Shown one piece after another: positions 1 through 64,000 of a DNA stretch of 64,000 bases. This DNA is from an uncultured Chlorobiota bacterium. Lineage in GTDB: Bacteria; Bacteroidota; Ignavibacteria; UBA10030; UBA6906. The DNA lies in NCBI GenBank assembly GCA_900696645.1, contig CAADGV010000033.1, forward strand, positions 124,001-188,000. The letters are read 5' to 3'. The number at the start of each line of letters is the position of its first letter. Positions within the stretch are counted from its first letter, which is position 1. The notes under the pieces were generated by a model. It had not been told where the DNA came from. It worked only from the letters and a program-made list of their open reading frames with translations, and ran no database searches. A program made the position numbers and the translations under genes.

Positions 1-1671
1 GAAGGCTGGTCCGGGCCGTTGTATGAAATGTTCTCAGACCCAAACGATAATTTCTGGCAAGCAAGCAAGAATGATAGCGTAAAGCCGCCGGGATGGGATG
101 CATATTGGGGCACAGACCTGGATTTTCGCCCGATTTCCGATAATGACTTGTATTGCCGGTACACAGATTATAATGTGCGCCCGGCAGGTCACGTGCCAAT
201 GGGGATCAAAGTTGTGCAGAGTTCTTATGCTTGGGATGATCCGTATGCAGAAGCAATTATTATCAATGAGTACAAGATTTTCAATGTCACGGACAGAACA
301 ATTGAAGAGGCGTACATCGGCTTTTTCTGTGATGCCGATGTCGGGCCCGTTAATGTGACAAACTATTTTCAACGCAACTTTACGGGCTACTACCAAAACT
401 CAAGAACGGCCTACATTCATAATCCGTCGGATCGCGGTTCAACACCTGTTGGCATCTCGTTGTTGTATCCCGATCCCGACACCACCGTAATTGCGAAGTA
501 CACATTCCAATGGTTCCCGGGGCCTAACACACCTGCACCCGACGTCCCTAAGTACGATATGATGGCGAGCGGAAATATAAGGCCCGATGAGTTTCCATCG
601 CTCTCCGATACGCGCTTCCTCTTTGCGTTCGGCCCGTTTACAATTTCGAGAGACACCGTATTGAAGATTGCAGTCGGTATTGTTTCTGGTACTGACTTGC
701 GCGATCTCCAGAAAAATGCCAACCGTTCGGTTGATATCTACAAGAATCAAGGTATCAAACTTCCCTCCACTCCGCCCTCGCCGCCCTTGCGTGCGGAAGT
801 GGGTTTCCGTCGCGTAAAACTCGATTGGAAGTGGAGGCCCGGTGACTTCGAACTCTTCGGCAGGCCTGATCCGGAAGCCAATTGGGATACAACAAGTCAG
901 GTCGCTCGCTGGGATACATCCCGAATTTCTCCGCCTTATCCCCCGGGTATCGACCCGAGTCGTGGCGGTCGCAACTTTGAGGCGTACCGCCTGTGGCGCA
1001 GTGAGCATCCCGGGGTTAATCCTGCGACAGGGAGACCCTTGGTTCCTGATGCCAGTTTTACGTTGCTGAAACAGTTCGACGCAATAGGCTACACAGATTC
1101 TACGCGCTTCGAATACGAAACCGGATTGCAGTACGAGTTCGTCGATTCGAATCTTGTTCGCGGAAAAGTCTATGTGTATTCGGTCACGTCGAAGTCGATT
1201 CCGAATATCGCATATCAGACGATCAGAATCGGTGACCGCGATACGATAGTCACGGTTCCTGTTGAGCCGCTTGAGTCCGGCAAGCTCACAAATGCGGTGC
1301 GTGTCGACCTTCCGTTCGCAATATCACAAGAGGCTAACAAAGTGTCTGTTGTTCCGAATCCTTACAGAACGGATCGGGACTACAAACTCGAGAGCGGCGG
1401 ATACGAGGGTCTGACGAGCAGTTGGACGGAGAACGAGAGAAAAGTCAAGTTCATCAACCTGCCGGAAAAATGCATAATCCGCATCTTTTCACTGTCGGGT
1501 GATTTGGTGCGAACCGTCCAGCACGATGGCGGCGGCGGAACATTCCCTCGAGGCGATGCGGATGTTCTCCTCGTGAGTGAAAGCAACCGTGCTCTTGCGA
1601 GCGGGATCTATATTTTCACCGTCGAGTCGAATCTCGGCGTGCAAACCGGAAAATTTGTCATTATCCGATAG
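1..1671 (+). CDS. secreted protein with T9SS-like C-terminus, 5' end outside window
   Basis: The frame is open from base 1, so the start lies upstream of the window; the first possible internal start is a TTG at 19. About 556 codons are visible. I recognise no catalytic domain. A fibronectin-III-like stretch begins near residue 255 (proline-rich PPSPPLRAEVGFRRVKLDW). The last 110 residues (VVPNPYR, then IRIFSLSGDLVRTV, ending GKFVIIR) resemble the beta-sandwich sorting module that sends Bacteroidota proteins through the type IX system, though without the NPFNP core seen in the 36.8-45.9 kb genes. The gene is followed after 9 bp by a PorV/PorQ-like gene, so it is probably exported to the cell surface. 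Substrate and role unknown. Confidence 0.8.
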   Translation, partial: EGWSGPLYEMFSDPNDNFWQASKNDSVKPPGWDAYWGTDLDFRPISDNDLYCRYTDYNVRPAGHVPMGIKVVQSSYAWDDPYAEAIIINEYKIFNVTDRTIEEAYIGFFCDADVGPVNVTNYFQRNFTGYYQNSRTAYIHNPSDRGSTPVGISLLYPDPDTTVIAKYTFQWFPGPNTPAPDVPKYDMMASGNIRPDEFPSLSDTRFLFAFGPFTISRDTVLKIAVGIVSGTDLRDLQKNANRSVDIYKNQGIKLPSTPPSPPLRAEVGFRRVKLDWKWRPGDFELFGRPDPEANWDTTSQVARWDTSRISPPYPPGIDPSRGGRNFEAYRLWRSEHPGVNPATGRPLVPDASFTLLKQFDAIGYTDSTRFEYETGLQYEFVDSNLVRGKVYVYSVTSKSIPNIAYQTIRIGDRDTIVTVPVEPLESGKLTNAVRVDLPFAISQEANKVSVVPNPYRTDRDYKLESGGYEGLTSSWTENERKVKFINLPEKCIIRIFSLSGDLVRTVQHDGGGGTFPRGDADVLLVSESNRALASGIYIFTVESNLGVQTGKFVIIR

Positions 1672-1680
1672 AGACGAGCC

Positions 1681-2625
1681 ATGATAACCCGACATTTAAC
1701 AATTCGCATTTGTGCAGTTGCCGTTGGTGCTGCGATGCTGGCGATGAGTGCATCGGCAGGAAACAGAGCCGGCGCTGTTTCGGGGCAATTCCTTAAGCTT
1801 CCCATCAATGCCCGTTCGGCGGGGATGGGAAATGCCCAGGTTTCGCTTGCTCAGGGAGCGCTTTCGATCGCAACAAATCCGGCAGGGGTTCTCAATATTG
1901 AGGGCGCCTCGTTCGGATCAACGTATAACCAGTGGTGGGCAGATATTACTGTTGCATTCTTTGGGGCTGCTGCCAAGGTTGAAGGCTGGGGCACACTGGG
2001 AGCAGGTGTTACGCTGCTCACTACGGATGAAATGAACGTTACAACGCCCGCGTTCCCGGAAGGAACAGGCCAGAAATTCAAGGCAAGCGATGTCGCGTAC
2101 ACGATAACGTATGCCAAGCAGATTAGCGAGCTGTTTGGCTTGGGCCTGAGTGCCAAGTTCATCACTTCCAATCTCTACAACAAGGAAGTCAGCTCAAATT
2201 CCGTCGCGTTTGACATCGGTACGCTGTATGACATTCCGGTTCTGCGGACGCGATTGGGAATTTCGGTGACGAATCTCGGGAAAGACCTGAGGTATATCAA
2301 CGAACAGTACTCGCTTCCGACTGCCCTTCGGTTTGGGGCAACAACTGCTCTCATTCAGGAAGAAATGCACAATGTGCAAGCTGTGTTCCAGATTGGCAGA
2401 CCGAACGATTCCGACGAGCAATATAATGTGGGTCTTGAGTATGGCTTCAACGAGATCCTCTATTTGCGAGGAGGATATAAATTCAACTATGACACTGAAG
2501 ATTTTACCGGCGGTTTGGGCGTAAACCTGAAGAGTCTGGGTTTGAATGGAGCTGTTGACTATGCTTACTCCCACTACAAATTCCTGCCTGCAACTCATAT
2601 GTTTTCCATTGAAATAGGATTCTAA
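1681..2625 (+). CDS. PorV/PorQ-family outer-membrane protein
   Basis: 314 residues. An N-terminal signal peptide (about residues 1-26, ending SASAG) is followed by the family hallmark near residue 36: FLKLPINARSAGMGNAQVSLA, then ATNPAG. The rest alternates short beta strands and ends in an aromatic residue (SIEIGF), as expected of an outer-membrane beta barrel of the FadL-related type. PorV shuttles T9SS cargo to the sortase on the outer membrane; PorQ-like paralogues do similar work. It lies 9 bp after a probable T9SS cargo gene and 3 bp before a lipoprotein gene, so the three are probably one transcript. Family assignment is secure; whether it is the main PorV or a cargo-specific paralogue cannot be told here. 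Confidence 0.8.
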   Translation: MITRHLTIRICAVAVGAAMLAMSASAGNRAGAVSGQFLKLPINARSAGMGNAQVSLAQGALSIATNPAGVLNIEGASFGSTYNQWWADITVAFFGAAAKVEGWGTLGAGVTLLTTDEMNVTTPAFPEGTGQKFKASDVAYTITYAKQISELFGLGLSAKFITSNLYNKEVSSNSVAFDIGTLYDIPVLRTRLGISVTNLGKDLRYINEQYSLPTALRFGATTALIQEEMHNVQAVFQIGRPNDSDEQYNVGLEYGFNEILYLRGGYKFNYDTEDFTGGLGVNLKSLGLNGAVDYAYSHYKFLPATHMFSIEIGF

Positions 2626-2628
2626 AGT

Positions 2629-3609
2629 ATGACCTTACGTGCACTTGTTCCACTCATTTTGATCGGGTCTTTCGGTCTTCTCGTTACGGGATGCGAAGTG
2701 GAAACCGAATCACAGCCGCCGTTGTCGTATCCGCCGGCGAATCACATTGTTATCAATGAAGTGTATACACTCCCCGGAACGAACCCCAATGCACATTCGT
2801 GGCTTGAGTTGTTTAATCCGACGTCACAGACATTCGATCTCTCTACTTGGTCTCTGAACTTTACCACGGTACGGCTTGAGGTTCGAGGACTCAAGTTCTG
2901 GACTGTAATTTTTGATACAATCAGGACTCCGACCGACACCACGATTGTGCCAAGGCTGCGAGAAGGTGCCCGGCAATACCTGATTTTTGCGCTCGATTCG
3001 GTGTTCAGACCGTACGATGTGCCGATTGGCAGGGTTACCGATAGCGTCAAGGTCCGGATAGCCGGAACGACGACATACGTAGATAGCCTGAAATATCAGT
3101 CCGATGACGGTAAACTCGAGGTTCGTCCCAATGAGTTTCTCACGCTTGTTAACAATCTTGAGCGACTTCGCGTGTACACCTCAATAGGACCCGGTACAGG
3201 TCCGCAACCCACGTCCTCAGTTATTCTGCCTTTTCTGGAAAGCAATTTCTCGACAAATATGTATGAGGAGGCCAGAACCCTCCGGGATAGTCTGAATCCA
3301 TTCACGACAATTCCTGATACGCTGTACGGCTATGCGTACCTCTTCCTCCTTCAGCAGACAGATCAGATTGTTTTGAAGGACGCTGCCGGGAATACGGTTG
3401 ATGTTGTCAGGTACGGAAGCTACTCGTATACCGGCCCCGGTGCCGATCCCTATCCGAACAATCGCAGCGTAGGCGCTATTCCGGAGTTTGAGTCTATTGC
3501 TCGATATGCGGGTGCGTACTCGACAAAGAATACAGCGAATGATTTCTACATAACACATGCAGGGTTGCGGCCGATCCCGCATTGGCTAAGTCAGCTCTAC
3601 AAGCGATAG
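2629..3609 (+). CDS. lipoprotein with lamin-tail-like domain
   Basis: 326 residues. The N-terminus has a hydrophobic segment ending in a lipobox, LLVTGC, with the acylated cysteine at residue 22. The first domain (about 43-115: HIVINEVYTLPG, WLELFNPT, FDLSTWSL) is the lamin-tail (LTD) fold pattern 'I.INEV...WIELYN...DLSGW'. A second related stretch near residue 245 contains DQIVLKDAAGNTVDVVRYG. LTD domains on bacterial cell-surface proteins are usually accessory binding modules. The start is 3 bp after the PorV-like gene, implying translational coupling. A strong terminator follows. Specific function unknown. Confidence 0.75.
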   Translation: MTLRALVPLILIGSFGLLVTGCEVETESQPPLSYPPANHIVINEVYTLPGTNPNAHSWLELFNPTSQTFDLSTWSLNFTTVRLEVRGLKFWTVIFDTIRTPTDTTIVPRLREGARQYLIFALDSVFRPYDVPIGRVTDSVKVRIAGTTTYVDSLKYQSDDGKLEVRPNEFLTLVNNLERLRVYTSIGPGTGPQPTSSVILPFLESNFSTNMYEEARTLRDSLNPFTTIPDTLYGYAYLFLLQQTDQIVLKDAAGNTVDVVRYGSYSYTGPGADPYPNNRSVGAIPEFESIARYAGAYSTKNTANDFYITHAGLRPIPHWLSQLYKR

Positions 3610-3626
3610 ACCTTCTGCATTAAAAT

Positions 3627-3663
3627 GAAAAACGGAAGAGAAGGTGCGCTCTTCCGTTTTTTG
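3627..3663 (+). terminator. Rho-independent terminator after the lipoprotein gene
   Basis: AACGGAAGAG (3631-3640) pairs with CTCTTCCGTT (3649-3658) around an 8-nt loop, followed by a run of T. The A-run before the stem extends pairing with the T-run, so the hairpin could also stop transcription of the convergent tsaC gene. Confidence 0.85.
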
Positions 3664-3685
3664 TTTTCGGGTTGCAATCCCCGTC

Positions 3686-4297
3686 TTAGAGAACATCAAC
3701 TGACCCGGAGCCGAGCCGGACGATCTCCGGCTCCTCTCCCGTCAAGTCAACAACGGTTGATTGTTCCGAAACCAGCGGCCCTCCGTCGAGTATCATTTCC
3801 ACGCGATTCCTGAATTGGTCTGCTATCTCGTCAGGGTCATGCAACACTTCGCCTTCGCGTGAGGTGACGCTTGTGCTCAGGATCGGGTTGCCGAGTGCCT
3901 GAACCAATGCCATCGTGGTCGGACTGGCAGGAACCCGAATTCCCACAGTCTTTCGTTTTGAAACCAAGATCCTCGGCAAGTGTTTCATCCTTTGTGCCGG
4001 GAGAATGAACGTGTACGGCCCCGGAATCAGTCGCTTCATAATTCTGAATGCCGTGTTGCTCACATGGGCATATTCGCTGATATGTGTGAGGTCGGAACAG
4101 ACAAAGCTGAACGGCTTGTCAGTCCGTTGTTGTTTGATGAGATGAATCTTCTCAATTGCACTTTTGTTGTCTATACTGCAGCCGAGTCCATACACCGTGT
4201 CTGTCGGATAGATGATAACGCCGCCGCTGTGCAGTACTTCAACGGCTTTCCCGATTATTCGGGGTTCAGGATTCGTTGTATGAACTCTAAGAATCAT
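3686..4297 (-). CDS. tsaC: L-threonylcarbamoyladenylate synthase
   Basis: Makes threonylcarbamoyl-AMP from threonine, bicarbonate and ATP, the first step of the t6A37 tRNA modification. The Sua5/YciO/YrdC signature is clear: GGVIIYPTDTVYGLGCS near the N-terminus, then KPFSFVCSDL, PGPYTFILPA, KTVGIRVPA and PILSTSVTSREGE. The ATG at 4297 (MILRVHTTN) is chosen; an ATG-like extension to 4345 would run into the divergent acyltransferase gene. The protein is 203 residues, the short TsaC form without the Sua5 C-terminal domain. Convergent with the lipoprotein gene, divergent from the PlsC-type gene. Orthology within the YrdC/YciO family is likely but not certain. Confidence 0.88.
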   Translation of the reverse strand: MILRVHTTNPEPRIIGKAVEVLHSGGVIIYPTDTVYGLGCSIDNKSAIEKIHLIKQQRTDKPFSFVCSDLTHISEYAHVSNTAFRIMKRLIPGPYTFILPAQRMKHLPRILVSKRKTVGIRVPASPTTMALVQALGNPILSTSVTSREGEVLHDPDEIADQFRNRVEMILDGGPLVSEQSTVVDLTGEEPEIVRLGSGSVDVL

Positions 4298-4358
4298 AAT
4301 AGTAATGTCAGAGAGTGGGATAGAAACAGTAGCATCAATTAACAATTTCTCGCCTGTA

Positions 4359-5144
4359 ATGGCAAATCAATATTCCGGCGACGATAACCGGTTCACATTT
4401 TGGCAGACCGTTCATACAGTCGTGATATACATGCGATGTGTGCCTCTGCTTGTCGTTATCTTCATCATCTTCATTCCGCTTTCGTTTCTGTTTAAGAAAC
4501 CGGTGTATGACGAGTGGCTTCGGAAGGCATCAAGATTTTTCCTGCGGGCTGCGGGTGTGAGAGTGCGTAGTGTTTCCGGGCTTGAGAACATCCGTAAAGG
4601 CGAGCCCTATGTTCTTGCTCCGAATCACGTCAACTTTCTCGATCCGTTTATCTATCAAGGGTATTTCCCGTACTACCTTCGTGGGTTGGAGAAGAAGGAA
4701 AATTTCAAGATACCTATCTGGGGTCGTTGGATGAGGGCTGTCGGACAGATAGAAATTGACCGCGAAAACCCGAAACGGGCGGCAGAGAGTATGAAGGAAG
4801 TGACGCGCATACTGCGTGAAGAGCGCACGTCAGTTATGGTCGCGCCCGAAGGTACGCGAACACCCGACGGAAGATTGCAGCCATTCAAACGTGGCCCGTT
4901 CAAGACGGCCGCCGAGGCTGGTGTTCGCATCCTTCCAATGTGTTGCAAAGGTCTGTTTGCAATTAACAGGAAAGGAGATTGGCGTGTCAAGCCCGGCTTC
5001 GTTGATATCGTGTATGGCGAACCGCTCGGGCCACCGGATGATTCTCACGAATCGCAGAAAACAGTAAGCAACGAATTGCGCAAATGGATGCTCGAACAGT
5101 TGGGTCAGGATGACGAACCGCTCAAAGACGCAGCGTCACGGTAG
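4359..5144 (+). CDS. 1-acylglycerol-3-phosphate O-acyltransferase family protein (PlsC-type)
   Basis: Membrane enzyme that transfers an acyl chain to a lysophospholipid. Motif I NHVNFLDPF supplies the catalytic H-x4-D pair (H90, D95 from this start), and motif III VAPEGTRTPDG follows. One hydrophobic segment (about residues 22-46, LLVVIFIIFIPLSFLF) anchors it. Numbered from ATG 4359, which avoids overlap with the divergent tsaC; an upstream ATG at 4305 would add 18 residues. Membership of the PlsC family is certain; the acyl acceptor and whether this is the only PlsC are not known. Confidence 0.88.
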   Translation: MANQYSGDDNRFTFWQTVHTVVIYMRCVPLLVVIFIIFIPLSFLFKKPVYDEWLRKASRFFLRAAGVRVRSVSGLENIRKGEPYVLAPNHVNFLDPFIYQGYFPYYLRGLEKKENFKIPIWGRWMRAVGQIEIDRENPKRAAESMKEVTRILREERTSVMVAPEGTRTPDGRLQPFKRGPFKTAAEAGVRILPMCCKGLFAINRKGDWRVKPGFVDIVYGEPLGPPDDSHESQKTVSNELRKWMLEQLGQDDEPLKDAASR

Positions 5145-5229
5145 TTCATTCGGCGCAAAAGAAACACTAAGTGGCGGTAGGTGATTTCACGTACAAGAAT
5201 GCGTATGTATCGGTGTCTTTTCTGTGGTT

Positions 5230-5265
5230 ATCATCACCTTCCGGGAAGGTATGATGTAGTATAAT
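5230..5265 (+). promoter_or_regulatory. palindromic operator-like site next to a TATAAT box
   Basis: ACCTTCC (5236-5242), a central G, then GGAAGGT (5244-5250) is a perfect dyad; ATCAT (5230-5234) and ATGAT (5251-5255) extend it with one bulged C at 5235. A perfect TATAAT lies at 5260-5265, placing the dyad over the -35 zone, where no good -35 hexamer is seen. The site is about 60 bp before the receiver gene. The lack of a T-run argues against a terminator. Confidence 0.5.
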
Positions 5266-5311
5266 AATAACGAATACTCTCATTGGTCCAACAGTATCTA
5301 ACAGGGTCAGC

Positions 5312-5737
5312 ATGCGAATATTACTCGTAGAGGATAACTTTGAACATCTCCGCCTTACAAAATACATTCTTAGACATCACAATGTGCCCGGTGAAGTGTA
5401 CGTGGTACGCGACGGCCAGGAAGCGATAGATTATCTGCACAATCGAAATCAGTTTGCAGACGCGTCAGCAAACCCTCGACCGCAAGTAGTACTGCTTGAC
5501 TTGAATATCCCGTGCATCGACGGGAAAGAAGTCCTGAAAATGATCAAAACGAATGAATCACTCAAAGATATTGCAGTTGTCATATTGAGTTCGTCCGATC
5601 GGGAAGAGGATATTGCGTATGCCTACGAGAACGGCGCTGCAGCCTACATTTCAAAATCCGCCGGGTTTGAACGCTTGAATGAAGCTCTTTCCTCGATCCA
5701 CACATTTGCAAATGCCGAACGCAGCCTGGTGTTTTGA
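5312..5737 (+). CDS. single-domain response regulator (receiver only)
   Basis: 141 residues forming one CheY-like receiver domain with no output domain. Acidic pocket E7/D8, phospho-acceptor D63 in VVLLDLNIPCIDG, the switch serine region S93-S95 (ILSSSD) and conserved K115 are all present. The sequence resembles the Rcp1 type that works with phytochrome-like or other hybrid kinases (LLVEDNFEHLRLT, YVVRDGQEAIDYL). No kinase is adjacent, so its partner is elsewhere. It stands alone behind its own likely promoter and palindrome. Confidence 0.9.
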   Translation: MRILLVEDNFEHLRLTKYILRHHNVPGEVYVVRDGQEAIDYLHNRNQFADASANPRPQVVLLDLNIPCIDGKEVLKMIKTNESLKDIAVVILSSSDREEDIAYAYENGAAAYISKSAGFERLNEALSSIHTFANAERSLVF

Positions 5738-5863
5738 TTTAACGACGCCGGCATCGCGAATTCTTCTGTAAATGAGAATAACGGCGCCGGCATTCTTACC
5801 TTGAATGTCCTCACGCTTCTTCGTACCTTGGTGTAAACTCTCATCATTCCATCAGTATTGTTC

Positions 5864-7171
5864 ATGCCTCATTGGTTGGTTGCCCTTGTAGGCCGTCCCA
5901 ACGTGGGCAAATCCACGCTGTTTAACAGGATTGTCGGCCGCCGTGATGCTATTGTCGACGACATGCCTGGCGTTACACGCGACAGAAACTATGCTGAAGC
6001 CGAATGGGCAGGCAAACGATTTTCGCTGGTTGACACGGGCGGGTATGTTCCGGCTTCCGAGGATATCTTTGAAACGGCAATCCGTGAACAGGCCCAAATA
6101 GCGATTGATGAAGCCGACGTCGTACTGTATGTTGTCGATGCACAGACGGGGCTGCTGCCTACGGATGCAGAACTGGCGAACATCCTTCGCAAGACAGAGA
6201 AGAAGGTCGTTCTGGTGGTCAACAAGATCGACGGGGAGAAGAAGGAGGCCGAACTCGCAGAATTCTATCAGCTCGGGCTGGGAGAGCCGTATTCCGTATC
6301 GGCATTGGGAGGGCGAAAGATCGGGGACTTGCTGGATGTAGTGACTCAAGATTTTGACACTAATGCCGAAGAGAAGGTTGATCCCCGCCTGAAACTTGCC
6401 ATCATCGGAAAGCCGAATGTCGGTAAATCTTCGTTTGTCAATGCACTCTTGCAGGAAGATCGACACATTGTTACCGATATTCCCGGGACAACGCGGGACC
6501 CCATCGATGCCATTTTGAAATACTACGGGGAGGAGATTCTTCTCGTTGACACGGCCGGACTCCGCCGGAAAAGCAAAATAAAAGAAAGCGTAGAATTCTA
6601 CAGCACCATCCGGACACTGAAGAGTATTGAGCGATGCGATGTTGCTGTTGTTTTAATTGATGCAACGCAAGGGCTCGAACATCAGGACTTGCGAATCATT
6701 GAAACTGCAACTCAACGCAACCGTGCCGTCGTCATTGCTGTCAATAAATGGGATTTGATCGAGAAAGATGACAAGACCGCCCGATTGTTCGAAAAGTTGT
6801 TGAAGGAGAAGCTCCGGATTTTCGATTTCATTCCGATCATGTTTGTCTCTGCGCTGACGAAACAGAGAGTGTACAAAGTCATCGAACTGGCGAAAGCTGT
6901 CGATGCGGAGCAAAACAAACGAATTGCAACGAGCGAGTTAAACAACAAGATCGGTGAGGATATCAAGACGTTTCCCCCTCGAAGCAGATCGGGGAAGGAG
7001 ATCAAAATAAAGTATATCACTCAGGTCAAGGCAAAGCCCCCTGTATTTGCATTCTTCTGCAACGAGCCCAAAATGATCGACGATAATTATCGCCGTTATC
7101 TCGAAAACAAATTGCGCCAGCACTTTGCATTTACGGGTGTTCCGTTGGTGTTGTCTTTCAAGCAAAAATAG
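5864..7171 (+). CDS. der: ribosome-assembly GTPase Der (EngA)
   Basis: Double GTPase required for 50S subunit maturation. Two G domains in tandem: GRPNVGKS with DTGGY and NKID in the first, GKPNVGKS with DTAGL and NKWD in the second, followed by the C-terminal KH-like domain (about residues 350-435). Length 435 is typical. ATG 5864 puts the first G1 motif close to the N-terminus, as in orthologues; a TTG two codons earlier is less likely. The next gene begins directly after its stop codon. Confidence 0.95.
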   Translation: MPHWLVALVGRPNVGKSTLFNRIVGRRDAIVDDMPGVTRDRNYAEAEWAGKRFSLVDTGGYVPASEDIFETAIREQAQIAIDEADVVLYVVDAQTGLLPTDAELANILRKTEKKVVLVVNKIDGEKKEAELAEFYQLGLGEPYSVSALGGRKIGDLLDVVTQDFDTNAEEKVDPRLKLAIIGKPNVGKSSFVNALLQEDRHIVTDIPGTTRDPIDAILKYYGEEILLVDTAGLRRKSKIKESVEFYSTIRTLKSIERCDVAVVLIDATQGLEHQDLRIIETATQRNRAVVIAVNKWDLIEKDDKTARLFEKLLKEKLRIFDFIPIMFVSALTKQRVYKVIELAKAVDAEQNKRIATSELNNKIGEDIKTFPPRSRSGKEIKIKYITQVKAKPPVFAFFCNEPKMIDDNYRRYLENKLRQHFAFTGVPLVLSFKQK

Positions 7172-8533
7172 ATGCCGAAACGAATCGTTGTCATAGGCGG
7201 CGTTGCGGCCGGGCCAAGCGCTGCGGCAAAAGCAAAGCGAACAAATCCCGATTGCGATGTTGTTCTCTTCGAACAGAATGAGCACATCTCGTACGGTGTT
7301 TGTGAGATTCCGTACTACATCGGGGGCGATGTGGAACAGAGCCGCCTCGTCTCTAACACTCCTGCACAACTGCGCGAAAGGAAAGGCGTTGAAGTAAGAG
7401 TACTTCACCGCGTGGAGGAAATACTTCCTGCCAAGAAGAAGCTCATTGTCCGCGATATTGCTCTGGCAAAATTACGGGAGGAACCGTATGACCGCTTGAT
7501 CCTCGCAACCGGTTCCCGACCGAAAAGGCTTGGCGTTGATGGTGAGGACGCGAGAAGCATATTTATCGTCAAGGCCCTTGAGGACGCATACCGGCTGTAT
7601 GAGTACATCAAGTCTGAAAAGCCGAAACATGCAGTCATTATCGGCGGAGGCTATATCGGAATGGAAATGGCGGAGGCTCTTCGCTCCCGTTCGCTCGACG
7701 TCACGATCCTCCATCGTCACAACCTGCCGATGCACGGGCTTGAGAAGGAGACGCAGGAATGGATTCTTCGGGAACTCGCAATGAACGATGTTCAGTTCAT
7801 CGGGGAAGCAACGACAGAAGGATTTGTTGTTGACAAGCTGAAGCGTGTTTCGCATGTGGTCACAAAGGATGGTTCGTTCAAAACTGATCTCGTAATACTT
7901 GCGCTGGGTGTTTTGCCCAACAGCGAGATTGCGCAGAAAGCCGGGATTCGGATCGGGACAACAGGCGGGATTCGGACGGATCAACGTCAGGAAACAAATT
8001 GTGATAACATCTACGCCGCCGGCGATTGTTGCGAAGTCAAGAATTTAGTGAACGACAAACCGTCGTACATACCGCTTGCAACAATTGGAAGCAAGCAGGG
8101 GTGGGTTGCCGGCGAAAATGCGGCGGGAGGCAGTGCGGCATTCCGCGGGGCTATTCGGTCGATAGCTGTCAAAGTGTTCGGGATTGAAGTGGCACGCGTA
8201 GGATTGAGTTCGGAAGAGGCCCGGGCTTCCGGTTTTGATGTCGTTACGGAATCGGTTTCGGCATGGTCAAAAGTTGCGATGATGCCGGGAAGCGCGAAGC
8301 TCTCGATCACAATGATCGCCGACAGACGGACAAAACGGCTGTTAGGCGTTAACATGATTGGGAGTGATGGAGTGGTGTTGAGGGCGAACACCTTTGCTGT
8401 TGCTATTCAGAACAAAATGTCGATTTCTGATATCCAACAATGGGATCTTGCATACTCTCCGCCGTTCACGCCATTATGGGATCCGATTCTTGTTGCTGCA
8501 AATGCTACATCCAGGAAACTCAGCAAACCGTAA
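7172..8533 (+). CDS. CoA-disulfide reductase-like FAD-dependent pyridine nucleotide-disulfide oxidoreductase
   Basis: 453 residues. N-terminal FAD Rossmann fold (VVIGGVAAGPSAAAKAKR), a central NAD(P)H fold (AVIIGGGYIGMEMAEAL), the FAD-binding motif NIYAAGDCC, and a dimerisation domain at the C-terminus. The single redox cysteine C44 in SYGVCEIPYY replaces the usual CxxxxC pair; this is the arrangement of CoA-disulfide reductases, NADH oxidases and NADH-dependent persulfide reductases. Candidate roles are CoA or persulfide redox control. No rhodanese domain is fused. The ATG abuts the stop of der, so the two are cotranscribed. Confidence 0.85.
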   Translation: MPKRIVVIGGVAAGPSAAAKAKRTNPDCDVVLFEQNEHISYGVCEIPYYIGGDVEQSRLVSNTPAQLRERKGVEVRVLHRVEEILPAKKKLIVRDIALAKLREEPYDRLILATGSRPKRLGVDGEDARSIFIVKALEDAYRLYEYIKSEKPKHAVIIGGGYIGMEMAEALRSRSLDVTILHRHNLPMHGLEKETQEWILRELAMNDVQFIGEATTEGFVVDKLKRVSHVVTKDGSFKTDLVILALGVLPNSEIAQKAGIRIGTTGGIRTDQRQETNCDNIYAAGDCCEVKNLVNDKPSYIPLATIGSKQGWVAGENAAGGSAAFRGAIRSIAVKVFGIEVARVGLSSEEARASGFDVVTESVSAWSKVAMMPGSAKLSITMIADRRTKRLLGVNMIGSDGVVLRANTFAVAIQNKMSISDIQQWDLAYSPPFTPLWDPILVAANATSRKLSKP

Positions 8534-8576
8534 ACCTGTAGCATGCACCAGCCTCATACCAATAAGGGGACATCCG

Positions 8577-9203
8577 ATGAAAAACCTGATTGTCATCGAT
8601 CATCCGCTCATCAAACGTGATCTTTCGATCCTTCGGAACAAAAGAACGGACAACCATCTCTTCCGAACAACACTCCGGCGGATTTCTTCTGTTATGGCAT
8701 TTCAGGTTACGCATGACCTTAAGGTTCGACCCGGGTTCGTTGATACGCCGCTGGAACGGACGAAGGGTTATGCTCTTGCAGAAGATATTGTCATTGTTCC
8801 CGTTTTGCGAGCCGGATTGGGCTTGGTTGACGGCTTTCTTGATTTTCTGCCTGAAGCAAAAGTAGGTCACGTCGGATTGTACAGAAATGAAGAAACATTG
8901 AAGCCGGTGGACTACTATTCGAAATTCCCTCGTAACCTCAAAAAGAGCCTGGTACTGTTGCTTGACCCGATGTTGGCGACGGGTGGCAGTGGAGCGGCTG
9001 CAATCACTTTCTTGAAGAATAAGGGAGCAAAGAAAATCCGGTTTGTAAGCCTGCTTGCTGCGCCTGAAGGTGTCAGGAAGATTTCCGCGGCGCATCCCGA
9101 TGTGAAGATGTTCACTGCCGTTCTTGACCGGCAGTTGAACTCGCATGGCTATATTTTGCCCGGCTTGGGCGATGCAGGCGACAGGATTTTCGGTACCGAG
9201 TGA
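8577..9203 (+). CDS. upp: uracil phosphoribosyltransferase
   Basis: Pyrimidine salvage: uracil + PRPP to UMP + PPi. The PRPP loop LLDPMLATGGS and the C-terminal uracil-binding stretch (YILPGLGDAGDRIFGT) are diagnostic. The start at ATG 8577 has a Shine-Dalgarno AAGGGGA and gives 208 residues, the normal size; a longer open frame upstream overlaps the preceding gene and is not used. 43 bp after the CoA-disulfide-reductase-like gene, in the same direction. Confidence 0.95.
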   Translation: MKNLIVIDHPLIKRDLSILRNKRTDNHLFRTTLRRISSVMAFQVTHDLKVRPGFVDTPLERTKGYALAEDIVIVPVLRAGLGLVDGFLDFLPEAKVGHVGLYRNEETLKPVDYYSKFPRNLKKSLVLLLDPMLATGGSGAAAITFLKNKGAKKIRFVSLLAAPEGVRKISAAHPDVKMFTAVLDRQLNSHGYILPGLGDAGDRIFGTE

Positions 9204-9243
9204 TTTAGCAAAAACGGCCTGTTGGCGTGCGTCAAATCGTTGC

Positions 9244-9272
9244 TTGACAATCCTGCAGCAACCAGCTATATT
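9244..9272 (+). promoter_or_regulatory. sigma-70-type promoter of rel
   Basis: TTGACA (9244-9249), a 17-bp spacer, TATATT (9267-9272). Predicted start of transcription near 9279, about 95 bp before the rel start codon. The best promoter match in the window. Confidence 0.65.
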
Positions 9273-9373
9273 TTTTTAGGTGGGATCGCGAGGTACTTCC
9301 GCAGTAACAACAGCAGCGGGTCTTCCCCGTCGTCCCCCGGAGAATTCCATCGCTCATGAACAGTTGAACGAGT

Positions 9374-11560
9374 ATGACGAATCGAAAGTACAAGGAAAGG
9401 CTTGACGATCTTCTGCTCGTATGCCGGAAACATCTGGCCCGTGTGGATGAAACGCTGATACGCCGGGCATTCGAATTCGGTTTCAACGCCCACCGCTTCG
9501 ACAAGCGCGCATCCGGAGAACCGTTCTTCGATCATCCGTATGAGGTGGCCAGAATTGTTGCGAAGGAGATATCCCTTGATGATATTTCCATTGCTGCCGC
9601 GTTGCTGCACGACGTAGCAGAAGACACCGAATATCAAATAAAAGATATCAGGGCAGAGTTCGGTGATACAATTGCAAACATTGTCGATGGCGCAACAAAG
9701 ATTTCCGGCATTACATTTACCAGCAACGAATCGACACAGGCCGAAAACTACCGGAAGATGCTGCTTTCGATGGTGAGTGACATCCGCGTGATGTTGGTGA
9801 AATTTGCCGACCGCCTCCACAATATGCGTACGATCGACTTTCTTCCCCCCGAAAAACAGCAGCGGATTGCGAGGGAAACAATGGATATCTATGCGCCATT
9901 TGCTCACCGCTTCGGGCTTGCGAATATCAAATGGGAGATGGAGGATCTTGCGTTCAAGACGTTGAATCGGGAAGAGTACGATAGTATCGCCCGTGAACTG
10001 AAGTCCCGCCGCAGGGAGCGTGAGCAGTACCTCAAGAAATTCGCGGCCCCGATTGAGAAGCGACTTAGGGAGGAGAATATTCCGTACGACCTCAGCGCCC
10101 GACCGAAACATATCTACAGCATCTATAACAAGATGGTCAAGAGGAACAAGCCTCTTGGCGAGATCTACGATCTCTTTGCTGTGCGAATAATACTTGATTC
10201 GAGCGAAGAAGTGTGCTACAGAGTTCTCGGCATCATTTCGTCAACATATACAGCGAATGATAGCCGGTTCAAAGACTATGTAACCCGACCGAAGAACAAC
10301 GGATACAAATCCATACACACCACTGTTATTGGCCCCGAAGGGAAGATGGTTGAAATTCAGATACGCACCAAGGCAATGCACGCTATCGCTGAGCGCGGCG
10401 TTGCGGCGCATTGGGCGTACAAGGAAGAAGTCGAGAAGATTGACGAGAAGTTGAATAACTGGCTTAACTGGATCCGCGATATCATTGAAAGCGTAGGCGA
10501 GGAGGAGAAGGCCGGCGGTCAAATGATGGAGAGTTTCAAGCTGAGTTTGTTTCAGGACGAGATTTACGTCTTTACACCGAAAGGCGATCTGAAAATTCTG
10601 CCTCGAAACGCTACACCCGTTGATTTTGCCTATGAAATTCACTCCAAGGTTGGCGATCACTGCCTTGCGGCGAAAGTCAGCGGCCGGATTGTACCTCTTG
10701 ATACGAAATTACGCAGTGGCGACCAGGTGGAAATCATCACATCAAAGAACCAAACCCCGAACCCGGATTGGGAACAGTTCGTCGTCACTCATAAGGCAAA
10801 ATCGCATATACGCCGATGGGTAAAGGAGGAACAACGAAAGGCAATTGAGGAGGGGCGCGCCATTTGGGAAAAGAAAGTGAGGAAAGCAAAACTCAGCATC
10901 AACGACGATGACTTGAATGAGTTCTTGACGAAACAAAGAATCGAGAATTCCGGAAAGTTCTTTCATGCAATTCGGGAAGAAAAGATCGATGTGGACACAA
11001 TCATCAAACTCATTCAAGACGACCAGAAACACCCGACGGCAGTTGTCACACAAGAAGGCAAGATCGAGGGATTGTTCGACAAGTTCATCACGTCGGCGCG
11101 TGGTATCTCGCCCGGTATTTTGCTTGACGGATCCCGGGATAACTACCTTCACAACTATGCAAAGTGTTGCAATCCGATTCCCGGCGATCCCGTCGTCGGG
11201 TTCGTTACTCAGGGTGAAGGTATCAAGATTCACCGTCGCTCATGCCGCAATATTCAACTGATGCTTCAAATGGAACATGAACGCATTGTTGAAGTCGGCT
11301 GGCCGCCAAGCTCGGGGGGTCTGTTTGTTTCTGCTGTTCGGATTACGGGGGAGGATCGCAAAGGGCTGCTAAATGATATTACGCAGGCAATCAGTAATTT
11401 CCAGAATACGACCATACTAAGCGTAAACCTCGATGCGAAGGATTCGATTTTTCTGGGAATGTTCGTACTAGGCGTTCGGGATACCGAGCACGTGAACCGC
11501 TTGTTGGAACGGCTTCGGAGGATCAAAGGTGTAACACGAGTTGAACGGCCCGAACAGTGA
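9374..11560 (+). CDS. rel: bifunctional (p)ppGpp synthetase/hydrolase, RelA/SpoT family
   Basis: Stringent-response enzyme. Domains in order: HD hydrolase (H54, H79-D80 and E83-D84 in ALLHDVAEDT intact), synthetase (about 235-345, with RFKDYVTRPKNNGYKSIHTTV), TGS (about 400-460, VFTPKGDLKILPRNATPVDFA), helical and conserved-cysteine region (YAKCCNPIPGD, near 595) and a C-terminal ACT domain. 728 residues is the full long-Rel length. Both active sites look intact, so it should make and degrade alarmone. Its stop codon overlaps the start of ruvX by one base. Confidence 0.95.
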   Translation: MTNRKYKERLDDLLLVCRKHLARVDETLIRRAFEFGFNAHRFDKRASGEPFFDHPYEVARIVAKEISLDDISIAAALLHDVAEDTEYQIKDIRAEFGDTIANIVDGATKISGITFTSNESTQAENYRKMLLSMVSDIRVMLVKFADRLHNMRTIDFLPPEKQQRIARETMDIYAPFAHRFGLANIKWEMEDLAFKTLNREEYDSIARELKSRRREREQYLKKFAAPIEKRLREENIPYDLSARPKHIYSIYNKMVKRNKPLGEIYDLFAVRIILDSSEEVCYRVLGIISSTYTANDSRFKDYVTRPKNNGYKSIHTTVIGPEGKMVEIQIRTKAMHAIAERGVAAHWAYKEEVEKIDEKLNNWLNWIRDIIESVGEEEKAGGQMMESFKLSLFQDEIYVFTPKGDLKILPRNATPVDFAYEIHSKVGDHCLAAKVSGRIVPLDTKLRSGDQVEIITSKNQTPNPDWEQFVVTHKAKSHIRRWVKEEQRKAIEEGRAIWEKKVRKAKLSINDDDLNEFLTKQRIENSGKFFHAIREEKIDVDTIIKLIQDDQKHPTAVVTQEGKIEGLFDKFITSARGISPGILLDGSRDNYLHNYAKCCNPIPGDPVVGFVTQGEGIKIHRRSCRNIQLMLQMEHERIVEVGWPPSSGGLFVSAVRITGEDRKGLLNDITQAISNFQNTTILSVNLDAKDSIFLGMFVLGVRDTEHVNRLLERLRRIKGVTRVERPEQ

Positions 11561-11982
11561 TGCAGTATCCGGGCAAAGTACTTGGCATTGACTATGGCAG
11601 CAAGCGCATTGGCATCGCAGCAAGCGACCCAACCCGCATGATTGCGCAAGCGGTCAACACAATTGAGAACAATGAACGAACGTTTGACAAGCTTGTGCAC
11701 ATCATTGCCCAGGAAGATATTACGTTGATTGTGGTAGGAATGCCGTACGGCCAAGACGGCGGAAAGAGCAGCAAAGCGATTGAAGTTGAAGCATTCATTG
11801 GCAAGCTGAAACTGTTGACATCGATTACAATTGATACGTGGGATGAAAGCTATTCGTCTGTCAAGGCACATCAAGCATTTCTTGACACAGGGATGAAAAA
11901 GAAGAAACGCCGGCAGAAACACCGCGTGGACGTAATGGCCGCCAGACTAATGCTGCAGGAGTACCTTGACAATCACAGATGA
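11560..11982 (+). CDS. ruvX: Holliday junction resolvase-like protein RuvX/YqgF
   Basis: 140 residues, RNase H fold. The N-terminal motif VLGIDYGSKRIGIAASD carries the first catalytic aspartate; VVGMPYGQDG and WDESYSSVKA give the later conserved acids, and D at the end of KHRVDVMAARLMLQEYL completes the set. Family roles are pre-16S rRNA 5'-end processing (YqgF) and possible junction resolution. ATG 11560 overlaps the rel stop (TGATG); a GTG one codon earlier is an alternative start. The Lys/Arg-rich insert near residue 113 is a loop before the last motif. Confidence 0.9.
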   Translation: MQYPGKVLGIDYGSKRIGIAASDPTRMIAQAVNTIENNERTFDKLVHIIAQEDITLIVVGMPYGQDGGKSSKAIEVEAFIGKLKLLTSITIDTWDESYSSVKAHQAFLDTGMKKKKRRQKHRVDVMAARLMLQEYLDNHR

Positions 11983-11992
11983 ACCTGCCCTG

Positions 11993-12940
11993 ATGCAGAA
12001 CACGTCACATCCTGCGCGATTGTGGCATTGGGTGAAGGCGAACAAAGTTAAGTCGGTATTTCTGGTATTCGGATTTGTGGTTCTGTACGAGGCTCTTACA
12101 ATTCCATGGTTTGGTGTAGCCGGCCTTAAGGAGAACAATCCAGCCGAAACAGCTTTGATGCGACAGCGGCTTGGTGAGGCGGACAGTGAGGGGAAAAGTC
12201 TGAGGACCGTGCATTCCTGGGTCCCGTTGTCACGGATTCCTCGGCACGTTATCAACGCCGTTGTTGTTGCTGAAGATGGGATGTTCTGGGAACACAACGG
12301 ATTCGACTGGTATGAGTTTCAGCAATCGTTGCGAAAGAATTGGGAAAGAAAAAAAGCAGTACGTGGAGCAAGTACAATTACCCAGCAACTTGCAAAAAAT
12401 CTCTATCTCTCAACATCCAAAGATCCCGTCAGGAAGATAAAGGAATGGATCATAACGTTTCTACTCGAAAGGAATCTCGACAAGAATCGGATTCTTGAGA
12501 TTTATCTGAATGTTATTGAATGGGGGAGAGGGATTTTCGGAGTCGAGGCGGCAGCAAGAACGTATTTCGGACGTTCGGCGAGTTCGTTGTCTGTCGAGCA
12601 GGCTATAAGACTTGCGGCTGTAATTCCCAGTCCGTTGAGACACAAGCCAACGGACAATACCCGATGGGTGACGTTTCGCAGGAATATTGTTGCAGCGAGG
12701 ATGCAGGGACGCCGCTACTATGAACCTGAAGTGGAGCCTGAGGAGGAAGAAGAAAGTGAAAGCATAGAATCACTACCGAAGGAGACAGAATCAAGCCAAC
12801 AACAGATCGAACCCCAGCCCGCCGACACAGGGGATGTGTCGCTCGATGCGCAGATTAATCGAGAAGCGATGCCAAATGATACGACTGACAATGAAAGGGG
12901 TGGCAGCAATGACGTACAAAGACGTGAATACGCTAATTGA
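11993..12940 (+). CDS. mtgA: monofunctional peptidoglycan glycosyltransferase
   Basis: Polymerises lipid II into glycan strands. One N-terminal transmembrane helix (about residues 20-38) precedes a GT51 domain with VVVAEDGMFWEHNGFDW (catalytic Glu), RGASTITQQLAKNLYLS and LERNLDKNRILEIYLNVIEWGRGIFGVEAAA. No transpeptidase domain. ATG 11993 is used; a TTG at 11966 would overlap ruvX more. The last ~70 residues form an unusual acidic, Gln/Ser-rich tail not found in classical MtgA. Its 3' end overlaps the next gene by 32 bp. Confidence 0.9.
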   Translation: MQNTSHPARLWHWVKANKVKSVFLVFGFVVLYEALTIPWFGVAGLKENNPAETALMRQRLGEADSEGKSLRTVHSWVPLSRIPRHVINAVVVAEDGMFWEHNGFDWYEFQQSLRKNWERKKAVRGASTITQQLAKNLYLSTSKDPVRKIKEWIITFLLERNLDKNRILEIYLNVIEWGRGIFGVEAAARTYFGRSASSLSVEQAIRLAAVIPSPLRHKPTDNTRWVTFRRNIVAARMQGRRYYEPEVEPEEEEESESIESLPKETESSQQQIEPQPADTGDVSLDAQINREAMPNDTTDNERGGSNDVQRREYAN

Positions 12941-13580
12941 GGAAGGCGAAGGATTTGAAGTTGAATTCAAGAGAAAGGTCTCAACTCCTGAGAAAATAGC
13001 AAAAACGCTTGTCGCTCTTGCCAACACAAAAGGCGGACATATTTTGTTTGGCGTGGACGATGATGGCTCTATTGTCGGTGTCGAAAGCGAGAAAAGCGAA
13101 GTTGATTTGATTGAACAGGCGGGCACATTCTACTGTATTCCTGAGATTCATCCCGATATTGACATCGTTCCGTTTGACGGAATAGACGTGATCGTTGCAT
13201 ATGTGCGGGAAAGTCCCGACAAGCCGCATTACTTCACCGGGGCAACGAACGGTGATGCCGTGAATGGAGAAGAGACGAAAGTCTACATTCGTGTGAATGC
13301 GAATTCAGTGATGGCAAGCAAGGAGGTCGTGAGAATTCTTCGCAGCGAACACTCTGATGCAAAGCCATTCACAATCGAGATTGGCGAGAATGAGAAACGT
13401 CTGTTCAGATACCTTGATGAACATGACCGGATCACGGTGCCTGAATTCGCAAAGCTCGTGAATATTTCCGACCGTCGTGCTTCACGCACACTTGTTTCAC
13501 TGGTACGTGCAGGAGTTATTCGCATTCATACCTTGGAGAAGAGGGATTATTTTACGCTCGCGGGTGAACTACCACGCTGA
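12909..13580 (+). CDS. AlbA_2-domain protein (Schlafen-type putative DNA-binding) with winged helix
   Basis: 223 residues. The N-terminal half is the AlbA_2 domain: EGFEVEFKRKV, then IAKTLVALANTKGGHILFGVDDDGSIVGV, and a third block with YIRVNANSVMASKEVV. The C-terminal 65 residues look like a winged helix (NEKRLFRYLDEHDRITVPEFAKLVNISDRRASRTLVSLVRAGVI). AlbA_2 proteins occur as regulators, nucleases or defence proteins; the role here is unknown. The start ATG 12909 has a good AAGGGGTGG upstream and lies inside the end of mtgA. The 3' end overlaps the convergent methyltransferase by 34 bp. Confidence 0.82.
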   Translation: MTYKDVNTLIEEGEGFEVEFKRKVSTPEKIAKTLVALANTKGGHILFGVDDDGSIVGVESEKSEVDLIEQAGTFYCIPEIHPDIDIVPFDGIDVIVAYVRESPDKPHYFTGATNGDAVNGEETKVYIRVNANSVMASKEVVRILRSEHSDAKPFTIEIGENEKRLFRYLDEHDRITVPEFAKLVNISDRRASRTLVSLVRAGVIRIHTLEKRDYFTLAGELPR

Positions 13581-14116
13581 TTTGACATATTCCAGATTCT
13601 CACCAACTCAAAAAGTGCTATCCCGTATGCCACCGCGGCGTTGAGCGACTGTTTCATGCCAAACATCGGAATCTCAAGCGCGAGGTCGGCAGCGGCAACA
13701 ACGTCGGGAGAAACACCTGTGATCTCATTTCCGACCACTAAACAAATCGGGAAATCTTCGGTCGTGACCTGGTAGTAGGGGATGCTTCCGGTTGTATGCT
13801 CCAGGACGCATAATGTTGCCCCGGTTTGCCGAACGGCTAAGAGGCACTCTTCAGCTGTTCGATGATATTCCCAGGGGACAGTCTCCGTCGCGCCAAGTGA
13901 CGTTTTGTCAATTTCCTTTCTCGGCGGGTGGGGCGTGTATCCGCTGAGAAACAGTTTCTGAACAGAAGCCCCGTCTGAAGTTCTGAATATTGAACCGACG
14001 TTGTACAGACTCCTTATGTTGTCGAGCATGGCATAAATCGGCAGCCGCTGGCTTTCCTGGATTCGCTCCCGTGGTACGCGTTGCCGTGAAATCTCGTCGT
14101 GGGTCAGCTTTCTCAT
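13547..14116 (-). CDS. SpoU/TrmH-family RNA 2'-O-methyltransferase
   Basis: 189 residues forming a SPOUT fold with the trefoil-knot motifs NIRSLYNVGSIFRTSD (motif 1), ICLVVGNEITGVS (motif 2) and LEIPMFGMKQSLNAAVAYGIALFE (motif 3). Family members methylate ribose 2'-OH in tRNA or rRNA using S-adenosylmethionine. It lacks an N-terminal substrate-binding domain, as in TrmL-like and TrmH-short proteins; the target nucleotide cannot be inferred. Transcribed divergently from cmk across a 121-bp gap. Confidence 0.88.
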   Translation of the reverse strand: MRKLTHDEISRQRVPRERIQESQRLPIYAMLDNIRSLYNVGSIFRTSDGASVQKLFLSGYTPHPPRKEIDKTSLGATETVPWEYHRTAEECLLAVRQTGATLCVLEHTTGSIPYYQVTTEDFPICLVVGNEITGVSPDVVAAADLALEIPMFGMKQSLNAAVAYGIALFELVRIWNMSNQRGSSPASVK

Positions 14117-14176
14117 CTCATCACATAAAAAATGATGTGGTCAAATTAGCTATTAACCCTCTTTAATCCAACGAGG

Positions 14177-14205
14177 TTGCCAACAGTTTGCGAATTGGTT
14201 ATATT
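14177..14205 (+). promoter_or_regulatory. sigma-70-type promoter of cmk-ispH
   Basis: TTGCCA (14177-14182), 17-bp spacer, TATATT (14200-14205). Predicted transcription start near 14212, leaving a short 26-nt leader before the cmk TTG codon. Confidence 0.6.
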
Positions 14206-14237
14206 TACTTCCCAATATTGTCGGATTTTGGTTCATT

Positions 14238-14927
14238 TTGACTCAACGAAAGCTCGTCATTGCCATCGATGGGCCGGCCGCTTCCGGAAAATCGACAACT
14301 GCAAAACTCGTTGCGGCCCGCTTAGGCTACTTGCATATCGATACAGGGGCGATGTACCGGGCAATTACTCTGAAAGTGTTGCGCAGCGGACTTCAAGGAT
14401 TTTACTCGAAGCGCATAGTGGAATTGGTGAGCAACACAAGTATCGAACTGCAACCGGTCAACGGTTCTTTGAAAATCTTGCTTGACGGAGAAGACGTTTC
14501 CGAGTCGATACGATCGCCGGAGGTGACAACGGCGGTAAGTTCTGTGAGTTCGATTCGCCAGGTGCGGCAAGTGCTGGTGAACGAGCAACGCAGAATTGGA
14601 AAACAAGGCGGTGTGGTGCTTGAGGGACGTGACATCGGCACGGTGGTGTTTCCCGATGCTGATCTAAAAATTTTCATGATTGCCAGCATTGAGGCACGCG
14701 CTGTCAGACGCCAGCGTGAACTTCGACAGAATGGAATCGAAACGAATCTCGAGACACTCAAAGGTGAGATTCGCCAGCGTGATGAAAAGGATTCAACGCG
14801 GGACGAAAGCCCTCTCAAGAAAGCAGACGATGCAATTGAACTTGACACCTCCGATATGACGATTGAGCAACAGGTGGAGTTCGTGGTGCGCAAAGCACAA
14901 GAAAGACTGAAAGCAACAGGTTCATGA
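14238..14927 (+). CDS. cmk: cytidylate kinase
   Basis: Phosphorylates CMP and dCMP. P-loop IDGPAASGKSTTAK at the N-terminus, then IDTGAMYRAITLKVL, VVLEGRDIGTVVFPDADLKIFM and RQRDEKDSTRDESPL are all signature Cmk motifs. 229 residues, normal length. The start is a TTG codon six residues before the first beta strand; no ATG or GTG suits better. Overlaps ispH by 4 bp (ATGA), so the two are translationally coupled; cmk-ispH-rpsA is a widespread arrangement. Confidence 0.94.
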   Translation: MTQRKLVIAIDGPAASGKSTTAKLVAARLGYLHIDTGAMYRAITLKVLRSGLQGFYSKRIVELVSNTSIELQPVNGSLKILLDGEDVSESIRSPEVTTAVSSVSSIRQVRQVLVNEQRRIGKQGGVVLEGRDIGTVVFPDADLKIFMIASIEARAVRRQRELRQNGIETNLETLKGEIRQRDEKDSTRDESPLKKADDAIELDTSDMTIEQQVEFVVRKAQERLKATGS

Positions 14928-15817
14928 AGGTCACCATCGACAAAAATTCAGGTTTCTGCTGGGGTGTTGTCCGGACCGTCGACATCGCCGAAGAAGTAAT
15001 GAAGGAATCGCCCGAACTATACTCGCTTGGCCCCATCATTCACAATCCGATGGAGACCAACCGGCTGAAGGAGAAGGGGCTTGAAACCATTGCCCATTCA
15101 GACTTCGGGAGACTGAGCGGGAAGAAGGTTCTCATTCGTGCACACGGAGAGCCGCCTTCGACATATGCGCTCGCCCGGAAGAATAATATTGAATTGATTG
15201 ATGCAACATGCCCTGTTGTGACAAAGGTCCAGGAACGCATCCGAAAGTTCTACGACAAAGGATATCAGATCGTGATCTTTGGGAAGAAAGACCATGCCGA
15301 GGTAATCGGGCTTGTAGGACACACGAACAACGAAGCGCTTGTCATCAAATCAGTTGAAGAAACGGCAATGGTCGACCCGACCAAGAAGACTGTTTTGTTC
15401 TCTCAGACAACAATGGATAAGCCGACTTTCTATGAGATAGCTCGAGTCCTTAAAGAAAAAATCCGGGCAGAATTTGAAGTTGGAACGTTTGAAGAATCTG
15501 CCCTCGACTTTCATGCGAAGGATACGATTTGCGGACAGGTTTCCGGTCGGGACAAAAAATTGCGGGAGTTTGCCTCGCAGAATGACATTGTGATTTTTGT
15601 TGCCGGCAGGAATTCGTCAAACGGCAAAGTACTGTATGAGATTTGCAAAGAGGCAAATTCAAACACGTTCTTCATTGAAGAAGAATCAGAGTTGAAGTAC
15701 GAGTGGTTCGAAGGGAAGGAATCAGTCGGCATCAGCGGCGCAACGAGTACGCCGCAATGGTTGATGGAGAAAGTAAAGACAGCAATAGAGACCATCGCGA
15801 GTCCGGTGAACGCGTAA
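14924..15817 (+). CDS. ispH: 4-hydroxy-3-methylbut-2-enyl diphosphate reductase (LytB)
   Basis: Last step of the MEP isoprenoid pathway, giving IPP and DMAPP. The three iron-sulfur cysteines are present: C12 (SGFCWGVVRTV), C96 (IDATCPVVTKV) and C203 (DTICGQVSGR); H40 (IIHNP) and H74 (RAHGEPP) are active-site histidines, and TSTPQW-type STPQW lies near the C-terminus. 297 residues. Coupled to cmk by an ATGA overlap. Implies that the organism makes isoprenoids by the MEP route. Confidence 0.95.
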   Translation: MKVTIDKNSGFCWGVVRTVDIAEEVMKESPELYSLGPIIHNPMETNRLKEKGLETIAHSDFGRLSGKKVLIRAHGEPPSTYALARKNNIELIDATCPVVTKVQERIRKFYDKGYQIVIFGKKDHAEVIGLVGHTNNEALVIKSVEETAMVDPTKKTVLFSQTTMDKPTFYEIARVLKEKIRAEFEVGTFEESALDFHAKDTICGQVSGRDKKLREFASQNDIVIFVAGRNSSNGKVLYEICKEANSNTFFIEEESELKYEWFEGKESVGISGATSTPQWLMEKVKTAIETIASPVNA

Positions 15818-15925
15818 CAAGTTGTAGTCATCACTAACAAACAAAAATACAAACCAAAACATGGCCCTTTCCTTATTGTGCGTGTAATCTGATGACGTTG
15901 CAACGATCGCAATACGGAACGGGGT

Positions 15926-15944
15926 GTCCCGGTGGCAACGGGAC
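15926..15944 (+). promoter_or_regulatory. leader hairpin upstream of rpsA
   Basis: GTCCCG (15926-15931) pairs with CGGGAC (15939-15944) around the 7-nt loop GTGGCAA, in the 152-bp gap between ispH and rpsA and 25 bp before the start codon. No T-run follows. It could be a translational-control element of the S1 mRNA, but only the pairing is seen. Confidence 0.35.
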
Positions 15945-15969
15945 GTTATGTTAAACATTCGGAGGATGA

Positions 15970-17718
15970 ATGGCTGATTCAAACAACAGCGTTATCGATA
16001 ATGTAATCGATCGTGAATATGGCGAGGCCGAGTACAATGATCTCAAGAAGCTCTACGAGGGCTCCATGGGAAAGATCAGTGAGGGGGAGATCGTCAAGGG
16101 TCGCGTCGTTGCTATTCACGACAATGAAGTGTCGGTTGATATCGGATTCAAGTCGGAGGGAACCGTTCCTCTCGTTGAATTTACGAACAAGGATGAGTTG
16201 AAGGTTGGCGACGAGATAGAAGTCTTTCTCGAAAGCGTTGAGAACAAGGACGGACAGTTGGTTCTGTCGCGCAAACGGGCAGACTTTATGCGCGTGTGGG
16301 AACGGGTGACAAAGGCATTCGAAACCGGTGAAGTATTGCAAGGACGTTGTGTTCGCCGCATCAAAGGCGGTATTGTTGTAGACTTGCTCGGCATTGATGC
16401 GTTTCTTCCCGGATCGCAAATCGACGTTCGACCGGTTCGTGATTTTGATGCCTTCATTGGCAGGACGCTTGACTTCCGCGTTGTGAAAATCAATCATCCG
16501 TCCGAAAACGTTGTGGTCAGTCACAAAGTGCTTGTTGAAGAAGAAATGTCCGGCCAACGGCAGGCGATTATCTCGAGCCTCGAAAAAGGTCAGATCCTGG
16601 AAGGAACCGTCAAGGCAATTACCGATTTCGGTGTCTTTGTCGATCTCGGCGGCGTCGATGGTCTCGTTCATATCACGGACTTGTCGTGGGGGCGAATTAA
16701 CCACCCATCCGAAATCGTCAAGCTCGATCAGAAGATCAATGTGGTTGTTCTTGATTTTGATCAAGAAAAGAAACGTATTTCGCTCGGCTACAAGCAACTA
16801 CAGCCGCACCCGTGGGAAAATATCGAATCAAAGTATCCGGTCGGGACGAAGGTTGTCGGCAAAGTCGTTTCACTCGCAGACTACGGCGCGTTTGTTGAAA
16901 TCGAGAAGGGCATCGAAGGCCTCATACATATCAGTGAGATGAGTTGGACGCAGCACATTAAACATCCGTCACAGGTTGTCTCAATGGGACAAATGCTAGA
17001 TGCCGTTATTCTCAGTCTCGACAAGGACAACAAGAAGCTCTCGCTCGGCATCAAACAGCTTGAGCCGGATCCGTGGTTGAACCTGATGCAGAAATACCCG
17101 GTCGATTCACGCCACAAGGGAATTGTCAGAAATCTTACCAACTTCGGAGTGTTCGTCGAACTTGAGCAAGGTGTTGATGGACTCGTGCATATTTCCGACT
17201 TGTCGTGGACGAAGAAGATCCGGCATCCCGGCGAAGTTGTGAAGAAGGGCGATGAAATTGAAGTCGTTATTCTTAGCGTCGATGTGGATCAGCGTCGCAT
17301 TTCGCTCGGTCACAAGCAGATCGAAGACAATCCGTGGGATCGGTTCGGTGACACATACAAAGTGGGCACGGAAGTCGAAGGCAAGATCGTCCGCATCATC
17401 GAGAAAGGTGTCATAGTCGAATTGCCAATGGGCGTAGATGGATTTGTGCCGGTATCACAACTTGCACAATCACAGGTCAAGAATATTGCCGACAAATTCA
17501 AGGTTGGCGATGCGCTCCCGCTGAAGGTTCTTGAGTTTGAAAAAGAGTCCAAGAAAATTGTCCTTTCAGCAGTTGAAGCCCTGAAGGACAAGGAAACTCA
17601 TCTGGTTGATGAGTACATGGCCCAACACAAACTGCCGGCTTCAACAATCGGCGATGCAGTGGGGGCTCCGGACACTCAATCGCTTGACGACGATACTTCC
17701 ATTCCGGCTGAAAACTAA
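15970..17718 (+). CDS. rpsA: 30S ribosomal protein S1
   Basis: 582 residues with six S1 RNA-binding repeats (approximately 38-105, 120-190, 208-278, 293-363, 378-450, 465-535). Repeats 3-6 are the most alike, each with a [13 protein letters not shown]-type core and a trailing SLGxKQLxPxPW linker. It binds mRNA and recruits it to the 30S subunit. GGAGGATGA just upstream is a strong Shine-Dalgarno for ATG 15970. Follows cmk-ispH with a 152-bp leader carrying a hairpin, and is closed by its own terminator. Confidence 0.96.
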
Positions 17719-17738
17719 ACTGTCGGATTCTCAACCGA

Positions 17739-17776
17739 AAACACCTGCCCGATCATATCAGGGCGGGTGTTTTTGT
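17739..17776 (+). terminator. Rho-independent terminator after rpsA
   Basis: ACACCTGCCC (17741-17750) pairs with GGGCGGGTGT (17761-17770) with one G-T wobble, 10-nt loop, followed by TTTTT. It lies just before the mtaB start. Confidence 0.88.
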
Positions 17777-17799
17777 ATTCCGGGAAAAGTACAGATTCA

Positions 17800-19149
17800 A
17801 TGCCCAAAGTTGCATTCCATACACTCGGCTGCAAGCTCAATTATGCCGAAACCTCGATTCTCGGGAAGCAGTTTGCCGACCGCGGATTCGAGCTTGTAGA
17901 TTTCGGACAACAGGCGGATGTGTGCGTCATCAATACATGCAGCGTGACGGAACGCGCTAACCGCGAGTGCCGTCAGATTATCCGCAGGGCGCTGAGGGCT
18001 TTCAGACAGCCCCTTGTGGTCGTAACGGGATGCTATGCGCAATTGGAGCCGGAGCACGTTGCATCAATTGATGGTGTGGACTATGTGTTGGGGACGAAAG
18101 AAAAATTCAATCTCTTTAACCATGTCGACTCCCTTGAGAAGAAGCTCTATCCGCATGTTGCCGTTTCCGATATTCACGATGTCGATAATTTCGGCATCGG
18201 CTATTCAACTGAAGCAACCGATCGGACTCGCGCATTCTTGAAAGTGCAGGATGGTTGTGACTACAATTGCAGTTTCTGTACAATACCCCTGGCGCGTGGA
18301 GCAAGCAGAAGTCAATCAATCCAGACATGTGTCGAGCAATCACGATTGCTGGTTGAGCAAGGCTACAAAGAGATTGTGCTTACCGGCGTGAACGTTGGGG
18401 ATTACGGCAAGAAGGCTGATACGGATTTGCTTTCATTGCTCAATGCACTTGTTGGAGTCGATGGCCTTCAACGCATTCGCATCAGTTCCATCGAGCCGAA
18501 CCTGCTGACTGATGAGATTCTTGATTTTGTTGCGGGCGAGAAGAAGATGGCTCCTCACTTTCACATTCCGCTCCAAAGTGGTTCAGATATCATTCTTCGG
18601 GCAATGCGACGACGCTACACCACACAGCATTATTCCGATCTAATCCATCGCATCAGAACGAAGATCCCAGATTGCGGAATCGGCGTTGATGTTATAGTCG
18701 GTTTTCCCGGTGAGTCGGATGCGCTGTTTGAAGAAACACATCATTTTCTGGCAGAACTTCCCGTCTCATATCTTCACATCTTCACCTACTCCGAGCGTCC
18801 GAACACCCCGGCAACCGGAATCGCCGATCCTGTGGAACCGCGGGTTCGTTTTCAACGAAACAAAACCTTGAGAATTCTCAGTCAGAAGAAGAAGGATGCC
18901 TTCCATCAACAGATGGTGGGGCATGAAGTGCCCGTGCTATTCGAGGGCGACGTTGCGGACGGAATCCGGTTCGGTTTCTCCGGAAACTATGTTCGGGTTG
19001 GTGTGCCGGCCAATAACGTCGGGGAGAATGAACTTGTCATGTCACGCATAGTGGAACCGAGGAACGATTTCGTGCTCGCAGAACGTACGAGCGGCAGAAG
19101 TGGTACTGTTGATGCTGTGAACGCAGGCATTCCGCTCATGGTGATATAG
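17800..19149 (+). CDS. mtaB: tRNA t6A37 methylthiotransferase
   Basis: Radical-SAM enzyme that adds a methylthio group to t6A37 of tRNA (ms2t6A). N-terminal UPF0004 domain with the MtaB-type HTLGCKLNYAET motif and cluster cysteines C11, C47 (VINTCSVT) and C78 (VTGCYAQ); radical-SAM CxxxCxxC in VQDGCDYNCSFCTIP; C-terminal TRAM-like region. 449 residues. Start ATG 17800 chosen because it places the first motif at the N-terminus and follows the terminator. Works downstream of the TsaC step encoded in this window. Confidence 0.93.
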   Translation: MPKVAFHTLGCKLNYAETSILGKQFADRGFELVDFGQQADVCVINTCSVTERANRECRQIIRRALRAFRQPLVVVTGCYAQLEPEHVASIDGVDYVLGTKEKFNLFNHVDSLEKKLYPHVAVSDIHDVDNFGIGYSTEATDRTRAFLKVQDGCDYNCSFCTIPLARGASRSQSIQTCVEQSRLLVEQGYKEIVLTGVNVGDYGKKADTDLLSLLNALVGVDGLQRIRISSIEPNLLTDEILDFVAGEKKMAPHFHIPLQSGSDIILRAMRRRYTTQHYSDLIHRIRTKIPDCGIGVDVIVGFPGESDALFEETHHFLAELPVSYLHIFTYSERPNTPATGIADPVEPRVRFQRNKTLRILSQKKKDAFHQQMVGHEVPVLFEGDVADGIRFGFSGNYVRVGVPANNVGENELVMSRIVEPRNDFVLAERTSGRSGTVDAVNAGIPLMVI

Positions 19150-19156
19150 GATCATC

Positions 19157-20470
19157 ATGAAAATCACGGCCATAGAACCCGGCAGCCTCGCAGAAGAACT
19201 CGGACTACAAATTGGAGACGAGGTGCTGGAGATTAACGGCAAGCGGGTTGCCGACGTAATCGACTATCGTTTTTACGAGAATGATCCCGAAATCTCCGTT
19301 AAGATTGTTTCCAATGGAGAAATCACCATTTATGACATCGAAAAAGATGAGGGTGAACGGCTCGGCCTCGACTTCGAGGATTTCAAGATTCTCTCGTGCG
19401 GCAACGATTGTATTTTTTGTTTCGTAGATCAGAACCCGAAGGGGATGCGAAGCCAAGTCTATTTCCGAGACGGCGACTACCGGCTTTCCTTCATGTACGG
19501 TAACTACACCACCATGACGAATGCGGGCCCGGCAATTCTTCGCCGTATTATCCAACAGCGACTTTCTCCCCAATACATTTCAGTGCATGTTACCGACTAT
19601 GAGATTCGCAAGTTGATGATGGGATTGAAGAAGGATGATCTCATTCTTGAGAAAATCAAGCTCCTTCATGACAACGGAATCGATATGCACACGCAGATCG
19701 TCCTGTGCCCCGGGTTGAATGACGGTACGGCACTTGAAAGGACTGTGCATGATCTTTATCGCTTCAACAAACACGTCATCTCGCTGGCGATCGTTCCCGT
19801 CGGGCTTACGGATCATCGCTTCGGGCTGTACGATCTTAAGAAAGTTGATCAACAGTATGCCGTTGATTTGCTTGAGCGTGTTGAGGTATGGCAAGCCCTG
19901 TTCAGAAGTGAAACAGGGCGTTCGTTTGTCTACTGTTCTGATGAGTTGCATATTGTTGCGGGAAGGTCGATTCCCGGCGAAGAATACTACGACGGATTCC
20001 CGCAAACGGAGAATGGCGTCGGCCTTGTGCGTAGCTTCATCTCCGAATCAAAGAAACAGGCAAAGCGATTTCCGCAGAAGTTGTCCGCGAAAATGAAACT
20101 GACAATGGCGACTGCCGAGTTGGCATCCGGATTCATGCGAAGCGATATCTTGCCCTTGCTCAGCACTATCACTAATCTCGACGCAGTACTGCACACCGTT
20201 CCGAACACCCTCTTCGGATCAAGCGTAACGGTTGCTGGACTTCTTTCGGGAAAATGTTTACTTTCATCACTGAAAGGCAGGGAATTGGGGGATTTGTTGT
20301 TGTTGCCGCCCGACATTCTCAACAATGACGGTTTGTTTCTCGACGACATGACAGTCCCGCAACTTGAAGATGCTCTCAAAGTCCCGATATTTGTGTATGT
20401 CGGACGTTGGAGCGACGTACTCGAATATCTCACCGAACGGAGACAACGCGCTCGACTTGCTACTGTCTAA
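19157..20470 (+). CDS. DUF512 protein: PDZ domain plus CxxxCxxC Fe-S domain
   Basis: 437 residues. The N-terminal ~55 residues form a PDZ-like domain (ITAIEPGSLAEELGLQIGDEVLEINGKR). It is followed by CGNDCIFCFVDQNPKGMR with cysteines C81, C85, C88 in radical-SAM spacing, then the DUF512 region (HTQIVLCPGLNDG, IAIVPVGLTDHR, YCSDELHIVAG). Members are widespread in Firmicutes, Cyanobacteria and Chlorobi with no firmly established function. Starts 7 bp after mtaB and probably shares its mRNA. Whether it really cleaves SAM is inference. Confidence 0.85.
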   Translation: MKITAIEPGSLAEELGLQIGDEVLEINGKRVADVIDYRFYENDPEISVKIVSNGEITIYDIEKDEGERLGLDFEDFKILSCGNDCIFCFVDQNPKGMRSQVYFRDGDYRLSFMYGNYTTMTNAGPAILRRIIQQRLSPQYISVHVTDYEIRKLMMGLKKDDLILEKIKLLHDNGIDMHTQIVLCPGLNDGTALERTVHDLYRFNKHVISLAIVPVGLTDHRFGLYDLKKVDQQYAVDLLERVEVWQALFRSETGRSFVYCSDELHIVAGRSIPGEEYYDGFPQTENGVGLVRSFISESKKQAKRFPQKLSAKMKLTMATAELASGFMRSDILPLLSTITNLDAVLHTVPNTLFGSSVTVAGLLSGKCLLSSLKGRELGDLLLLPPDILNNDGLFLDDMTVPQLEDALKVPIFVYVGRWSDVLEYLTERRQRARLATV

Positions 20471-20508
20471 ATCATATTCACTTCCGCATTGTAAAACAGG
20501 TAAATAGC

Positions 20509-21288
20509 ATGTTGCGATTCCATTGCGTCGTTGTTTTCACCGTTTTCGTCTGTTCACCTCTTATCGCCGGCGAGCCGGAATTCTCCGGTCGGCATGCAAT
20601 TCAGCAAGATTTGTTTGCCAATTCAAATCCAAACTCTATTTTTGGCTCGTTGAGTGTACAGAGTCAGGAAGCAACGCAAACGAGGAAATCTGTTGGCCTA
20701 GCGGTATTGTATTCATTACTCCTTCCGGGATTAGGTGAACATTATGCGGACGGATTCAGCTCCGGCAAGTATTTCTCTATTGCCGAGGCTGCTCTGTGGT
20801 TGACGTACATAACCTTTGATGTTTACGGTACTTCACTGAAGGATGATGCCATTCGGTTTGCTGTGGCAAACGCAGGCATTGATCCTACAGGAAAAGATGC
20901 TCAGTTTTTTGTTGACATCGGCAACTTCCTAAATACGACAGAGTTTGATGAGAAGCGGAACAGGGAGCGCGATCCGCAGAGAACGTACGGCAACCGTGCC
21001 GGGTACTCCTGGAATTGGGGTCCTGCAGAGTTGCCCCAGAGCGACATCAACCGTGCGCTGTACAAAGACCAAAGAATCAGCGGCGACAATATGCTCAACA
21101 ACCGCAAGTTCGTCATTGCTGCAATTGTGATCAATCACGTTGCCAGCGCAATTAATGCAGCCCGGATGGCCATCTCATACAATCGGGAAATAACCGAGCA
21201 GTCAAGTCACTATCAGTTCAAGGCTGATGTGCTTGGCGGTCTTTCAAACCCGCACGGGGTTATGCTTACGGTCAGCCGGAGTTTTTGA
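20509..21288 (+). CDS. secreted or membrane protein, DUF5683-like
   Basis: 259 residues from ATG 20509, with a signal peptide (about 1-20, FTVFVCSPLIAG). A conserved-looking core at about 62-95, AVLYSLLLPGLGEHYADGFSSGKYFSIAEAALWLTY, resembles the DUF5683-type 'LPGxGQ-Y-G--W' membrane segment found in Bacteroidota. A second hydrophobic stretch is near 205-225 (FVIAAIVINHVASAINAARMA). Follows the DUF512 gene by 38 bp and precedes truA by 9 bp. Function unknown. Confidence 0.7.
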   Translation: MLRFHCVVVFTVFVCSPLIAGEPEFSGRHAIQQDLFANSNPNSIFGSLSVQSQEATQTRKSVGLAVLYSLLLPGLGEHYADGFSSGKYFSIAEAALWLTYITFDVYGTSLKDDAIRFAVANAGIDPTGKDAQFFVDIGNFLNTTEFDEKRNRERDPQRTYGNRAGYSWNWGPAELPQSDINRALYKDQRISGDNMLNNRKFVIAAIVINHVASAINAARMAISYNREITEQSSHYQFKADVLGGLSNPHGVMLTVSRSF

Positions 21289-21297
21289 CAATTTCCC

Positions 21298-22026
21298 ATG
21301 AGAAATATTAAGCTTGTTCTTGAATACGATGGTACGGATTTCGTCGGTTGGCAAAGTCAGCCCAACGGACGCAACGTACAGGATGAGATCACGAGTGTTT
21401 TGGATCAGATCCTTCAGGAGCCGATAACACTCATCGGCGCAGGAAGAACGGACTCCGGAGTTCACGCTCGCGGACAAGTGGCCAACTTCAAGACAAATTC
21501 TTCGTTGACTGTCAGCACGATACTCAATGCCCTCAATGGCACGCTGTCGGAGGATATTTATATTCACTCTGCCGAAGAGGTTGATGAGAAGTTTCATTCA
21601 CGCTTCGATGCAAAAGAACGGCTGTACAAATACTATATTTCCCTGAAACCAACCGCTATCGGGCGCCAGTATCAGTGGTTTGTGAAGTATGACTTGAACA
21701 TCAATCTCATGAATCAGGTTGCGCAACAGATTACCGGAGAACATGATTTTGAATCATTCACGAAATCTGAAGCCCTGGTGCCCCATTACCGCTGCACGAT
21801 CAAAACATCGCAGTGGACAAAAACACCTACCATGCTAATCTATGAGATTCGTGCCAACAGGTTTTTGCACGGGATGGTTCGCGCGCTTGTAGGGACAATG
21901 GTGGATATCGGCAGGGGATACATTCCTGTTTCCCAGTTCCAGGATATTATGGCAGCAAAAGATCGCCGCAAAGCTGGCATGGCTGTTTCGCCTGCGGGCC
22001 TTTTCCTGGAGGAGATTGTTTACTAA
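21298..22026 (+). CDS. truA: tRNA pseudouridine synthase A
   Basis: Converts U38-U40 of tRNA anticodon stems to pseudouridine. Catalytic D52 lies in GAGRTDSGVHARGQ; N-terminal LVLEYDGTDFVGWQSQPNGRNVQ and the later FLHGMVRALVGTMVDIGRG are standard TruA blocks. 242 residues. ATG 21298 is 9 bp after the preceding gene. Confidence 0.95.
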   Translation: MRNIKLVLEYDGTDFVGWQSQPNGRNVQDEITSVLDQILQEPITLIGAGRTDSGVHARGQVANFKTNSSLTVSTILNALNGTLSEDIYIHSAEEVDEKFHSRFDAKERLYKYYISLKPTAIGRQYQWFVKYDLNINLMNQVAQQITGEHDFESFTKSEALVPHYRCTIKTSQWTKTPTMLIYEIRANRFLHGMVRALVGTMVDIGRGYIPVSQFQDIMAAKDRRKAGMAVSPAGLFLEEIVY

Positions 22027-22100
22027 TTTGTTCAGCGCCTGCTTCCTGAGCGAGGCCTCGCCAACATTTTCGTTCTTTGTACATTTGCCTGCATACCGAC

Positions 22101-23636
22101 ATGCTCTCCAAAACCCTTTCTTGTGCAACATACGGTGTTAACGCCTACGTTGTAGAAGTAGAGTCGCATCTTGAAAACATGGTTCCCGGTTTCATCATCG
22201 TTGGTTTGCCCGATGGGGCGGTACGGGAGAGCCGTGAGCGGATCACTGCGGCAATCAAGAACTCGGGTCTTCCGTTCACGAAGAAGAAGATCACGGTAAA
22301 TCTTGCTCCCGCCGATATCAAGAAAGAAGGGTCCGCGTATGATCTTCCGATGGCGATTGGTATTCTCGCCGCAGGAGGAGAAGTACTCGACTCAATGCTG
22401 AATGACTTTGTTCTGCTTGGAGAGTTGGCTCTTGACGGCATGCTGCGTCCTGTACATGGTACATTGCCGATGGCGCTCGAAGTGAGAAAACGAAAACTGC
22501 GCGGAATGATTGTGCCAAAGGAAAACGGAAAGGAAGCGGCAATGGTAGAAGGGATTCAAGTGTTTCCAATGTCGTCGCTGAAGGAAACTGTTGAGTTCCT
22601 GAATGGCGACCTTTCCACCCGTTTACCGTTGAAGGTGGATGTGAATGACCTGTTCCTGAATGACCATCAGTGCATATCCGACTTTGCCGATGTGAAGGGG
22701 CAGGAGAATGTGAAGCGGGCATTGGAGGTTGCTGCTGCGGGCGGCCACAATATCATTATGATTGGACCGCCGGGGTCGGGCAAGACAATGCTTGCGAAGC
22801 GACTTCCGAGTATCCTCCCGCCACTTTCATTCGAGGAATCTCTCGAAACCACGAAAATTCATTCAGTCGCAGGTATGCTCCCGCCCGATACTGCGCTCGT
22901 TGCTACGCGCCCGTTTCGCTCTCCCCATCATACCATTTCTGATGCAGCGTTAGTTGGAGGCGGAACGGTTCCGCGCCCGGGAGAGATTTCGTTGTCGCAT
23001 CATGGAGTGTTGTTTCTGGATGAACTCCCTGAGTTTGCTCGTAACGTTCTTGAAGTGTTGCGCCAACCTCTTGAAGATGGCCGGGTTACCATCAGTCGAT
23101 CGAAGTTATCTGTCGATTTCCCTGCGAACTTCATGCTCGTATGTGCAATGAACCCCTGCCCATGCGGCTTCTACACAGACCCGAACAAGGAATGTACCTG
23201 CACGCAATTGATGATTCAGAAATACATGGCAAAGATTTCCGGGCCGCTGCTCGACCGGATTGATCTTCATATTGATGTGCCAGCCGTAAAATACAAGGAA
23301 CTCTCAAGCAAGGAGAGTGGCGAGAAGTCAGGTCAAGTTCGCGATCGTGTCATTCGAGCGCGGGAGATTCAGTCAAGACGCTTTCTTGACCGTAAAGGGC
23401 TCTTTTCAAATGCGGACATGCAGTCGCGAGAAATCAGGGAGTTTTGTCGTATCGACAGTCAAGGAGAAGAATTGCTGAAGATGGCTATTACAAAGCTCGG
23501 TCTTTCGGCTCGTGCGTACGATCGGATACTGAAGGTCGGCAGAACGATTGCCGATCTTTCATCCAGTACGGAAATTCGCCCCGAGCATATCGGCGAAGCT
23601 ATACAGTATCGGAGTCTGGACAGGAACCTGCAGTAA
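22101..23636 (+). CDS. comM: ComM/YifB-family Mg-chelatase-like AAA+ ATPase
   Basis: 511 residues. N-terminal Lon-protease-like domain (SCATYGVNAYVVEVE, FIIVGLPDGAVRESRERI), Walker A GPPGSGKTMLAK, Walker B VLFLDELPEF, cysteine-rich MNPCPCGFYTD with KECTC, and the C-terminal helical domain (SARAYDRILKVGRTIADL). ComM is a hexameric helicase that drives branch migration during natural transformation. The ATG 22101 starts the conserved N-terminus. A diverged relic of a second copy lies 8.6 kb downstream at 31749-31985 and shares a 46-bp identical core with 23243-23288 of this gene. Confidence 0.92.
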   Translation: MLSKTLSCATYGVNAYVVEVESHLENMVPGFIIVGLPDGAVRESRERITAAIKNSGLPFTKKKITVNLAPADIKKEGSAYDLPMAIGILAAGGEVLDSMLNDFVLLGELALDGMLRPVHGTLPMALEVRKRKLRGMIVPKENGKEAAMVEGIQVFPMSSLKETVEFLNGDLSTRLPLKVDVNDLFLNDHQCISDFADVKGQENVKRALEVAAAGGHNIIMIGPPGSGKTMLAKRLPSILPPLSFEESLETTKIHSVAGMLPPDTALVATRPFRSPHHTISDAALVGGGTVPRPGEISLSHHGVLFLDELPEFARNVLEVLRQPLEDGRVTISRSKLSVDFPANFMLVCAMNPCPCGFYTDPNKECTCTQLMIQKYMAKISGPLLDRIDLHIDVPAVKYKELSSKESGEKSGQVRDRVIRAREIQSRRFLDRKGLFSNADMQSREIREFCRIDSQGEELLKMAITKLGLSARAYDRILKVGRTIADLSSSTEIRPEHIGEAIQYRSLDRNLQ

Positions 23637-23737
23637 CCGGTTGGTTAACGTGATCAATAAAGGATGAAATTCACGTCAACGGTGGACGGCATGACTGTGG
23701 CTGTCAGGGTAGTTATTACAGCCATTACATGTGATTC

Positions 23738-24748
23738 TCATTTGCTGTGAGCCGATTCTTTGAGACGCTCCAATTCCTCCATTTGCCCCTTGACCGTCCG
23801 CTTAAGAGCCTTCAGACTGTCAATGTTCTTGTCAATTTCTTTTTCGTACTCTGCCTCATCCCAGTAACCCCGGTCCTCAAAATATCCTTTGAAAAACCAA
23901 TTGCGTTTCAGAGCATTCATATTCTCGGCAAATCTTCGCGCTCCAACTTTCGCTTCATCGGTCGTCTGCACTGCATTGTGGACTCCGAGCAGCAGACTGT
24001 CATAGATGGTTTTCTCGTTAATCACGGCACCGATGGTTCCACTTCCATCGTTCAACTTGGCAACAACCGCGTTCGCATTGGTAAGAAGAGTGTCGGCCTT
24101 CTGCACGACAACTTGAACGGATCCGGAAAGCTGATCAATATTGTTGAGCTGCACGGCGAGGCCAGAGTCTGCACGGCTGCTTATGTGTGCTAGATCTTTG
24201 TAGATATCGTCGCTCGCAATGAGCTTCCCTAACGTGCCGTGGCCCTGTTGCACAATCGTGAGGATTTGGTTTAGTTTGTCTGATGCGTCCCGGATGTTTT
24301 CCAAGATCACGACAGTACTATCAAGGACAGCAGTAAGACGCGTAGCTTCTCTGCTCTGAATAATGTCCCCGTCTTCGACATGTTCCCCAATGCGGGACCC
24401 GACCGCAATATCAACGTAGTAATTGCCGACAAGCCCTTCAGGGACAATCGTTGCGTAGGAATCCTTCTTGACAAAGCCCTGCATGCGTGAATCCAATTTC
24501 ATGTCGACGCGAATCTTGGTGTCGAAGGGCGACACCTCGACCTTATCAACAGTACCAATATCCACTCCGGCCATTCGGACAGCAGAGCCGGAGCGCACTC
24601 CTGACGCGGAAGAGAAGTATGCACTGACTTGAAACGTCGGATGAAAGAGACCCTCCTGGCTGCCGACGAGAAAGATTCCGGCAATCAGGGCGGTCAGACC
24701 AAGTACGACGAAAGTACCGGTGCGGATCGTTGAGAGTGAAGTCGTCAT
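23738..24748 (-). CDS. mlaD: MlaD-family MCE-domain lipid-transport protein
   Basis: 336 residues: one N-terminal transmembrane helix (about 10-28), one MCE domain (about 38-115, VSAYFSSASGVRSGSAVRMAGVDIGTVDKV), then a long helical region and a charged C-terminal coiled coil (EAEYEKEIDKNIDSLKALK...). It is the periplasmic substrate-binding ring of the ABC lipid transporter that keeps phospholipid asymmetry or transfers lipid between membranes. Lies 9 bp after mlaF in the same operon. The C-terminal tail is longer than in E. coli MlaD. Confidence 0.9.
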   Translation of the reverse strand: MTTSLSTIRTGTFVVLGLTALIAGIFLVGSQEGLFHPTFQVSAYFSSASGVRSGSAVRMAGVDIGTVDKVEVSPFDTKIRVDMKLDSRMQGFVKKDSYATIVPEGLVGNYYVDIAVGSRIGEHVEDGDIIQSREATRLTAVLDSTVVILENIRDASDKLNQILTIVQQGHGTLGKLIASDDIYKDLAHISSRADSGLAVQLNNIDQLSGSVQVVVQKADTLLTNANAVVAKLNDGSGTIGAVINEKTIYDSLLLGVHNAVQTTDEAKVGARRFAENMNALKRNWFFKGYFEDRGYWDEAEYEKEIDKNIDSLKALKRTVKGQMEELERLKESAHSK

Positions 24749-24757
24749 AGGTTTTCC

Positions 24758-25480
24758 TCAGGCAGCGGCAATGAATCGTTTCACAAATGTGTCGGTTGAG
24801 CCGGACATATCATCCAGCGTCCCCTCAAAGCATATCACCCCTTTGTCCAGAATGGCAACCCTGTCAGCGATGATTCGGGCGCACGCTATGTCGTGGGTAA
24901 CTGCTATTGAGGTCAGTGTATGTTGTTCCTGGAGATGCTGGATCAGGTGGCTGATGTCGCGCCCCGTGATAGGATCAAGGCCAGTTGTCGGCTCATCGTA
25001 CAGCATAATCTCCGGCCTGGTGATCAATGCACGAGCAAGCCCGATGCGCTTTCTCATACCTCCTGAAAGTTGAGAGGGCATTTTGTCGATCGCATCTTCT
25101 AATCCAACAAGACGAAGTTGTTCCGTAACTCTTGCGATGATTTCACCTTCATCCAGTAGCTCTCTGCGGCGTAAAGGGAACTCGAGATTGCCGCGCACGG
25201 ACATCCAATCATACAGTGCCGCACCTTGGAAGAGGTACCCCATTCGTCTGCGTAGCTTGTAGAGGTCCTCGGGATCCATCCCGATAATCTCCTCTCCACC
25301 AATGCGAATACTTCCCGAATCCGCGGCAATCAACCCTATGATGTTCTTCAGAAGCACGCTTTTCCCCGTTCCACTCGTACCGAGAATCACCAGTGTCCTT
25401 CCTTTTTCCACAGTGAGATTCACATCCCGCAGAATGGGCACACCGTCAAACGAAATCTGAAGATGTCGGATATCTATCAT
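24758..25480 (-). CDS. mlaF: MlaF-type ABC transporter ATP-binding protein
   Basis: 240 residues: Walker A LGTSGTGKSVLLK, ABC signature QLSGGMRKRIGLARAL, Walker B IMLYDEPTTGLDP, H-loop VTHD. It energises the MlaE permease. The start ATG 25480 overlaps the mlaE stop as ATGA; an ATG two codons earlier at 25486 is possible, while the much longer open frame upstream only shadows mlaE. Confidence 0.92.
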   Translation of the reverse strand: MIDIRHLQISFDGVPILRDVNLTVEKGRTLVILGTSGTGKSVLLKNIIGLIAADSGSIRIGGEEIIGMDPEDLYKLRRRMGYLFQGAALYDWMSVRGNLEFPLRRRELLDEGEIIARVTEQLRLVGLEDAIDKMPSQLSGGMRKRIGLARALITRPEIMLYDEPTTGLDPITGRDISHLIQHLQEQHTLTSIAVTHDIACARIIADRVAILDKGVICFEGTLDDMSGSTDTFVKRFIAAA

Positions 25481-26238
25481 CCCCATAGGAGTACGGTCAG
25501 TTTTGCCAAAACCAGGTCCGTGAAGAGAATAAGCAACGACGCAGTCACGACGGCATTCGTTGATGCATGACCAACACCTGCAGTTCCACCCGTGACAGTA
25601 TAGCCTTGCCTGCACCCGATAACTCCAATGATAAATCCAAACACCACGGTCTTCAAGATGGCGGGAATAATATCCCGCAACCAGAGTGAGTACACGGCTG
25701 AATGGAAGAAAAGGTTTGCTGAAACATGCGTCTCTGTGAGCGCAGCCACGAAAGCACCCAAGATTGCCAGAACATCGACAATGCCCGTGAGCAACGGGAG
25801 GAGCAGCGTGCATGCGATGACTCGCGTAACTACCAGGTATCTGAACGAGTTGATTCCTGAAACCTCGAGGGCATCAATCTGTTCCGTCACCCGCATCGAT
25901 CCCAGTTCTGCGCTGATGCCCGAACCGACCCTTCCCGTCACCATGAGTGCGGTCAGAATGGGCCCAAGCTCCCGAACGACGGAGATTGACACCATCGCGG
26001 GGACATACATTTCAGCGCCAAACCGGGCAAGGACGGGGCGTGATTGGATCGCAATGATTAATCCGATCATGAGTCCTGTTGTGCCCACAAGCGGAAGAGA
26101 CTTCGCACCGAGCTCATCGAGGTGCTTGAGTATTTCTTTGGATTCGTAGGGCGGGCGGAAAGCATCGCGAAGACAACGCCACGCGAAGCCTGTAGTGTTT
26201 CCAACCAGTCCGGCAAACCGAAGATATGCCGCTTTCAT
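25477..26238 (-). CDS. mlaE: MlaE-type ABC transporter permease
   Basis: 253 residues with an N-terminal amphipathic helix and about five membrane segments. Family motifs: SLPLVGTTGLMIGLIIAIQS, VVRELGPILTALMVTGRVGSGISAELGSMRVTEQIDALEV, and the C-terminal GFIIGVIGCRQGYTVTGGTAGVG. Inner-membrane lipid permease partnered with mlaF and mlaD. Its start overlaps the preceding small gene by 4 bp (ATGA), so four genes are translationally chained. Confidence 0.92.
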   Translation of the reverse strand: MKAAYLRFAGLVGNTTGFAWRCLRDAFRPPYESKEILKHLDELGAKSLPLVGTTGLMIGLIIAIQSRPVLARFGAEMYVPAMVSISVVRELGPILTALMVTGRVGSGISAELGSMRVTEQIDALEVSGINSFRYLVVTRVIACTLLLPLLTGIVDVLAILGAFVAALTETHVSANLFFHSAVYSLWLRDIIPAILKTVVFGFIIGVIGCRQGYTVTGGTAGVGHASTNAVVTASLLILFTDLVLAKLTVLLWG

Positions 26239-26453
26239 GAGCGAGCCGAACTTTCGATTGAGAGTTTGGAGATGTTGTCTTGCAATGTTTTGATCTGGTT
26301 GTAGAGACGAATCTTCTCCGAAAGAGCAGTTGCCGAATGCAGCTTCACTTTGAGCATGCTGATCGCAAATTCCAAATCCTCTTTTTGTGAGTTGCCTTCT
26401 GACAGCGTGTCTTCACGTGCTGCGATTCTTCCATTTTGTTTTCCGGTTAGCAT
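26235..26453 (-). CDS. small coiled-coil protein, first gene of the mla operon
   Basis: 72 residues, no family recognised. The sequence is highly charged and helical, with a heptad-like stretch from about residue 25 to 65 (DLEFAISMLKVKLHSATALSEKIRLYNQIKTLQDNI). No signal peptide or membrane segment. Start ATG 26453 is chosen because GGAGGA sits 7 bp upstream; a TTG five codons earlier overlaps that site. Its stop overlaps the mlaE start as ATGA. The coupling and the Shine-Dalgarno make it a real gene, perhaps a cytoplasmic partner of the transporter. Confidence 0.72.
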   Translation of the reverse strand: MLTGKQNGRIAAREDTLSEGNSQKEDLEFAISMLKVKLHSATALSEKIRLYNQIKTLQDNISKLSIESSARS

Positions 26454-26496
26454 TGTGTGTTCCTCCAAATCCTATATTCAAGAAGTCTCATTCGTG

Positions 26497-26546
26497 ACCT
26501 TATCCCCCAGCCCCTTCTCCTTGGAGGAGAAGGGGAGAGTTCGAAC
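26497..26546. repeat. dispersed palindromic (REP-like) repeat, copy A
   Basis: Perfect 10-bp arms CCCCTTCTCC (26511-26520) and GGAGAAGGGG (26526-26535) around TTGGA, with conserved flanks (ACCTTATCCC before, GAGAGTTCGA after). Nearly the same 45-50 bp occurs at 30036-30087. It lies between the ftsH 3' end and the mla operon. No T-run, so it is not an ordinary terminator. Confidence 0.75.
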
Positions 26547-26583
26547 AACCTTCGGGGGAGTCTTGCCATGCCTTTCCTTTCTC

Positions 26584-28704
26584 TCACGACAACTTCACCG
26601 TTTGACGTATGCCCGATTGTGCAACCGGCCTCTTCTTCGTATCCACAGCTGATGCCGGTGGAAGTCCCGTTACAGTCAGAATCTCCTTTTCGTCCAAGGT
26701 CTCCCGCTCCATCAGGGCTTCTGCGAGAGCATCCAATTGCTTGCGATGCGCCTTCAGCAACCGTATTGCTTCCTCATGGCTTTCGGAAATGATCTGTTGT
26801 ACTTCGGCATCAATGGTCTTTGCCGTTTCCTCGCTGAACGCCCTTGTTTCTGCATAACCTCCCAAATATGGATTTGCGTTCGACGTTAGTTGCACCATTC
26901 CGAGCTTTTCGCTCATCCCCCAGCGTGTCACCATCTGTCGGGCAAGATTCGTAGCCTGTTCGATGTCGTTCTCGGCCCCCGTGGTCTTCGAGCCGTACAC
27001 AATCTCCTCGGCTGCGCGACCTCCGAGGGTGCCGATGATTCTTGCGCGGATATATGATTCCGTGTAGTTGTACCGATCGCTTTCAGGTCGCTGATACGTT
27101 ACGCCAAGTGCCATGCCACGAGGCACAATTGTCACCCTGTTCACCGGATCTGCGCCCGGGACGACGAGACCGAGGATTGCGTGGCCACCTTCGTGGTATG
27201 CAATACGCTCTTTGTCCTCCGGTTTCAGGAAGATCGGGCGTTCGGGGCCGAGCACGATCTTCTCCAGGGCATCGAGGAAGTCTTTCTGATGAACCTCATT
27301 TTTGTGTTGCCGGGCTGCGAGGAGTGCCGCCTCATTCACAAGGTTCTTCAGATCGGCACCGGAGAATCCCGGTGTTGTTGAGGCAATCTCGGTCAGATGG
27401 ACGTCGCTTGAGAGTGGGACGGTCCGCGTATGGACTTTCAGAATAGCCTCACGGCCTTTCTTATCCGGGAGATTCACAACGACGCGGCGGTCGAAGCGTC
27501 CCGGCCTCAGAAGCGCCTTATCGAGCACATCCGGATGGTTGGTTGCCGCCAGCACGATGATTCCCTCCCGACCCGTGAAGCCATCCATTTCTGTCAGGAT
27601 CTGGTTGAGGGTTTGTTCCTGCTCGCTCGAACCACCGATGGAGACCTGGCCTCTCGCACGTCCGATGGCATCGAGTTCATCAATGAAGATGATCGAAGGG
27701 GCGTTCTCACGCGCCTGCTTGAAGAGGTCCCGCACTCTTGCTGCGCCCACCCCGACGATCATCTCGACGAACTCTGAAGCGCTCATCGAGAAGAATGGTA
27801 CGCCAGCTTCTCCTGCAACTGCTTTCGCTAACAGAGTTTTCCCTGTGCCGGGTGCGCCGACGAGCAGGACTCCTTTCGGAGCGCTCCCACCCAGACGGGT
27901 GTACCTCGATGGATCTTTGAGAAAGTCCACAATCTCAACTAATTCATTCCTGGCTTCGTCGATGCCGGCAACATCGTTGAACGAGACTTTTTGATCCGTC
28001 ATCTGATCATAACGACGGGCGCTGCTCTTGCCGAGGCCGAAAACCCCGCCACCCATAGCACCGCCTTGTTTCTTTAAGAGCCAGACATAGAACCCGATAA
28101 GCAATAGCCCGGGGCCAAAGCTATAGAGCATCGTCAGCAAAGGGCTGCGCTCCTCGTTGACCGGTTCGGCACTGATCTCGACACCGTGATCAATAAGGTA
28201 CCCTTCCAAGCCCCGATCAAAAAAAGCCGGTAACGTGGTGGTGAAATTCGTTACGGGTCTTGACTGTTGCCGACGCGCTATCCCTGACGAAGGCGTCTCT
28301 TTGATATTGGCGGAGTCCGGCGGGTACATGACGGGAACCTTGAAACGGCCTGCGATGGTCTCACCTTTTCCGTAGATTGCTTCTACATTTCCCTTCCCGA
28401 CTTCCTGCTTGAACAGAGTATAGGGCACTGTCGCAGGTGATTCCGGGCTGGGCATAAGTAGCATGACGAGAAGGTAGTTGGTCAAGAGAATCAGGGCGAA
28501 CCTCCACCACGTATTGGCTGGCGGCATCTTTGTCTCGGCTGCGTTGTTCTGCGAACCCGGTTTTGTGGCACGGGTGCTGGATCGCGTGGTTGAGGCGAAT
28601 TCAGCCTTGCCTTGTGGTTGTTCATTTGTTGAATTCACGGTTTCCTCCATGAAGAATGTTGTTTGATAGTGTTGTGAAATCTCTTTTTTGGCAGACGTGT
28701 TCAT
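26584..28704 (-). CDS. ftsH: ATP-dependent zinc metalloprotease FtsH
   Basis: Membrane AAA+ protease for quality control. From ATG 28704 it has 706 residues: a ~60-residue polar N-terminal extension, two transmembrane helices (about 66-84 and 190-210) around the periplasmic domain, Walker A GAPGTGKT (~283-290), [16 protein letters not shown] with [18 protein letters not shown], and the zinc site HEGGH (~504-508). The start is 5 bp after the ubiB stop; ATG 28650 is an alternative that removes 18 residues. The pair ftsH-ubiB is enclosed by two palindromic repeats. All catalytic residues are intact. Confidence 0.93.
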
Positions 28705-28708
28705 ATCC

Positions 28709-30025
28709 TTACAATTGACCAGACCTGATTGTCCCGATAAGCAACCAAAGACCAAGGATCATGGCCATCACCAAGCCGATGAGACCCGCAAGCGGAAAGT
28801 CAAACATTTTCGGTCCGACTCCTGTCTGAAACACGAGTGATGAACCGATGATGAGAGCGGCAATCACTATGGCAAAACTGAGGCGATTGCTGGATCTGTC
28901 CAGCACCGAGCTGATGCGTTCAAGCCCCCGATGGTCAAATCGTACACTAATTTCGTCCCGCTTGATTTTCGCCAGAATCTCGCGCGTGTCGGACGGGAGC
29001 GCCTTCAAAAGTGCTGCGGTCTCAGCGATTGTTTTTCCGATATCCTGAAATAGTTTTGCCGGATCTGCTTTCCGAATCATGAGCTTTTGGGCATACTGCT
29101 CCATGATCTTAATAATGTTGAATTCCGGATAGAGCCCACACCCGACGCTTTCAATAATGATCAGCGACCTTGCCATCATCGCAAGATCTCTGGGAAAACG
29201 AGTCTTGTCGCGGCGGAAGAAGGTGGTCACACCGTTGATGAAACCGTCCAAACGGAACTCCTTCAACGAGGAGTCGTAGTAGCGATCAAGAAGGTCATCC
29301 AGTTGGGCCCGGAGGGCTTCTGTTTGTGTCTTTTCCGTCGCTCCGCACATTTGCAGAAGGACGGTAGCCATTGTCCCTACATCTTTGTCCACTATCGCCG
29401 TAATCAACGTGCCGAGTTGATTGACGCGTTCTTGATCGAGCTTCCCAGTCATTCCGTAGTCTATCGGTGCGATTACGTTATTGTCGAGAACAAAGAGATT
29501 CCCGGGATGCGGATCGGCGTGGAACTTGTGGAGTTCAAAAATCTCCTTCAGGATGAGATTCGTTCCGTTGAATGCAATGGTTTTTCGGTCGAGACCCGCG
29601 TCCTCCAACCGGGAGTGTTCAGAGACTTTGATACCGTGGATGTACTCCAGGGTCAACACTTTTGTAGTGGTCAGGTCCCAGTACACTATCGGGACATGCA
29701 CCGTCTCATCATCTTCAAAGAATTTCCTGAAGCTGTCTGCGCTCCGACCTTCCCGGACAAAATCCATCTCGTGATGGATGGATACAGCAAAGTCATCCAC
29801 GAGGACACCCGGCTCGAAGAACGAAAATTCGGGAAGATGGCGCTCGGCCAGTGCCGCCAATCTTCGGAGAACTCGGATGTCTGCGTCAATGACTTCTTCA
29901 ATTTCCGGTCGCTGCACCTTGACAGCGACTTCCTCGCCGGTTTTCATCCTGGCACGGTGCACTTGCGCCAGTGAAGGGCGGTAAGGAGGTGGGCCGGTGT
30001 CATGTCTCAGAAATACTTTGAGCAA
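28709..30025 (-). pseudogene. ubiB: 5'-truncated UbiB/AarF (ABC1) atypical kinase gene
   Basis: The frame (438 codons from a TTG at 30025) holds most of an ABC1-family atypical kinase: SLAQVHRARMKTGEEVAVKVQRP, FHADPHPGNLFVLDNN, APIDYGMTG and two C-terminal membrane helices. The N-terminal ~110 residues of the family, including the KxGQ motif essential for its unusual ATP use, are absent. In-frame stop at 30041-30043, no ATG or GTG start before the kinase core, and a palindromic repeat immediately upstream indicate that the 5' end was lost in a rearrangement. A shortened product from TTG cannot be excluded. Intact members support ubiquinone or other isoprenoid-lipid metabolism. Confidence 0.75.
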
Positions 30026-30035
30026 GTGTTGTTTG

Positions 30036-30131
30036 CGACCTCATCCCAAGGCCCCTTCTCATAGAAGGAGAAGGGGAGAGTTTGAGCAAACCGTGCATCT
30101 GAACCCTCTCCTTTCAGGAGTAGGGGTAGGG
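30036..30131. repeat. dispersed palindromic (REP-like) repeat, copies B and C
   Basis: Copy B (30036-30087) repeats copy A: ACCTCATCCC, GCCCCTTCTC, then GGAGAAGGGG and GAGAGTTTGA. Copy C (30110-30131) is a shorter relative, CCCTCTCCT and AGGAGTAGGGG. Together they abut the broken 5' end of ubiB. Confidence 0.7.
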
Positions 30132-30312
30132 TGCGGTTAGAACATACACAGCATATTCACGGTACTTCAGGAAAACAATATTGGAAGAACTTAATACGAG
30201 GGGGGTTGATGATCAAATAGCTTTGACGTGTTTGACGTGAACTGAGAATCTCCGGTCATGAATCCGATGCACTCGCTGTTCACATCGCGTCGCGAGTTCT
30301 AAAAGTTGTAAA

Positions 30313-30786
30313 TCAGAGTGCTGGTAACGTCTCTTTCTTGGCATCCTCCGCAAGCAGCCAAGCTCTGCTACGTTGGGTCTTCGCGAGTCGCTGGCCACTG
30401 CTGCTTCGCGCCGGTTGAAGCAACCATGATGTCATGACTGCGACAAGAAGCGCGAGCGGCGCGAGAATGTGTCCCGCTGGATCGCCGGTAGCCTCGTGCG
30501 ATAGTGCTGCGCCAGTGAGTGTGAAGAACATGCCTGCGTAGGTCCATTCCTTGAGGCGAGGCAGACCGGGAATGATGATCGCAATAGAGCCAAGCAACTC
30601 CCACGAGCCAAGGATCGTTCCGAAGTACACAGGATAGCCGAGATGCAGTAAACCTTTAGCGATCCTCGGGATGCGCACCAGGTTTGCAGCTCCGACGGCA
30701 GCGAACGCGAGACCTGCAAATATCGTACTCATCCAGTAAAGCACTTTCCAACCTTTTGTTGTCTTGACTTTGATGCCCGTTGCCAC
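30313..30786 (-). CDS. DoxX-like membrane protein
   Basis: 157 residues, four predicted membrane helices (segments around WMSTIFAGLAFAAVGAANL, YFGTILGSWELLGSIAIII, YAGMFFTLTGAALSHEA, LAPLALLVAVMTSWLL). The pattern GxxEllG and the overall size match the DoxX-like (DoxX_2) family, which is often found with stress or respiratory regulators and lacks a firm function. The GTG start at 30786 has AAGGAG 6 bp upstream and is preferred over GTG 30831. Same strand as the Crp/Fnr gene upstream, 143 bp away. Confidence 0.78.
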   Translation of the reverse strand: MATGIKVKTTKGWKVLYWMSTIFAGLAFAAVGAANLVRIPRIAKGLLHLGYPVYFGTILGSWELLGSIAIIIPGLPRLKEWTYAGMFFTLTGAALSHEATGDPAGHILAPLALLVAVMTSWLLQPARSSSGQRLAKTQRSRAWLLAEDAKKETLPAL

Positions 30787-30929
30787 GGTAGTCTCCTTTC
30801 TTGTGTCAAACCGCGTGTGTGAATCGGGCACTAAGATACAACGGCTGGAACCCCGCTTCCATTCAAGAATGCGAGGAAATTTTCTGAATCTTTGGTAAGA
30901 AGCCGACTGATGAGTGGCTGGCGAAGATG

Positions 30930-31532
30930 TTACTTCCGCTGGCTGAGTTCCTTGCGGATGCGGCTTAAGGTCTGAGGCGTGACGCCGAGATAGGAGGCTA
31001 TCTGGTGAAGCGGTATTCGGTTAAAGAGGTCGGGATACATCTGGAGGAAGCGGGTGTACCTTTCTTCTGCAGGGGCACCAATCAAATCCGAAATCCGCGT
31101 GAGCGAAGCCTGGTTTTCCTTCTCAAGCATATTCCTGTAGTAACGCTCCCATGCGGCACCAGCAGTGAACAATCCCCCCAGAGATTCATTGTTCATCAAC
31201 AACAACTCTGAGTCTTCAAGAGCATCGATGTTGCTGCTTGCCGGCAAACGCGATCGGAAACTTTCCAGATCCGTCATCCACCATCCCTCGATTCCGAACC
31301 GTAGGATGCGTTCTCCTCCCTCAGGATCGAGGGAGTATTGACGCAAGCATCCCTTTGCAATGAATGTAACCCACTGACAGACGTCACCGGCCTGGAGGAG
31401 ATATTGTCTTCTTCTTAGTTTCTTGGGGATGAAAAATGTCGTCCCTCGATGGAACTCTTCATCCGATATTTCCACATGCTTGAGAACATCGGTTTTCAAT
31501 AGGTCAAACATGGTGTGCGATGAGGTTTGCAT
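30930..31532 (-). CDS. Crp/Fnr-family transcriptional regulator
   Basis: About 200 residues: an N-terminal cyclic-nucleotide-type beta roll (FIPKKLRRRQYLLQAGDVCQWVTFIAKGCLRQYSLDPEG), a long helix, and a C-terminal helix-turn-helix (IPLHQIASYLGVTPQTLSRIRKEL). No cysteine cluster of the FNR type. The closest pattern is the Bacteroidota Crp group that controls adjacent small membrane proteins. ATG 31532 is used; the longer frame to 31607 runs into the -10 box. ATG 31511 is another option. Confidence 0.83.
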   Translation of the reverse strand: MQTSSHTMFDLLKTDVLKHVEISDEEFHRGTTFFIPKKLRRRQYLLQAGDVCQWVTFIAKGCLRQYSLDPEGGERILRFGIEGWWMTDLESFRSRLPASSNIDALEDSELLLMNNESLGGLFTAGAAWERYYRNMLEKENQASLTRISDLIGAPAEERYTRFLQMYPDLFNRIPLHQIASYLGVTPQTLSRIRKELSQRK

Positions 31533-31606
31533 GAACGCCGAATGGGTGGAAGAATGCGTGGGACATATGGGTTGCAGTGACTCGATGAACGACTGTCCTT
31601 GGGACA

Positions 31607-31635
31607 ATTATACTGAATGCTCTCTTGATATTCAA
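31607..31635 (-). promoter_or_regulatory. sigma-70-type promoter of the Crp/Fnr gene
   Basis: On the minus strand TTGAAT (31635-31630), 17-bp spacer, TATAAT (31612-31607). It rules out a start codon at 31607 and gives a leader of about 70 nt to ATG 31532. Confidence 0.6.
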
Positions 31636-31748
31636 CTACATCTTGTGGTTGGATGCTTGTTGCACATTTTAACTATGCTATTTTGCCCCTGATATATCTT
31701 GGAACGGCCTATTTCAGCCTAAAGTGTAACGTGGCATCTAGTTTAGCG

Positions 31749-31985
31749 ATGAACTCCCGTCTCTGTGGCTACGAACCCGACCCCTCGAACGAGTGTACAT
31801 GCACACCACAACAAGTTTGAAATACATATCGAAGAGTTCGGAGCCGCTGCTCGACCGGATTGATCTTCATATTGATGTGCCAGCCGTAGAATACGAGGAA
31901 CTCTCAAGCAGGAGAGTGGAGAGAAATCAGACGAAATGCTTGAGCGGGTAATCCGGGCGCAGGAGATTGAGTCAAGACGATCCTT
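31749..31985 (+). pseudogene. relic of a second comM/yifB gene
   Basis: Inside a 640-bp stretch with no intact gene. Translation in successive frames gives [23 protein letters not shown], then [17 protein letters not shown], then [22 protein letters not shown], all homologous to residues ~350-430 of ComM (23148-23386). A stop and frameshifts break it (one A lost in the run CTCTCAAGCA). Bases 31843-31888 are identical to 23243-23288 (46 bp), while the flanks diverge strongly. The CTPQQ stretch is closer to general ComM than the resident CTQLM, so this looks like the remnant of a separate copy rather than a recent duplication. Confidence 0.78.
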
Positions 31986-32174
31986 GTCGCGTGATTGCGT
32001 TCACGGTGGCCCACAGCCGATCGATTACATCTCACTTCAGGGCTCACAAAGTGATAATGGATGGGTGAGCAGTCTTTCTCTACTGCTTGACATTCACACT
32101 CTTCTGCAGCATATTCTGTCAGAGCCGATTCGCCTGCCTGGCTTTTCACATTTCAAGACAATCTCACATGTGTA
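31986..32174. other. intergenic stretch with candidate promoter
   Basis: No credible gene. TTGACA (32087-32092), 17-bp spacer, CATATT (32110-32115) could be the promoter of the small gene at 32175, with a 50-nt leader. Confidence 0.45.
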
Positions 32175-32585
32175 ATGGGACAGCAGCAGATTCTGTTTCT
32201 CATACTTGGTGTCTGCCTTCTCGGCATAACCGCTTCTGCAAGTATTATCATGGTTCAAACCGACCACGACTCTTTCGAGCGTCATGTCATTGATACTGAT
32301 TTCCGCGAACTCGAGGTTCGTGCGCGGGCATATCGTTCACGTTCCTTTGAGGAAGGGGGAGGGGATGGGACGTTCATAGGATTGACAGCAACGCCGCAGG
32401 GAATCGAAAAGCTGACACAAAATCGCTTCACGCCGTATGCCGAATACTCCATCGTGAAGAGCGGCAATTCACGCTCTGTTCAGATTGCCTGCATCGGGTA
32501 TTCGCCGGGGAAGAATCCACGAAAACCAATCCACATGGTCATGACTGTGTATGCTGATTCCACTCAAATAGCCGTCCTCAACTGA
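32175..32585 (+). CDS. small leaderless pilin-like protein
   Basis: 136 residues. The N-terminus is hydrophobic from residue 5 (MGQQQILFLILGVCLLGITA), followed by a polar helix and a beta-rich C-terminal half (RVARAYRSRS..., AEYSIVKSGNSRSVQIACIGYSP). The layout recalls mature type IV pilins or pseudopilins but there is no positively charged leader with a prepilin peptidase site. It resembles in style the three genes at 47756-50209. No Shine-Dalgarno is evident. Function unknown. Confidence 0.6.
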   Translation: MGQQQILFLILGVCLLGITASASIIMVQTDHDSFERHVIDTDFRELEVRARAYRSRSFEEGGGDGTFIGLTATPQGIEKLTQNRFTPYAEYSIVKSGNSRSVQIACIGYSPGKNPRKPIHMVMTVYADSTQIAVLN

Positions 32586-32686
32586 CATTCATACCGCTCT
32601 TTGTCCGCGTTGTATCTCCCTTCACTTTTCTTTACTTTGTAACGGATTTTTCCCATTCATGTGAAACAATCAACTGTAGGTAGTTC

Positions 32687-33697
32687 ATGCACAGAGTAAC
32701 GCTTATTCCGGGAGATGGAATCGGCCCGAGTATTTCCGAAGCAACAACCAGGATCATCGATGCAGCCGGTGTCAAGATACATTGGGACACTGTTGAAGCC
32801 GGGCTGTCGGCAATTGACAAATATCGTGATCCTCTTCCTCCGAATGTGATCGAGTCGATCAAAGCAAACAAAGTAGCTTTAAAGGGGCCGCTGACAACTC
32901 CAGTCGGTTCCGGTTTCAGAAGCGTGAACGTTGCCCTTCGGAAAGAATTCGACTTGTATTCAAACGTCCGGCCTGCACGATCCTTCGAAGGTGTACCGGC
33001 ACGATATGAAGGCATAGATTTGGTCATCGTCCGTGAGAACACGGAAGAGTTCTATGCGGGTATTGAACATTATATCGACCCGTCACGAAGTGCGGCTGAG
33101 ACAATCGGTATCGTGACGAGAATGGGATCCGAGCGTATTCTTCGCTATGCATATGAATACGCGAGAAAACACGGACGCAAGAAAGTAACAACAGTACACA
33201 AAGCGAATATTCTCAAATATACAGGCGGGTTATTCCTTGACGTAGCCCATGAAGTTGCCAAACACTATCCTGACATTGTTTCCAATGACAAGATCGTTGA
33301 CAACATGGCGATGCAGATGGTGACCAACCCGCATCAGTTCGACGTAATCGTGACGACGAACTTGTTCGGCGATATTCTTTCCGATCTTGCCTCAGGGCTT
33401 GTCGGGGGATTGGGATTAGCGCCGGGTGCAAACATCGGGTATGAAGTTGCACTCTTTGAGGCCGTGCATGGCAGTGCCCCAGACATTGCGGGAAAGAACC
33501 TGGCGAATCCCTGCGCGCTGGTTCTCGCTGGCGTCATGATGCTTCGGCACATCGGCGAAGAATCGGCGGCTGATAGAATAGAAAATGCGGTCAGCACTGT
33601 GCTGAAGGAGGGGAAATACGTCACTGCAGACCTTAAACCTGCTGCTCCCGTCGGAACGACAGAGATGACGCAGGCAATAATCAATAAGCTGAAATAG
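32687..33697 (+). CDS. NAD(P)-dependent isocitrate/isopropylmalate dehydrogenase family, likely isocitrate dehydrogenase
   Basis: 336 residues. The metal and cofactor signature NLFGDILSDLASGLVGGLGLAPGANIG is complete, and the substrate region GSGFRSVNVALRKEFDLYSNVRPA plus RENTEEFYAGIEH matches NAD-linked isocitrate dehydrogenases more than LeuB (isopropylmalate). Reaction: isocitrate to 2-oxoglutarate with NAD(P)H. Gene stands alone behind the pilin-like gene and ends at a bidirectional terminator. Homoisocitrate or tartrate dehydrogenase are less likely alternatives. Confidence 0.88.
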   Translation: MHRVTLIPGDGIGPSISEATTRIIDAAGVKIHWDTVEAGLSAIDKYRDPLPPNVIESIKANKVALKGPLTTPVGSGFRSVNVALRKEFDLYSNVRPARSFEGVPARYEGIDLVIVRENTEEFYAGIEHYIDPSRSAAETIGIVTRMGSERILRYAYEYARKHGRKKVTTVHKANILKYTGGLFLDVAHEVAKHYPDIVSNDKIVDNMAMQMVTNPHQFDVIVTTNLFGDILSDLASGLVGGLGLAPGANIGYEVALFEAVHGSAPDIAGKNLANPCALVLAGVMMLRHIGEESAADRIENAVSTVLKEGKYVTADLKPAAPVGTTEMTQAIINKLK

Positions 33698-33715
33698 AAG
33701 AAGGTGGCGAAGGAA

Positions 33716-33751
33716 GGAGTAATGGACGCTAAAAACCATTACTCCTCTTTT
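33716..33751 (+). terminator. Rho-independent terminator, probably bidirectional
   Basis: GGAGTAATGG (33716-33725) pairs perfectly with CCATTACTCC (33736-33745), loop of 10, followed by TCTTTTT. Both sides carry short runs (AAGGCGAA on the other strand), and the next gene is convergent, so it can serve both. Confidence 0.82.
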
Positions 33752-33764
33752 TCGCCTTCGGCAA

Positions 33765-35204
33765 CTACTGGCTGAGCTTGTTCCCGTTCAGATCACACAT
33801 CACAATCTCACCGAGACGCAACGCTTCAATGCCGTCTTTTACAATGCTCAAATCTCCAACTACCACTACTGCCATCCGGGATGAATTGAGGTATTTGCCC
33901 GATACCCGCTTAATATCGTCGAGCGTTACTTTGTCGATGTTCTGAAGGTACATCTCGTAGTAATTCTCGGGCAGATTGTAGAGCACGATATTCTGCAATG
34001 CCCCTGCAATTTGTGCGGGGGTTTCAAATGTGAGTGCAAAGTTTCCGCTCAAACCCTTCTTTACAAAATCCAGTTCTTCGGCTGTAATTCCATCCTTCTG
34101 CGTTCTGTCGATTTCGTAGAAGAACTCGTGCAGTGAGCTGTCGGTTTTGGAAGTTGTTACGCCCGCCGAGGCAGTGAACGGGCCTGCTTGTTTATTGAAG
34201 GAGAACGATGATCGGGCGCCATAGGTATAACCACGTTTCTCCCGGAGATTCAAGTTCAGGCGACTTGCAAACTGGCCGCCTAACGCCCGGTTCATGAGGT
34301 TTACAGCAAAAAAGTCGGGTGAATTTCTGGCAATTGCAGGAAACCCGATGCGAATCTCTGACTGCGGTGCGCCCTGCTTGTCTATCAGATACACCATCCG
34401 CTTGTCGATTGCTGGTGCAACAGGTATTGTAGCTGACGGAATTCTTGCTGCCTTCCACGAAGCGAGAAGCGGGTCAAGTTTCTTTACAATATCCTTCAGC
34501 TTGGCGTCACCGACAATGATCAATGTGGCGTTGTTCGGACGATAGTAGGACTCGTAGAATTTCAGCAAATCCTCTCGTTTCATCTCAGCAATTGAAGTCT
34601 CGTCGCCCGCGGCATTGCGTCCGTAGGGATGATCATTACCATAGATGATTTTGTTGAATGACAGTGTGGCGATTGTTGCGGCACGATCTTTCTGTTGCAA
34701 AAGGGCGGTAAGACGCTGCTGTCGCAGGCGCTCGAATTCCTTCTCGGGGAACGTCGGATTCACCAGAACATCTGCATAAATTGCAAGCGCTTTATCCAGA
34801 TGCTTCGTCATGCAATTCAACGTCATCGACGATCCGTCTGTGAATGCATTGACACCGAGGTTTGCGCCGATGAAATCCAGTTCCTCCGCTATTTGCAGGG
34901 CATTGCGTGTCTTCGTTCCTTCATCCAACATATCGGCCGTCATTGATGCGAGCCCGGCTCTGTTTGCCGGATCGTGATCCGATCCGGTTTGAAACACGAG
35001 GTTCATCGCGACAAGAGGCAACTCCCGCGCTTCTACCAACCAAACCTTCAGCCCGTTTTTGAGTGTTGCTTTTTGAATGTCGGGCAGATCGACCCGCGGC
35101 ACACCCTGTGCCTTTGGACGGATTGTTCTGTCAAGTTCCTGAGTAAATGCGGTCATGCAGACTCCCAACATGAGTAGCGTAAGGGTAACGGAGAGAAACT
35201 TCAT
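33765..35204 (-). CDS. M16-family peptidase-like subunit lacking the zinc motif
   Basis: 479 residues with a signal peptide (about 1-21, VCMTAFTQ). It has the two M16 domains but no HxxEH: the corresponding region reads GLASMTADMLDEGT, so no zinc can bind. The conserved Arg/Tyr pair of the second domain (GGQFASRLNLNLREKRGYTYGA) is intact. In two-subunit M16B proteases this type supplies the substrate-binding pair for the zinc-bearing partner, here the gene upstream, with which it overlaps by 4 bp. Periplasmic heterodimer is the likely form. Confidence 0.88.
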   Translation of the reverse strand: MKFLSVTLTLLMLGVCMTAFTQELDRTIRPKAQGVPRVDLPDIQKATLKNGLKVWLVEARELPLVAMNLVFQTGSDHDPANRAGLASMTADMLDEGTKTRNALQIAEELDFIGANLGVNAFTDGSSMTLNCMTKHLDKALAIYADVLVNPTFPEKEFERLRQQRLTALLQQKDRAATIATLSFNKIIYGNDHPYGRNAAGDETSIAEMKREDLLKFYESYYRPNNATLIIVGDAKLKDIVKKLDPLLASWKAARIPSATIPVAPAIDKRMVYLIDKQGAPQSEIRIGFPAIARNSPDFFAVNLMNRALGGQFASRLNLNLREKRGYTYGARSSFSFNKQAGPFTASAGVTTSKTDSSLHEFFYEIDRTQKDGITAEELDFVKKGLSGNFALTFETPAQIAGALQNIVLYNLPENYYEMYLQNIDKVTLDDIKRVSGKYLNSSRMAVVVVGDLSIVKDGIEALRLGEIVMCDLNGNKLSQ

Positions 35205-36628
35205 TCGACACCTCCTTTTCTTTCAAGTGTCTTCTTTTCGGCGGCGAGTTCAGCCTTCCCTTCCGGCACAATGCTCAGGGCAACCTTGTTGCTGCCAAGA
35301 ACTTTCCTGGCAACGGCCAATACTTCAGCCGGGGTGATTCCCTTGTAGCGGTCGAATTCCTTGTTGATACTATTCGGATCGCCCGTGAATATGTAGTATG
35401 TCGCAAGAGAGTTTGCTTTGCCCAATACGGTTGCGAGACTGTTGGTAAGGTCTGCTTCTCTGTGATTGATGGATGTTTGAATTTCCTTTTCCGTCACACC
35501 TTCTTTGAAGAAATTCGCAAGCTCCTCATTGACGACGGTTTCCATTTCAGTTAGTGACTTGCCGGGCTTTGCCGTCACTTCAATCGAAAATTGGCTGGAA
35601 AGCATCTGGCTTGCCTGAAACACGTTCACAGATTGGGCAACCTGCCGATCGTAAACGAGTGTTTTGTACAGCCGGGAGTTTTTTCCGGCGCCAAGTATGT
35701 CGGCGATAACGTCAAGAACTGCGTCCTCACGGGTATTGATCGGAGCGCTGGGCCAGCGAAGATACAGGCGGGGCAACTGCACTTTATCTTCAAAAACGAG
35801 CCGCTTTTCCTCGCTCAGCGTTACGGGCATTGGCGATGGCCTCGGAATTTCCGTCCCTCTTGGAATTGAGCCGAAGTATTTTTTCACCCATTCCTTCGCC
35901 TGAGCGGGCTTGAAATCGCCGGCGATCGACAGGACGGCATTATTCGGCGCATAGTAAATGCGGAAGAATTCCATCACATCTTCAAGAGTTGCTGCTGACA
36001 AATCTTCCATGTATCCGATAACGGGCCAACTGTACGGATGCTCTTCAGGATAGATTGCCTTTGCGATCTTCTCCCAGGCGGTACCGTAGGGCTGATTGTC
36101 AACATTCTGGCGGCGTTCATTTTTCACAACGTCGCGTTGGTTGTCGAGCTTCTCCTGCGTCATGGCAGGGAGGAGGAACCCCATTCTGTCGGACTCAAGA
36201 TAGAGGGCAAGTTCGAGATAATTGCTGGGCACTACTTCAAAGTAGTTTGTTCTGTCGTTCGAGGTTGTGCCGTTGATGTTGCCTCCGACTTCCTGAAGCA
36301 ATTTGAAATGTTCATCATCGGCGACATGCTTGGAACCCTGGAACATCATATGCTCGAACAGGTGGGCAAATCCCGTACGGCCTTTCTTCTCATTTTTTGA
36401 GCCGACGTTATACATTGCAACAACAGCGGCTACGGGAGCAGAGTGATCCTCGTGAAGGATAACCGTCAAACCATTGTCAAGAGTATACTGCTCAAATGAC
36501 ACCTGTGTTTGAGCATCCGCTTGCAGGTTCATGACCATGAGCATAACCCCTATTATGAGAATTGCAGAAAACATCCCGCGGAAACCCCAGGGCTGTAAGC
36601 CGGGTGGCCTGTACTCCCTTCGTTGCAT
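35201..36628 (-). CDS. M16-family zinc peptidase, catalytic subunit
   Basis: 475 residues from ATG 36628, which follows AAGGAGAACCAC. N-terminal signal segment (about 18-39), then the inverted zinc motif HLFEH (H89, E92, H93) in TGFAHLFEHMMFQGS, with the downstream metal-ligand region NERRQNVDNQPYG. The Arg/Tyr site of the second domain is less typical (NSRLYKTLVYDRQVAQS), which fits the active-plus-inactive pair organisation. Degrades peptides in the periplasm or outer envelope. Coupled to the inactive partner by an ATGA overlap. Confidence 0.9.
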   Translation of the reverse strand: MQRREYRPPGLQPWGFRGMFSAILIIGVMLMVMNLQADAQTQVSFEQYTLDNGLTVILHEDHSAPVAAVVAMYNVGSKNEKKGRTGFAHLFEHMMFQGSKHVADDEHFKLLQEVGGNINGTTSNDRTNYFEVVPSNYLELALYLESDRMGFLLPAMTQEKLDNQRDVVKNERRQNVDNQPYGTAWEKIAKAIYPEEHPYSWPVIGYMEDLSAATLEDVMEFFRIYYAPNNAVLSIAGDFKPAQAKEWVKKYFGSIPRGTEIPRPSPMPVTLSEEKRLVFEDKVQLPRLYLRWPSAPINTREDAVLDVIADILGAGKNSRLYKTLVYDRQVAQSVNVFQASQMLSSQFSIEVTAKPGKSLTEMETVVNEELANFFKEGVTEKEIQTSINHREADLTNSLATVLGKANSLATYYIFTGDPNSINKEFDRYKGITPAEVLAVARKVLGSNKVALSIVPEGKAELAAEKKTLERKGGVE

Positions 36629-36839
36629 GTGGTTCTCCTTGATTGTTATGAGATGAGATTGGTGATTTTTCAATACTATTAATATCGCCAATCTTGTACG
36701 GAAATTCCAGCAAAGAGTTGTGGCAAATCGCTGACACCGGTTGATTTCGTGGCGATTTCTTGTAATTTGATATAGAGGAATTTCCCCTTCCCGGTTCATT
36801 TCAATCCACGATAGACACGTATTTAGAAAGGATGTCAGC

Positions 36840-39824
36840 ATGAGGCGATTGTCATTATTTGTATGGTTGTCACTTATTGGAACTTCACTCTTTGCCCAGA
36901 GCATTGTGCAGGTTATCCCCTTGCCCAACACAACGTACTGGAACCAAGCATGGGGCTTGGCTCCGGGAGCCGGCGGAGCGCGACTCTTCATCAGCAGCGG
37001 AACGACAACAGCAGTGTTCAATCGGGGCCATATCTACTCACTGGATTCGAACGGCGTAGTTCTCGACAGCGTTGTCACCGGCTTGAACTCGAGTCAGGGG
37101 TTGGCTTGGGACGGAGAGTTCTTCTGGTACATTCGCGGCAGCGGCACAACGGGACGAATCTACAAAGTGAACACTGCCGGGGCGGTCGTTGATTCAATTA
37201 TTCCTCCATCCACCACCTGGTTTCTCGGCGGGGCGTGTTGGGATGGAACCGGTTTGTGGGTTTCGCTTTATTCTCCTAACACGTCTGCAGGACTTTACAA
37301 GTACAATGTGACCACAAAAACCATTATTGATACGATTCCTTCAATAGGTCAACAACCTCAGGGTATTGCATGGGACGGGGAGTATCTGTACTACGCAATG
37401 GATTTGAACAGCACCGAGCCGAACCTGAATCTGATTTACGTCGTCGATCCCGTTACTCGTGATACAGTCCGGACCATCCCGATGCCTGAAGGGCCGAATG
37501 TCGATTCAAATCCCCGCGGATTGGCGTGGGACGGGCGATATTTGTGGCTGGTTGCAGAGCCGGTTGGTGCCGCATCCGGGCGTTCACTTTACAAGTACGA
37601 CCTGAGCGGAACCGGGACGCCGGATATCGATATTGTCTCGCTTGTGGATTTTTTTGGAACCCGCATTGGTCAACCGAAGACAATTACTCTGAGTATCAGC
37701 AATCTGGGTACGGCGCCGTTGCAGATCGATAGCGTTCGTATTCTTCTTTCCACCCAAATAACAACGACGTTTGTAACGCCGGTTACCGTTCAGCCGAATG
37801 GTTCCATTCAATTCCCCGTTACATACACCCCAACAACTTTCGGAAAAGACTCCGCCAGCATACGCATCTACTCGAACGATCCGGACGAGTCAACGAAGAT
37901 TGTCGCTGCCCGGGGATACGGAATCCACGGGACGCCCGTGATCCTGAGTCCCTCCAACTATGATTATGCGGCACGGCGCGTCGGTAGTTCCAACTCGTGG
38001 TTGCTCACAATCGGGAATCAAGGCGGGCCGCAACTGTCGATTTCATCGCTTACAACGCTTACGAATATATTCAAAATTGATTCTGTCGGATTGCCCTTGC
38101 TCGTCGACTCTCTCGGGTCCGCCAACGTCCGGGTGTGGTTTATGCCAACGGCAGCCACGACATACACCGACACACTCAAAATTGCCAGCAACGCTTCGAA
38201 CGGTCCCGTTACCAATATCGTGTTGACGGGAACGGGGGACGTAACTCCGGTTCCGCTTGGCCAGCCGCTGTGGACATTTACTGTTCCGAACAACCCCCGC
38301 ACAAGCTCAAACCAAAAGTTAATGAAGGCTGTACGCGCTATCAGCGACATTACCGGAGACGGAAAGCCTGATGTTGTTGTATCTTGTGAAAACTACTTCA
38401 CGATGGCTCTCAACGGCAACGCGTCCGTTACGAACGATACGTTGTGGGCTTTCAATACATACATTGCCAATACAAGTGCCGGCTCAATCGGCACAACGGG
38501 GGACTATTCCCACCAAAAAGCTCTTGCGGTTGCCGACCTGAATCAAGATGGCTACAAAGATGTAATTATTGGAACCGGTGGCGGCAACGAGCATGTCTAT
38601 GCCATCAACGGCAGAACCGGACAAATGCTCTGGACATTCGGAACCGACCATCCCGATAGTTTTTCTCTGGGAGATTTCACGGGAGTTGACGTCAGTACAG
38701 ATTACAATAACGACGGCGTTCCGGATGTTATCGCGGCAGCAGCGGCAACACAATCCGGCGGTGTCGGCGGACGACGCAGCATATACCTCTTCAACGGCGC
38801 AAACGGTAATTTGCTGTGGGTATCGCCACTTCCCGGCTTCACGCATGGTGTAACTGCAATAGGAGATATTAGCGGGGACGGTATTCCCGATGTTATCGGA
38901 ACTGTTGGCGAGCCTTCCTACAAAGCAAGCGCGTTTAGCGGTGCAAATGGCGCTCTACTATGGGATTTCAGTGTTCCGACTGCAAGCGGCGGAGCAAAGG
39001 AAGTTCTCGCCTGGCCTGTTACCGGACAAACACCTGATGTTATTGTCAGCGCATTTTGGGGTCCGGTGTATCGCATTGACGGCGAATCCGGAACACAAAT
39101 CTGGTCGCGTGCAACCGGCGGCAGCGGTGTTATGCAGCTTGTCCGCCTAAAGGATGTGACCGGCGACGGCATTGACGAAATCCTCGCACCGTTACTCGGA
39201 GGTGGAATCTACTGCATCAATGGCGCAACGGGCGATATAGTCTGGTCGTTGCCCACAGGCAACACAATGGGAGCAGCCGCAATTCCCGATCTCAACAGCG
39301 ACGGATTTGACGATGTCGCAATTGCTGTGCAGAATCAGGGAACGATGATCGTGAAAGGGCAGGATGGATCGCAACTTGCCCTGTATGCGACCGGTACAGC
39401 ACAGACCCGCGAAGTTGCTGTTGTACCTGACATTGATGGTAACAACAGCTACGAGATTATTATGGGGGGACAGCAGGGTAACGTTGCGTTGCTCTCAGGC
39501 GGAAGCGGCGTGACGAGTGTCGGCTACGGCCCGACGGGAATCCCCGAAACGTACGAATTGGGACAGAACTACCCGAACCCGTTCAATCCTACCACAACCA
39601 TCAACATCACACTTCCCGTTATGTCGGATGTCAGACTTACCGTCTATGATGTGTTGGGGAAGGAAGTGAAGACGTTCTTCTATGAACATGTCCCCGCTGG
39701 TACACATCAGATTGTATGGGATGGAAAGAATCAAGTTGGAGGGTCAGTTGCAAGCGGTGTGTACTACTACCGGGCACATGCCGGAACGTGGGTTCAAACT
39801 AAGAGCATGATTCTGTTGCGATAG
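36840..39824 (+). CDS. T9SS-secreted protein with FG-GAP/VCBS-like repeats and choice-of-anchor-D domain
   Basis: 994 residues. Signal peptide (1-20, SLFAQ), a beta-propeller-like N-terminal region with repeated xGLAWDGxYL units (about 85-255), a choice-of-anchor-D/Hydin-like beta-sandwich (about 262-460), a second propeller with calcium-binding DxxGDGxxDV repeats (about 490-890; e.g. ITGDGKPDVVV, LNQDGYKDVII, ISGDGIPDVIG) and a T9SS sorting domain from NYPNPFNPTT (residue 910) ending SMILLR. Secreted surface adhesin or binding protein; ligand unknown. First of four tandem cargo genes. Confidence 0.88.
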   Translation: MRRLSLFVWLSLIGTSLFAQSIVQVIPLPNTTYWNQAWGLAPGAGGARLFISSGTTTAVFNRGHIYSLDSNGVVLDSVVTGLNSSQGLAWDGEFFWYIRGSGTTGRIYKVNTAGAVVDSIIPPSTTWFLGGACWDGTGLWVSLYSPNTSAGLYKYNVTTKTIIDTIPSIGQQPQGIAWDGEYLYYAMDLNSTEPNLNLIYVVDPVTRDTVRTIPMPEGPNVDSNPRGLAWDGRYLWLVAEPVGAASGRSLYKYDLSGTGTPDIDIVSLVDFFGTRIGQPKTITLSISNLGTAPLQIDSVRILLSTQITTTFVTPVTVQPNGSIQFPVTYTPTTFGKDSASIRIYSNDPDESTKIVAARGYGIHGTPVILSPSNYDYAARRVGSSNSWLLTIGNQGGPQLSISSLTTLTNIFKIDSVGLPLLVDSLGSANVRVWFMPTAATTYTDTLKIASNASNGPVTNIVLTGTGDVTPVPLGQPLWTFTVPNNPRTSSNQKLMKAVRAISDITGDGKPDVVVSCENYFTMALNGNASVTNDTLWAFNTYIANTSAGSIGTTGDYSHQKALAVADLNQDGYKDVIIGTGGGNEHVYAINGRTGQMLWTFGTDHPDSFSLGDFTGVDVSTDYNNDGVPDVIAAAAATQSGGVGGRRSIYLFNGANGNLLWVSPLPGFTHGVTAIGDISGDGIPDVIGTVGEPSYKASAFSGANGALLWDFSVPTASGGAKEVLAWPVTGQTPDVIVSAFWGPVYRIDGESGTQIWSRATGGSGVMQLVRLKDVTGDGIDEILAPLLGGGIYCINGATGDIVWSLPTGNTMGAAAIPDLNSDGFDDVAIAVQNQGTMIVKGQDGSQLALYATGTAQTREVAVVPDIDGNNSYEIIMGGQQGNVALLSGGSGVTSVGYGPTGIPETYELGQNYPNPFNPTTTINITLPVMSDVRLTVYDVLGKEVKTFFYEHVPAGTHQIVWDGKNQVGGSVASGVYYYRAHAGTWVQTKSMILLR

Positions 39825-39832
39825 GGAGAAAA

Positions 39833-41851
39833 ATGAAGCGATTGGTTTTTTCAGCGGCTGCATTCTTTTTTGCTGCCGGAATTGCGATGTCTCAAGTCGC
39901 AGCGCGGATTTCCGTTCAGGATGAAGAAGATGTAATTACGCTGCATCAGTTGGGATTCCGGATTGATGATGCGAAAATCCGTGAACGTGTTGCATTCGAT
40001 GGGTCCCGGCGGTATCAAATTTCTTACAATCCTGAGAACCGGTTCGTCACCATCATCGGAAGCGACAGGCAAATAGAAACAGCAAGGGGGAGGGGATTCG
40101 ACATCCTCTCCCTTCAGTATCTTTCCGATGAATCCTCGCCAATGCTTCACACCGCGAACGTGGACACGATTCCGTTTCAATTCGGCTGGCCCCGGACAAT
40201 CTTCAACGGATTGTCGCTGTACGAAAACAGTCCCACAATTGCCGATATCAACAAAGACGGGCAGTTGAATGTTTCAGTTACGAACGCATGGGGCTCGTAT
40301 CAACCGACCAATCCGCCGTACGTTATTACATGGCGAAGAAACGGCGCGTACTTACCCGGCTTTCCGACTCCGCTTGAGCCCGGTTTCTTGCAGAGCAGTG
40401 CAGACGCGGGCATCTCTGCTGCGGGAGATATTTTCGGAGATGATAAGTTGGAGATTGTTTGCGGCGATGAAAACGGCTATCTCTACGCATTTAATTCAGA
40501 AGGATCGTCACTCGCAGGCTTTCCTATTAACTTCGGCTCTCTCGTCGGCGTGTTCACTCCGGCACTTGCAGACTTTGACGGAGATGGAAAATGCGAAATT
40601 GCCGTCATCTCACACAATTGGGATTCTCCGTACGGCAATGCATTTCTTCATCTTTTCAAAGTCACATCAACCGGGCCGGTGGAGATGCCGGGCTTTCCTG
40701 TTGATCTCCAGAGAGGCGCCCAAAACAGTCCGGCAATAGGCGACCTTGATGGAGATGGTTCGCTCGAAATCGTTGTAGGGACAGGCGGCATCGTTGCGAA
40801 TCCGATTGCACGCATTATTGCTTTCCGTTCGAGCGGACAAGTGATGAACGGATTTCCGTTTCTCGTTGGTGCGAACAGTGTCGGCAATTCCCCAACGCTG
40901 TACGACGTGACAAATGACGGAAAGCTTGAGATTCTCATTCGCATGAAGCCGGACAACGACATCAACGGGATTTATGCGATTGATTATCAAGGCCAGATTG
41001 TTCCGGGCTATCCGTTCCCGATTACCTACGGCAATCCGGGAGCCTGCGTTGCCGTTGGCGACATGAACGGCGACGGAATTCCCGAGCTTGCATACGGTGG
41101 AGTTGAGGCTGTTGATTCCGGCAAGGTGTGGGCCTACGATCTTTCGGGCAATCTTCTTCCCGGGTATCCCGCCCGCGTGTTTCGAACTTGGGTGGATGGC
41201 TCCGTTGCAATCGCCGACGTTGATGGCGACGGCAATGGGGATGTTGTGTGTGGAACGAACGGCGTTTCCAACAAGCCAGGCGTGATTTGCGGTTTCAATC
41301 ATCTCGGACAAACAGTACAGGGTTTTCCGTTGATGCCGGGGAATCCCTTGTTGAACAGTTTCGAAACCCATCCCACTGTGGTCGATATTGACGGCGATGG
41401 CGACACGGAAATTTTTGCCGGACGGCTGGATAAATATGTGTACGGTTGGGATACCCCCGGAATTTTCGATTCAACGAAGGCGTGGCGAACATTCAAAGGA
41501 AATGCCGCACGCACGGGAGGGCAATTGAGAAGTCCCTGGGCTGTTTCTGTTCGTGATCGGGAGTATCGGCCTGCAGAGTTTAAGTTGGAGCAGAACTATC
41601 CGAATCCGTTCAATCCGTCAACAACAATAAGGATTAGCATTCCGGAACAAACCGGTTTCAGTCTCACGATTCATGATATACTCGGCAGGCAAGTCAAAAC
41701 ATACTTGTTTGACAATGCATCGGCCGCGGTTTACGGCATAGTATGGGACGGAACGAACGAAAATGGCCAGTCTGCCGCGAGCGGTGTTTATTTCTATCAG
41801 TTGCGGGCCGGTTCGTTCGTTCAAAGTCGTCGAATGATGTTGGTTCGGTGA
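39833..41851 (+). CDS. T9SS-secreted FG-GAP/VCBS-repeat protein
   Basis: 672 residues. Signal peptide (1-20, GIAMSQ), a propeller of DxxGDGxxEI repeats (ADINKDGQLNV, LADFDGDGKCEIA, IGDLDGDGSLEIV, DMNGDGIPELA, VDGDGNGDVVC, DIDGDGDTEIF), and a T9SS C-terminal domain from NYPNPFNPST (residue 588) ending RMMLVR. The repeats bind calcium and form an integrin-like propeller. It starts 8 bp after the preceding cargo gene, so both are on one mRNA. Likely surface-attached; ligand unknown. Confidence 0.88.
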   Translation: MKRLVFSAAAFFFAAGIAMSQVAARISVQDEEDVITLHQLGFRIDDAKIRERVAFDGSRRYQISYNPENRFVTIIGSDRQIETARGRGFDILSLQYLSDESSPMLHTANVDTIPFQFGWPRTIFNGLSLYENSPTIADINKDGQLNVSVTNAWGSYQPTNPPYVITWRRNGAYLPGFPTPLEPGFLQSSADAGISAAGDIFGDDKLEIVCGDENGYLYAFNSEGSSLAGFPINFGSLVGVFTPALADFDGDGKCEIAVISHNWDSPYGNAFLHLFKVTSTGPVEMPGFPVDLQRGAQNSPAIGDLDGDGSLEIVVGTGGIVANPIARIIAFRSSGQVMNGFPFLVGANSVGNSPTLYDVTNDGKLEILIRMKPDNDINGIYAIDYQGQIVPGYPFPITYGNPGACVAVGDMNGDGIPELAYGGVEAVDSGKVWAYDLSGNLLPGYPARVFRTWVDGSVAIADVDGDGNGDVVCGTNGVSNKPGVICGFNHLGQTVQGFPLMPGNPLLNSFETHPTVVDIDGDGDTEIFAGRLDKYVYGWDTPGIFDSTKAWRTFKGNAARTGGQLRSPWAVSVRDREYRPAEFKLEQNYPNPFNPSTTIRISIPEQTGFSLTIHDILGRQVKTYLFDNASAAVYGIVWDGTNENGQSAASGVYFYQLRAGSFVQSRRMMLVR

Positions 41852-41899
41852 GATTGCTTGATAGTTTGACATTGTTTTAGCATTTTGCATCTGTAAATA

Positions 41900-41941
41900 G
41901 GCGGCAGTATTCACCATCCTTGACTGCCGCCGAGCTGTTCC
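41900..41941 (+). other. inverted repeat in the gap before the M28 gene
   Basis: GGCGGCAGT (41900-41908) and ACTGCCGCC (41933-41941) pair perfectly around a 24-nt loop, without a T-run. A TTGACA at 41866-41871 lies just upstream, but no matching -10 box is found. It may be a leader structure or weak terminator. Confidence 0.35.
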
Positions 41942-42043
41942 TTCCCACATTCCATCCAGAAAAATCTCCGGTCGTCACATTCAGCTGTCTATCTCCGGCA
42001 GGAGTGGGAAGCATTTTGTATTCGTTAACAGGAGGAGTTTGTC

Positions 42044-44212
42044 ATGATACGAATCTTTACCATTTGCTCAGTCCTCGTCTGCATGTTCTTTGTTTTCCCT
42101 GTATTGTCTAATGCTCAAGTCGATGAAGTGCTGGTCACGATTCCGTCGGTTTCGGCAACAGAAGCTGTCCGTGTGGCCCCGTCACCGATTCATTTCTACC
42201 ATCGCTTGGAAGACGGTTATCTCGCGGGAACAAGCAGGATCACAACATCATATCTCAAGAAGAGAGGGATAGATGTTGTGGTTGTGGATGATCAACCTTG
42301 GAGTGAATCCTACGCAATAGTGGCGAAGCCGCATCCGGGCAAAGCAGATGTAAGTCTGGACAATTTGACGGGACGAGTGTTACTTGCAGGCAACGATTTC
42401 AGGCTCGTCAAAGGATCGGAATCCTACTTTGAGCGCTTGCGTGAACAAGGTTTTGTATGTGTGGAAATTGATAAATGGGAAGTGCCCATTGATGCAACAA
42501 CAACCCGTCTACCTGAGAACATTGGTCAGCATCGCTACGGCCTGATCGACACACTCATTTCATTTGTATCGGATACTTCCATCAGGGAATACATACAGGC
42601 GATGCAGAATTTCGGAACCCGCTACTGGAATAATGCGAATCGGGATTCTGTATCAAAGTGGGTACGTGCAAAGTATCTCGAAACAGGTATCGCAGATGTC
42701 AAACTGGACAGCTTCCAGTACAGCAGCACATGGCAAGCGAATGTTGTTGCCACGATCCCCGGAACTGTTGATCCGTCGAAGGAGCTTATAGTAGGGGGCC
42801 ATCATGATTCGTACAATTCGGCAAACCAGAATCTTGCTCCCGGTGCAGACGATAATGCCTCCGGCGCGGCCGGGGCAATCGAGATGGCCCGGGTTCTGAA
42901 ACTGAGAAATTACCAACCCGCGTACACGATGCGTTTCATGGGATATGCCGCTGAGGAAGCCGGCCTTCGTGGCAGTGCAAGCTATGCACAACGGGCGAGG
43001 GCTGCGAATCGGGATATCCGATGCATGCAAAACTACGACATGATTGCAAACCGGTATCAGGCCCCGACTGACCAGAGCGTATATGTAGTATGGTATACAA
43101 CGAGTGAAGCATACCGGGACTTGCACGCAACGATGATGCAGATGTACACGCCGCTTATTCCGGTTCCCACAACGTCATATCGCTCGGGAAGCGACAGCTA
43201 CTCATTCTGGCAGCAAAACTATCGGACGGTATTTATCATTGAACGAAACTTCAGTCCGTATTATCACAGCCAGAACGATCTCCTGCAATATCTTGACATG
43301 ACATATTGTGCCAACATTGTCAAGTCGGGCTTGGCAATGTTGGTTACGCTCGACCAAATGCCCGCCTCGGTTGCAAATCTCCGTGTGCTCGATCGGGGGA
43401 ACGGGACGTCATTGCGTGTTAGCTGGGACAGCGTCCAGGTTCCCGATTTTGCATTGTACAGAATCTATGTCGGTAGAATCCCCGGTGTGTATGACACGAT
43501 CTACACACAAACCACACGCTCGCGTACAATCACCGGATTAACAGAAGGCACGTCATACATTATCGGCGTCTCGATCGTTGATTTGGTTGGACGGGAAGGA
43601 ATGGTTACGGAATTGACCGGCGTTCCCCGAAGTGTGCCCTTGCCTCCCGCAGGACTCGCTACGGAGGGGCTGTCCGGATGTGTCAAGCTGAATTGGCGCA
43701 AGAATACAGAAATGGATATGCTGGGTTATAATGTGTACAGAACGATGGTGCCTATTCCCGGTGCGCCGTTCATGATGCTCACATCAGCACCAACTCTCGA
43801 CACACTCTGGATGGATAGTCTTCAGAATACAGGCGTCTATGAGTATTACGTCACGGCAGTTGATTCACAAATGCATGAAAGTGCCCCGTCGGATACAGTG
43901 CAGGGGAGTGTCCTAACGGGTATCAACCAAGAAACGGAGATCTCGCCATTCGCTTTCAGGCTTTATGGCAATTATCCGAACCCGTTCAATCCTTCCACCG
44001 GCATCCGTTATGAGATCGGGCAGTCCGGCCATGTGGAGATTCGGGTATTCGATATGTTGGGCAGGGAAGTTGACATTCTCGTCAGCGAGCGAAAGTCCGC
44101 AGGCTCGTACGTAGCAATGTGGAATGCACGAGAAGCAGCAAGCGGTGTTTATTACGTTCAGCTGAAAGCTGAAGGGCGAATGGCCAGCCATCGAATGGTC
44201 TTGATGAAGTGA
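42044..44212 (+). CDS. T9SS-secreted M28-family zinc peptidase
   Basis: 722 residues. Signal peptide (1-25, VLSNAQ). M28 aminopeptidase-type catalytic domain (about 170-435) with metal ligands and catalytic residues in order: H253/D255 (GGHHDSY), D269 (PGADDNASG), E304-E305 (AAEEAGLRGS), a DMI near 334 and a late His in YYHSQND. Two fibronectin-III-like domains follow (about 445-625), then the T9SS sorting domain from residue 643 (NYPNPFNPST). It would cleave peptides outside the cell. AGGAGGAG sits just before ATG 42044. Confidence 0.9.
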   Translation: MIRIFTICSVLVCMFFVFPVLSNAQVDEVLVTIPSVSATEAVRVAPSPIHFYHRLEDGYLAGTSRITTSYLKKRGIDVVVVDDQPWSESYAIVAKPHPGKADVSLDNLTGRVLLAGNDFRLVKGSESYFERLREQGFVCVEIDKWEVPIDATTTRLPENIGQHRYGLIDTLISFVSDTSIREYIQAMQNFGTRYWNNANRDSVSKWVRAKYLETGIADVKLDSFQYSSTWQANVVATIPGTVDPSKELIVGGHHDSYNSANQNLAPGADDNASGAAGAIEMARVLKLRNYQPAYTMRFMGYAAEEAGLRGSASYAQRARAANRDIRCMQNYDMIANRYQAPTDQSVYVVWYTTSEAYRDLHATMMQMYTPLIPVPTTSYRSGSDSYSFWQQNYRTVFIIERNFSPYYHSQNDLLQYLDMTYCANIVKSGLAMLVTLDQMPASVANLRVLDRGNGTSLRVSWDSVQVPDFALYRIYVGRIPGVYDTIYTQTTRSRTITGLTEGTSYIIGVSIVDLVGREGMVTELTGVPRSVPLPPAGLATEGLSGCVKLNWRKNTEMDMLGYNVYRTMVPIPGAPFMMLTSAPTLDTLWMDSLQNTGVYEYYVTAVDSQMHESAPSDTVQGSVLTGINQETEISPFAFRLYGNYPNPFNPSTGIRYEIGQSGHVEIRVFDMLGREVDILVSERKSAGSYVAMWNAREAASGVYYVQLKAEGRMASHRMVLMK

Positions 44213-44219
44213 AAGACAG

Positions 44220-45917
44220 ATGATAGCGAGGCCAAAACTTCTGTTTGCAATTGTGGCGGTTTGCGCGCTTACGATCAGAACCGTTGCCCAGGTTCCGTTC
44301 AGTACATCACCCACCTGGATTTCGACCGACGTTGCAAACTACTCGACAGGTTGTGCTTGGGCGGATATCAACCAGGACGGGTGGCTTGATCTCGTTGTCG
44401 CAAACGGCAACGATATGGCCCGCCAGCGCGTAGTTGTATATTTGAATAATGGAAATGGAACTCTGCCCGCAACACCTTCCTGGCAATCGTCTGATGTTGA
44501 CTATCACGGACATCTTTCCGTCGGTGATGTGAACGGCGACGGATATCCTGATGTTGCCGTGTCGGTGTACATCGGGGGCGCCGGATTCAGTCAGAAGGGG
44601 AAAGTGAAACTCTACATAAACAATAACGGCACGCTTTCGTCCAACCCGGCGTGGGTTTCTTCTGATGCAGTGTACTCGTTCAGTTGCGCGTTCGGTGATG
44701 CCGACGGCGATGGCGACTTGGACCTTGCCGTTGCCGGAGGTGAATCGTATAACAACCGATCTGAGCAGAACAGAATCTACTACAACAGATCGGGGGTTCT
44801 GGATTCACTTCCGCAATGGAAGGCACGCGATGCGGGGTACAGCTACGACGTCACGTGGGCTGATATCGACAATGACGGTGATCTCGATCTCGTCTTCGCG
44901 AACGAAAAAGGCTCGAACCGGGTTTTCATGAACTACGGCGATACGATTGGCACAGTGCCAATTTGGCTTTCCGCCGATGGAGCGCTTAATGCGAATTCCC
45001 TATTCGTTGCTGATCTCGATGGTAACGGCCTGCTCGACCTGGCAGTCTCCGACAACAATCAGTTGGGAGGAACCGGAAGGTTCAAACTGTATCGAAATCA
45101 AGGAGGAAGACTGGATTCGATTCCGTTTTGGACTTCGTCGTTCTCAGGATACGGTTCGGGAATAAATCTCGCGGATATCGACTATGATGGCGATCGTGAT
45201 TTGATAACCGGCGGCTGGTGGAATCCACTTCGCATATACACAAATCAGAACGGGAGTTTCACATCAACTCCGCAATGGACTTCCGCCACAAACAGCGTTG
45301 TTGAAGCAATCGTTTTCGGCGACTATGATAATGACGGATTGGATACGCTGAATCTCCAATTCGTCAGTGACGGTCAGAAGAAACTGTACTATTTGCCAAG
45401 GGCGCCCATTCAACGCATCCTTCGTCTGACGTGGAATGGCGATCCCGATTCGGTTGCGCCGTATTGTTACGATCTTGAGAATGGCTGGATCAGCTTTTCG
45501 CTTCCGGCAGGTCCGGGTACACTCATCGACGTGCGGGCGGTTGTTTCGCACGATCTCGATTTTGCTGTCAGCAATTGGGATAACAGTATCGGGAACTACG
45601 TCTTCAAAAATACCATAACCGTTTCCGTCGGCGGGGAGAATCACACTCTATCTCAATTCAGATTGTATCAGAACTATCCCAACCCGTTCAATCCCTCAAC
45701 ACACATTACGTATGAAATAGAAAGTAGCGGGCTGATTGCTTTGAAGGTATATGACTTGCTCGGCCGACAGATTGCGATTCTTGTGAATGAGGAAAAACCC
45801 CGCGGCGTGCATACGATTCAATGGAAACCGCAGGAATGGCTTTCAAGCGGCGTGTATCTTATAAGACTGGAGGCAAGCGGGAGAACTGCCACGACTCGAA
45901 TGGTTTTGTTGAGATAG
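44220..45917 (+). CDS. T9SS-secreted FG-GAP/VCBS-repeat protein
   Basis: 565 residues. Signal peptide (1-25, TIRTVAQ), then seven or so propeller repeats, each around D-xNQDG / DxDGDGDLD calcium loops (ADINQDGWLDLVV, VNGDGYPDVAV, ADGDGDLDLAVA, DNDGDLDLVFAN, DLDGNGLLDLAV, DYDGDRDLITG), a beta domain, and the sorting domain from residue 485 (NYPNPFNPST) ending RMVLLR. Starts 7 bp after the M28 gene and is closed by a terminator. Surface or secreted protein of unknown ligand. Confidence 0.87.
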   Translation: MIARPKLLFAIVAVCALTIRTVAQVPFSTSPTWISTDVANYSTGCAWADINQDGWLDLVVANGNDMARQRVVVYLNNGNGTLPATPSWQSSDVDYHGHLSVGDVNGDGYPDVAVSVYIGGAGFSQKGKVKLYINNNGTLSSNPAWVSSDAVYSFSCAFGDADGDGDLDLAVAGGESYNNRSEQNRIYYNRSGVLDSLPQWKARDAGYSYDVTWADIDNDGDLDLVFANEKGSNRVFMNYGDTIGTVPIWLSADGALNANSLFVADLDGNGLLDLAVSDNNQLGGTGRFKLYRNQGGRLDSIPFWTSSFSGYGSGINLADIDYDGDRDLITGGWWNPLRIYTNQNGSFTSTPQWTSATNSVVEAIVFGDYDNDGLDTLNLQFVSDGQKKLYYLPRAPIQRILRLTWNGDPDSVAPYCYDLENGWISFSLPAGPGTLIDVRAVVSHDLDFAVSNWDNSIGNYVFKNTITVSVGGENHTLSQFRLYQNYPNPFNPSTHITYEIESSGLIALKVYDLLGRQIAILVNEEKPRGVHTIQWKPQEWLSSGVYLIRLEASGRTATTRMVLLR

Positions 45918-45939
45918 AAAAGGTCCTTTTTTCACGGCG

Positions 45940-45964
45940 AACCCGTCATTTGACGGGTTTTTTT
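45940..45964 (+). terminator. Rho-independent terminator after the T9SS cargo genes
   Basis: AACCCGTCA (45940-45948) pairs with TGACGGGTT (45951-45959), tight TT loop, followed by seven T. Ends the run of cargo genes. Confidence 0.88.
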
Positions 45965-46004
45965 GTTGCACTAACGCCTTGCCTGTGAGGACAACTCTTG
46001 TATC

Positions 46005-46898
46005 TTGAGAATAGATCAAAAACAGCCACAGGTATTCTTGATTTCCATTCGGATTCTTCTCCTTCTCTGCGCCACAATCTGGGGCTGGACATTTGTTGCC
46101 ACAAAAATTTGTCTGGCTTATCTTGATCCGTACGAACTTGTCGGGCTACGTTTCGGCATTGGGCTGCCTGTCCTTTTTCTTGTCATCCGACTGAAAGGAC
46201 TTCGGATAGGGTTTTCGAGACGTGAGTACGGCTCGTTGGCTGTAGGGGCCGTTATCATCGGTTTGCATTTTCTGATCCAGGCCGTTGCCCTGAACTATAC
46301 CTCTGCAACAAATACAGGCTGGATAATCGCCGCAACACCTCTTGCGCTTGCCGGACTTTCGTTTCTCATTCTGAAAGAACGAATAGGGCAGAAAGAAATC
46401 GTCGGAATAGCGGTCGCAACGTTCGGCATCATCATTCTCGTTTCAAGAGGCGACTTCACAAGTCTCGGCTGGCTGACAAGTATTGGAGATTGGCTGATCT
46501 TGGCGTCAGCCCACACGTGGGCGTTATATACGATCGCCACCCGAAACATCTCCCGCTCGCGCAACCCGCTTACAGTGACGCTGCTTGTGTTTGTTCCTGT
46601 TACCGTGTTGTGTCTTTCATACATCGTTGTCGCAAAAGATATCTCAACAATCATGGTACTCCCTCCGGATGCGCTTGTTGCTCTGTTGTTTCTGGGCGTC
46701 CTGGGAACATCGGCGCAATGGTTCTGGCAAATCGGGATAGCGAAAATAGGGGCCACAAGGGCAGGTATCTTCCTTTATCTTGAACCGATTGCAACAACAA
46801 TGCTGGCAATTCCGTTATTGAATGAGTCCTTCACAATCGTTACGGCGTGCGGCGGCTTGCTGGTGATGGCAGCCGTTTGGTGGGCGCAACGCAAGTAA
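46005..46898 (+). CDS. EamA/DMT-family transporter
   Basis: 297 residues with ten hydrophobic segments in two EamA halves (first: LLLLCATIWGWTFVATKICLAYLDPYELVGLRFGIGLP; second: GDWLILASAHTWALYTIATRNISR). Drug/metabolite exporters of this type move small amines, nucleotide precursors or amino acids; the substrate cannot be guessed. The start is a TTG at 46005 with GAGGA 14 bp upstream; no ATG is closer to the first membrane helix. Begins 40 bp after the cargo-gene terminator, so it has its own promoter, which I do not see. Confidence 0.82.
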   Translation: MRIDQKQPQVFLISIRILLLLCATIWGWTFVATKICLAYLDPYELVGLRFGIGLPVLFLVIRLKGLRIGFSRREYGSLAVGAVIIGLHFLIQAVALNYTSATNTGWIIAATPLALAGLSFLILKERIGQKEIVGIAVATFGIIILVSRGDFTSLGWLTSIGDWLILASAHTWALYTIATRNISRSRNPLTVTLLVFVPVTVLCLSYIVVAKDISTIMVLPPDALVALLFLGVLGTSAQWFWQIGIAKIGATRAGIFLYLEPIATTMLAIPLLNESFTIVTACGGLLVMAAVWWAQRK

Positions 46899-46940
46899 CT
46901 GCATCGCTTGCTATTTCACATATCACGAGGAGAACAACAA

Positions 46941-47414
46941 ATGAAGCTATACCTGCTCACACTTATTACGTCTTTTTGGCTTTGTGTTGCCTTTGCGCAG
47001 GTAAGCAGACACACTGTAGAGTCATTGAGCTGGATTTCGGGCAGTTGGGAAATGAACATAAGGGGACGAGTTGTTACCGAACACTGGATGAAGCCGTCCG
47101 GAGAAATGATGATGGGAACGAGCCATTCAGTGAACGATGGGAAGACGCATGAGTATGAGTTCATCCGGATTGTGAAGAATGATGCCGGGACAATCGAATA
47201 TATTGCCCGGCCATCAGGACAGGAGGGGGCAAGCTTTTCACTGATTGAGCTTGACGAACGAAAAGCAGTATTCGAGAATCTGCAACACAATTGTCCGCAA
47301 CGCATCATCTATAGAAGAATTTCTTCCGACTCTCTGATCGCCCGTATTGAAGGTGTCAGAGATGGCAAACTGAGAGGAATAGATTTTCCGTACCGCAAGA
47401 TTCCTTGTGACTGA
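46941..47414 (+). CDS. DUF6265 family secreted protein
   Basis: 157 residues. Signal peptide (about 1-20, LCVAFAQ) and a lipocalin-like beta pattern typical of DUF6265: SLSWISGSWEMNIRG, EHWMKPSGEMMMGTSHSV, YEFIRIVKNDAG, FENLQHNCPQRIIYRR. Members are periplasmic beta barrels of unknown ligand. The start ATG 46941 has GAGGAG upstream. Follows the EamA gene at 42 bp. Confidence 0.78.
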   Translation: MKLYLLTLITSFWLCVAFAQVSRHTVESLSWISGSWEMNIRGRVVTEHWMKPSGEMMMGTSHSVNDGKTHEYEFIRIVKNDAGTIEYIARPSGQEGASFSLIELDERKAVFENLQHNCPQRIIYRRISSDSLIARIEGVRDGKLRGIDFPYRKIPCD

Positions 47415-47699
47415 AGTGTTATCACAATGAACGAACACATCTGATTGAAGATTCGTTCAACTCACTTTGAAAAAAAAGGCGATGGTCTTTGCTGCCTCTG
47501 ATGGATGATTCCTCAGGGGCAGGTTTGCTATGATGCATGGATTCTTTGTGCATTCATCGTACACATTCAGTTCACAGTATGTCGTGAAGTTGTGCATCAT
47601 GAGCAATAATTGGAAACGGATTCGACAAAGAACTGACTTGCAGCTCATTGTGTAGTAACGAGTTATGGATGGAGGATGAAAAACAGTCTGTCAATACTG
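47415..47699. other. intergenic stretch with inverted repeats, no gene seen
   Basis: CTGCCTCTGA (47492-47501) pairs with TCAGGGGCAG (47513-47522) with one G-T pair; ATGATGCA (47530-47537) is mirrored by TGCATCAT (47593-47600). These could be protein-binding sites or folds upstream of the sigma-54 promoter at 47700. A minus-strand frame at 47457-47648 has no protein-like features. Confidence 0.4.
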
Positions 47700-47716
47700 C
47701 GGCACTCTATTTGCAT
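47700..47716 (+). promoter_or_regulatory. sigma-54 (-24/-12) promoter of the pilin-like cluster
   Basis: CGGCAC-N5-TTGCA: GG at 47701-47702 and GC at 47713-47714 with the obligatory 10-bp gap, and the -12 TTGCAT complete. Only the first base of TGGCAC differs. Predicted transcription start near 47726, 30 bp before the first gene. Confidence 0.68.
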
Positions 47717-47755
47717 ATAGCACAGGTAAGCAAAAACAAATAAAGTGTATCAGGC

Positions 47756-48280
47756 ATGAGTACGGGACAGACAATTCTGACGATGGGGGCATTCATGCTA
47801 CTCACGACGATTCTGCTCAACTTCTATTCCGTGTTGGCAAAGTCCAGCGATATTGTAGAGAGTGGCCAGGATGGCATTCTCGCAACAACGCTTGCTGTAT
47901 CGTACACGGAAATTGCCCAGGGCCTTGCTTTCGATGAAATCACGGATACATCTGACGCTGCAATCGGGAACGCAAACCTGCTGACGACGTCGGCCAATCT
48001 TGGCCCGGATAACTATCTAGAAACAAGTCTTGAAACGTTCAACGACTTTGATGATTTCAACAACTTCTCGATAGAGAAAGAGGCATCGGGTACGAATCGC
48101 AGATTCAGAACCACGTTTAAGGTGTATTACGTTGATCCTACTAACGTGAACAATACTACCACAACGAGAACATTCACGAAACGAATGGATCTCACAACGT
48201 GGCGCACGTTTCCACCGGTAACCGGAAAAGTTGACACATTGCGAATGTCTGTTGTGCTTGGCTATTTTCATTTCGATTGA
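47756..48280 (+). CDS. pilin-like membrane protein, cluster gene 1 (PilV-like position)
   Basis: 174 residues. Hydrophobic from residue 7 (ILTMGAFMLLTTILLNFYSVLA), then an amphipathic helix (SSDIVESGQDGILATTLAVSYTEIAQGLAFDE) and a beta-rich C-terminal part. The order 'hydrophobic N-helix, polar helix, beta head' is that of type IV pilins and pseudopilins, but there is no Lys/Arg leader or G|F-x4-E peptidase site. First gene behind the sigma-54 promoter and 9 bp from the next. I recognise no family. Confidence 0.65.
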   Translation: MSTGQTILTMGAFMLLTTILLNFYSVLAKSSDIVESGQDGILATTLAVSYTEIAQGLAFDEITDTSDAAIGNANLLTTSANLGPDNYLETSLETFNDFDDFNNFSIEKEASGTNRRFRTTFKVYYVDPTNVNNTTTTRTFTKRMDLTTWRTFPPVTGKVDTLRMSVVLGYFHFD

Positions 48281-48289
48281 GAGGTACGA

Positions 48290-48907
48290 ATGGGAGCAAT
48301 GATTGACCTTATTGCCTCTACGCTGTTAGGGGGGGCTTTATTGCTTATCGTGTTAAACGCAAACGATATCGCGGTAGAAGCGCAAAGTATACACAGCGGT
48401 GACGTTCTTGTGCAGGAGATGCTCGTATCGACAGTTCGCCTGATTGAAGGCGAATTTCGGAATATGGGGTTCGGGGTTCCGGATGAAATGACGACGGTAT
48501 TGCACGCTGATACTTCACACATATCATTCTTGTGTGACCTGGGGCGTGATGGTGGTTTCATAGACACCGTGTCATACTACATCGGGCCGACGAGCGAGTT
48601 GCTGAGAACCCAAAATGAACTCGACCGCTATTTATATCGGAAAATCAACACGGAAGAACCCTTGAAGGTGGGTGTTGTGACCATCTTTGATTTGAGATAT
48701 TCAGCGCGATCCGGTGAAGAATTACCGACACCTGTGCCAAGCGACAGGAAGTCGGAGATATATGTAGTTGAGGTAACGGTAGAAGTACAGAATCCCTACG
48801 CAATCAGCAAGAGGGAAGCGGAAATCAATCCCGGTGAAAGAACGGCGCACTTTTCGAGTGCATTGTGGCAGCAGACGCGACTCGCATCACAAAATTCACG
48901 ACGTTGA
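48290..48907 (+). CDS. PilW-like pilin-related protein, cluster gene 2
   Basis: 205 residues. Hydrophobic N-helix near residues 5-22 (DLIASTLLGGALLLIVLNA) followed by a helix, EAQSIHSGDVLVQEMLVSTVRLIEGEFRNMGFGVPDE, which has the 'LxxDLRxxGFG' type of pattern seen in minor pilin PilW and GspJ. Then a beta-rich head. No prepilin leader or cleavage site. GAGAGG lies just upstream of ATG 48290. Distant similarity to PilW is my inference; role in envelope or pilus tip is possible. Confidence 0.65.
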   Translation: MGAMIDLIASTLLGGALLLIVLNANDIAVEAQSIHSGDVLVQEMLVSTVRLIEGEFRNMGFGVPDEMTTVLHADTSHISFLCDLGRDGGFIDTVSYYIGPTSELLRTQNELDRYLYRKINTEEPLKVGVVTIFDLRYSARSGEELPTPVPSDRKSEIYVVEVTVEVQNPYAISKREAEINPGERTAHFSSALWQQTRLASQNSRR

Positions 48908-48925
48908 CGCAAGCAAGGAGGAGGA

Positions 48926-50209
48926 ATGGTAGGTAAAGCATCTCTTATTGTTGTGATGGGCTTTGGATCGATTCTCGGGTATATTGCTCTGAACCTGAAT
49001 CGATCTGCGACAAATGCAGTCGGCAATATGTCGACATACTATGAAGCAACAGCTTCTCACAACATCGCTCTGGCCGGAGCCAATGTCGGCCTGGCAAAGT
49101 TCTACACGGATACAACATGGTTCGGCACAATCTCGCAGAATCTTTCGAGTACGATGGGAGGCAGCTTCACTGTCACCAATACCGATATCGGTGGAAACAA
49201 AGTGCGGCTGAGAAGCATCTCCACCTACGTAATTCCTCCCCCGAACGCCGAAACACTCCGAGATACTGTCGAAGTCTACTTCGACAAAACACGATACAAC
49301 AGTTTCTCCATGTTTGCCTGGATGACACAGTTCGAGGGAAATGTTTTTTGGATTACCGGTGATACGGTATGGGGGCGGATTCATTCCAATGGGAATCTTC
49401 ACGTCAATGGACGACCGACATTTTATGAAAAGGTGACAACCTCAAAGGCATTCAATCCAAAGCCGGGGACGGGAACTAACAAAGCGATATTCAAAAAGGG
49501 ATACGAAACAGGAGTTGCGCCCATTGATTTTCCGGACGACCTTACGGCAGTGATAGATGCCTCGACATCGGGCGGGGTAAGGTATACCGAAAGAATTTTC
49601 GTCGATTTGGTGCCGGGTACATCCGCGAACAACGACGGCATTGCAGTCATCAGACGCACACCGTCAGATCCATCTCCCGACACTATTGCATTAAGCAATC
49701 CGGCGTTCAACGGGGTTATCCTCTCGACCGACACGGTACGGGTCAAGGGAACGCTTGATGGTCGGCTCACAATCGCCTCCCTTAGAGATCTGTATATCGA
49801 CGACAATGTTCGATACGAGCAGAATCCGAGAACAATACCGAACAGCGATGACTTGCTGGGTCTTGTTGCAGAGAAAAACATCATTGTAGCAACCAATCCT
49901 GCAAACAATACGCATTGTGAGATTGACGCATGTGTGTTTTCTCGCGACGGTTCGTTCGTGGCTGAAAAGTACAATACTCGCCCGGTAAGCGGGGAATTGC
50001 GCTTCTACGGCTCGATTGTGCAGGATACAAGAGGGCCGGTCGGTACATTCTCCGGCTCCAATATCATCAGCGGGTTCTCCAAGCGGTACCGCTATGATGA
50101 TCGGCTTTCGAATCCCGCGTTTCGTCCTCCGTACTATCCCGGCTTCTATGTCAAGACCTATGCCATCACTAATTGGTGGGAGAGCTTCCGTGTGCCTGAA
50201 ATAAGGTAG
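48926..50209 (+). CDS. PilX-like large pilin-related protein, cluster gene 3
   Basis: 427 residues. N-helix (SLIVVMGFGSILGYIALNL, about 5-24) then a polar helix (ATNAVGNMSTYYEATASHNIALAGANVGLAKFY) of the PilX/GspK 'AxxAAEAGLxxA' kind, then a large beta-rich ectodomain (about 60-427) with FAWMTQFEGNVFWITGDTVWGRIHSNGNLHVNG, which looks like the DUF4900-type polymer-binding fold. No prepilin leader. AAGGAGGAGG precedes ATG 48926 and the gene starts 18 bp after gene 2. Ectodomain function unknown. Confidence 0.68.
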   Translation: MVGKASLIVVMGFGSILGYIALNLNRSATNAVGNMSTYYEATASHNIALAGANVGLAKFYTDTTWFGTISQNLSSTMGGSFTVTNTDIGGNKVRLRSISTYVIPPPNAETLRDTVEVYFDKTRYNSFSMFAWMTQFEGNVFWITGDTVWGRIHSNGNLHVNGRPTFYEKVTTSKAFNPKPGTGTNKAIFKKGYETGVAPIDFPDDLTAVIDASTSGGVRYTERIFVDLVPGTSANNDGIAVIRRTPSDPSPDTIALSNPAFNGVILSTDTVRVKGTLDGRLTIASLRDLYIDDNVRYEQNPRTIPNSDDLLGLVAEKNIIVATNPANNTHCEIDACVFSRDGSFVAEKYNTRPVSGELRFYGSIVQDTRGPVGTFSGSNIISGFSKRYRYDDRLSNPAFRPPYYPGFYVKTYAITNWWESFRVPEIR

Positions 50210-50233
50210 TCACCAAAGAATCGGAAGTTAGAG

Positions 50234-50262
50234 TTGCAAATGTTCCGGCGGTTCGATATTCT
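50234..50262 (+). promoter_or_regulatory. candidate sigma-70-type promoter of the DUF2277 gene
   Basis: TTGCAA (50234-50239), 17-bp spacer, TATTCT (50257-50262); start codon 50 bp downstream. Moderate match. Confidence 0.4.
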
Positions 50263-50312
50263 GTGTACAGAAAGTTCTTGTACCAGAATCATTCTTCAAC
50301 ACCGGGACGCCT

Positions 50313-50579
50313 ATGTGCCGTAATATCAAAATCCTCTTCAACTTCGACCCTCCGGCCACCAATAAAGAAGTCGAAGCGGCTTCTCTGCAATTCGTCCGCA
50401 AGTTGAGCGGCTTTAACAAGCCATCGGCGGCAAACCGACTGGCCTTCGAACGAGCCGTTACAGATATTGCAAAAGTAGCACGCAAGCTTCTTGATTCCCT
50501 CGAAACACAGTCGCCACCGCGCAACAGGGAAGTGGAAGCGGAAAAAGCTCGCAAGCGTGCCGCGATCCGGTTCGGATGA
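50313..50579 (+). CDS. DUF2277 family protein
   Basis: 88 residues. The whole sequence matches the family pattern: MCRNIKILFNFDPPATNKEVEAA, QFVRKLSGFNKPSAANRLAFERAV, then LLDSLETQSPPRNREVEAEKARKRAAIRFG. Small cytoplasmic protein of unknown role found across many bacteria. The conserved MCRNIK N-terminus fixes the ATG at 50313. Lies 50 bp upstream of dusB on the same strand. Confidence 0.9.
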   Translation: MCRNIKILFNFDPPATNKEVEAASLQFVRKLSGFNKPSAANRLAFERAVTDIAKVARKLLDSLETQSPPRNREVEAEKARKRAAIRFG

Positions 50580-50629
50580 TGCTATTCTCTTCTGTATGAA
50601 CTCATTTCCGTTTTTCCTATCTTAGCCTC

Positions 50630-51619
50630 ATGAAAATCGGAAATATCGAAATCGACAAGGGCATCCTTCTTGCACCGATGGAGGACGTTACGGATTTGCC
50701 GTTCAGAGTCATCTGTAAGCGGCTGGGTGCGGATATTGTCTATACCGAGTTTGTGAATTCCGAGGGTCTTGTCCGCAACACGGAGAAGACGAAGAAGAAA
50801 ATGTTCTTTTGGGAAGAAGAACGTCCGTTTGGAATTCAAATTTATGGCGGGGAACCCTCTTCAATGAACGGGGCTGCTCAACTGGCGGAAAGCTTCTCAC
50901 CCGACATTATTGATATCAACTGCGGCTGCTGGGTGAAGGATGTTGCGATGCGTGGAGCAGGAGCTGGGCTGTTGCGCGATCTTCCCAAAATGGAGAAGAT
51001 TGCCTCAACAGTTGTCAATGCGGTCAAAACTCCGGTAACACTGAAGACACGTCTCGGCTGGGACAAGAACAACATCAGGATTGTTGATGTGGCGAGAATG
51101 TGTGAGGCCGTCGGCATCAGGGCGCTTGCTGTCCATTGCCGGACACGCGATCAGGGGCACAAAGGCGAGGTTGACTATAGCTGGATTCCGAAGATCAAGG
51201 AAGCTGTTTCTATTCCGATTATCGTGAATGGAGATATTGTTTCTCCGCAGAATGTGAAGAACGTGTTTGATGCAACGGGTTGCGATGCTGTCATGATCGG
51301 TCGGGGGGCTGTGCTTAATCCGTGGATCTTTCGCCAGGCCAAACACTTCATGGCAACCGGAGAGATACTGCCGGAACCAACGATTGAAGAACGTGTGAAC
51401 CTGTTGCGTGAACATCTGAAACTCTCGGTGGAGTTCAAGGGCGAGCGGGCCGGCGTTATCGAACTTCGAAAACACTACTCCGGCTTTTTGCGCGGTATGC
51501 CGCATGTCTCAAAGGTAAGAATGGAACTCATGCAGTTCACCGAAGCCGGGCCGATTCTTGACCATCTCACAAAATTTTTGGAACTCTATTCTCCGTCGCC
51601 CGAAGCAATCGCCGTTTAG
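50630..51619 (+). CDS. dusB: tRNA-dihydrouridine synthase (DusB-type)
   Basis: 329 residues. FMN-dependent reduction of uridine in tRNA. LAPMEDVTDLPFR, QIYGGEP, the catalytic-cysteine loop DINCGCWVKDVAMRGAGAGLL, KTRLGW, AVHCRTRDQGHKG, IPIIVNGDI and MIGRGAVLNPWIF are present. In the loop the usual NxGCP is GCW: the catalytic Cys stays but the following Pro is Trp. The specific uridines modified are not assigned. 50 bp from the DUF2277 gene; polX follows 16 bp later. Confidence 0.9.
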   Translation: MKIGNIEIDKGILLAPMEDVTDLPFRVICKRLGADIVYTEFVNSEGLVRNTEKTKKKMFFWEEERPFGIQIYGGEPSSMNGAAQLAESFSPDIIDINCGCWVKDVAMRGAGAGLLRDLPKMEKIASTVVNAVKTPVTLKTRLGWDKNNIRIVDVARMCEAVGIRALAVHCRTRDQGHKGEVDYSWIPKIKEAVSIPIIVNGDIVSPQNVKNVFDATGCDAVMIGRGAVLNPWIFRQAKHFMATGEILPEPTIEERVNLLREHLKLSVEFKGERAGVIELRKHYSGFLRGMPHVSKVRMELMQFTEAGPILDHLTKFLELYSPSPEAIAV

Positions 51620-51635
51620 CTGAACCTTCAATTGT

Positions 51636-53393
51636 ATGCCGCTCGATAAGAAAACTATCGTTTCAATCCTCGATGAAATGGGAACCCTTCTTGAATTGCA
51701 GGGAGCAAATCCGTTCAAATCCCGTGCATTTCATAATGCATCCCGCGCACTCGAAGGCACTTCCGACGACCTGCATGATCTGGTCGCTTCAGGCGGGATT
51801 CGGGAGATTCCGGGGGTTGGGGAGAGCATAGCCAAGATTGTTTCTGATCTCGTGACAAAGGATCGGTCGACCGATTATGAAGAGCTAAAGAAATCCTTTC
51901 CACCCGGTGTACCCGACATGCTGAGGATTTCCGGTCTCGGCCCGAAGAAGGTGAAGATCTTGTTTGACACAATGAAGATCACGTCACTCGACGAATTGGA
52001 AGAAGCGGCAAGAGCCAACAGACTTGCCGACCTTGCCGGCTTTGGTGTGAAGACGGAGCAGAATATTCTCAAAGGTATAGAAGCCCTGCGCGTCCGAAGT
52101 GACAAGCATTTATACCCCGCGGCATTCATTCCGGCGAATGCGATTCTTCATCACCTCAAGAAGCAGAAGGGTGTCGTGCGAGCTGAAATAGCCGGTAGCC
52201 TGCGTCGGAAGAAAGAGGTGATAGGTGATATCGACATCGTGGTCAGTGCGAAGGATTCTCAGCGTTCGGCCATAATGGATGCATTTGTTTCTCATCCCGA
52301 GGTTCAGACGGTGGTTGGGAAGGGTGAGACAAAATCGAGCGTTGTGTTGAAGGCGGGCATCAATTGCGATTTGCGGATTGTTGATGAAAGTGAATTCCCA
52401 TTTGCGCTGAATTACTTCACAGGAAGCAAAGAGCATAACGTCGAAATGCGCACACGCGCGAAGAAATTCGGCTGGAGCCTCAATGAATACGGATTCTCGG
52501 AAATCGGCGCAGAGACAAAACGCGGGAAAGCAAAGAAGGTTGTTCGATGCAAGGACGAATCTGATTTGTACAAAGCCCTTACACTTGCCTATATTCCGCC
52601 GGAAATCAGGGAAGGCGGGAGCGAATTCGATGCAGCGGAGAGAGATGCGCTTCCGGATCTTATTGAAGAGCAGGATATCCGCGGCACGTTTCATTGCCAC
52701 ACAACATACAGTGACGGCGTCAATTCGCTTGAACAAATGGCAACGGCTGCAAAGAACTTGGGTTGGGAGTATCTGGGAATTGCTGATCACAGCAAGGTTG
52801 CCGCATACGCAGGAGGTTTGGGTGAAGAAAAGGTGAAAGCCCAGTTCAAGGAGATCGATGAACTCAACAAGAAACTCAAGGGATTTCGAATCATCAAAGG
52901 GACGGAATGCGACATTCTGCCGAACGGTGATTTGGATTGGTCGGAGAAAATGCTGAGCTCCTTCGAATATGTAGTCGCCTCGGTACACAGCAGCTTCAAG
53001 AATGACGAAAAGGAGATGACGAAACGAATCCTCAAGGCATTGAAAAGCAAGCACGTGACAATGCTCGGCCATCCGACCGGACGATTGCTGTTATCGCGGG
53101 AGGGTTACCCGGTTAACATGATAGAAATCATCAACTGCGCGGCAGATTACGGCAAGGTAATCGAAATCAATTCCCATCCGACAAGGCTTGATCTGGATTG
53201 GCGACTTGTGAAGTATGCAAAAGAGAAGGGTGTGATGATTGCAATTAATCCGGATGCCCACAACATCGAAGGACTGCGGGATGTTTTCTATGGAGTCGGG
53301 ATTGCCCGGAAAGGTTGGCTGGAGAAGAAGGATGTATTGAATACCCGGTCCCTGAAGGATATGCTCAAGTTGCTGAATATTTCCGGAACGTGA
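51636..53393 (+). CDS. polX: family X DNA polymerase with PHP exonuclease domain
   Basis: 585 residues. N-terminal helix-hairpin-helix region (GVGESIAKIVSDL, GLGPKKVKILFDT), the nucleotidyltransferase domain with SLRRKKEVIGDIDIVVS (catalytic Asp pair) and later aspartate in CDLRIVD, then a C-terminal PHP domain (about 335-575) starting GTFHCHTTYSDG with later HSKVAAYAGG, VASVHSSF, LGHPTGRLL and NPDAHN. Base-excision repair gap filling plus 3'-5' exonuclease. Full length, no damage. Confidence 0.94.
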   Translation: MPLDKKTIVSILDEMGTLLELQGANPFKSRAFHNASRALEGTSDDLHDLVASGGIREIPGVGESIAKIVSDLVTKDRSTDYEELKKSFPPGVPDMLRISGLGPKKVKILFDTMKITSLDELEEAARANRLADLAGFGVKTEQNILKGIEALRVRSDKHLYPAAFIPANAILHHLKKQKGVVRAEIAGSLRRKKEVIGDIDIVVSAKDSQRSAIMDAFVSHPEVQTVVGKGETKSSVVLKAGINCDLRIVDESEFPFALNYFTGSKEHNVEMRTRAKKFGWSLNEYGFSEIGAETKRGKAKKVVRCKDESDLYKALTLAYIPPEIREGGSEFDAAERDALPDLIEEQDIRGTFHCHTTYSDGVNSLEQMATAAKNLGWEYLGIADHSKVAAYAGGLGEEKVKAQFKEIDELNKKLKGFRIIKGTECDILPNGDLDWSEKMLSSFEYVVASVHSSFKNDEKEMTKRILKALKSKHVTMLGHPTGRLLLSREGYPVNMIEIINCAADYGKVIEINSHPTRLDLDWRLVKYAKEKGVMIAINPDAHNIEGLRDVFYGVGIARKGWLEKKDVLNTRSLKDMLKLLNISGT

Positions 53394-53394
53394 A

Positions 53395-53682
53395 ATGCCG
53401 ACCGTTGTCTTTATTCCTTTTAAGAAAGCAAGACAGATTCAAGCGGGTGCAACCATTCTTGCCGCTGCAAATCAGGCCGATGTACCCATCGGACAATCGT
53501 GCAGCGGTGACGGCATTTGCGGATGGTGCAAAGTCACGGTTGTTTCCGGTGCCGAGAATCTCGCGCCGCCCACGAAGCTCGAAGCGAAATTGATTGAGGA
53601 GAAGTTGTTCGAACGAAACGAAAGAGCTGCGTGCTTGGCTGTTGTGCGTGGCGATGTTGCAATCACAACTTCATACTGGTAG
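53395..53682 (+). CDS. plant/vertebrate-type [2Fe-2S] ferredoxin
   Basis: 95 residues. Cysteines C36, C42, C45 and C80 (C-x5-C-x2-C-x34-C) are the [2Fe-2S] ligands in QSCSGDGICGWCKV and RAACLAV. Electron carrier for reductases; no partner is adjacent. Its start lies 1 bp after the polX stop, and the next small membrane gene starts right at its own stop, so it is cotranscribed with both. Confidence 0.9.
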   Translation: MPTVVFIPFKKARQIQAGATILAAANQADVPIGQSCSGDGICGWCKVTVVSGAENLAPPTKLEAKLIEEKLFERNERAACLAVVRGDVAITTSYW

Positions 53683-53856
53683 ATGATTATGAAACGATAT
53701 TGGCTTGGGATTCTTCTGATAGCCCTTGGTACCATCTTCCTTCTGGATAGCTTGGGGGTTATGGCATTCAGATCTCTGATGCGTCACTTCTGGCCCGTTC
53801 TTCTGATTCTGGTCGGGATTGGCATCCTTTTGAAGGACCGGAAATCACAGTCGTAA
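53683..53856 (+). CDS. small membrane protein, LiaI/DUF5668-like
   Basis: 57 residues, two hydrophobic segments (YWLGILLIALGTIFLLDSLGV and WPVLLILVGIGILL) separated by a short polar loop, ending in KDRKSQS. The YWxGxLLIxxGxxFLLDxLG...FWPxLLIxxGxxxL pattern is that of the LiaI-LiaF-like transmembrane region (DUF5668). It starts immediately after the ferredoxin stop (TAG-ATG); ATG 53689 is an alternative start. Cotranscribed between two iron-sulfur genes; function unknown. Confidence 0.72.
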   Translation: MIMKRYWLGILLIALGTIFLLDSLGVMAFRSLMRHFWPVLLILVGIGILLKDRKSQS

Positions 53857-53893
53857 TCAAAACACAATCTCCACTAACTCCCACAATCAGACA

Positions 53894-54253
53894 ATGCCAC
53901 GTTATCAACGCCATATCTTTGTTTGCATAAACGAACGGGAACCGGGACATCCCAAAGGTTGCTGTCTGGAGAAAGGCTCTGCAGAAGTACGCGACAAGAT
54001 CAAGGATGAACTGAAAAAACGAGGCCTCGCGCCGATTGTGCGCGCAAATAATGCAGGCTGTCTCGATGCCTGCGAATTCGGGGTAACCCTGGTAATCTAT
54101 CCGGAAGGAATCTGGTACGGAGGAGTGAAGAAGGAGGATGTCGAAGAGATTATCGATCGCACAATTGTCAATGGCGAGGTCGTTCAACGTCTCCTGATTC
54201 CCAATGCTCGGTATGCGCCGGATTCATTGCAGTATACGAAGGTTCAAGAGTAA
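53894..54253 (+). CDS. thioredoxin-fold [2Fe-2S] ferredoxin
   Basis: 119 residues. C11, C23/C24, C56 and C60 in FVCINERE, GCCLEKG and AGCLDACEFG match the thioredoxin-like [2Fe-2S] ferredoxin family (Hox-NuoE-like), normally ligated by C-x(11-12)-C and C-x3-C. Ends with YAPDSLQYTKVQE. Likely electron carrier. It starts 37 bp after the small membrane gene and precedes nth by 5 bp. Confidence 0.85.
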   Translation: MPRYQRHIFVCINEREPGHPKGCCLEKGSAEVRDKIKDELKKRGLAPIVRANNAGCLDACEFGVTLVIYPEGIWYGGVKKEDVEEIIDRTIVNGEVVQRLLIPNARYAPDSLQYTKVQE

Positions 54254-54258
54254 GTGAT

Positions 54259-54936
54259 ATGCCAACGAAGCGTAAGCGAAGGCCCACGTTCGAAGATTCG
54301 ACGACAAAGAGGCAGCGGGCACAACACATCTTCAGACTTCTGAAGAAAGAGTTTCCTCATCCTATCACTGCACTCCATCATGAGAATGCATTCCAGCTTC
54401 TGATTGCCACAATTCTCTCCGCTCAATGCACAGATGAACGGGTGAACATGGTGACGCCCGGACTGTTCAAGAAATATAGAACTCCACAAGCATTTGCGGC
54501 CGCACATCCGGCCGAACTTGAGCAAGACATACGCTCAACAGGTTTCTATCGGATGAAAACGAAGAGCATTATAGGGTGCAGCAAAGGTATTGTGGATCGA
54601 TACGGGGGAGAAGTGCCTGTAAAGTTGGAAGAATTAGTAACACTGCCCGGGGTGGGCCGTAAGACTGCCAATGTTGTGCTCGGGCAGGCGTTCGGAATTC
54701 CATCAGGTGTGGTTGTCGACACTCACGTGCACAGGCTTTCGCGCCGCCTTGGCTTCACGGATCAGGATACGCCTGAAAAAATTGAAGCAGACCTGACAGA
54801 ATTGTTCCCGAAGAAGCAATGGATTGATCTTGGAACAGTTCTGATTCTTCACGGAAGGAAAACGTGCATAGCGCGGGTGCCGCGCTGTGAAAACTGCTTG
54901 GTGAGTCACCTCTGCCCGTCTGCCGGACTTTCATAA
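54259..54936 (+). CDS. nth: endonuclease III
   Basis: 225 residues. DNA glycosylase/AP lyase for oxidised pyrimidines. Helix-hairpin-helix LPGVGRKTA with catalytic K135, D154 in VVDTHVHRL, and the four cluster cysteines C203, C210, C213, C219 (C-x6-C-x2-C-x5-C) for [4Fe-4S]. Start ATG 54259 is 5 bp after the ferredoxin gene. Confidence 0.95.
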   Translation: MPTKRKRRPTFEDSTTKRQRAQHIFRLLKKEFPHPITALHHENAFQLLIATILSAQCTDERVNMVTPGLFKKYRTPQAFAAAHPAELEQDIRSTGFYRMKTKSIIGCSKGIVDRYGGEVPVKLEELVTLPGVGRKTANVVLGQAFGIPSGVVVDTHVHRLSRRLGFTDQDTPEKIEADLTELFPKKQWIDLGTVLILHGRKTCIARVPRCENCLVSHLCPSAGLS

Positions 54937-54964
54937 ACTGAGGGTGTTTCCCAAGCTGAAAGAT

Positions 54965-55177
54965 CTACGCCTGCGAAGACTCCTTTTCCCGCACCGGGAG
55001 CGGATAACTTGCATCGGCAACCGGTGCCGATCCTGATTTCTGTACGGCACGAATGGCCGTCAGGCAATTTTCCTTTGATCTGAACAAGACTCCGGAGATA
55101 GCGATAAGCTTGCCTGCATTGGTGCGAAGCTCCCATTTCCACTGAGTGCTTGCTTCATGAAGGAGATGATAAACCAT
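54965..55177 (-). CDS. DUF1508 / UPF0339 family protein (YegP-like)
   Basis: 70 residues. One copy of the ~50-residue DUF1508 repeat (WKWELRTNAGKLIAISGVLFRSKENCLTAIRAVQKS). E. coli YegP has two copies and several homologues are small. ATG 55177 is set by GGAGGTTCCG directly upstream. Convergent with nth. Function uncharacterised. Confidence 0.82.
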   Translation of the reverse strand: MVYHLLHEASTQWKWELRTNAGKLIAISGVLFRSKENCLTAIRAVQKSGSAPVADASYPLPVREKESSQA

Positions 55178-55339
55178 CGGAACCTCCGTATTTGTCAAAG
55201 AGCGGTTCGTGATTTTGCCATTCCCCACCCCCACGGGTAAGATGCGCGCAAAATGTTACGAAAGTCAATGGAAGAAGTCAAGAGCCAACAGGAATTGGGA
55301 GGAATTTCACGTTTTGCTGGATCGTGGGACGAGGCAGAT

Positions 55340-55585
55340 CTAATTCTTGCTAAGCAGTTCGTTGTGGAGGCGCTGAATACACGTGGGGCAGAAGTAGAGA
55401 AGTTTGTAATCACCGATTTGTCGCTCGACGAGCATCGAAGTGTTGAACTTCTCACGACAAAGTGAACATTTCTCCATATTGAATTCTTCAGGTGGCTTTC
55501 CTTGCTTGATGACGGCCTTGAAACCGACGAATGCAACCACGAGGATGAGAAGAAGGAAAACAGAAGCGAGGACGGTGAGTGTCAC
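55340..55585 (-). CDS. small membrane protein with zinc-ribbon-like cysteines
   Basis: 81 residues. N-terminal membrane helix (LTVLASVFLLLILVVAFVGF), then two CxxC pairs in MEKCSLCREKF and FCPTCIQRLHNELL. The layout suggests a membrane-anchored zinc-binding domain. GTG start at 55585, close behind the O-methyltransferase stop, so the two form an operon. No family recognised. An opposing 70-codon frame on the plus strand is less convincing. Confidence 0.6.
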   Translation of the reverse strand: MTLTVLASVFLLLILVVAFVGFKAVIKQGKPPEEFNMEKCSLCREKFNTSMLVERQIGDYKLLYFCPTCIQRLHNELLSKN

Positions 55586-55591
55586 GAGTCC

Positions 55592-56233
55592 TCAGAGTTT
55601 CATGCTGAGTGAAATTCCATCCCTGATAGGAAGGATTGTTGTGAAGATTCGTGAGTCGGAATAGAGCATCCTGTTAAAGGTGAGAACTGCTGCCGTCTTT
55701 TCGTCTGGCTTATCGGCGAGGACGCGTCCCTTCCACAGAACATTGTCTGCAAGAAACAGCCCTCCACGACGCAGTTTCGGAATCCCAAGTGACAGTGCCC
55801 GCGGGTAATCATGTTTGTCGATATCGCAGAACATGATATCGAACGGCCCCTCTTCTGATGTAAGTACGTCCAGCGCATCACCAATTCTGAAATCAATCTT
55901 CGTATCCAATCCTCCGCGACGCAGCCATTCCATCGCGCGTTGTGCATTCTCTTCTTTCGAATCCGTGCAGATGATGTGTGCTTCGTCAGATGTTCCTTGT
56001 GCAAACCAATACGCTGAGTAGCCGAAGCCGGAGCCCAACTCGATAATGCGCCGGGCATTTGTGGCAGAAGCGAGGAGTGTCAACAGGCGTCCGACAAGCG
56101 GGCCAACAATTGGAAAGTTGGTCTTGCTCGCAAGTGTTTCCATTTCAGTGAGAATAGAATCCCGTTCGGGAGATACTTGTTTCAGGTATTCTTCAATGAA
56201 GGGGTGAACGATATTGAGATCAGGTTCTTGCAT
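55592..56233 (-). CDS. class I SAM-dependent O-methyltransferase (CCoAOMT-like)
   Basis: 213 residues from ATG 56233. Motif I RIIELGSGFGYSAYWFA, VICTDSKEE-like acidic strand end, the metal/substrate block DIMFCDIDKHDYP, and LADNVLWKGRV all match the catechol/caffeoyl-CoA O-methyltransferase family 3. Substrate unknown; many bacterial members methylate catechols. The longer frame to 56302 runs into the promoter. Confidence 0.87.
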   Translation of the reverse strand: MQEPDLNIVHPFIEEYLKQVSPERDSILTEMETLASKTNFPIVGPLVGRLLTLLASATNARRIIELGSGFGYSAYWFAQGTSDEAHIICTDSKEENAQRAMEWLRRGGLDTKIDFRIGDALDVLTSEEGPFDIMFCDIDKHDYPRALSLGIPKLRRGGLFLADNVLWKGRVLADKPDEKTAAVLTFNRMLYSDSRIFTTILPIRDGISLSMKL

Positions 56234-56274
56234 TCGATGGTGTCGGGTATTGCAGCATGAGATGTTGTTGAACA

Positions 56275-56302
56275 AATATACACTAACTCGTTTAATTTTC
56301 AA
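56275..56302 (-). promoter_or_regulatory. sigma-70-type promoter of the O-methyltransferase gene
   Basis: Minus strand TTGAAA (56302-56297), 16-bp spacer, TATATT (56280-56275); transcription would start near 56268 and give a 35-nt leader. Opposes the hydrogenase promoter. Confidence 0.55.
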
Positions 56303-56325
56303 ATCTGAGAAGCGGCGTACTCCGG

Positions 56326-56343
56326 TTTCCCAGAAGTGGGAAA
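56326..56343. promoter_or_regulatory. dyad upstream of the hydrogenase sigma-54 promoter
   Basis: TTTCCCA (56326-56332), spacer GAAG, TGGGAAA (56337-56343), perfect inverted repeat centred about 93 bp upstream of the predicted transcription start. Suits an enhancer-binding protein site. Confidence 0.5.
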
Positions 56344-56400
56344 TTGTTGCATTTGCATGAAGTCATTTCGTTAGGTTCCCTTGAATTCTAAAGATTCCTG

Positions 56401-56415
56401 TGGCACGTAAACTGC
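56401..56415 (+). promoter_or_regulatory. sigma-54-like (-24/-12) promoter of the hydrogenase operon
   Basis: TGGCACG-N4-CTGC: GG at 56402-56403 and GC at 56414-56415, exactly 10 bp apart; -24 element perfect, -12 TGC kept with C for the first T. Predicted start of transcription near 56427, about 25 bp before the hydB ATG. Confidence 0.6.
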
Positions 56416-56451
56416 GCGGTAATTGATTGACAACCATCTGCTCAACAACAC

Positions 56452-57597
56452 ATGTCATTCTTCGAGGATCAGGAAATGGTTATTATCGGGTTCACCCATT
56501 TTGATGAACTGCTTTCGGCATTGCGCAAACGGGATTACACGGTCATCGGGCCTGTTGCCCGTGATGGGGCAATCGCGCTCGACGTCATTCTTTCTGCTTC
56601 CGACTTGCCGAAGGGCTGTCACGATGAACAACAGCCCGGCTCGTACTTCCTGAGGCATGAGGAAGATGAAGCAATCTTCGGTTATGTAGTGGGCCCGCAA
56701 TCCTGGAAGAAATATTTGTATCCACCCCGGCTGAAGCTCTTTTCTGCAAAGCGGGAAGGGAAGGGCTTTGAGATTGTATCGGATTCCGCTACTCCATCCC
56801 CAAAGTATGCGTTTCTGGGAGTTCGTCCTTGCGAAATCGGTGCGATAAAAATCAACGACTCCGTTTTTGATGGCGGTCAGTATAGCGATGCCCGATATGT
56901 GTCAACAAGAAAGGATGCGTGTGTTATTGCAGTGAACTGCACACGCCCTGCCGGAAATTGCTTCTGCGTGTCAATGAACACGGGACCACGGGCTACACAT
57001 GCATTCGATTTGGCGCTGACAGAGATATGCGAGAACGGTACTCATCATTTCGTTGTTGACGTGGGCAGCGAATTGGGGCAGAGCATACTTGAAGACGTCA
57101 CACATAGACAGGCTGAGAAGAATGAAATCGAGCGTGCCTTGGATCTGCTGTCAACATCGGCTGCTGGCATGTGTAAATCTCTCGAAACGGAAGGATTGCC
57201 GCAGTTGCTGAACGACAATTATGAGCATCCTGAATGGGACGACGTCGCAAAACGATGTCTTGCATGTGCCAACTGCACAATGGTGTGTCCGACGTGTTTC
57301 TGTTCCACCGTGGATGATATCACAGACCTCACCGGCGATCATGCAGAACGATGGCGCCGATGGGACTCCTGCTTCACTTCGGACTTCACCAAAATAGCAG
57401 GCGGGAACATCCGCATGTCAACACGGACGCGGTATCGTCAGTGGATGATGCACAAACTCGCACACTGGCATGATCAGTTCGGGACATCGGGTTGCGTCGG
57501 GTGCGGTCGCTGTATTACGTGGTGCCCTGTGGGGATTGATATAACTCACGAGGCACAACACATTCGAGAAACAAGTATCTCAACAATCAACTCGTAA
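56452..57597 (+). CDS. hydB: [NiFe] hydrogenase beta subunit, iron-sulfur (sulfhydrogenase type)
   Basis: 381 residues. C-terminal ferredoxin-like domain with two [4Fe-4S] clusters: C269, C272, C275, C279 in RCLACANCTMVCP, and C348, C351, C354, C358 in GCVGCGRCITWCPVG. The N-terminal region (PRLKLFSAKREGKGF, FLGVRPCEIGAIK) matches HydB/HyhB of group 3b bifunctional hydrogenases, which pass electrons between hydrogenase core and NAD(P) module. Start ATG 56452 gives the normal N-terminus; ATG 56479 is an alternative. First gene of the hydrogenase operon. Confidence 0.9.
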   Translation: MSFFEDQEMVIIGFTHFDELLSALRKRDYTVIGPVARDGAIALDVILSASDLPKGCHDEQQPGSYFLRHEEDEAIFGYVVGPQSWKKYLYPPRLKLFSAKREGKGFEIVSDSATPSPKYAFLGVRPCEIGAIKINDSVFDGGQYSDARYVSTRKDACVIAVNCTRPAGNCFCVSMNTGPRATHAFDLALTEICENGTHHFVVDVGSELGQSILEDVTHRQAEKNEIERALDLLSTSAAGMCKSLETEGLPQLLNDNYEHPEWDDVAKRCLACANCTMVCPTCFCSTVDDITDLTGDHAERWRRWDSCFTSDFTKIAGGNIRMSTRTRYRQWMMHKLAHWHDQFGTSGCVGCGRCITWCPVGIDITHEAQHIRETSISTINS

Positions 57598-57608
57598 GGA
57601 GATTGAGC

Positions 57609-58085
57609 ATGGAAGACCTAACCATAATTCTCCGTCAGCATCCGTTTCTTCGCGGCTTGTCAGATGAACACATGCAGACATTGATTGGGTGTGCAACAAA
57701 CGTCAGGTTTGCAGAGAATTCCCGTCTTATCAACGAGGGAGAACTGGCGAACAAGTTCTTTCTCATTCGTAGCGGACGTGTGGCTTTGGAAACGGAAGTG
57801 AGCGGACGGGGCGGTATCCGCATTCAGACTGTCGGTCCCGGTGAGGTGCTTGGATGGTCGTGGCTCATCTCCCCGTATCGCTGGCACTTCAGCGGTGTGG
57901 CCGTGATGGACACGCGCACAATTGCTCTCGATGCAGAGTGCCTCCGCAACAAATGCGAAACAGACGCGCATTTCGGCTATGAAATGTTGAAGCGTCTGGC
58001 CTCCGTAATGGAGCGACGTCTCGAGGCAACGCGGCTGCAGTTGCTCGACATGTATGGCATTACCTCATCAGGAGTAATGCCATGA
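57609..58085 (+). CDS. cyclic-nucleotide-binding-domain protein without DNA-binding domain
   Basis: 158 residues. A Crp/Fnr-type beta roll (FLIRSGRVALETEV, VGPGEVLGWSWLIS) with the C-terminal helix (EMLKRLASVMERRLEATRLQLL), but no helix-turn-helix. Such proteins bind a ligand or modulate partners rather than DNA. Inserted between hydB and hydG with AAGGAG upstream and a 4-bp overlap with hydG, so it is made along with the hydrogenase. Ligand cannot be inferred; position suggests a redox or allosteric control part. Confidence 0.82.
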   Translation: MEDLTIILRQHPFLRGLSDEHMQTLIGCATNVRFAENSRLINEGELANKFFLIRSGRVALETEVSGRGGIRIQTVGPGEVLGWSWLISPYRWHFSGVAVMDTRTIALDAECLRNKCETDAHFGYEMLKRLASVMERRLEATRLQLLDMYGITSSGVMP

Positions 58086-58942
58086 AGGATGAGTTGGCAA
58101 ATCGCTCGTTGCCGATGTCGGATGCTATGATGACGTATCCCGTCACGATCCGCAAAGTAATTTGGGAGAATGACGACACGTTCACTCTCACTCTGGATAT
58201 GAACGGGACGCTGGGTGAATTTTCGTTCCTCCCCGGTCAATTCAATATGCTGTATGTATACGGAATAGGGGAGGCGGCAATTTCAATCAGCTCTGACCCG
58301 TCAAGAACAGGAACTCTCGACCATACAATTCATCGGGTAGGCACGGTGACGACGGCGCTTTCCCAGAAGAAGAGGGGCGATGTCATCGGCGTTCGCGGCC
58401 CGTACGGTTCAAGTTGGCCGCTTGATGTCGCACAGAAACGGGATGTCTGTGTTATCACCGGGGGCATCGGACTTGCACCTTTGCGGCCTGTAATCTACTC
58501 CCTCCTGAAGAAACGCGACGAGTACGGGCGTATCATCATTCTGTATGGGGGCAGAAGTCCGCTGGATTTGCTTTACCGCGTGGAGCTTGAACGATGGGAG
58601 GATGCGAAGAATGTGGAAGTTCTGGTAACGGTTGATCGTGGTGACTCGTCGTGGAAAGGTCACATCGGCGTTGTGACCTCTCTCCTGTCGTATATAAAGC
58701 TTGATTCGCGTAACACGATAGCGTATGTCTGCGGACCCGAGATCATGATGAAATATACAATTGACGAGCTTGAACGTCGCGGCTTGCCGCTTGATAGAGT
58801 TTACCTTTCGATGGAGCGGAACATGAAGTGTGCAGTCGGCTTCTGTGGGCATTGCCAATACGGACCGACATTCATCTGCAAAGATGGCCCCGTGTTTCCG
58901 CTCCCTCGGATTCGACCATTGCTGGATAGGAAGGAGTTGTAG
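58082..58942 (+). CDS. hydG: [NiFe] hydrogenase gamma subunit, FAD/NAD(P)-binding
   Basis: 286 residues. FAD-binding beta barrel, NAD(P) Rossmann-like domain with [14 protein letters not shown] and YVCGPEIMM, and a C-terminal [2Fe-2S] site C250, C255, C258, C266 (C-x4-C-x2-C-x7-C). The HydG/HyhG module that exchanges electrons with NAD(P)H. Start overlaps the upstream gene as ATGA. Normal length. Confidence 0.9.
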
Positions 58943-58944
58943 AG

Positions 58945-59721
58945 ATGCCTGCAAAGAAACCGAAACTGGCGGTATTTAAGTTTGCATCCTGCGATGGGTG
59001 CCAGCTCTCTCTTCTTGACGCTGAGGATGAACTCCTTCCGGTTGCGGGAGCAGTGGAGATTGCCAACTTCCCTGAAGCAAGCCGACGCGTCCTGCGCGGC
59101 CCGTACGACATCGGATTGGTGGAAGGCAGCATCACCACTCCGCATGATGTTGAACGGATCAGGCATATTCGCAAGGAGTGCAAAGTACTGATTACAATAG
59201 GCGCATGCGCAACAGCCGGCGGTATACAGGCATTGCGGAATTGGAAGGATGTGAAGGAGTTTACGAGACTTGTGTACGCCTCCCCCGAACATATTTCGAC
59301 ACTCGACCGCTCAATGCCTGTAGGGTCGTATGTACATGTTGATTTTGAATTGCGAGGATGTCCTATCAATAAATATCAACTCCTTGAGGTAGTCAATGCG
59401 TACCTCAATAAGAGAAAGCCGAACATACCGGCGCACAGTCTCTGCATCGATTGTAAGACCAAGGGGAATATTTGTGTGATGGTCGCAAAGGGGACGCCTT
59501 GCCTCGGTCCTGTTACGCAAGTGGGTTGCGGGGCAATATGCCCCTCGTTCAATCGCGGATGCTACGGCTGTTTTGGACCGATGGAAAATCCAAACCCTGC
59601 TTCGTTGAGCAAGCAACTGAAAGAGTTGGAAATGGGCAATCATGACATCATGCTCTTGTTCCGCGGGTTTAACGCATATGCAGAGGCGTTCCGAAAGGAG
59701 AGCGACGCGCATGAAAAATAG
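58945..59721 (+). CDS. hydD: [NiFe] hydrogenase small (delta) subunit
   Basis: 258 residues. N-terminal cluster motif C16-DG-C19 in [14 protein letters not shown], then [12 protein letters not shown]-type region FELRGCPIN, and C-terminal cysteines in [13 protein letters not shown] and [19 protein letters not shown] for further [4Fe-4S] clusters. Transfers electrons to the NiFe subunit. 2 bp after hydG; its end overlaps hydA by 11 bp. Confidence 0.92.
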
Positions 59722-60994
59722 GATTATCAAAGTCGACCAACTTGCCCGTGTTGAAGGTGAGGGAGCGGTGTTTGTCAAGATCAGCGAGGGGAAGGTGACG
59801 GATGTGAAGTTCAAGATATTTGAGCCACCCCGCTTCTTCGAAGCGTTTCTTCGCGGAAGGGATTACTCTGAAGCACCTGATATCACAGCTCGCATTTGCG
59901 GTATATGTCCCGTTGCATATCAGATGAGCGCCGTGACGGCAATGGAGGATGCTTTCGAAATTGAAGTTGACGGCCAACTGCGGGAACTGAGAAAACTTCT
60001 CTACTGCGGTGAATGGATTGAAAGCCATGTTCTTCACATCTACCTGCTTCATGCGCCGGATTTTCTGGGCTATGAAGATGCGCTACTTCTCGCAAAAGAC
60101 CAGCCGGACCTTGTGAAGAAAGCCCTTCGCATGAAGAAAATCGGCAACGATCTGATGACTCTGATCGGAGGACGGGAGATACATCCGATCAATGTCAAGG
60201 TCGGCGGCTTCTATCGTGTACCGACAGAATCAGAGTTGGAGAAGAAACTTGATGAACTGAAATGGGGGCTGGAGGGTGCAATAGAAACGGCTAAACTTGT
60301 CAATACGTTTGAGTTCCCTGATTTCGAAGTTGACTATGAGTTTGTATCGTTGAAGTATCCGCATGAGTATCCGCTTATCGGCGGGAGATTCGTCAGCAGC
60401 AGCGGATTGGATATCGCCATTCGTGAGTACGAATTCCACTTTGAGGAACGGCATATTCCCCACTCAAACGCCCTTCATTCTGTGGAAAAAGGGAAGGGAC
60501 CGTATGCTGTTGGACCGCTTGCCCGTTTCAATTTGAGTTTCGACACCCTGTCGGAGACAGCTAAACAAGTGGCACGTGATATCGGTGTGGCTCCTGTGGT
60601 AAAGAATCCATTCAAGAGTATTGTCGTTCGTGCCATTGAAACCATTCATGCATACCAAGAAGCTATTCGCATCATCAATCAATACGAAATGCCCGGGCAA
60701 CCGTCGGTTGAAATTCAACCGCAATCCGGCATCGGATTCGGAGCAAGCGAGGCACCGCGAGGCACATTATATCACCGCTATCGGGTAAATGATGACGGGA
60801 CGATTCTTGATGCGAAGATTGTGCCCCCCACAGCACAAAATCAACCAACAATAGAAAACGATTTGCGGCTCTTTGTCTCGGCGAACGTTGACTTGCCACG
60901 TGAGAAACTGACATGGAAGGCGGAGCAGGCAGTGCGTAACTACGACCCGTGTATATCGTGCGCAACGCATTTTGTGACCTTGGAGAAGGAGTAA
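59711..60994 (+). CDS. hydA: [NiFe] hydrogenase large (alpha) subunit
   Basis: 427 residues. L1 motif C63-GI-C66 ([10 protein letters not shown]) and L2 motif C414-IS-C417 (DPCISCATH420) coordinate the NiFe site. The C-terminal tail after H420 (seven residues) is removed by the maturation protease. Group 3b-type architecture fits the hydB and hydG partners. ATG 59711 is set by the first conserved residues and overlaps hydD by 11 bp. Confidence 0.93.
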
Positions 60995-61044
60995 GATCTG
61001 CGCCCGTCATAATGTTTAGTATCTTCTGAAAGGAGGGTAAAAAT

Positions 61045-61482
61045 ATGGCAACGCGCTATGAACACACACAAATCGGTATGGTTATGGTGGGACTGCTGGC
61101 GCTCGGGATATTCTGTGCAACATTCTGGATGATCTATCTTGGATTCAGTTGGACAGGTCTGCTTGTGCTTGTTGCACTTGATGTGTCCCTGATTCTGCTC
61201 TCGACGCTGACCGTGACAATCGAGAACAGAATCCTCGTGATTTCATTTGGGCCGGGAGTGATTCGAAAGACATTCGATTTGAATCAGGTACGAGACTGCT
61301 TTGTAGTCTCAAATCCGGTACACTATGGTTTCGGTATCCGCTGGATGCCTGGAGGTTGGCTCTACAATGTGTCGGGTACACATGCAGTTGATTTGACTAT
61401 GAAGACAGGTAAGCACTATCGCATAGGTACCGATACCCCGGAAGATCTTGCACAAGCGATTCGACAAGCTATTGGTGCGTGA
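61045..61482 (+). CDS. membrane protein with two helices and PH-like domain, within the hydrogenase operon
   Basis: 145 residues. Two adjacent membrane helices (about 10-30 and 36-52; MVMVGLLALGIFCATFWMI, LLVLVALDVSLILLSTL) and a C-terminal beta-rich domain (TVTIENRILVISFGPGVIRKTFDLNQVRDC, IRWMPGGWLYNVSGTHAVDLTMKTGKHYRIGTDTPEDLAQAI), a bacterial-PH-like pattern. AAGGAGGG is a strong Shine-Dalgarno. Lies between hydA and the protease gene. I do not recognise its role; it could anchor or tune the otherwise soluble complex. Confidence 0.72.
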   Translation: MATRYEHTQIGMVMVGLLALGIFCATFWMIYLGFSWTGLLVLVALDVSLILLSTLTVTIENRILVISFGPGVIRKTFDLNQVRDCFVVSNPVHYGFGIRWMPGGWLYNVSGTHAVDLTMKTGKHYRIGTDTPEDLAQAIRQAIGA

Positions 61483-61520
61483 CGCGGGTGGCAGCATCCG
61501 CGAGGCATAAGGGGATGGTG

Positions 61521-62051
61521 ATGCAACAGAGTATAACACCTTCTGCAAGAAGGAAGAGGACGAACAAACAGAGACCGGAGTCACTACTGGTCATAGGCGT
61601 TGGCAACGAGTACAGAAGTGATGACGGGCTGGGCATCTGCGTTCTGCGCACGCTGCGTCGTCGTGTGAACAATGACGCAAGAATGATCGAGCTCAGCGGG
61701 GAAGGTTCCTCACTTATGTCTGCGTGGAGCGACGCGGAACATGTACTCATCATTGATGCCGTTGTGTCAGGGGGGCCCGCGGGTATGCTGCATCGACTTG
61801 ATGCAAAGCGCGAGAAAATTCCGAAACATCTCTTTCATTCGTCGAGTCATACTTTTGGCGTGGGCGATGCTATCGAGCTTGCGCGTGACCTTGATGAGCT
61901 TCCGCAATCTCTTATTCTGTACGGACTTGAAGGCGAATCATTCGAGGCTGGTGTAGGGCTATCGGAGTCTGTTGTACGCATGGTGCCGGATCTCATTCAC
62001 TTGGTCGAACGTGATATCGAGCGGCTGTTGCGCACAGAGTCTTGCTCATAA
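61521..62051 (+). CDS. hydrogenase maturation protease
   Basis: 176 residues from ATG 61521, which has AAGGGG at 6-bp spacing; GTG 61479 would add a weak extension. Family motifs: VIGVGNEYRSDDGLG (Ni ligand Glu), IIDAVVSGG, and HTFGVGDAIELARDL with C-terminal VLYGLEGESFE-type LILYGLEGESF. Cleaves the hydA tail after H420. Positioned directly after the hydrogenase genes, as expected. Confidence 0.88.
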   Translation: MQQSITPSARRKRTNKQRPESLLVIGVGNEYRSDDGLGICVLRTLRRRVNNDARMIELSGEGSSLMSAWSDAEHVLIIDAVVSGGPAGMLHRLDAKREKIPKHLFHSSSHTFGVGDAIELARDLDELPQSLILYGLEGESFEAGVGLSESVVRMVPDLIHLVERDIERLLRTESCS

Positions 62052-62247
62052 ATCCTCCCTGCAATCCTGCCACACTTCCAACTCCCAAATATGACAAAAG
62101 GGAGGGGTTGGAGTCCCATTTGTGAGAAATCACGCCAGGAAAATACTCCAAAACCCGCTGAAAAAAGCATTTTAGAGGGCATGATTGTTGACTTATGCTA
62201 CAGTAACCTCCAAAAGGCTGAACCATTTTGCCAACTCATTGAGCGCT

Positions 62248-64000
62248 ATGCGTATTGCAAACATGTCCCGGCTAAGAGTTGTGATTCACGGTGCCGTGCA
62301 AGGTGTGGGGTTCCGTCCGTTCATATTCAGGCTTGCGTCCGATTGTCATTTGAACGGCTGGATAGAAAACTCCCCGCAAGGAGTTTGCATTGAGGTTGAA
62401 GGTGCCAAGGATTCGTTGGAGATGTTTCTTCTTCGTGTTGTGTCGGAGAAGCCGCAGCACGCTTTCATTCAAAGCTTGGAATCAACGTACCTTGATGCGG
62501 TACACTACTCCGGGTTTGAAATTCGATCGAGCAATCATACAGGTAAGCAAACGGCTCTTGTTCTTCCCGACATCGCCATATGCCCTGAGTGTTTGAGCGA
62601 GTTGTTCGATCCGTTGAATCGTCGGTATCTGTATCCCTTCATCAATTGTACACATTGCGGCCCGCGATTCAGCATTATTCAGTCGCTGCCGTACGATCGC
62701 GTCAATACAACGATGAAGCAGTTCGATATGTGTGTGGAATGCCGGCGTGAGTACGACAATCCGGGTGACCGCCGGTTTCATGCGCAGCCGATTGCGTGCC
62801 CGCAGTGCGGGCCGCATATTGAGTTGTGGAATGCCGACGGACAAATAGTCTCAAAGGGAAGTGAAGCAGTAACCGCTGTCGTGCAGCACATTCACGCAGG
62901 CAGAATTGTTGCCGTGAAAGGTCTCGGCGGTTTTCACCTGCTCGTTGATGCAGCAAACGAAGATGCTGTAGTGAAGCTGCGATATAGAAAGCGTCGTGAG
63001 GCGAAGCCGTTTGCGGTGATGTTTCCTTCACTTTCGGAGATACGGATGGAATGTGAAGTATCCGCTTTGGAACGACAGGCCCTTCAATCCTCTGAAGCAC
63101 CGATCGTTCTGCTTCGGAAGCGATCAGACAACAATTCACACATTGCGCCCTCGGTAGCTCCCGCGAACCCGTACATTGGCGCAATGTTGCCGTATACTCC
63201 GCTTCATCATCTCTTAATGAAAGAATTCAGTAGCCCCGTTGTTGCTACGAGTGGAAATGTTTCCGATGAACCAATTTGCATTGATGAATATGAAGCGTTG
63301 CAAAGGCTTCAGGGAATTGCCGATCTGTTTCTTGTCCATAACCGTCCCATTCAACGGCATGTCGATGATTCGGTTGTAAGAGTCATGTTGGGTAGGGAAC
63401 AGGTGTTGCGGCGAGCCAGGGGCTACGCTCCGCTTCCGATTCGAGTAAAGAATGAAATACCGACGATGATTGCTGTCGGCGCCCATCAGAAGAACACGGT
63501 ATCAGTGTCAAGCGGAAGAAATGTGTTTGTGAGCCAACACATTGGCGATCTCGAAACACCGGAAGCACTCAGTGCATTTACGAATGTTACCGGCGACCTT
63601 CAGAGTCTTCTGGCGATTTCCCCGGAACTGGCTGTCACAGATTTGCATCCTGATTATCTTTCCACGCAATACGCACAGTCCACCGGCCTGCCTCTCACAC
63701 ACGTCCAGCATCACATTGCCCATGTGGCGGCTTGCATGGCTGAGAATGAACTTGATGACAATGTGCTTGGTGTGTCGTGGGATGGGACAGGGCTCGGATT
63801 TGACGGCACAATATGGGGAGGAGAGTTTTTTTTAGTGGATGGTTCAGAATTCCGACGCGTTGCTGCTTTCAAGGAGTTTAGTCTTCCCGGTGGTTCGCAG
63901 GCCGTCCGCGAGCCCAGGCGCGTTGCAATTGGTTTGCTTCATACGATGCTCGGTGATGATGTTTTTGTTATGAAGGATCTGTGGCCTGTTTCTGCGTTTA
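62248..64000 (+). CDS. hypF: carbamoyltransferase HypF (3' end outside window)
   Basis: About 584 codons visible, open to the last base. N-terminal acylphosphatase domain (VVIHGAVQGVGFRPFIFRLA), two zinc-finger motifs (CPECL...CTHCGPR and CVEC...CPQCGPH, about residues 112-190), YrdC-like domain (VAVKGLGGFHLLVDA, RRRE-type RYRKRREAKPFAVM, GAMLPYTPLHHLL, TSGNVSDEP) and the start of the Kae1-like domain (ISPELAVTDLHPDYLSTQYA, HHIAHVAACMAE, GVSWDGTGLGFDG). Makes the CN ligands of the NiFe site with HypE. ATG 62263 is an alternative start. Confidence 0.93.
   Translation, partial: MRIANMSRLRVVIHGAVQGVGFRPFIFRLASDCHLNGWIENSPQGVCIEVEGAKDSLEMFLLRVVSEKPQHAFIQSLESTYLDAVHYSGFEIRSSNHTGKQTALVLPDIAICPECLSELFDPLNRRYLYPFINCTHCGPRFSIIQSLPYDRVNTTMKQFDMCVECRREYDNPGDRRFHAQPIACPQCGPHIELWNADGQIVSKGSEAVTAVVQHIHAGRIVAVKGLGGFHLLVDAANEDAVVKLRYRKRREAKPFAVMFPSLSEIRMECEVSALERQALQSSEAPIVLLRKRSDNNSHIAPSVAPANPYIGAMLPYTPLHHLLMKEFSSPVVATSGNVSDEPICIDEYEALQRLQGIADLFLVHNRPIQRHVDDSVVRVMLGREQVLRRARGYAPLPIRVKNEIPTMIAVGAHQKNTVSVSSGRNVFVSQHIGDLETPEALSAFTNVTGDLQSLLAISPELAVTDLHPDYLSTQYAQSTGLPLTHVQHHIAHVAACMAENELDDNVLGVSWDGTGLGFDGTIWGGEFFLVDGSEFRRVAAFKEFSLPGGSQAVREPRRVAIGLLHTMLGDDVFVMKDLWPVSAF

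Follow-up and report, generated by a model that had tools for sequence, protein, structure and literature searches.

Three adjacent genes on the forward strand of the window, i.e., the whole stretch of 64,000 nucleotides analyzed here, very probably specify the priming complex at the tip of a type IV filament that is built from leaderless subunits. The first gene, P1 (47756..48280), encodes a leaderless minor pilin of 174 aa (MSTGQTILTMGAFML...), which is GspI/PilV-like by position. The second gene, P2 (48290..48907), encodes a leaderless GspJ/XcpW/PilW-like minor pilin of 205 aa (MGAMIDLIASTLL...), and the third, P3 (48926..50209), a large leaderless minor pilin of 427 aa (MVGKASLIVVMGF...), which is GspK/PilX-like by position. 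The open reading frames that a preliminary description had reported at 47756, 48290, and 48926 were all present, with gaps of 9 bases between P1 and P2 and 18 bases between P2 and P3.

According to a 2023 review of type IV filaments (T4F), pilins, prepilin peptidase, extension ATPase, and platform protein are the four core proteins in every system, and prepilins "invariably" possess a class III signal peptide, a hydrophilic leader ending in Gly or Ala before the hydrophobic helix (PMC10191384). As predicted from the genes and one model of P2, the present system looks like a T4F variant without class III signal peptide and peptidase. It is called a type IV filament variant, neither a standard type IVa pilus nor a T2SS, because the machine and the fold of a T4F were found and the signal peptide and the peptidase were not.

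Translation starts, conservation, and promoter of the cassette

In the translated open reading frames of the window, P1, P2, and P3 each opened with a hydrophobic helix. The nearest in-frame stop codons preceded the ATGs of P1, P2, and P3 by 4, 3, and 6 codons, respectively, with no intervening start codon, and the residues between stop and ATG were SVSG, EVR, and RKQGGG. Because the stops are close and no start lies between, a longer leader-bearing form of the three proteins is excluded, and with it the longer start codon with a conserved prepilin cleavage site that the preliminary description had named as the finding that would speak against it. The start sites were further compared in 161 homologues, comprising 46 P1, 46 P2, 42 P3, and 27 major-pilin distinct sequences. 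Between the preceding in-frame stop and the start codon, the median distance was 4–6 codons over the four groups and 5–6 codons over P1, P2, and P3, and an upstream start able to give a leader of 4–30 aa was present in 4 of the 46 P1, 3 of the 46 P2, 2 of the 42 P3, and none of the 27 major-pilin sequences. Misassigned start codons, with a canonical prepilin leader hidden upstream, are thus hardly credible given the stops 3–6 codons upstream and the same pattern in nearly all homologues; this explanation was rejected by the sequence, barring unusual decoding.

The hydrophobic segment mostly started 2–7 residues past the Met in the P1, P2, and P3 homologues. The observation made in the preliminary description was confirmed. 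The absence of a charged leader held for P1 and P2, where no sequence carried K/R before the helix (0/46 each), and also for P3 apart from a small deviation, as exactly one K/R preceded the helix in 42/42 sequences. The N-terminal signatures were M[NSG]TGQT(I/L)LT for P1, M..xxLD(I/L)I for P2, and M(V/G/F)G(K/R) for P3. An acidic residue within positions 4–9 was found in all 46 P2 sequences and in none of P1.

The order and orientation P1-P2-P3 were constant in the fetched loci of Bacteroidota-group genomes. The search for homologous clusters showed that the cassette recurs, with a P3 homologue in 49 of the 60 relatives searched. The window's genome (G000) carried two cassettes detached from the machine genes, one in the window and one on contig 24, and in the P3 tree the window cassette fell into one group with those of the family f2 operons. 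In locus L031 (1015-3211), a contig with a window-type cassette carried another P1-P2-P3 cassette that was deeply diverged (173, 182, and 370 aa), which suggests that several cassette lineages exist. In the window, two large secreted proteins are encoded 5' of the cassette (42044-45917, forward strand). Judged by eye, they have C-terminal domains of the YPNPFNPST... type, which we take to be the kind found on type IX secretion cargo.

The preliminary description had also placed a sigma-54-type −24/−12 box, CGGCAC-N5-TTGCA, ahead of the cassette. It was found as an exact match at 47700..47715 on the forward strand, 56 bases upstream of P1, and the sister species had it as well. Taken as a pattern alone, the box was near chance, with one match in the window against 0.57 expected, and beyond the genus most relatives had no exact match. 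In the window's genome, a perfect −24/−12 box was also located about 59 bases upstream of the start of the paralogous cassette on contig 24. Strong boxes were found upstream of 32% of the P1 homologues and 22% of the major-pilin genes, compared with 3.5% of the control genes (exploratory p of about 8e-5 and 7e-5, respectively). This enrichment is supportive and falls short of proof, because orthologues are non-independent and the controls perhaps lie inside operons. RpoN was encoded in the genome, and the cassette is probably expressed under sigma-54.

Pilin folds and the assembly machine

The AlphaFold2 model of P2, made from seven sequences, had a pLDDT of 76.7 and consisted of a 56-residue helix (residues 2–57) and a beta head, which is the lollipop fold of type 4 pilins. 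Its best structural matches were the GspJ-type pseudopilins XcpW, EpsJ, and GspJ and the type IV-like pilin TTHA1219, with Z of 10.9–12.3 over 121–168 residues, and the next unrelated match had Z of 3.9. The best E in Foldseek was 4e-3. The model thus has the GspJ fold of the middle subunit of the GspI-J-K complex. By sequence, the P2 profile matched TTHA1219 weakly (E 0.038). In this alignment, the LLE glutamate of TTHA1219 corresponded to Asp6, which is invariant in P2. In our own reading, this glutamate would be at the Glu5 position and Asp6 of P2 would be the Glu5 equivalent. If the alignment is taken as given, the short forms of P2 start one residue before the mature pilin.

For P1, no Pfam family was found, and profile searches of PDB sequences with P1 and P3 gave nothing relevant. 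The sole Pfam match among the three proteins was a weak one of P3 to DUF4900, at E ≤ 1 in 20 of 27 homologues (best 4.5e-6). The structure prediction, which gave a GspJ-type model for P2, was poor for P3 (pLDDT 45.7), with an N-terminal helix (2–61) and a large beta-rich domain at low confidence. On the basis of their position, their size, and the architecture of their N-termini, P1 is the putative GspI and P3 the putative GspK. Because P2 folds like GspJ/XcpW, a tip complex of the GspI-J-K (PilV-W-X) kind is the best reading of the cassette. The PilV/PilW/PilX-like layout described earlier was borne out by the GspJ-type matches of the P2 model, by a gene order and size gradient that fit I-J-K, and by the alignment of Asp6 on Glu5.

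The major pilins of the lineage are small proteins that start with MGQQQLL and are likewise leaderless (27 sequences), and two of them are encoded in an operon on contig 5 of the window's genome. Residue 2 was Gly in 27/27 sequences, and no acidic residue was found at positions 4–9 (0/27), where the Glu5 of the type IVa pilus was looked for. Furthermore, no positive charge preceded the helix in the 27 major pilins or in the 46 P1 sequences. Glu5 has been described as common, not universal, and the positive-inside rule has been invoked for prepilins (PMC10191384). The best PDB match of the major-pilin profile was geopilin, at a weak E of 0.016, and GspG, PilE1, and PilA5 were weaker still. The major pilins also matched ComP_DUS at 9e-5. 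Residue 9 was aligned with mature residue 6 of geopilin 2m7g, which makes the major pilin about three residues longer than a mature pilin. As for the cassette, it was shown, at the level of the predicted translations, that translation of P1, P2, and P3 begins where a mature pilin would start or no more than about three residues away.

A third leaderless major-pilin-like gene of this genome, and the fourth leaderless pilin-like gene of the window, was an orphan distant from the machine operon (32175..32585, forward strand; 136 aa, MGQQQILFLILGV...). Its product matched the major-pilin profile at E 4e-38 and, in an alignment with 24 homologues, shared 35% identity with the major pilin of the operon. 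Directly 5' of it (31700-32000, forward strand) lies what looks by eye like a frame-broken piece of a ComM/YifB-type gene.

In relatives, the cassette was found inside a single operon in families f2 (L041-L044) and f5 (L046, L052) as well as in L079, L085, L086, and L099. The order in these operons was MGQQQLL major pilins, PilC-like, PilB-like, P1-P2-P3, PilT-like, PilM/N-like, PilO-like, and secretin. Contig 5 of the window's genome possessed the same pilin-PilC-PilB-PilT-PilM/N-PilO-secretin operon with the cassette absent from it. The Pfam matches of this operon were T2SSF at 5.9e-29, T2SSE at 6.6e-98 and 8.6e-35 (two ATPases), and Secretin at 2.3e-26, so the extension ATPase and platform protein expected of a T4F were found. 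The second T2SSE ATPase (8.6e-35) was of the PilT type, and the PilB-like protein matched a solved PilB in the PDB at 3.6e-84. Of the further type IVa components, the PilT-type ATPase and the secretin were accompanied by PilM/N at a weak match (PilN E 0.08) and by PilO, assigned by position and length only; against PDB sequences the PilM/N-like protein gave chance matches only. A PilB-like gene was present in 54 of the 60 relatives. Regarding neighboring assembly ATPases, PilB and PilT genes flank the cassette in relatives and are located on contig 5, separate from the cassette, in the window's genome.

Some further genes were observed around these operons. In contig 5 (L073), a second PilB-type ATPase (10208-12043) lies directly 5' of the leaderless pilin operon, as does a lone receiver-domain response regulator (9828-10208), and a second PilB-like gene was similarly placed in several relatives. 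In most operons, the gene after the secretin encodes a conserved protein that resembles a lipoprotein (484 aa in L074 1808-3262, contig 5; some relatives have a longer form), and it is possibly a secretin partner or an adhesin.

The fact that the cassette is unlinked to the machine operon in the window's genome counts against the tip-complex reading. Together with the absence of Glu5 from the major pilins and the large beta-rich domain in the low-confidence model of P3, it would suit pilin-derived anchored envelope proteins that no longer polymerize and form a static complex, whose role might be adhesion or structure. Such a complex is improbable, however, because the cassette lies between the PilB and PilT genes in the operons of several families and the PilB- and PilT-type ATPases have strong domain matches. 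Moreover, in a phylum sample of 296 genomes, P2 was present in 96, 95 of which also had a leaderless major pilin, and this near-perfect co-occurrence (95/102) likewise speaks against a static complex.

Prepilin peptidase and the proposed assembly

The prepilin peptidase families PF01478 and PF06750 and the N_methyl prepilin family PF07963 were undetected in the window's genome, which is 100% complete, and the same searches did detect these families in control genomes. Among the 60 relatives, PF01478 was found in 5 and undetected in 55, while PF06750 was found in 5 and PF07963 in 6. Four relatives (G013, G027, G044, and G054) carried the peptidase gene together with those of an N_methyl prepilin and a GspE-like protein, all three within about 3 kb and apart from the leaderless operon. 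This group looks like a separate T2SS-like module resembling the Cytophaga system (PMC5553014). In the phylum sample, leaderless major pilins occurred in 101 of the 296 genomes and PF01478 in 38, with both in 11, so 90 of the 101 had no detectable PF01478. Accordingly, neither of two usual T4F features was observed, i.e., the class III signal peptide (the 161 homologues start at the helix, and PF07963 is undetected in the window's genome) and the dedicated prepilin peptidase.

The preliminary description had proposed a system that resembles pilin assembly and bypasses PilD. The bypass is supported at genome scale because the peptidase and the N_methyl prepilins were undetected in the window's genome and most relatives. 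A mere resemblance was not upheld, as the genome encodes a genuine machine, leaders are absent from the major pilins as well, and the operon of this machine includes the cassette in relatives.

The pilins might be only apparently leaderless if a peptidase that is not recognized removed an ultra-short leader, cutting after a near-N-terminal Gly (MSTG/Q, MG/A, MVG/K, MG/QQQ). Many P1 and P3 proteins and all of the major pilins have a Gly at residues 2–4, and the last residue of a class III leader is Gly or Ala (PMC10191384). We nevertheless regard such processing as unlikely, because PF01478 and PF06750 are undetected in the window's genome and 55 of the 60 relatives, and the operons of L041-L044 hold no additional unassigned gene. 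In addition, P2 often starts with MA, MT, MS, or MN, some P3 proteins start with MLSK, and a hydrophilic, charged leader is absent. It is likely that the major and minor pilins of this lineage are never processed by a peptidase and that cleavage and N-methylation are not intrinsic to T4F assembly.

A possible course of assembly for such a leaderless filament is as follows. SRP/Sec would insert the subunits so that the N-terminus stays in the cytoplasm, and methionine aminopeptidase would take off the initiator Met of those with a small residue 2, which is always the case (Gly) in the major pilin. Neither PilD cleavage nor N-methylation would take place. The P1-P2-P3 (I-J-K) complex would form in the inner membrane, where the invariant Asp of P2, the presumed Glu5 equivalent, perhaps pairs with the invariant Lys/Arg of P3. 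This complex would prime assembly by PilC/PilB, the MGQQQ-type major pilins would be added below it and pass through the secretin, and PilT would drive retraction. Insertion with the N-terminus inside and Glu5-type docking are left unexplained by this scheme, because the major pilins have neither an acid at the Glu5 position nor an N-terminal positive charge.

Relation to known systems and significance

The system was compared with known T4F machines. Like the type IVa pilus (PilB/PilC/PilT/PilM-N-O/PilQ; FimU-PilV-PilW-PilX), it has ATPases for assembly and for retraction, a platform protein, a secretin, PilM/N-like and PilO-like proteins, major pilins of small size, and a minor pilin cassette in V-W-X order. 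Unlike that pilus, it is without class III signal peptide, prepilin peptidase, and major-pilin Glu5. With GspI-GspJ-GspK of the T2SS (XcpV-W-X, EpsI-J-K) it shares the GspJ-type model of P2, the I-J-K order, and the size gradient; however, the cassette is leaderless and linked to PilT/T4aP-type genes, not to GspC/L/M, and I and K are assigned by position. The T2SS-like system CHU_3195-3199 of Cytophaga hutchinsonii, which also belongs to a Bacteroidota-group lineage, likewise has a T4F-type secretin, ATPase, platform, and pilins, but a Peptidase_A24 prepilin peptidase, CHU_3197, is encoded there (PMC5553014). The Cytophaga-type N_methyl-PF01478-GspE module is found in four of the relatives studied here, separate from the leaderless system.

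In Melioribacter roseus, pilT, pilQ, pilB, and pilC were reported, pilA and pilD were not found, and the set was called probably incomplete (PMC3534657). These four genes have counterparts in the present system, which differs in its leaderless pilins. Leaderless pilins would explain why pilA and pilD were not found in that organism, which is a candidate link. In the open-access journal articles that were searched, no prior description of leaderless pilins, the missing prepilin peptidase, or DUF4900 was found.

T4F machines are found in genomes by way of leader-bearing prepilins and the prepilin peptidase, both of which are considered universal. Because these markers are used for detection, leaderless systems may be missed or called incomplete, as may have happened in Melioribacter roseus. 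A natural PilD-free system lets the roles of leader cleavage, N-methylation, and Glu5 be asked, as well as how membrane orientation arises if the N-terminus carries no positive charge and how pilins and machine evolved jointly. If this reading is true, a leaderless T4F lineage would be present in roughly a third of the sampled genomes of the phylum.

Follow-up and report, generated by a model that had tools for sequence, protein, structure and literature searches.

HoxI of the soluble hydrogenase of Cupriavidus necator is the described protein with which the product of the gene studied here is best compared. It is a stand-alone protein of 167 aa with a cyclic-nucleotide-binding-type domain (CNBD), encoded alongside an NAD(P)-linked [NiFe] hydrogenase and part of the HoxFUYH enzyme, and passages of three papers describe it as a homodimer on the diaphorase with an NADPH activation site (PMC3702609), as separating readily from the hydrogenase core (PMC3189943), and as binding no FeS cluster (PMC7363133). 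A response to NADPH does not need HoxI, since the soluble hydrogenase of Hydrogenophaga pseudoflava, according to a passage of PMC12809855, has no HoxI gene, yet is NADPH-responsive. Furthermore, comparable genes have been recorded in clusters for group 3b hydrogenases: in a methanotroph cluster the protein was already named HoxI (a passage of PMC12319191), and in Rhodococcus equi such a gene is listed (a passage of PMC13332983).

A functional study of a CNBD gene from a 3b cluster was not found in searches of open-licence papers. The gene was known beforehand as a member of 3b clusters; what we add is its clade-wide distribution, its repositioning within the operon, its losses, the Trp cassette of its product and a link to the slot occupied by hoxI. 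Hydrogenases of group 3b occur widely among bacteria, and, to our knowledge, it is unclear what determines the direction of H2/NAD(P)H exchange in them. A conserved extra subunit of a whole 3b branch, of similar type to a subunit of the soluble hydrogenase employed in biotechnology, would, if real, offer a direct handle on the control of this direction.

Here we describe such a gene in the window, the whole stretch of 64,000 nucleotides of DNA that was analysed, where it lies between hydB and hydG, unlike hoxI, which follows the protease gene in a hoxFUYH operon. We would give about an even chance to the reading that its product is a HoxI-like, non-DNA-binding accessory subunit of one branch of 3b hydrogenases that modulates HydB/HydG, a reading which draws on operon membership, conservation, the predicted fold, the lack of a helix-turn-helix, and the loss of the canonical Glu and of a conserved Arg.

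The CNBD gene and its hydrogenase operon

The features of the operon are the following.

56452–57597, + strand: hydB-like beta subunit, Fe-S (Fer4_22), 381 aa; NF040833 148 bits, cut-off 750
57596–57602, + strand: Shine-Dalgarno-like site of the CNBD gene, AAGGAGA, with two initial bases shared with the hydB stop
57609–58085, + strand: CNBD-only protein, putative HoxI-like accessory subunit, 158 aa; intact frame of 158 codons plus stop
58082–58085, + strand: ATGA overlap of the CNBD-gene stop with the hydG start, translational coupling, read in the sequence
58082–58942, + strand: hydG-like FAD/NAD(P) subunit, 286 aa; NF040835 169.5 bits, cut-off 650
58945–59721, + strand: hydD-like small subunit, 258 aa; NF040831 165.8 bits, cut-off 460
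59711–60994, + strand: hydA-like [NiFe] large subunit, 427 aa; NF040828 294 bits, cut-off 700
61479–62051, + strand: hydrogenase maturation protease; TIGR00072 107.6 bits, over its cut-off

The HydB-HydG-HydD-HydA set of group 3b [NiFe] hydrogenases is thus complete in this operon, and the HydA translation contains the motifs RICGICP and DPCISC. We call the enzyme NAD(P)-linked because of the HydG-type FAD/NAD domains. The cut-offs of the NCBIfam sulfhydrogenase equivalogs are not reached in the window (294 against 700 bits for NF040828, 148 against 750 for NF040833); these models presumably describe archaeal-type enzymes. Archaeal enzymes of this kind are encoded by a four-gene operon.

The frame at 57609–58085 is a real coding gene, as judged by 42 silent against four residue-changing codon differences, of 158, to its nearest relative (in genome G001). 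Its ATG follows the hydB stop after a gap of 11 bp and is preceded 7 nt 5' by AAGGAG, and this Shine-Dalgarno-like site favours ATG 57609 over TTG 57603 as the start. The genome from which the window comes holds no second match to the protein at E 0.001. An earlier note, made from the sequence of the window, had placed the gene inside a [NiFe] hydrogenase operon, between hydB and hydG and coupled by ATGA to the latter, and it was right on each of these counts: the flanking genes match the HydB, HydG, HydD, HydA and protease families, and the spacing and the overlap are as listed.

Two further frames of the region are of minor note. A 145-aa frame (61045–61482) sits between hydA and the protease gene; it has no Pfam match at E 0.001 and is absent at E 1e-8 from the other stretches tested. 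Divergent from hydB, an O-methyltransferase gene (PF01596; 55592–56302, − strand) has homologues of 49–51% identity at the same place beside two CNBD-less operons (L102 and L104); no other stretch tested held a homologue at E 1e-8.

Linkage to one clade of HydA

A profile scan of named genomes returned at least 546 relatives of the CNBD protein, of which the best 80 were analysed. These best 80 of at least 546 come, going by their titles, from 14 phylum-level or similar groups, and HydB is encoded directly upstream in 78 and HydG directly downstream in 76 of them; the exceptions are two loci with HydB only (L073 and L076, the latter ending soon after) and two with neither (L075 and L079). Among the nearest loci, the order HydB-CNBD-HydG was found in 20 of 20. 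As closest matches, the best 80 of at least 546 form a biased set, and samples drawn by way of HydA are less so. Across three such samples of genomes, 60 of the 62 operons that could be read from one HydA clade contain the CNBD gene; in the first two samples, it is found in none of the stretches read around 19 operons with more distant HydA.

The first sample comprised 60 relatives, 31 of which encode a HydA of at least 60% identity (a contig-end fragment in G008 was left out). CNBD matches at E 4e-45 or better occur in exactly these 31 genomes (31/31), 22 of which were read as loci and nine assessed from coordinates and strand along the contig with hydA; for G009, G020 and G047, hydA is located on another contig. 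Four genomes of one family have a HydA of 38–39%, with HydB adjoining HydG and no CNBD.

The second sample, 149 genomes from the phylum of G061 (locus L070, Pyrinomonadaceae), has a HydA match in 29. The CNBD gene lies between hydB and hydG in all nine with a HydA of at least 51% and is missing from all 15 with a HydA of 33–42%, five genomes with 30–32% being left out of these counts. One genome (G123) has a CNBD copy and no HydA match at all.

The third sample consisted of 201 genomes from the phylum of G062 (locus L059, Chloroflexota), 40 of them with a HydA match. From the 25 with a HydA of at least 48% we left out G357 and G386, whose loci are truncated, and G266, which has no other hyd genes beside hydA. 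The CNBD gene is present in 20 of the 22 readable operons: 12 times between hydB and hydG (ten from loci that were read and two, G407 and G399, from coordinates), three times directly upstream of hydB, and five times directly upstream of a fused hydB-hydG. No CNBD gene was found within the stretches read in G338 and G246. At a HydA of 38–41%, a relative lies downstream of hydA in at least two of 12 genomes (G232 and G236), and the other ten show no CNBD match at E 1e-25 (their operons do not enter the count of CNBD-less operons); three genomes with a HydA of 31–33% were left out.

The note had taken the gene to be dedicated to its hydrogenase operon and had proposed to look for it at the same place in other operons. 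The linkage did persist, both in these three samples and among the best 80 of at least 546 loci.

Trees, losses and fusions

In a HydA tree of 56 rows (38 with the CNBD gene, 18 without), the rows with the gene are set apart from the rest by a branch with support 100. The clade holds in a tree with Chloroflexota added (46 rows), in which two losses are nested within it and two cases with the gene downstream of hydA fall in the other lineage. Both trees were quick ones with some long branches and give neither root nor direction; their simplest reading would be that the CNBD gene was gained once and later lost.

The two losses (L178 and L179), operons of the CNBD-bearing HydA clade without the gene, indicate that the enzyme can do without the protein, which argues against an essential structural role. 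Together with the CNBD-less lineages, they provide natural controls for the role of the subunit. Upstream of hydB, both loci have what appear by eye to be a response regulator and a histidine kinase, the kinase of L179 having also been tested by search.

Five Chloroflexota loci (L165, L166, L167, L180 and L182) encode HydB and HydG as one fused frame of 654–738 aa, according to HMM matches and, for L165, also to Pfam, and in each of them the CNBD gene lies directly upstream. Its retention there argues against a role solely as a joiner of the two subunits. These loci also bear on a different explanation, in which the protein is an assembly or maturation factor that would keep HydB and HydG in contact while they are assembled co-translationally and would be absent from the mature enzyme. 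The position of the gene between hydB and hydG, with its 11-bp gap and ATGA overlap, is what such a factor would lead one to expect; however, the gene is kept even where HydB and HydG are a single polypeptide, the 19 operons of other HydA lineages lack it in the stretches read, and the CNBD fold is usually that of a sensor. We consider an assembly factor unlikely.

Some minor observations concern the same loci. Long frames that suggested fusions of the CNBD itself (849 aa in L165, 450 aa in L166 and 589 aa in L075) were rejected; by eye, their extra N-terminal parts are low-complexity translations of non-coding type. Residues 55–76 of the window HydB are a 22-residue insert that occurs in the CNBD-bearing HydA clade and is missing from the other lineage. 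As a docking site for the CNBD protein it was rejected, since L178 and L179 still have it without the CNBD gene; it thus marks the HydA clade and not the CNBD. Lastly, the hydA of L181 (G266) belongs to the same clade and has no adjoining hydB, hydG or hydD, possibly due to misassembly or a split operon.

Predicted fold and ligand pocket

The sole Pfam domain of the CNBD protein at E 0.001 is PF00027 (cNMP_binding; 46.2 bits, residues 32–119). An AlphaFold2 model built from 78 sequences (pLDDT 88.7, pTM 0.81) shows two N-terminal helices, a beta roll, a short cassette helix (84–86), a helix at 109–118 and a long C-terminal helix (120–154), after which it stops, so that no helix-turn-helix is present. 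In this it differs from CRP, FNR and GlxR, with which it shares the beta roll and the long helix. The description given in the note, a CNBD-type protein that keeps the beta roll and the helix without a DNA-binding domain and is not a transcription factor, agrees with this domain content. The best match among solved structures is 3mdp (Z 20.2, rmsd 1.8 over 132 residues), that is Gmet_1532 of Geobacter metallireducens, likewise CNBD-only and with the cassette GVSSLIKPY, like the wider family, although only 25% identical to the window protein. Regulatory domains of protein kinases, channels and CRP-type regulators follow. Among the further structural likenesses is the mycobacterial lysine acetyltransferase Rv0998 (Pat; 4avb/4avc, Z 16), in which a CNBD serves as the regulatory module of an enzyme; in contrast to the window protein, its CNBD is, as we understand it, fused to the enzyme and not separate, and its structure was solved with cAMP according to the entry title.

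In the phosphate-binding cassette of CRP, a Glu contacts the ribose and an Arg the phosphate. Alignments with PKG, E. coli CRP and HoxI all place Trp83 at the Glu position, and this Trp is invariant in 81 sequences, namely the window protein and the best 80 of at least 546 relatives. The Arg position corresponds to Trp92, also 81/81 in this set, in two of the three alignments; in the third, the Arg of E. coli CRP is aligned to a gap adjoining residue 91, where 32 of the 81 sequences have Arg and 17 have Lys. None of the positions listed between 89 and 97 holds Arg in half or more of the 81 sequences. Ser84, Trp85, Pro89, Cys28 and Cys111 are invariant as well in this set of the window protein and the best 80, and Cys116 is present in 77. 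Outside it, more distant hydrogenase-linked copies vary: position 83 carries Ala in Paraburkholderia and Val in Rhodococcus, L143 has Arg at position 92, and the Chloroflexota copies upstream of hydB lack the second and third Trp.

Judged from these alignments, the canonical cyclic-nucleotide site is not conserved, and the cassette is strongly constrained in the branch of the window. The replacement of Glu by Trp in all 81 sequences and the lack of a conserved Arg at the phosphate contact make cAMP or cGMP, bound in the usual way, probably not the ligand. Near-invariance of a cassette that seems to have lost its cyclic-nucleotide contacts points to another ligand or a partner. As for a ligand, the main options are NADPH, as the analogy with HoxI suggests, and none at all. 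Comparison of the pocket with Crp, which the note had proposed, thus gave a divided answer, with fold and cassette helix in place in the model, the Glu replaced by Trp and no conserved Arg at the phosphate contact; its suggestion of ligand sensing would hold only for a non-canonical ligand.

A true cAMP- or cGMP-responsive allosteric subunit, relaying a second messenger to the hydrogenase, is accordingly a quite improbable reading, against which stand the invariant Trp83 (81/81), Trp92, equally invariant and placed at the Arg by two of the three alignments, and the want of an Arg in half of the sequences at any of the positions listed between 89 and 97. It can nevertheless appeal to the Pfam score over cut-off, to the likeness to cyclic-nucleotide-bound structures, to the uncertain equivalence of the Arg (the gap beside residue 91, a position with 32 Arg and 17 Lys among the window protein and the best 80), and to the Arg at column 92 of the distant, hydrogenase-linked L143. 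Cyclase domains count in its favour too: class III domains occur in 59 of 60 relatives, the genome of the window included, while class I domains were found in none of the 60. A lack of cyclases, considered as a reason to doubt a cyclic-nucleotide ligand, was rejected; with class III domains present, only the site itself makes that case.

The conserved cysteines raise a further alternative, a redox switch in which Cys28, Cys111 and Cys116 would sense oxidation and gate the enzyme. Their conservation among the window protein and the best 80 of at least 546 relatives (81, 81 and 77 of 81) is in keeping with it; however, the hydrogenase-linked copy of Rhodococcus has F, M and A at the three positions, and Cys28 and Cys111 are absent from eight copies upstream of hydB or hydB-hydG, some of which retain a Cys at 116. 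Such a switch seems to us very improbable. Cys116 was also tried, and rejected, as a mark of hydrogenase linkage: three of the four copies without it (L034, L035 and L055) adjoin HydB and HydG, and the fourth (L079) does not.

Comparison with HoxI and a possible mode of action

The HoxI gene of C. necator (pHG1; L021:14836–15339) was recognised from its position behind the protease gene, its record bearing no gene name; the order there is hoxH, protease gene, hoxI gene, hypA, hypB, hypF. HoxI is 22% identical to the window protein over 95 residues and, in contrast to it, keeps a GEL cassette and has neither the GWSW motif nor any of the three cysteines. A profile of our family scores E. coli CRP above HoxI, and a wider profile reverses this (HoxI 44 against CRP 34 bits). 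We regard “works like HoxI” as the best available model of the window protein by analogy; orthology is a separate claim.

By this model, the protein would dimerise through its long C-terminal helix, and the dimer would dock on the electron-input module formed by HydB and HydG, which may be expected to pass electrons between NAD(P)H and the Fe-S chain. Docked there, it might tune the module according to a ligand or to redox state, as reported for HoxI on HoxFU. Its effect would then probably be an adjustment of the NAD(P)H side of the enzyme and not of gene expression.

Relatives in other contexts

Relatives also occur elsewhere, in contexts labelled by family matches or annotations that are not tests of function. 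Six lie away from hydrogenase genes: L145 follows a FabI-type enoyl-ACP reductase, L107 has a sensor kinase and L109 a cytochrome c protein as neighbour, L113 and L114 belong to Streptomyces plasmid regions, with universal stress and CBS proteins in the former and a globin nearby in the latter, and the sixth is L079. Copies of this sort would suit a free signalling protein with a role elsewhere in the cell and no tie to the hydrogenase beyond a common operon; the linkage in 60 of 62 readable operons and the repositioning within the operon speak against it, and we hold it to be scarcely probable.

Other relatives are found with different hydrogenases. In L175 (1979–9993), a distant one follows the protease gene and precedes hypB and hypF in a HoxYH-like operon, the same place as that of the hoxI gene except that hypA intervenes in C. 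necator; its large and small subunits share 45% identity with HoxH and HoxY of C. necator, and the best NCBIfam model for the large subunit is VhuA, under its cut-off. A further relative (L176) lies downstream of hydrogenase genes similar to those of L175.

Beyond the HoxI-like reading of the window protein, these contexts allow a wider, tentative proposal, which we think possible but doubtful: a family of detachable Trp-cassette CNBD subunits (mostly G-W-S-x-L-x-x-P) may form an interchangeable regulatory module of redox enzymes, with a pocket that reads a pyridine nucleotide or another planar metabolite. Its members would be built like the cAMP receptor and no longer be one. One 3b branch would have gained the module and kept it through fusion and rearrangement, a second 3b lineage would have taken it up separately, downstream of hydA, and further copies would sit in the HoxI slot of a HoxYH-like enzyme and beside Hdr-like, FabI-like and acetyl-CoA synthetase genes.

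Two loci hold additional details. In L079 (3058–8474), the relative has an acetyl-CoA synthetase and a GNAT/CoA-ligase protein as neighbours, a setting reminiscent of mycobacterial Pat, and the same bin holds a CNBD copy linked to a hydrogenase (L034). L168 (6995–10621) encodes a pair of CNBD-only relatives: hydA lies upstream of one of them, and 4Fe-4S and HdrB-like genes precede the other.
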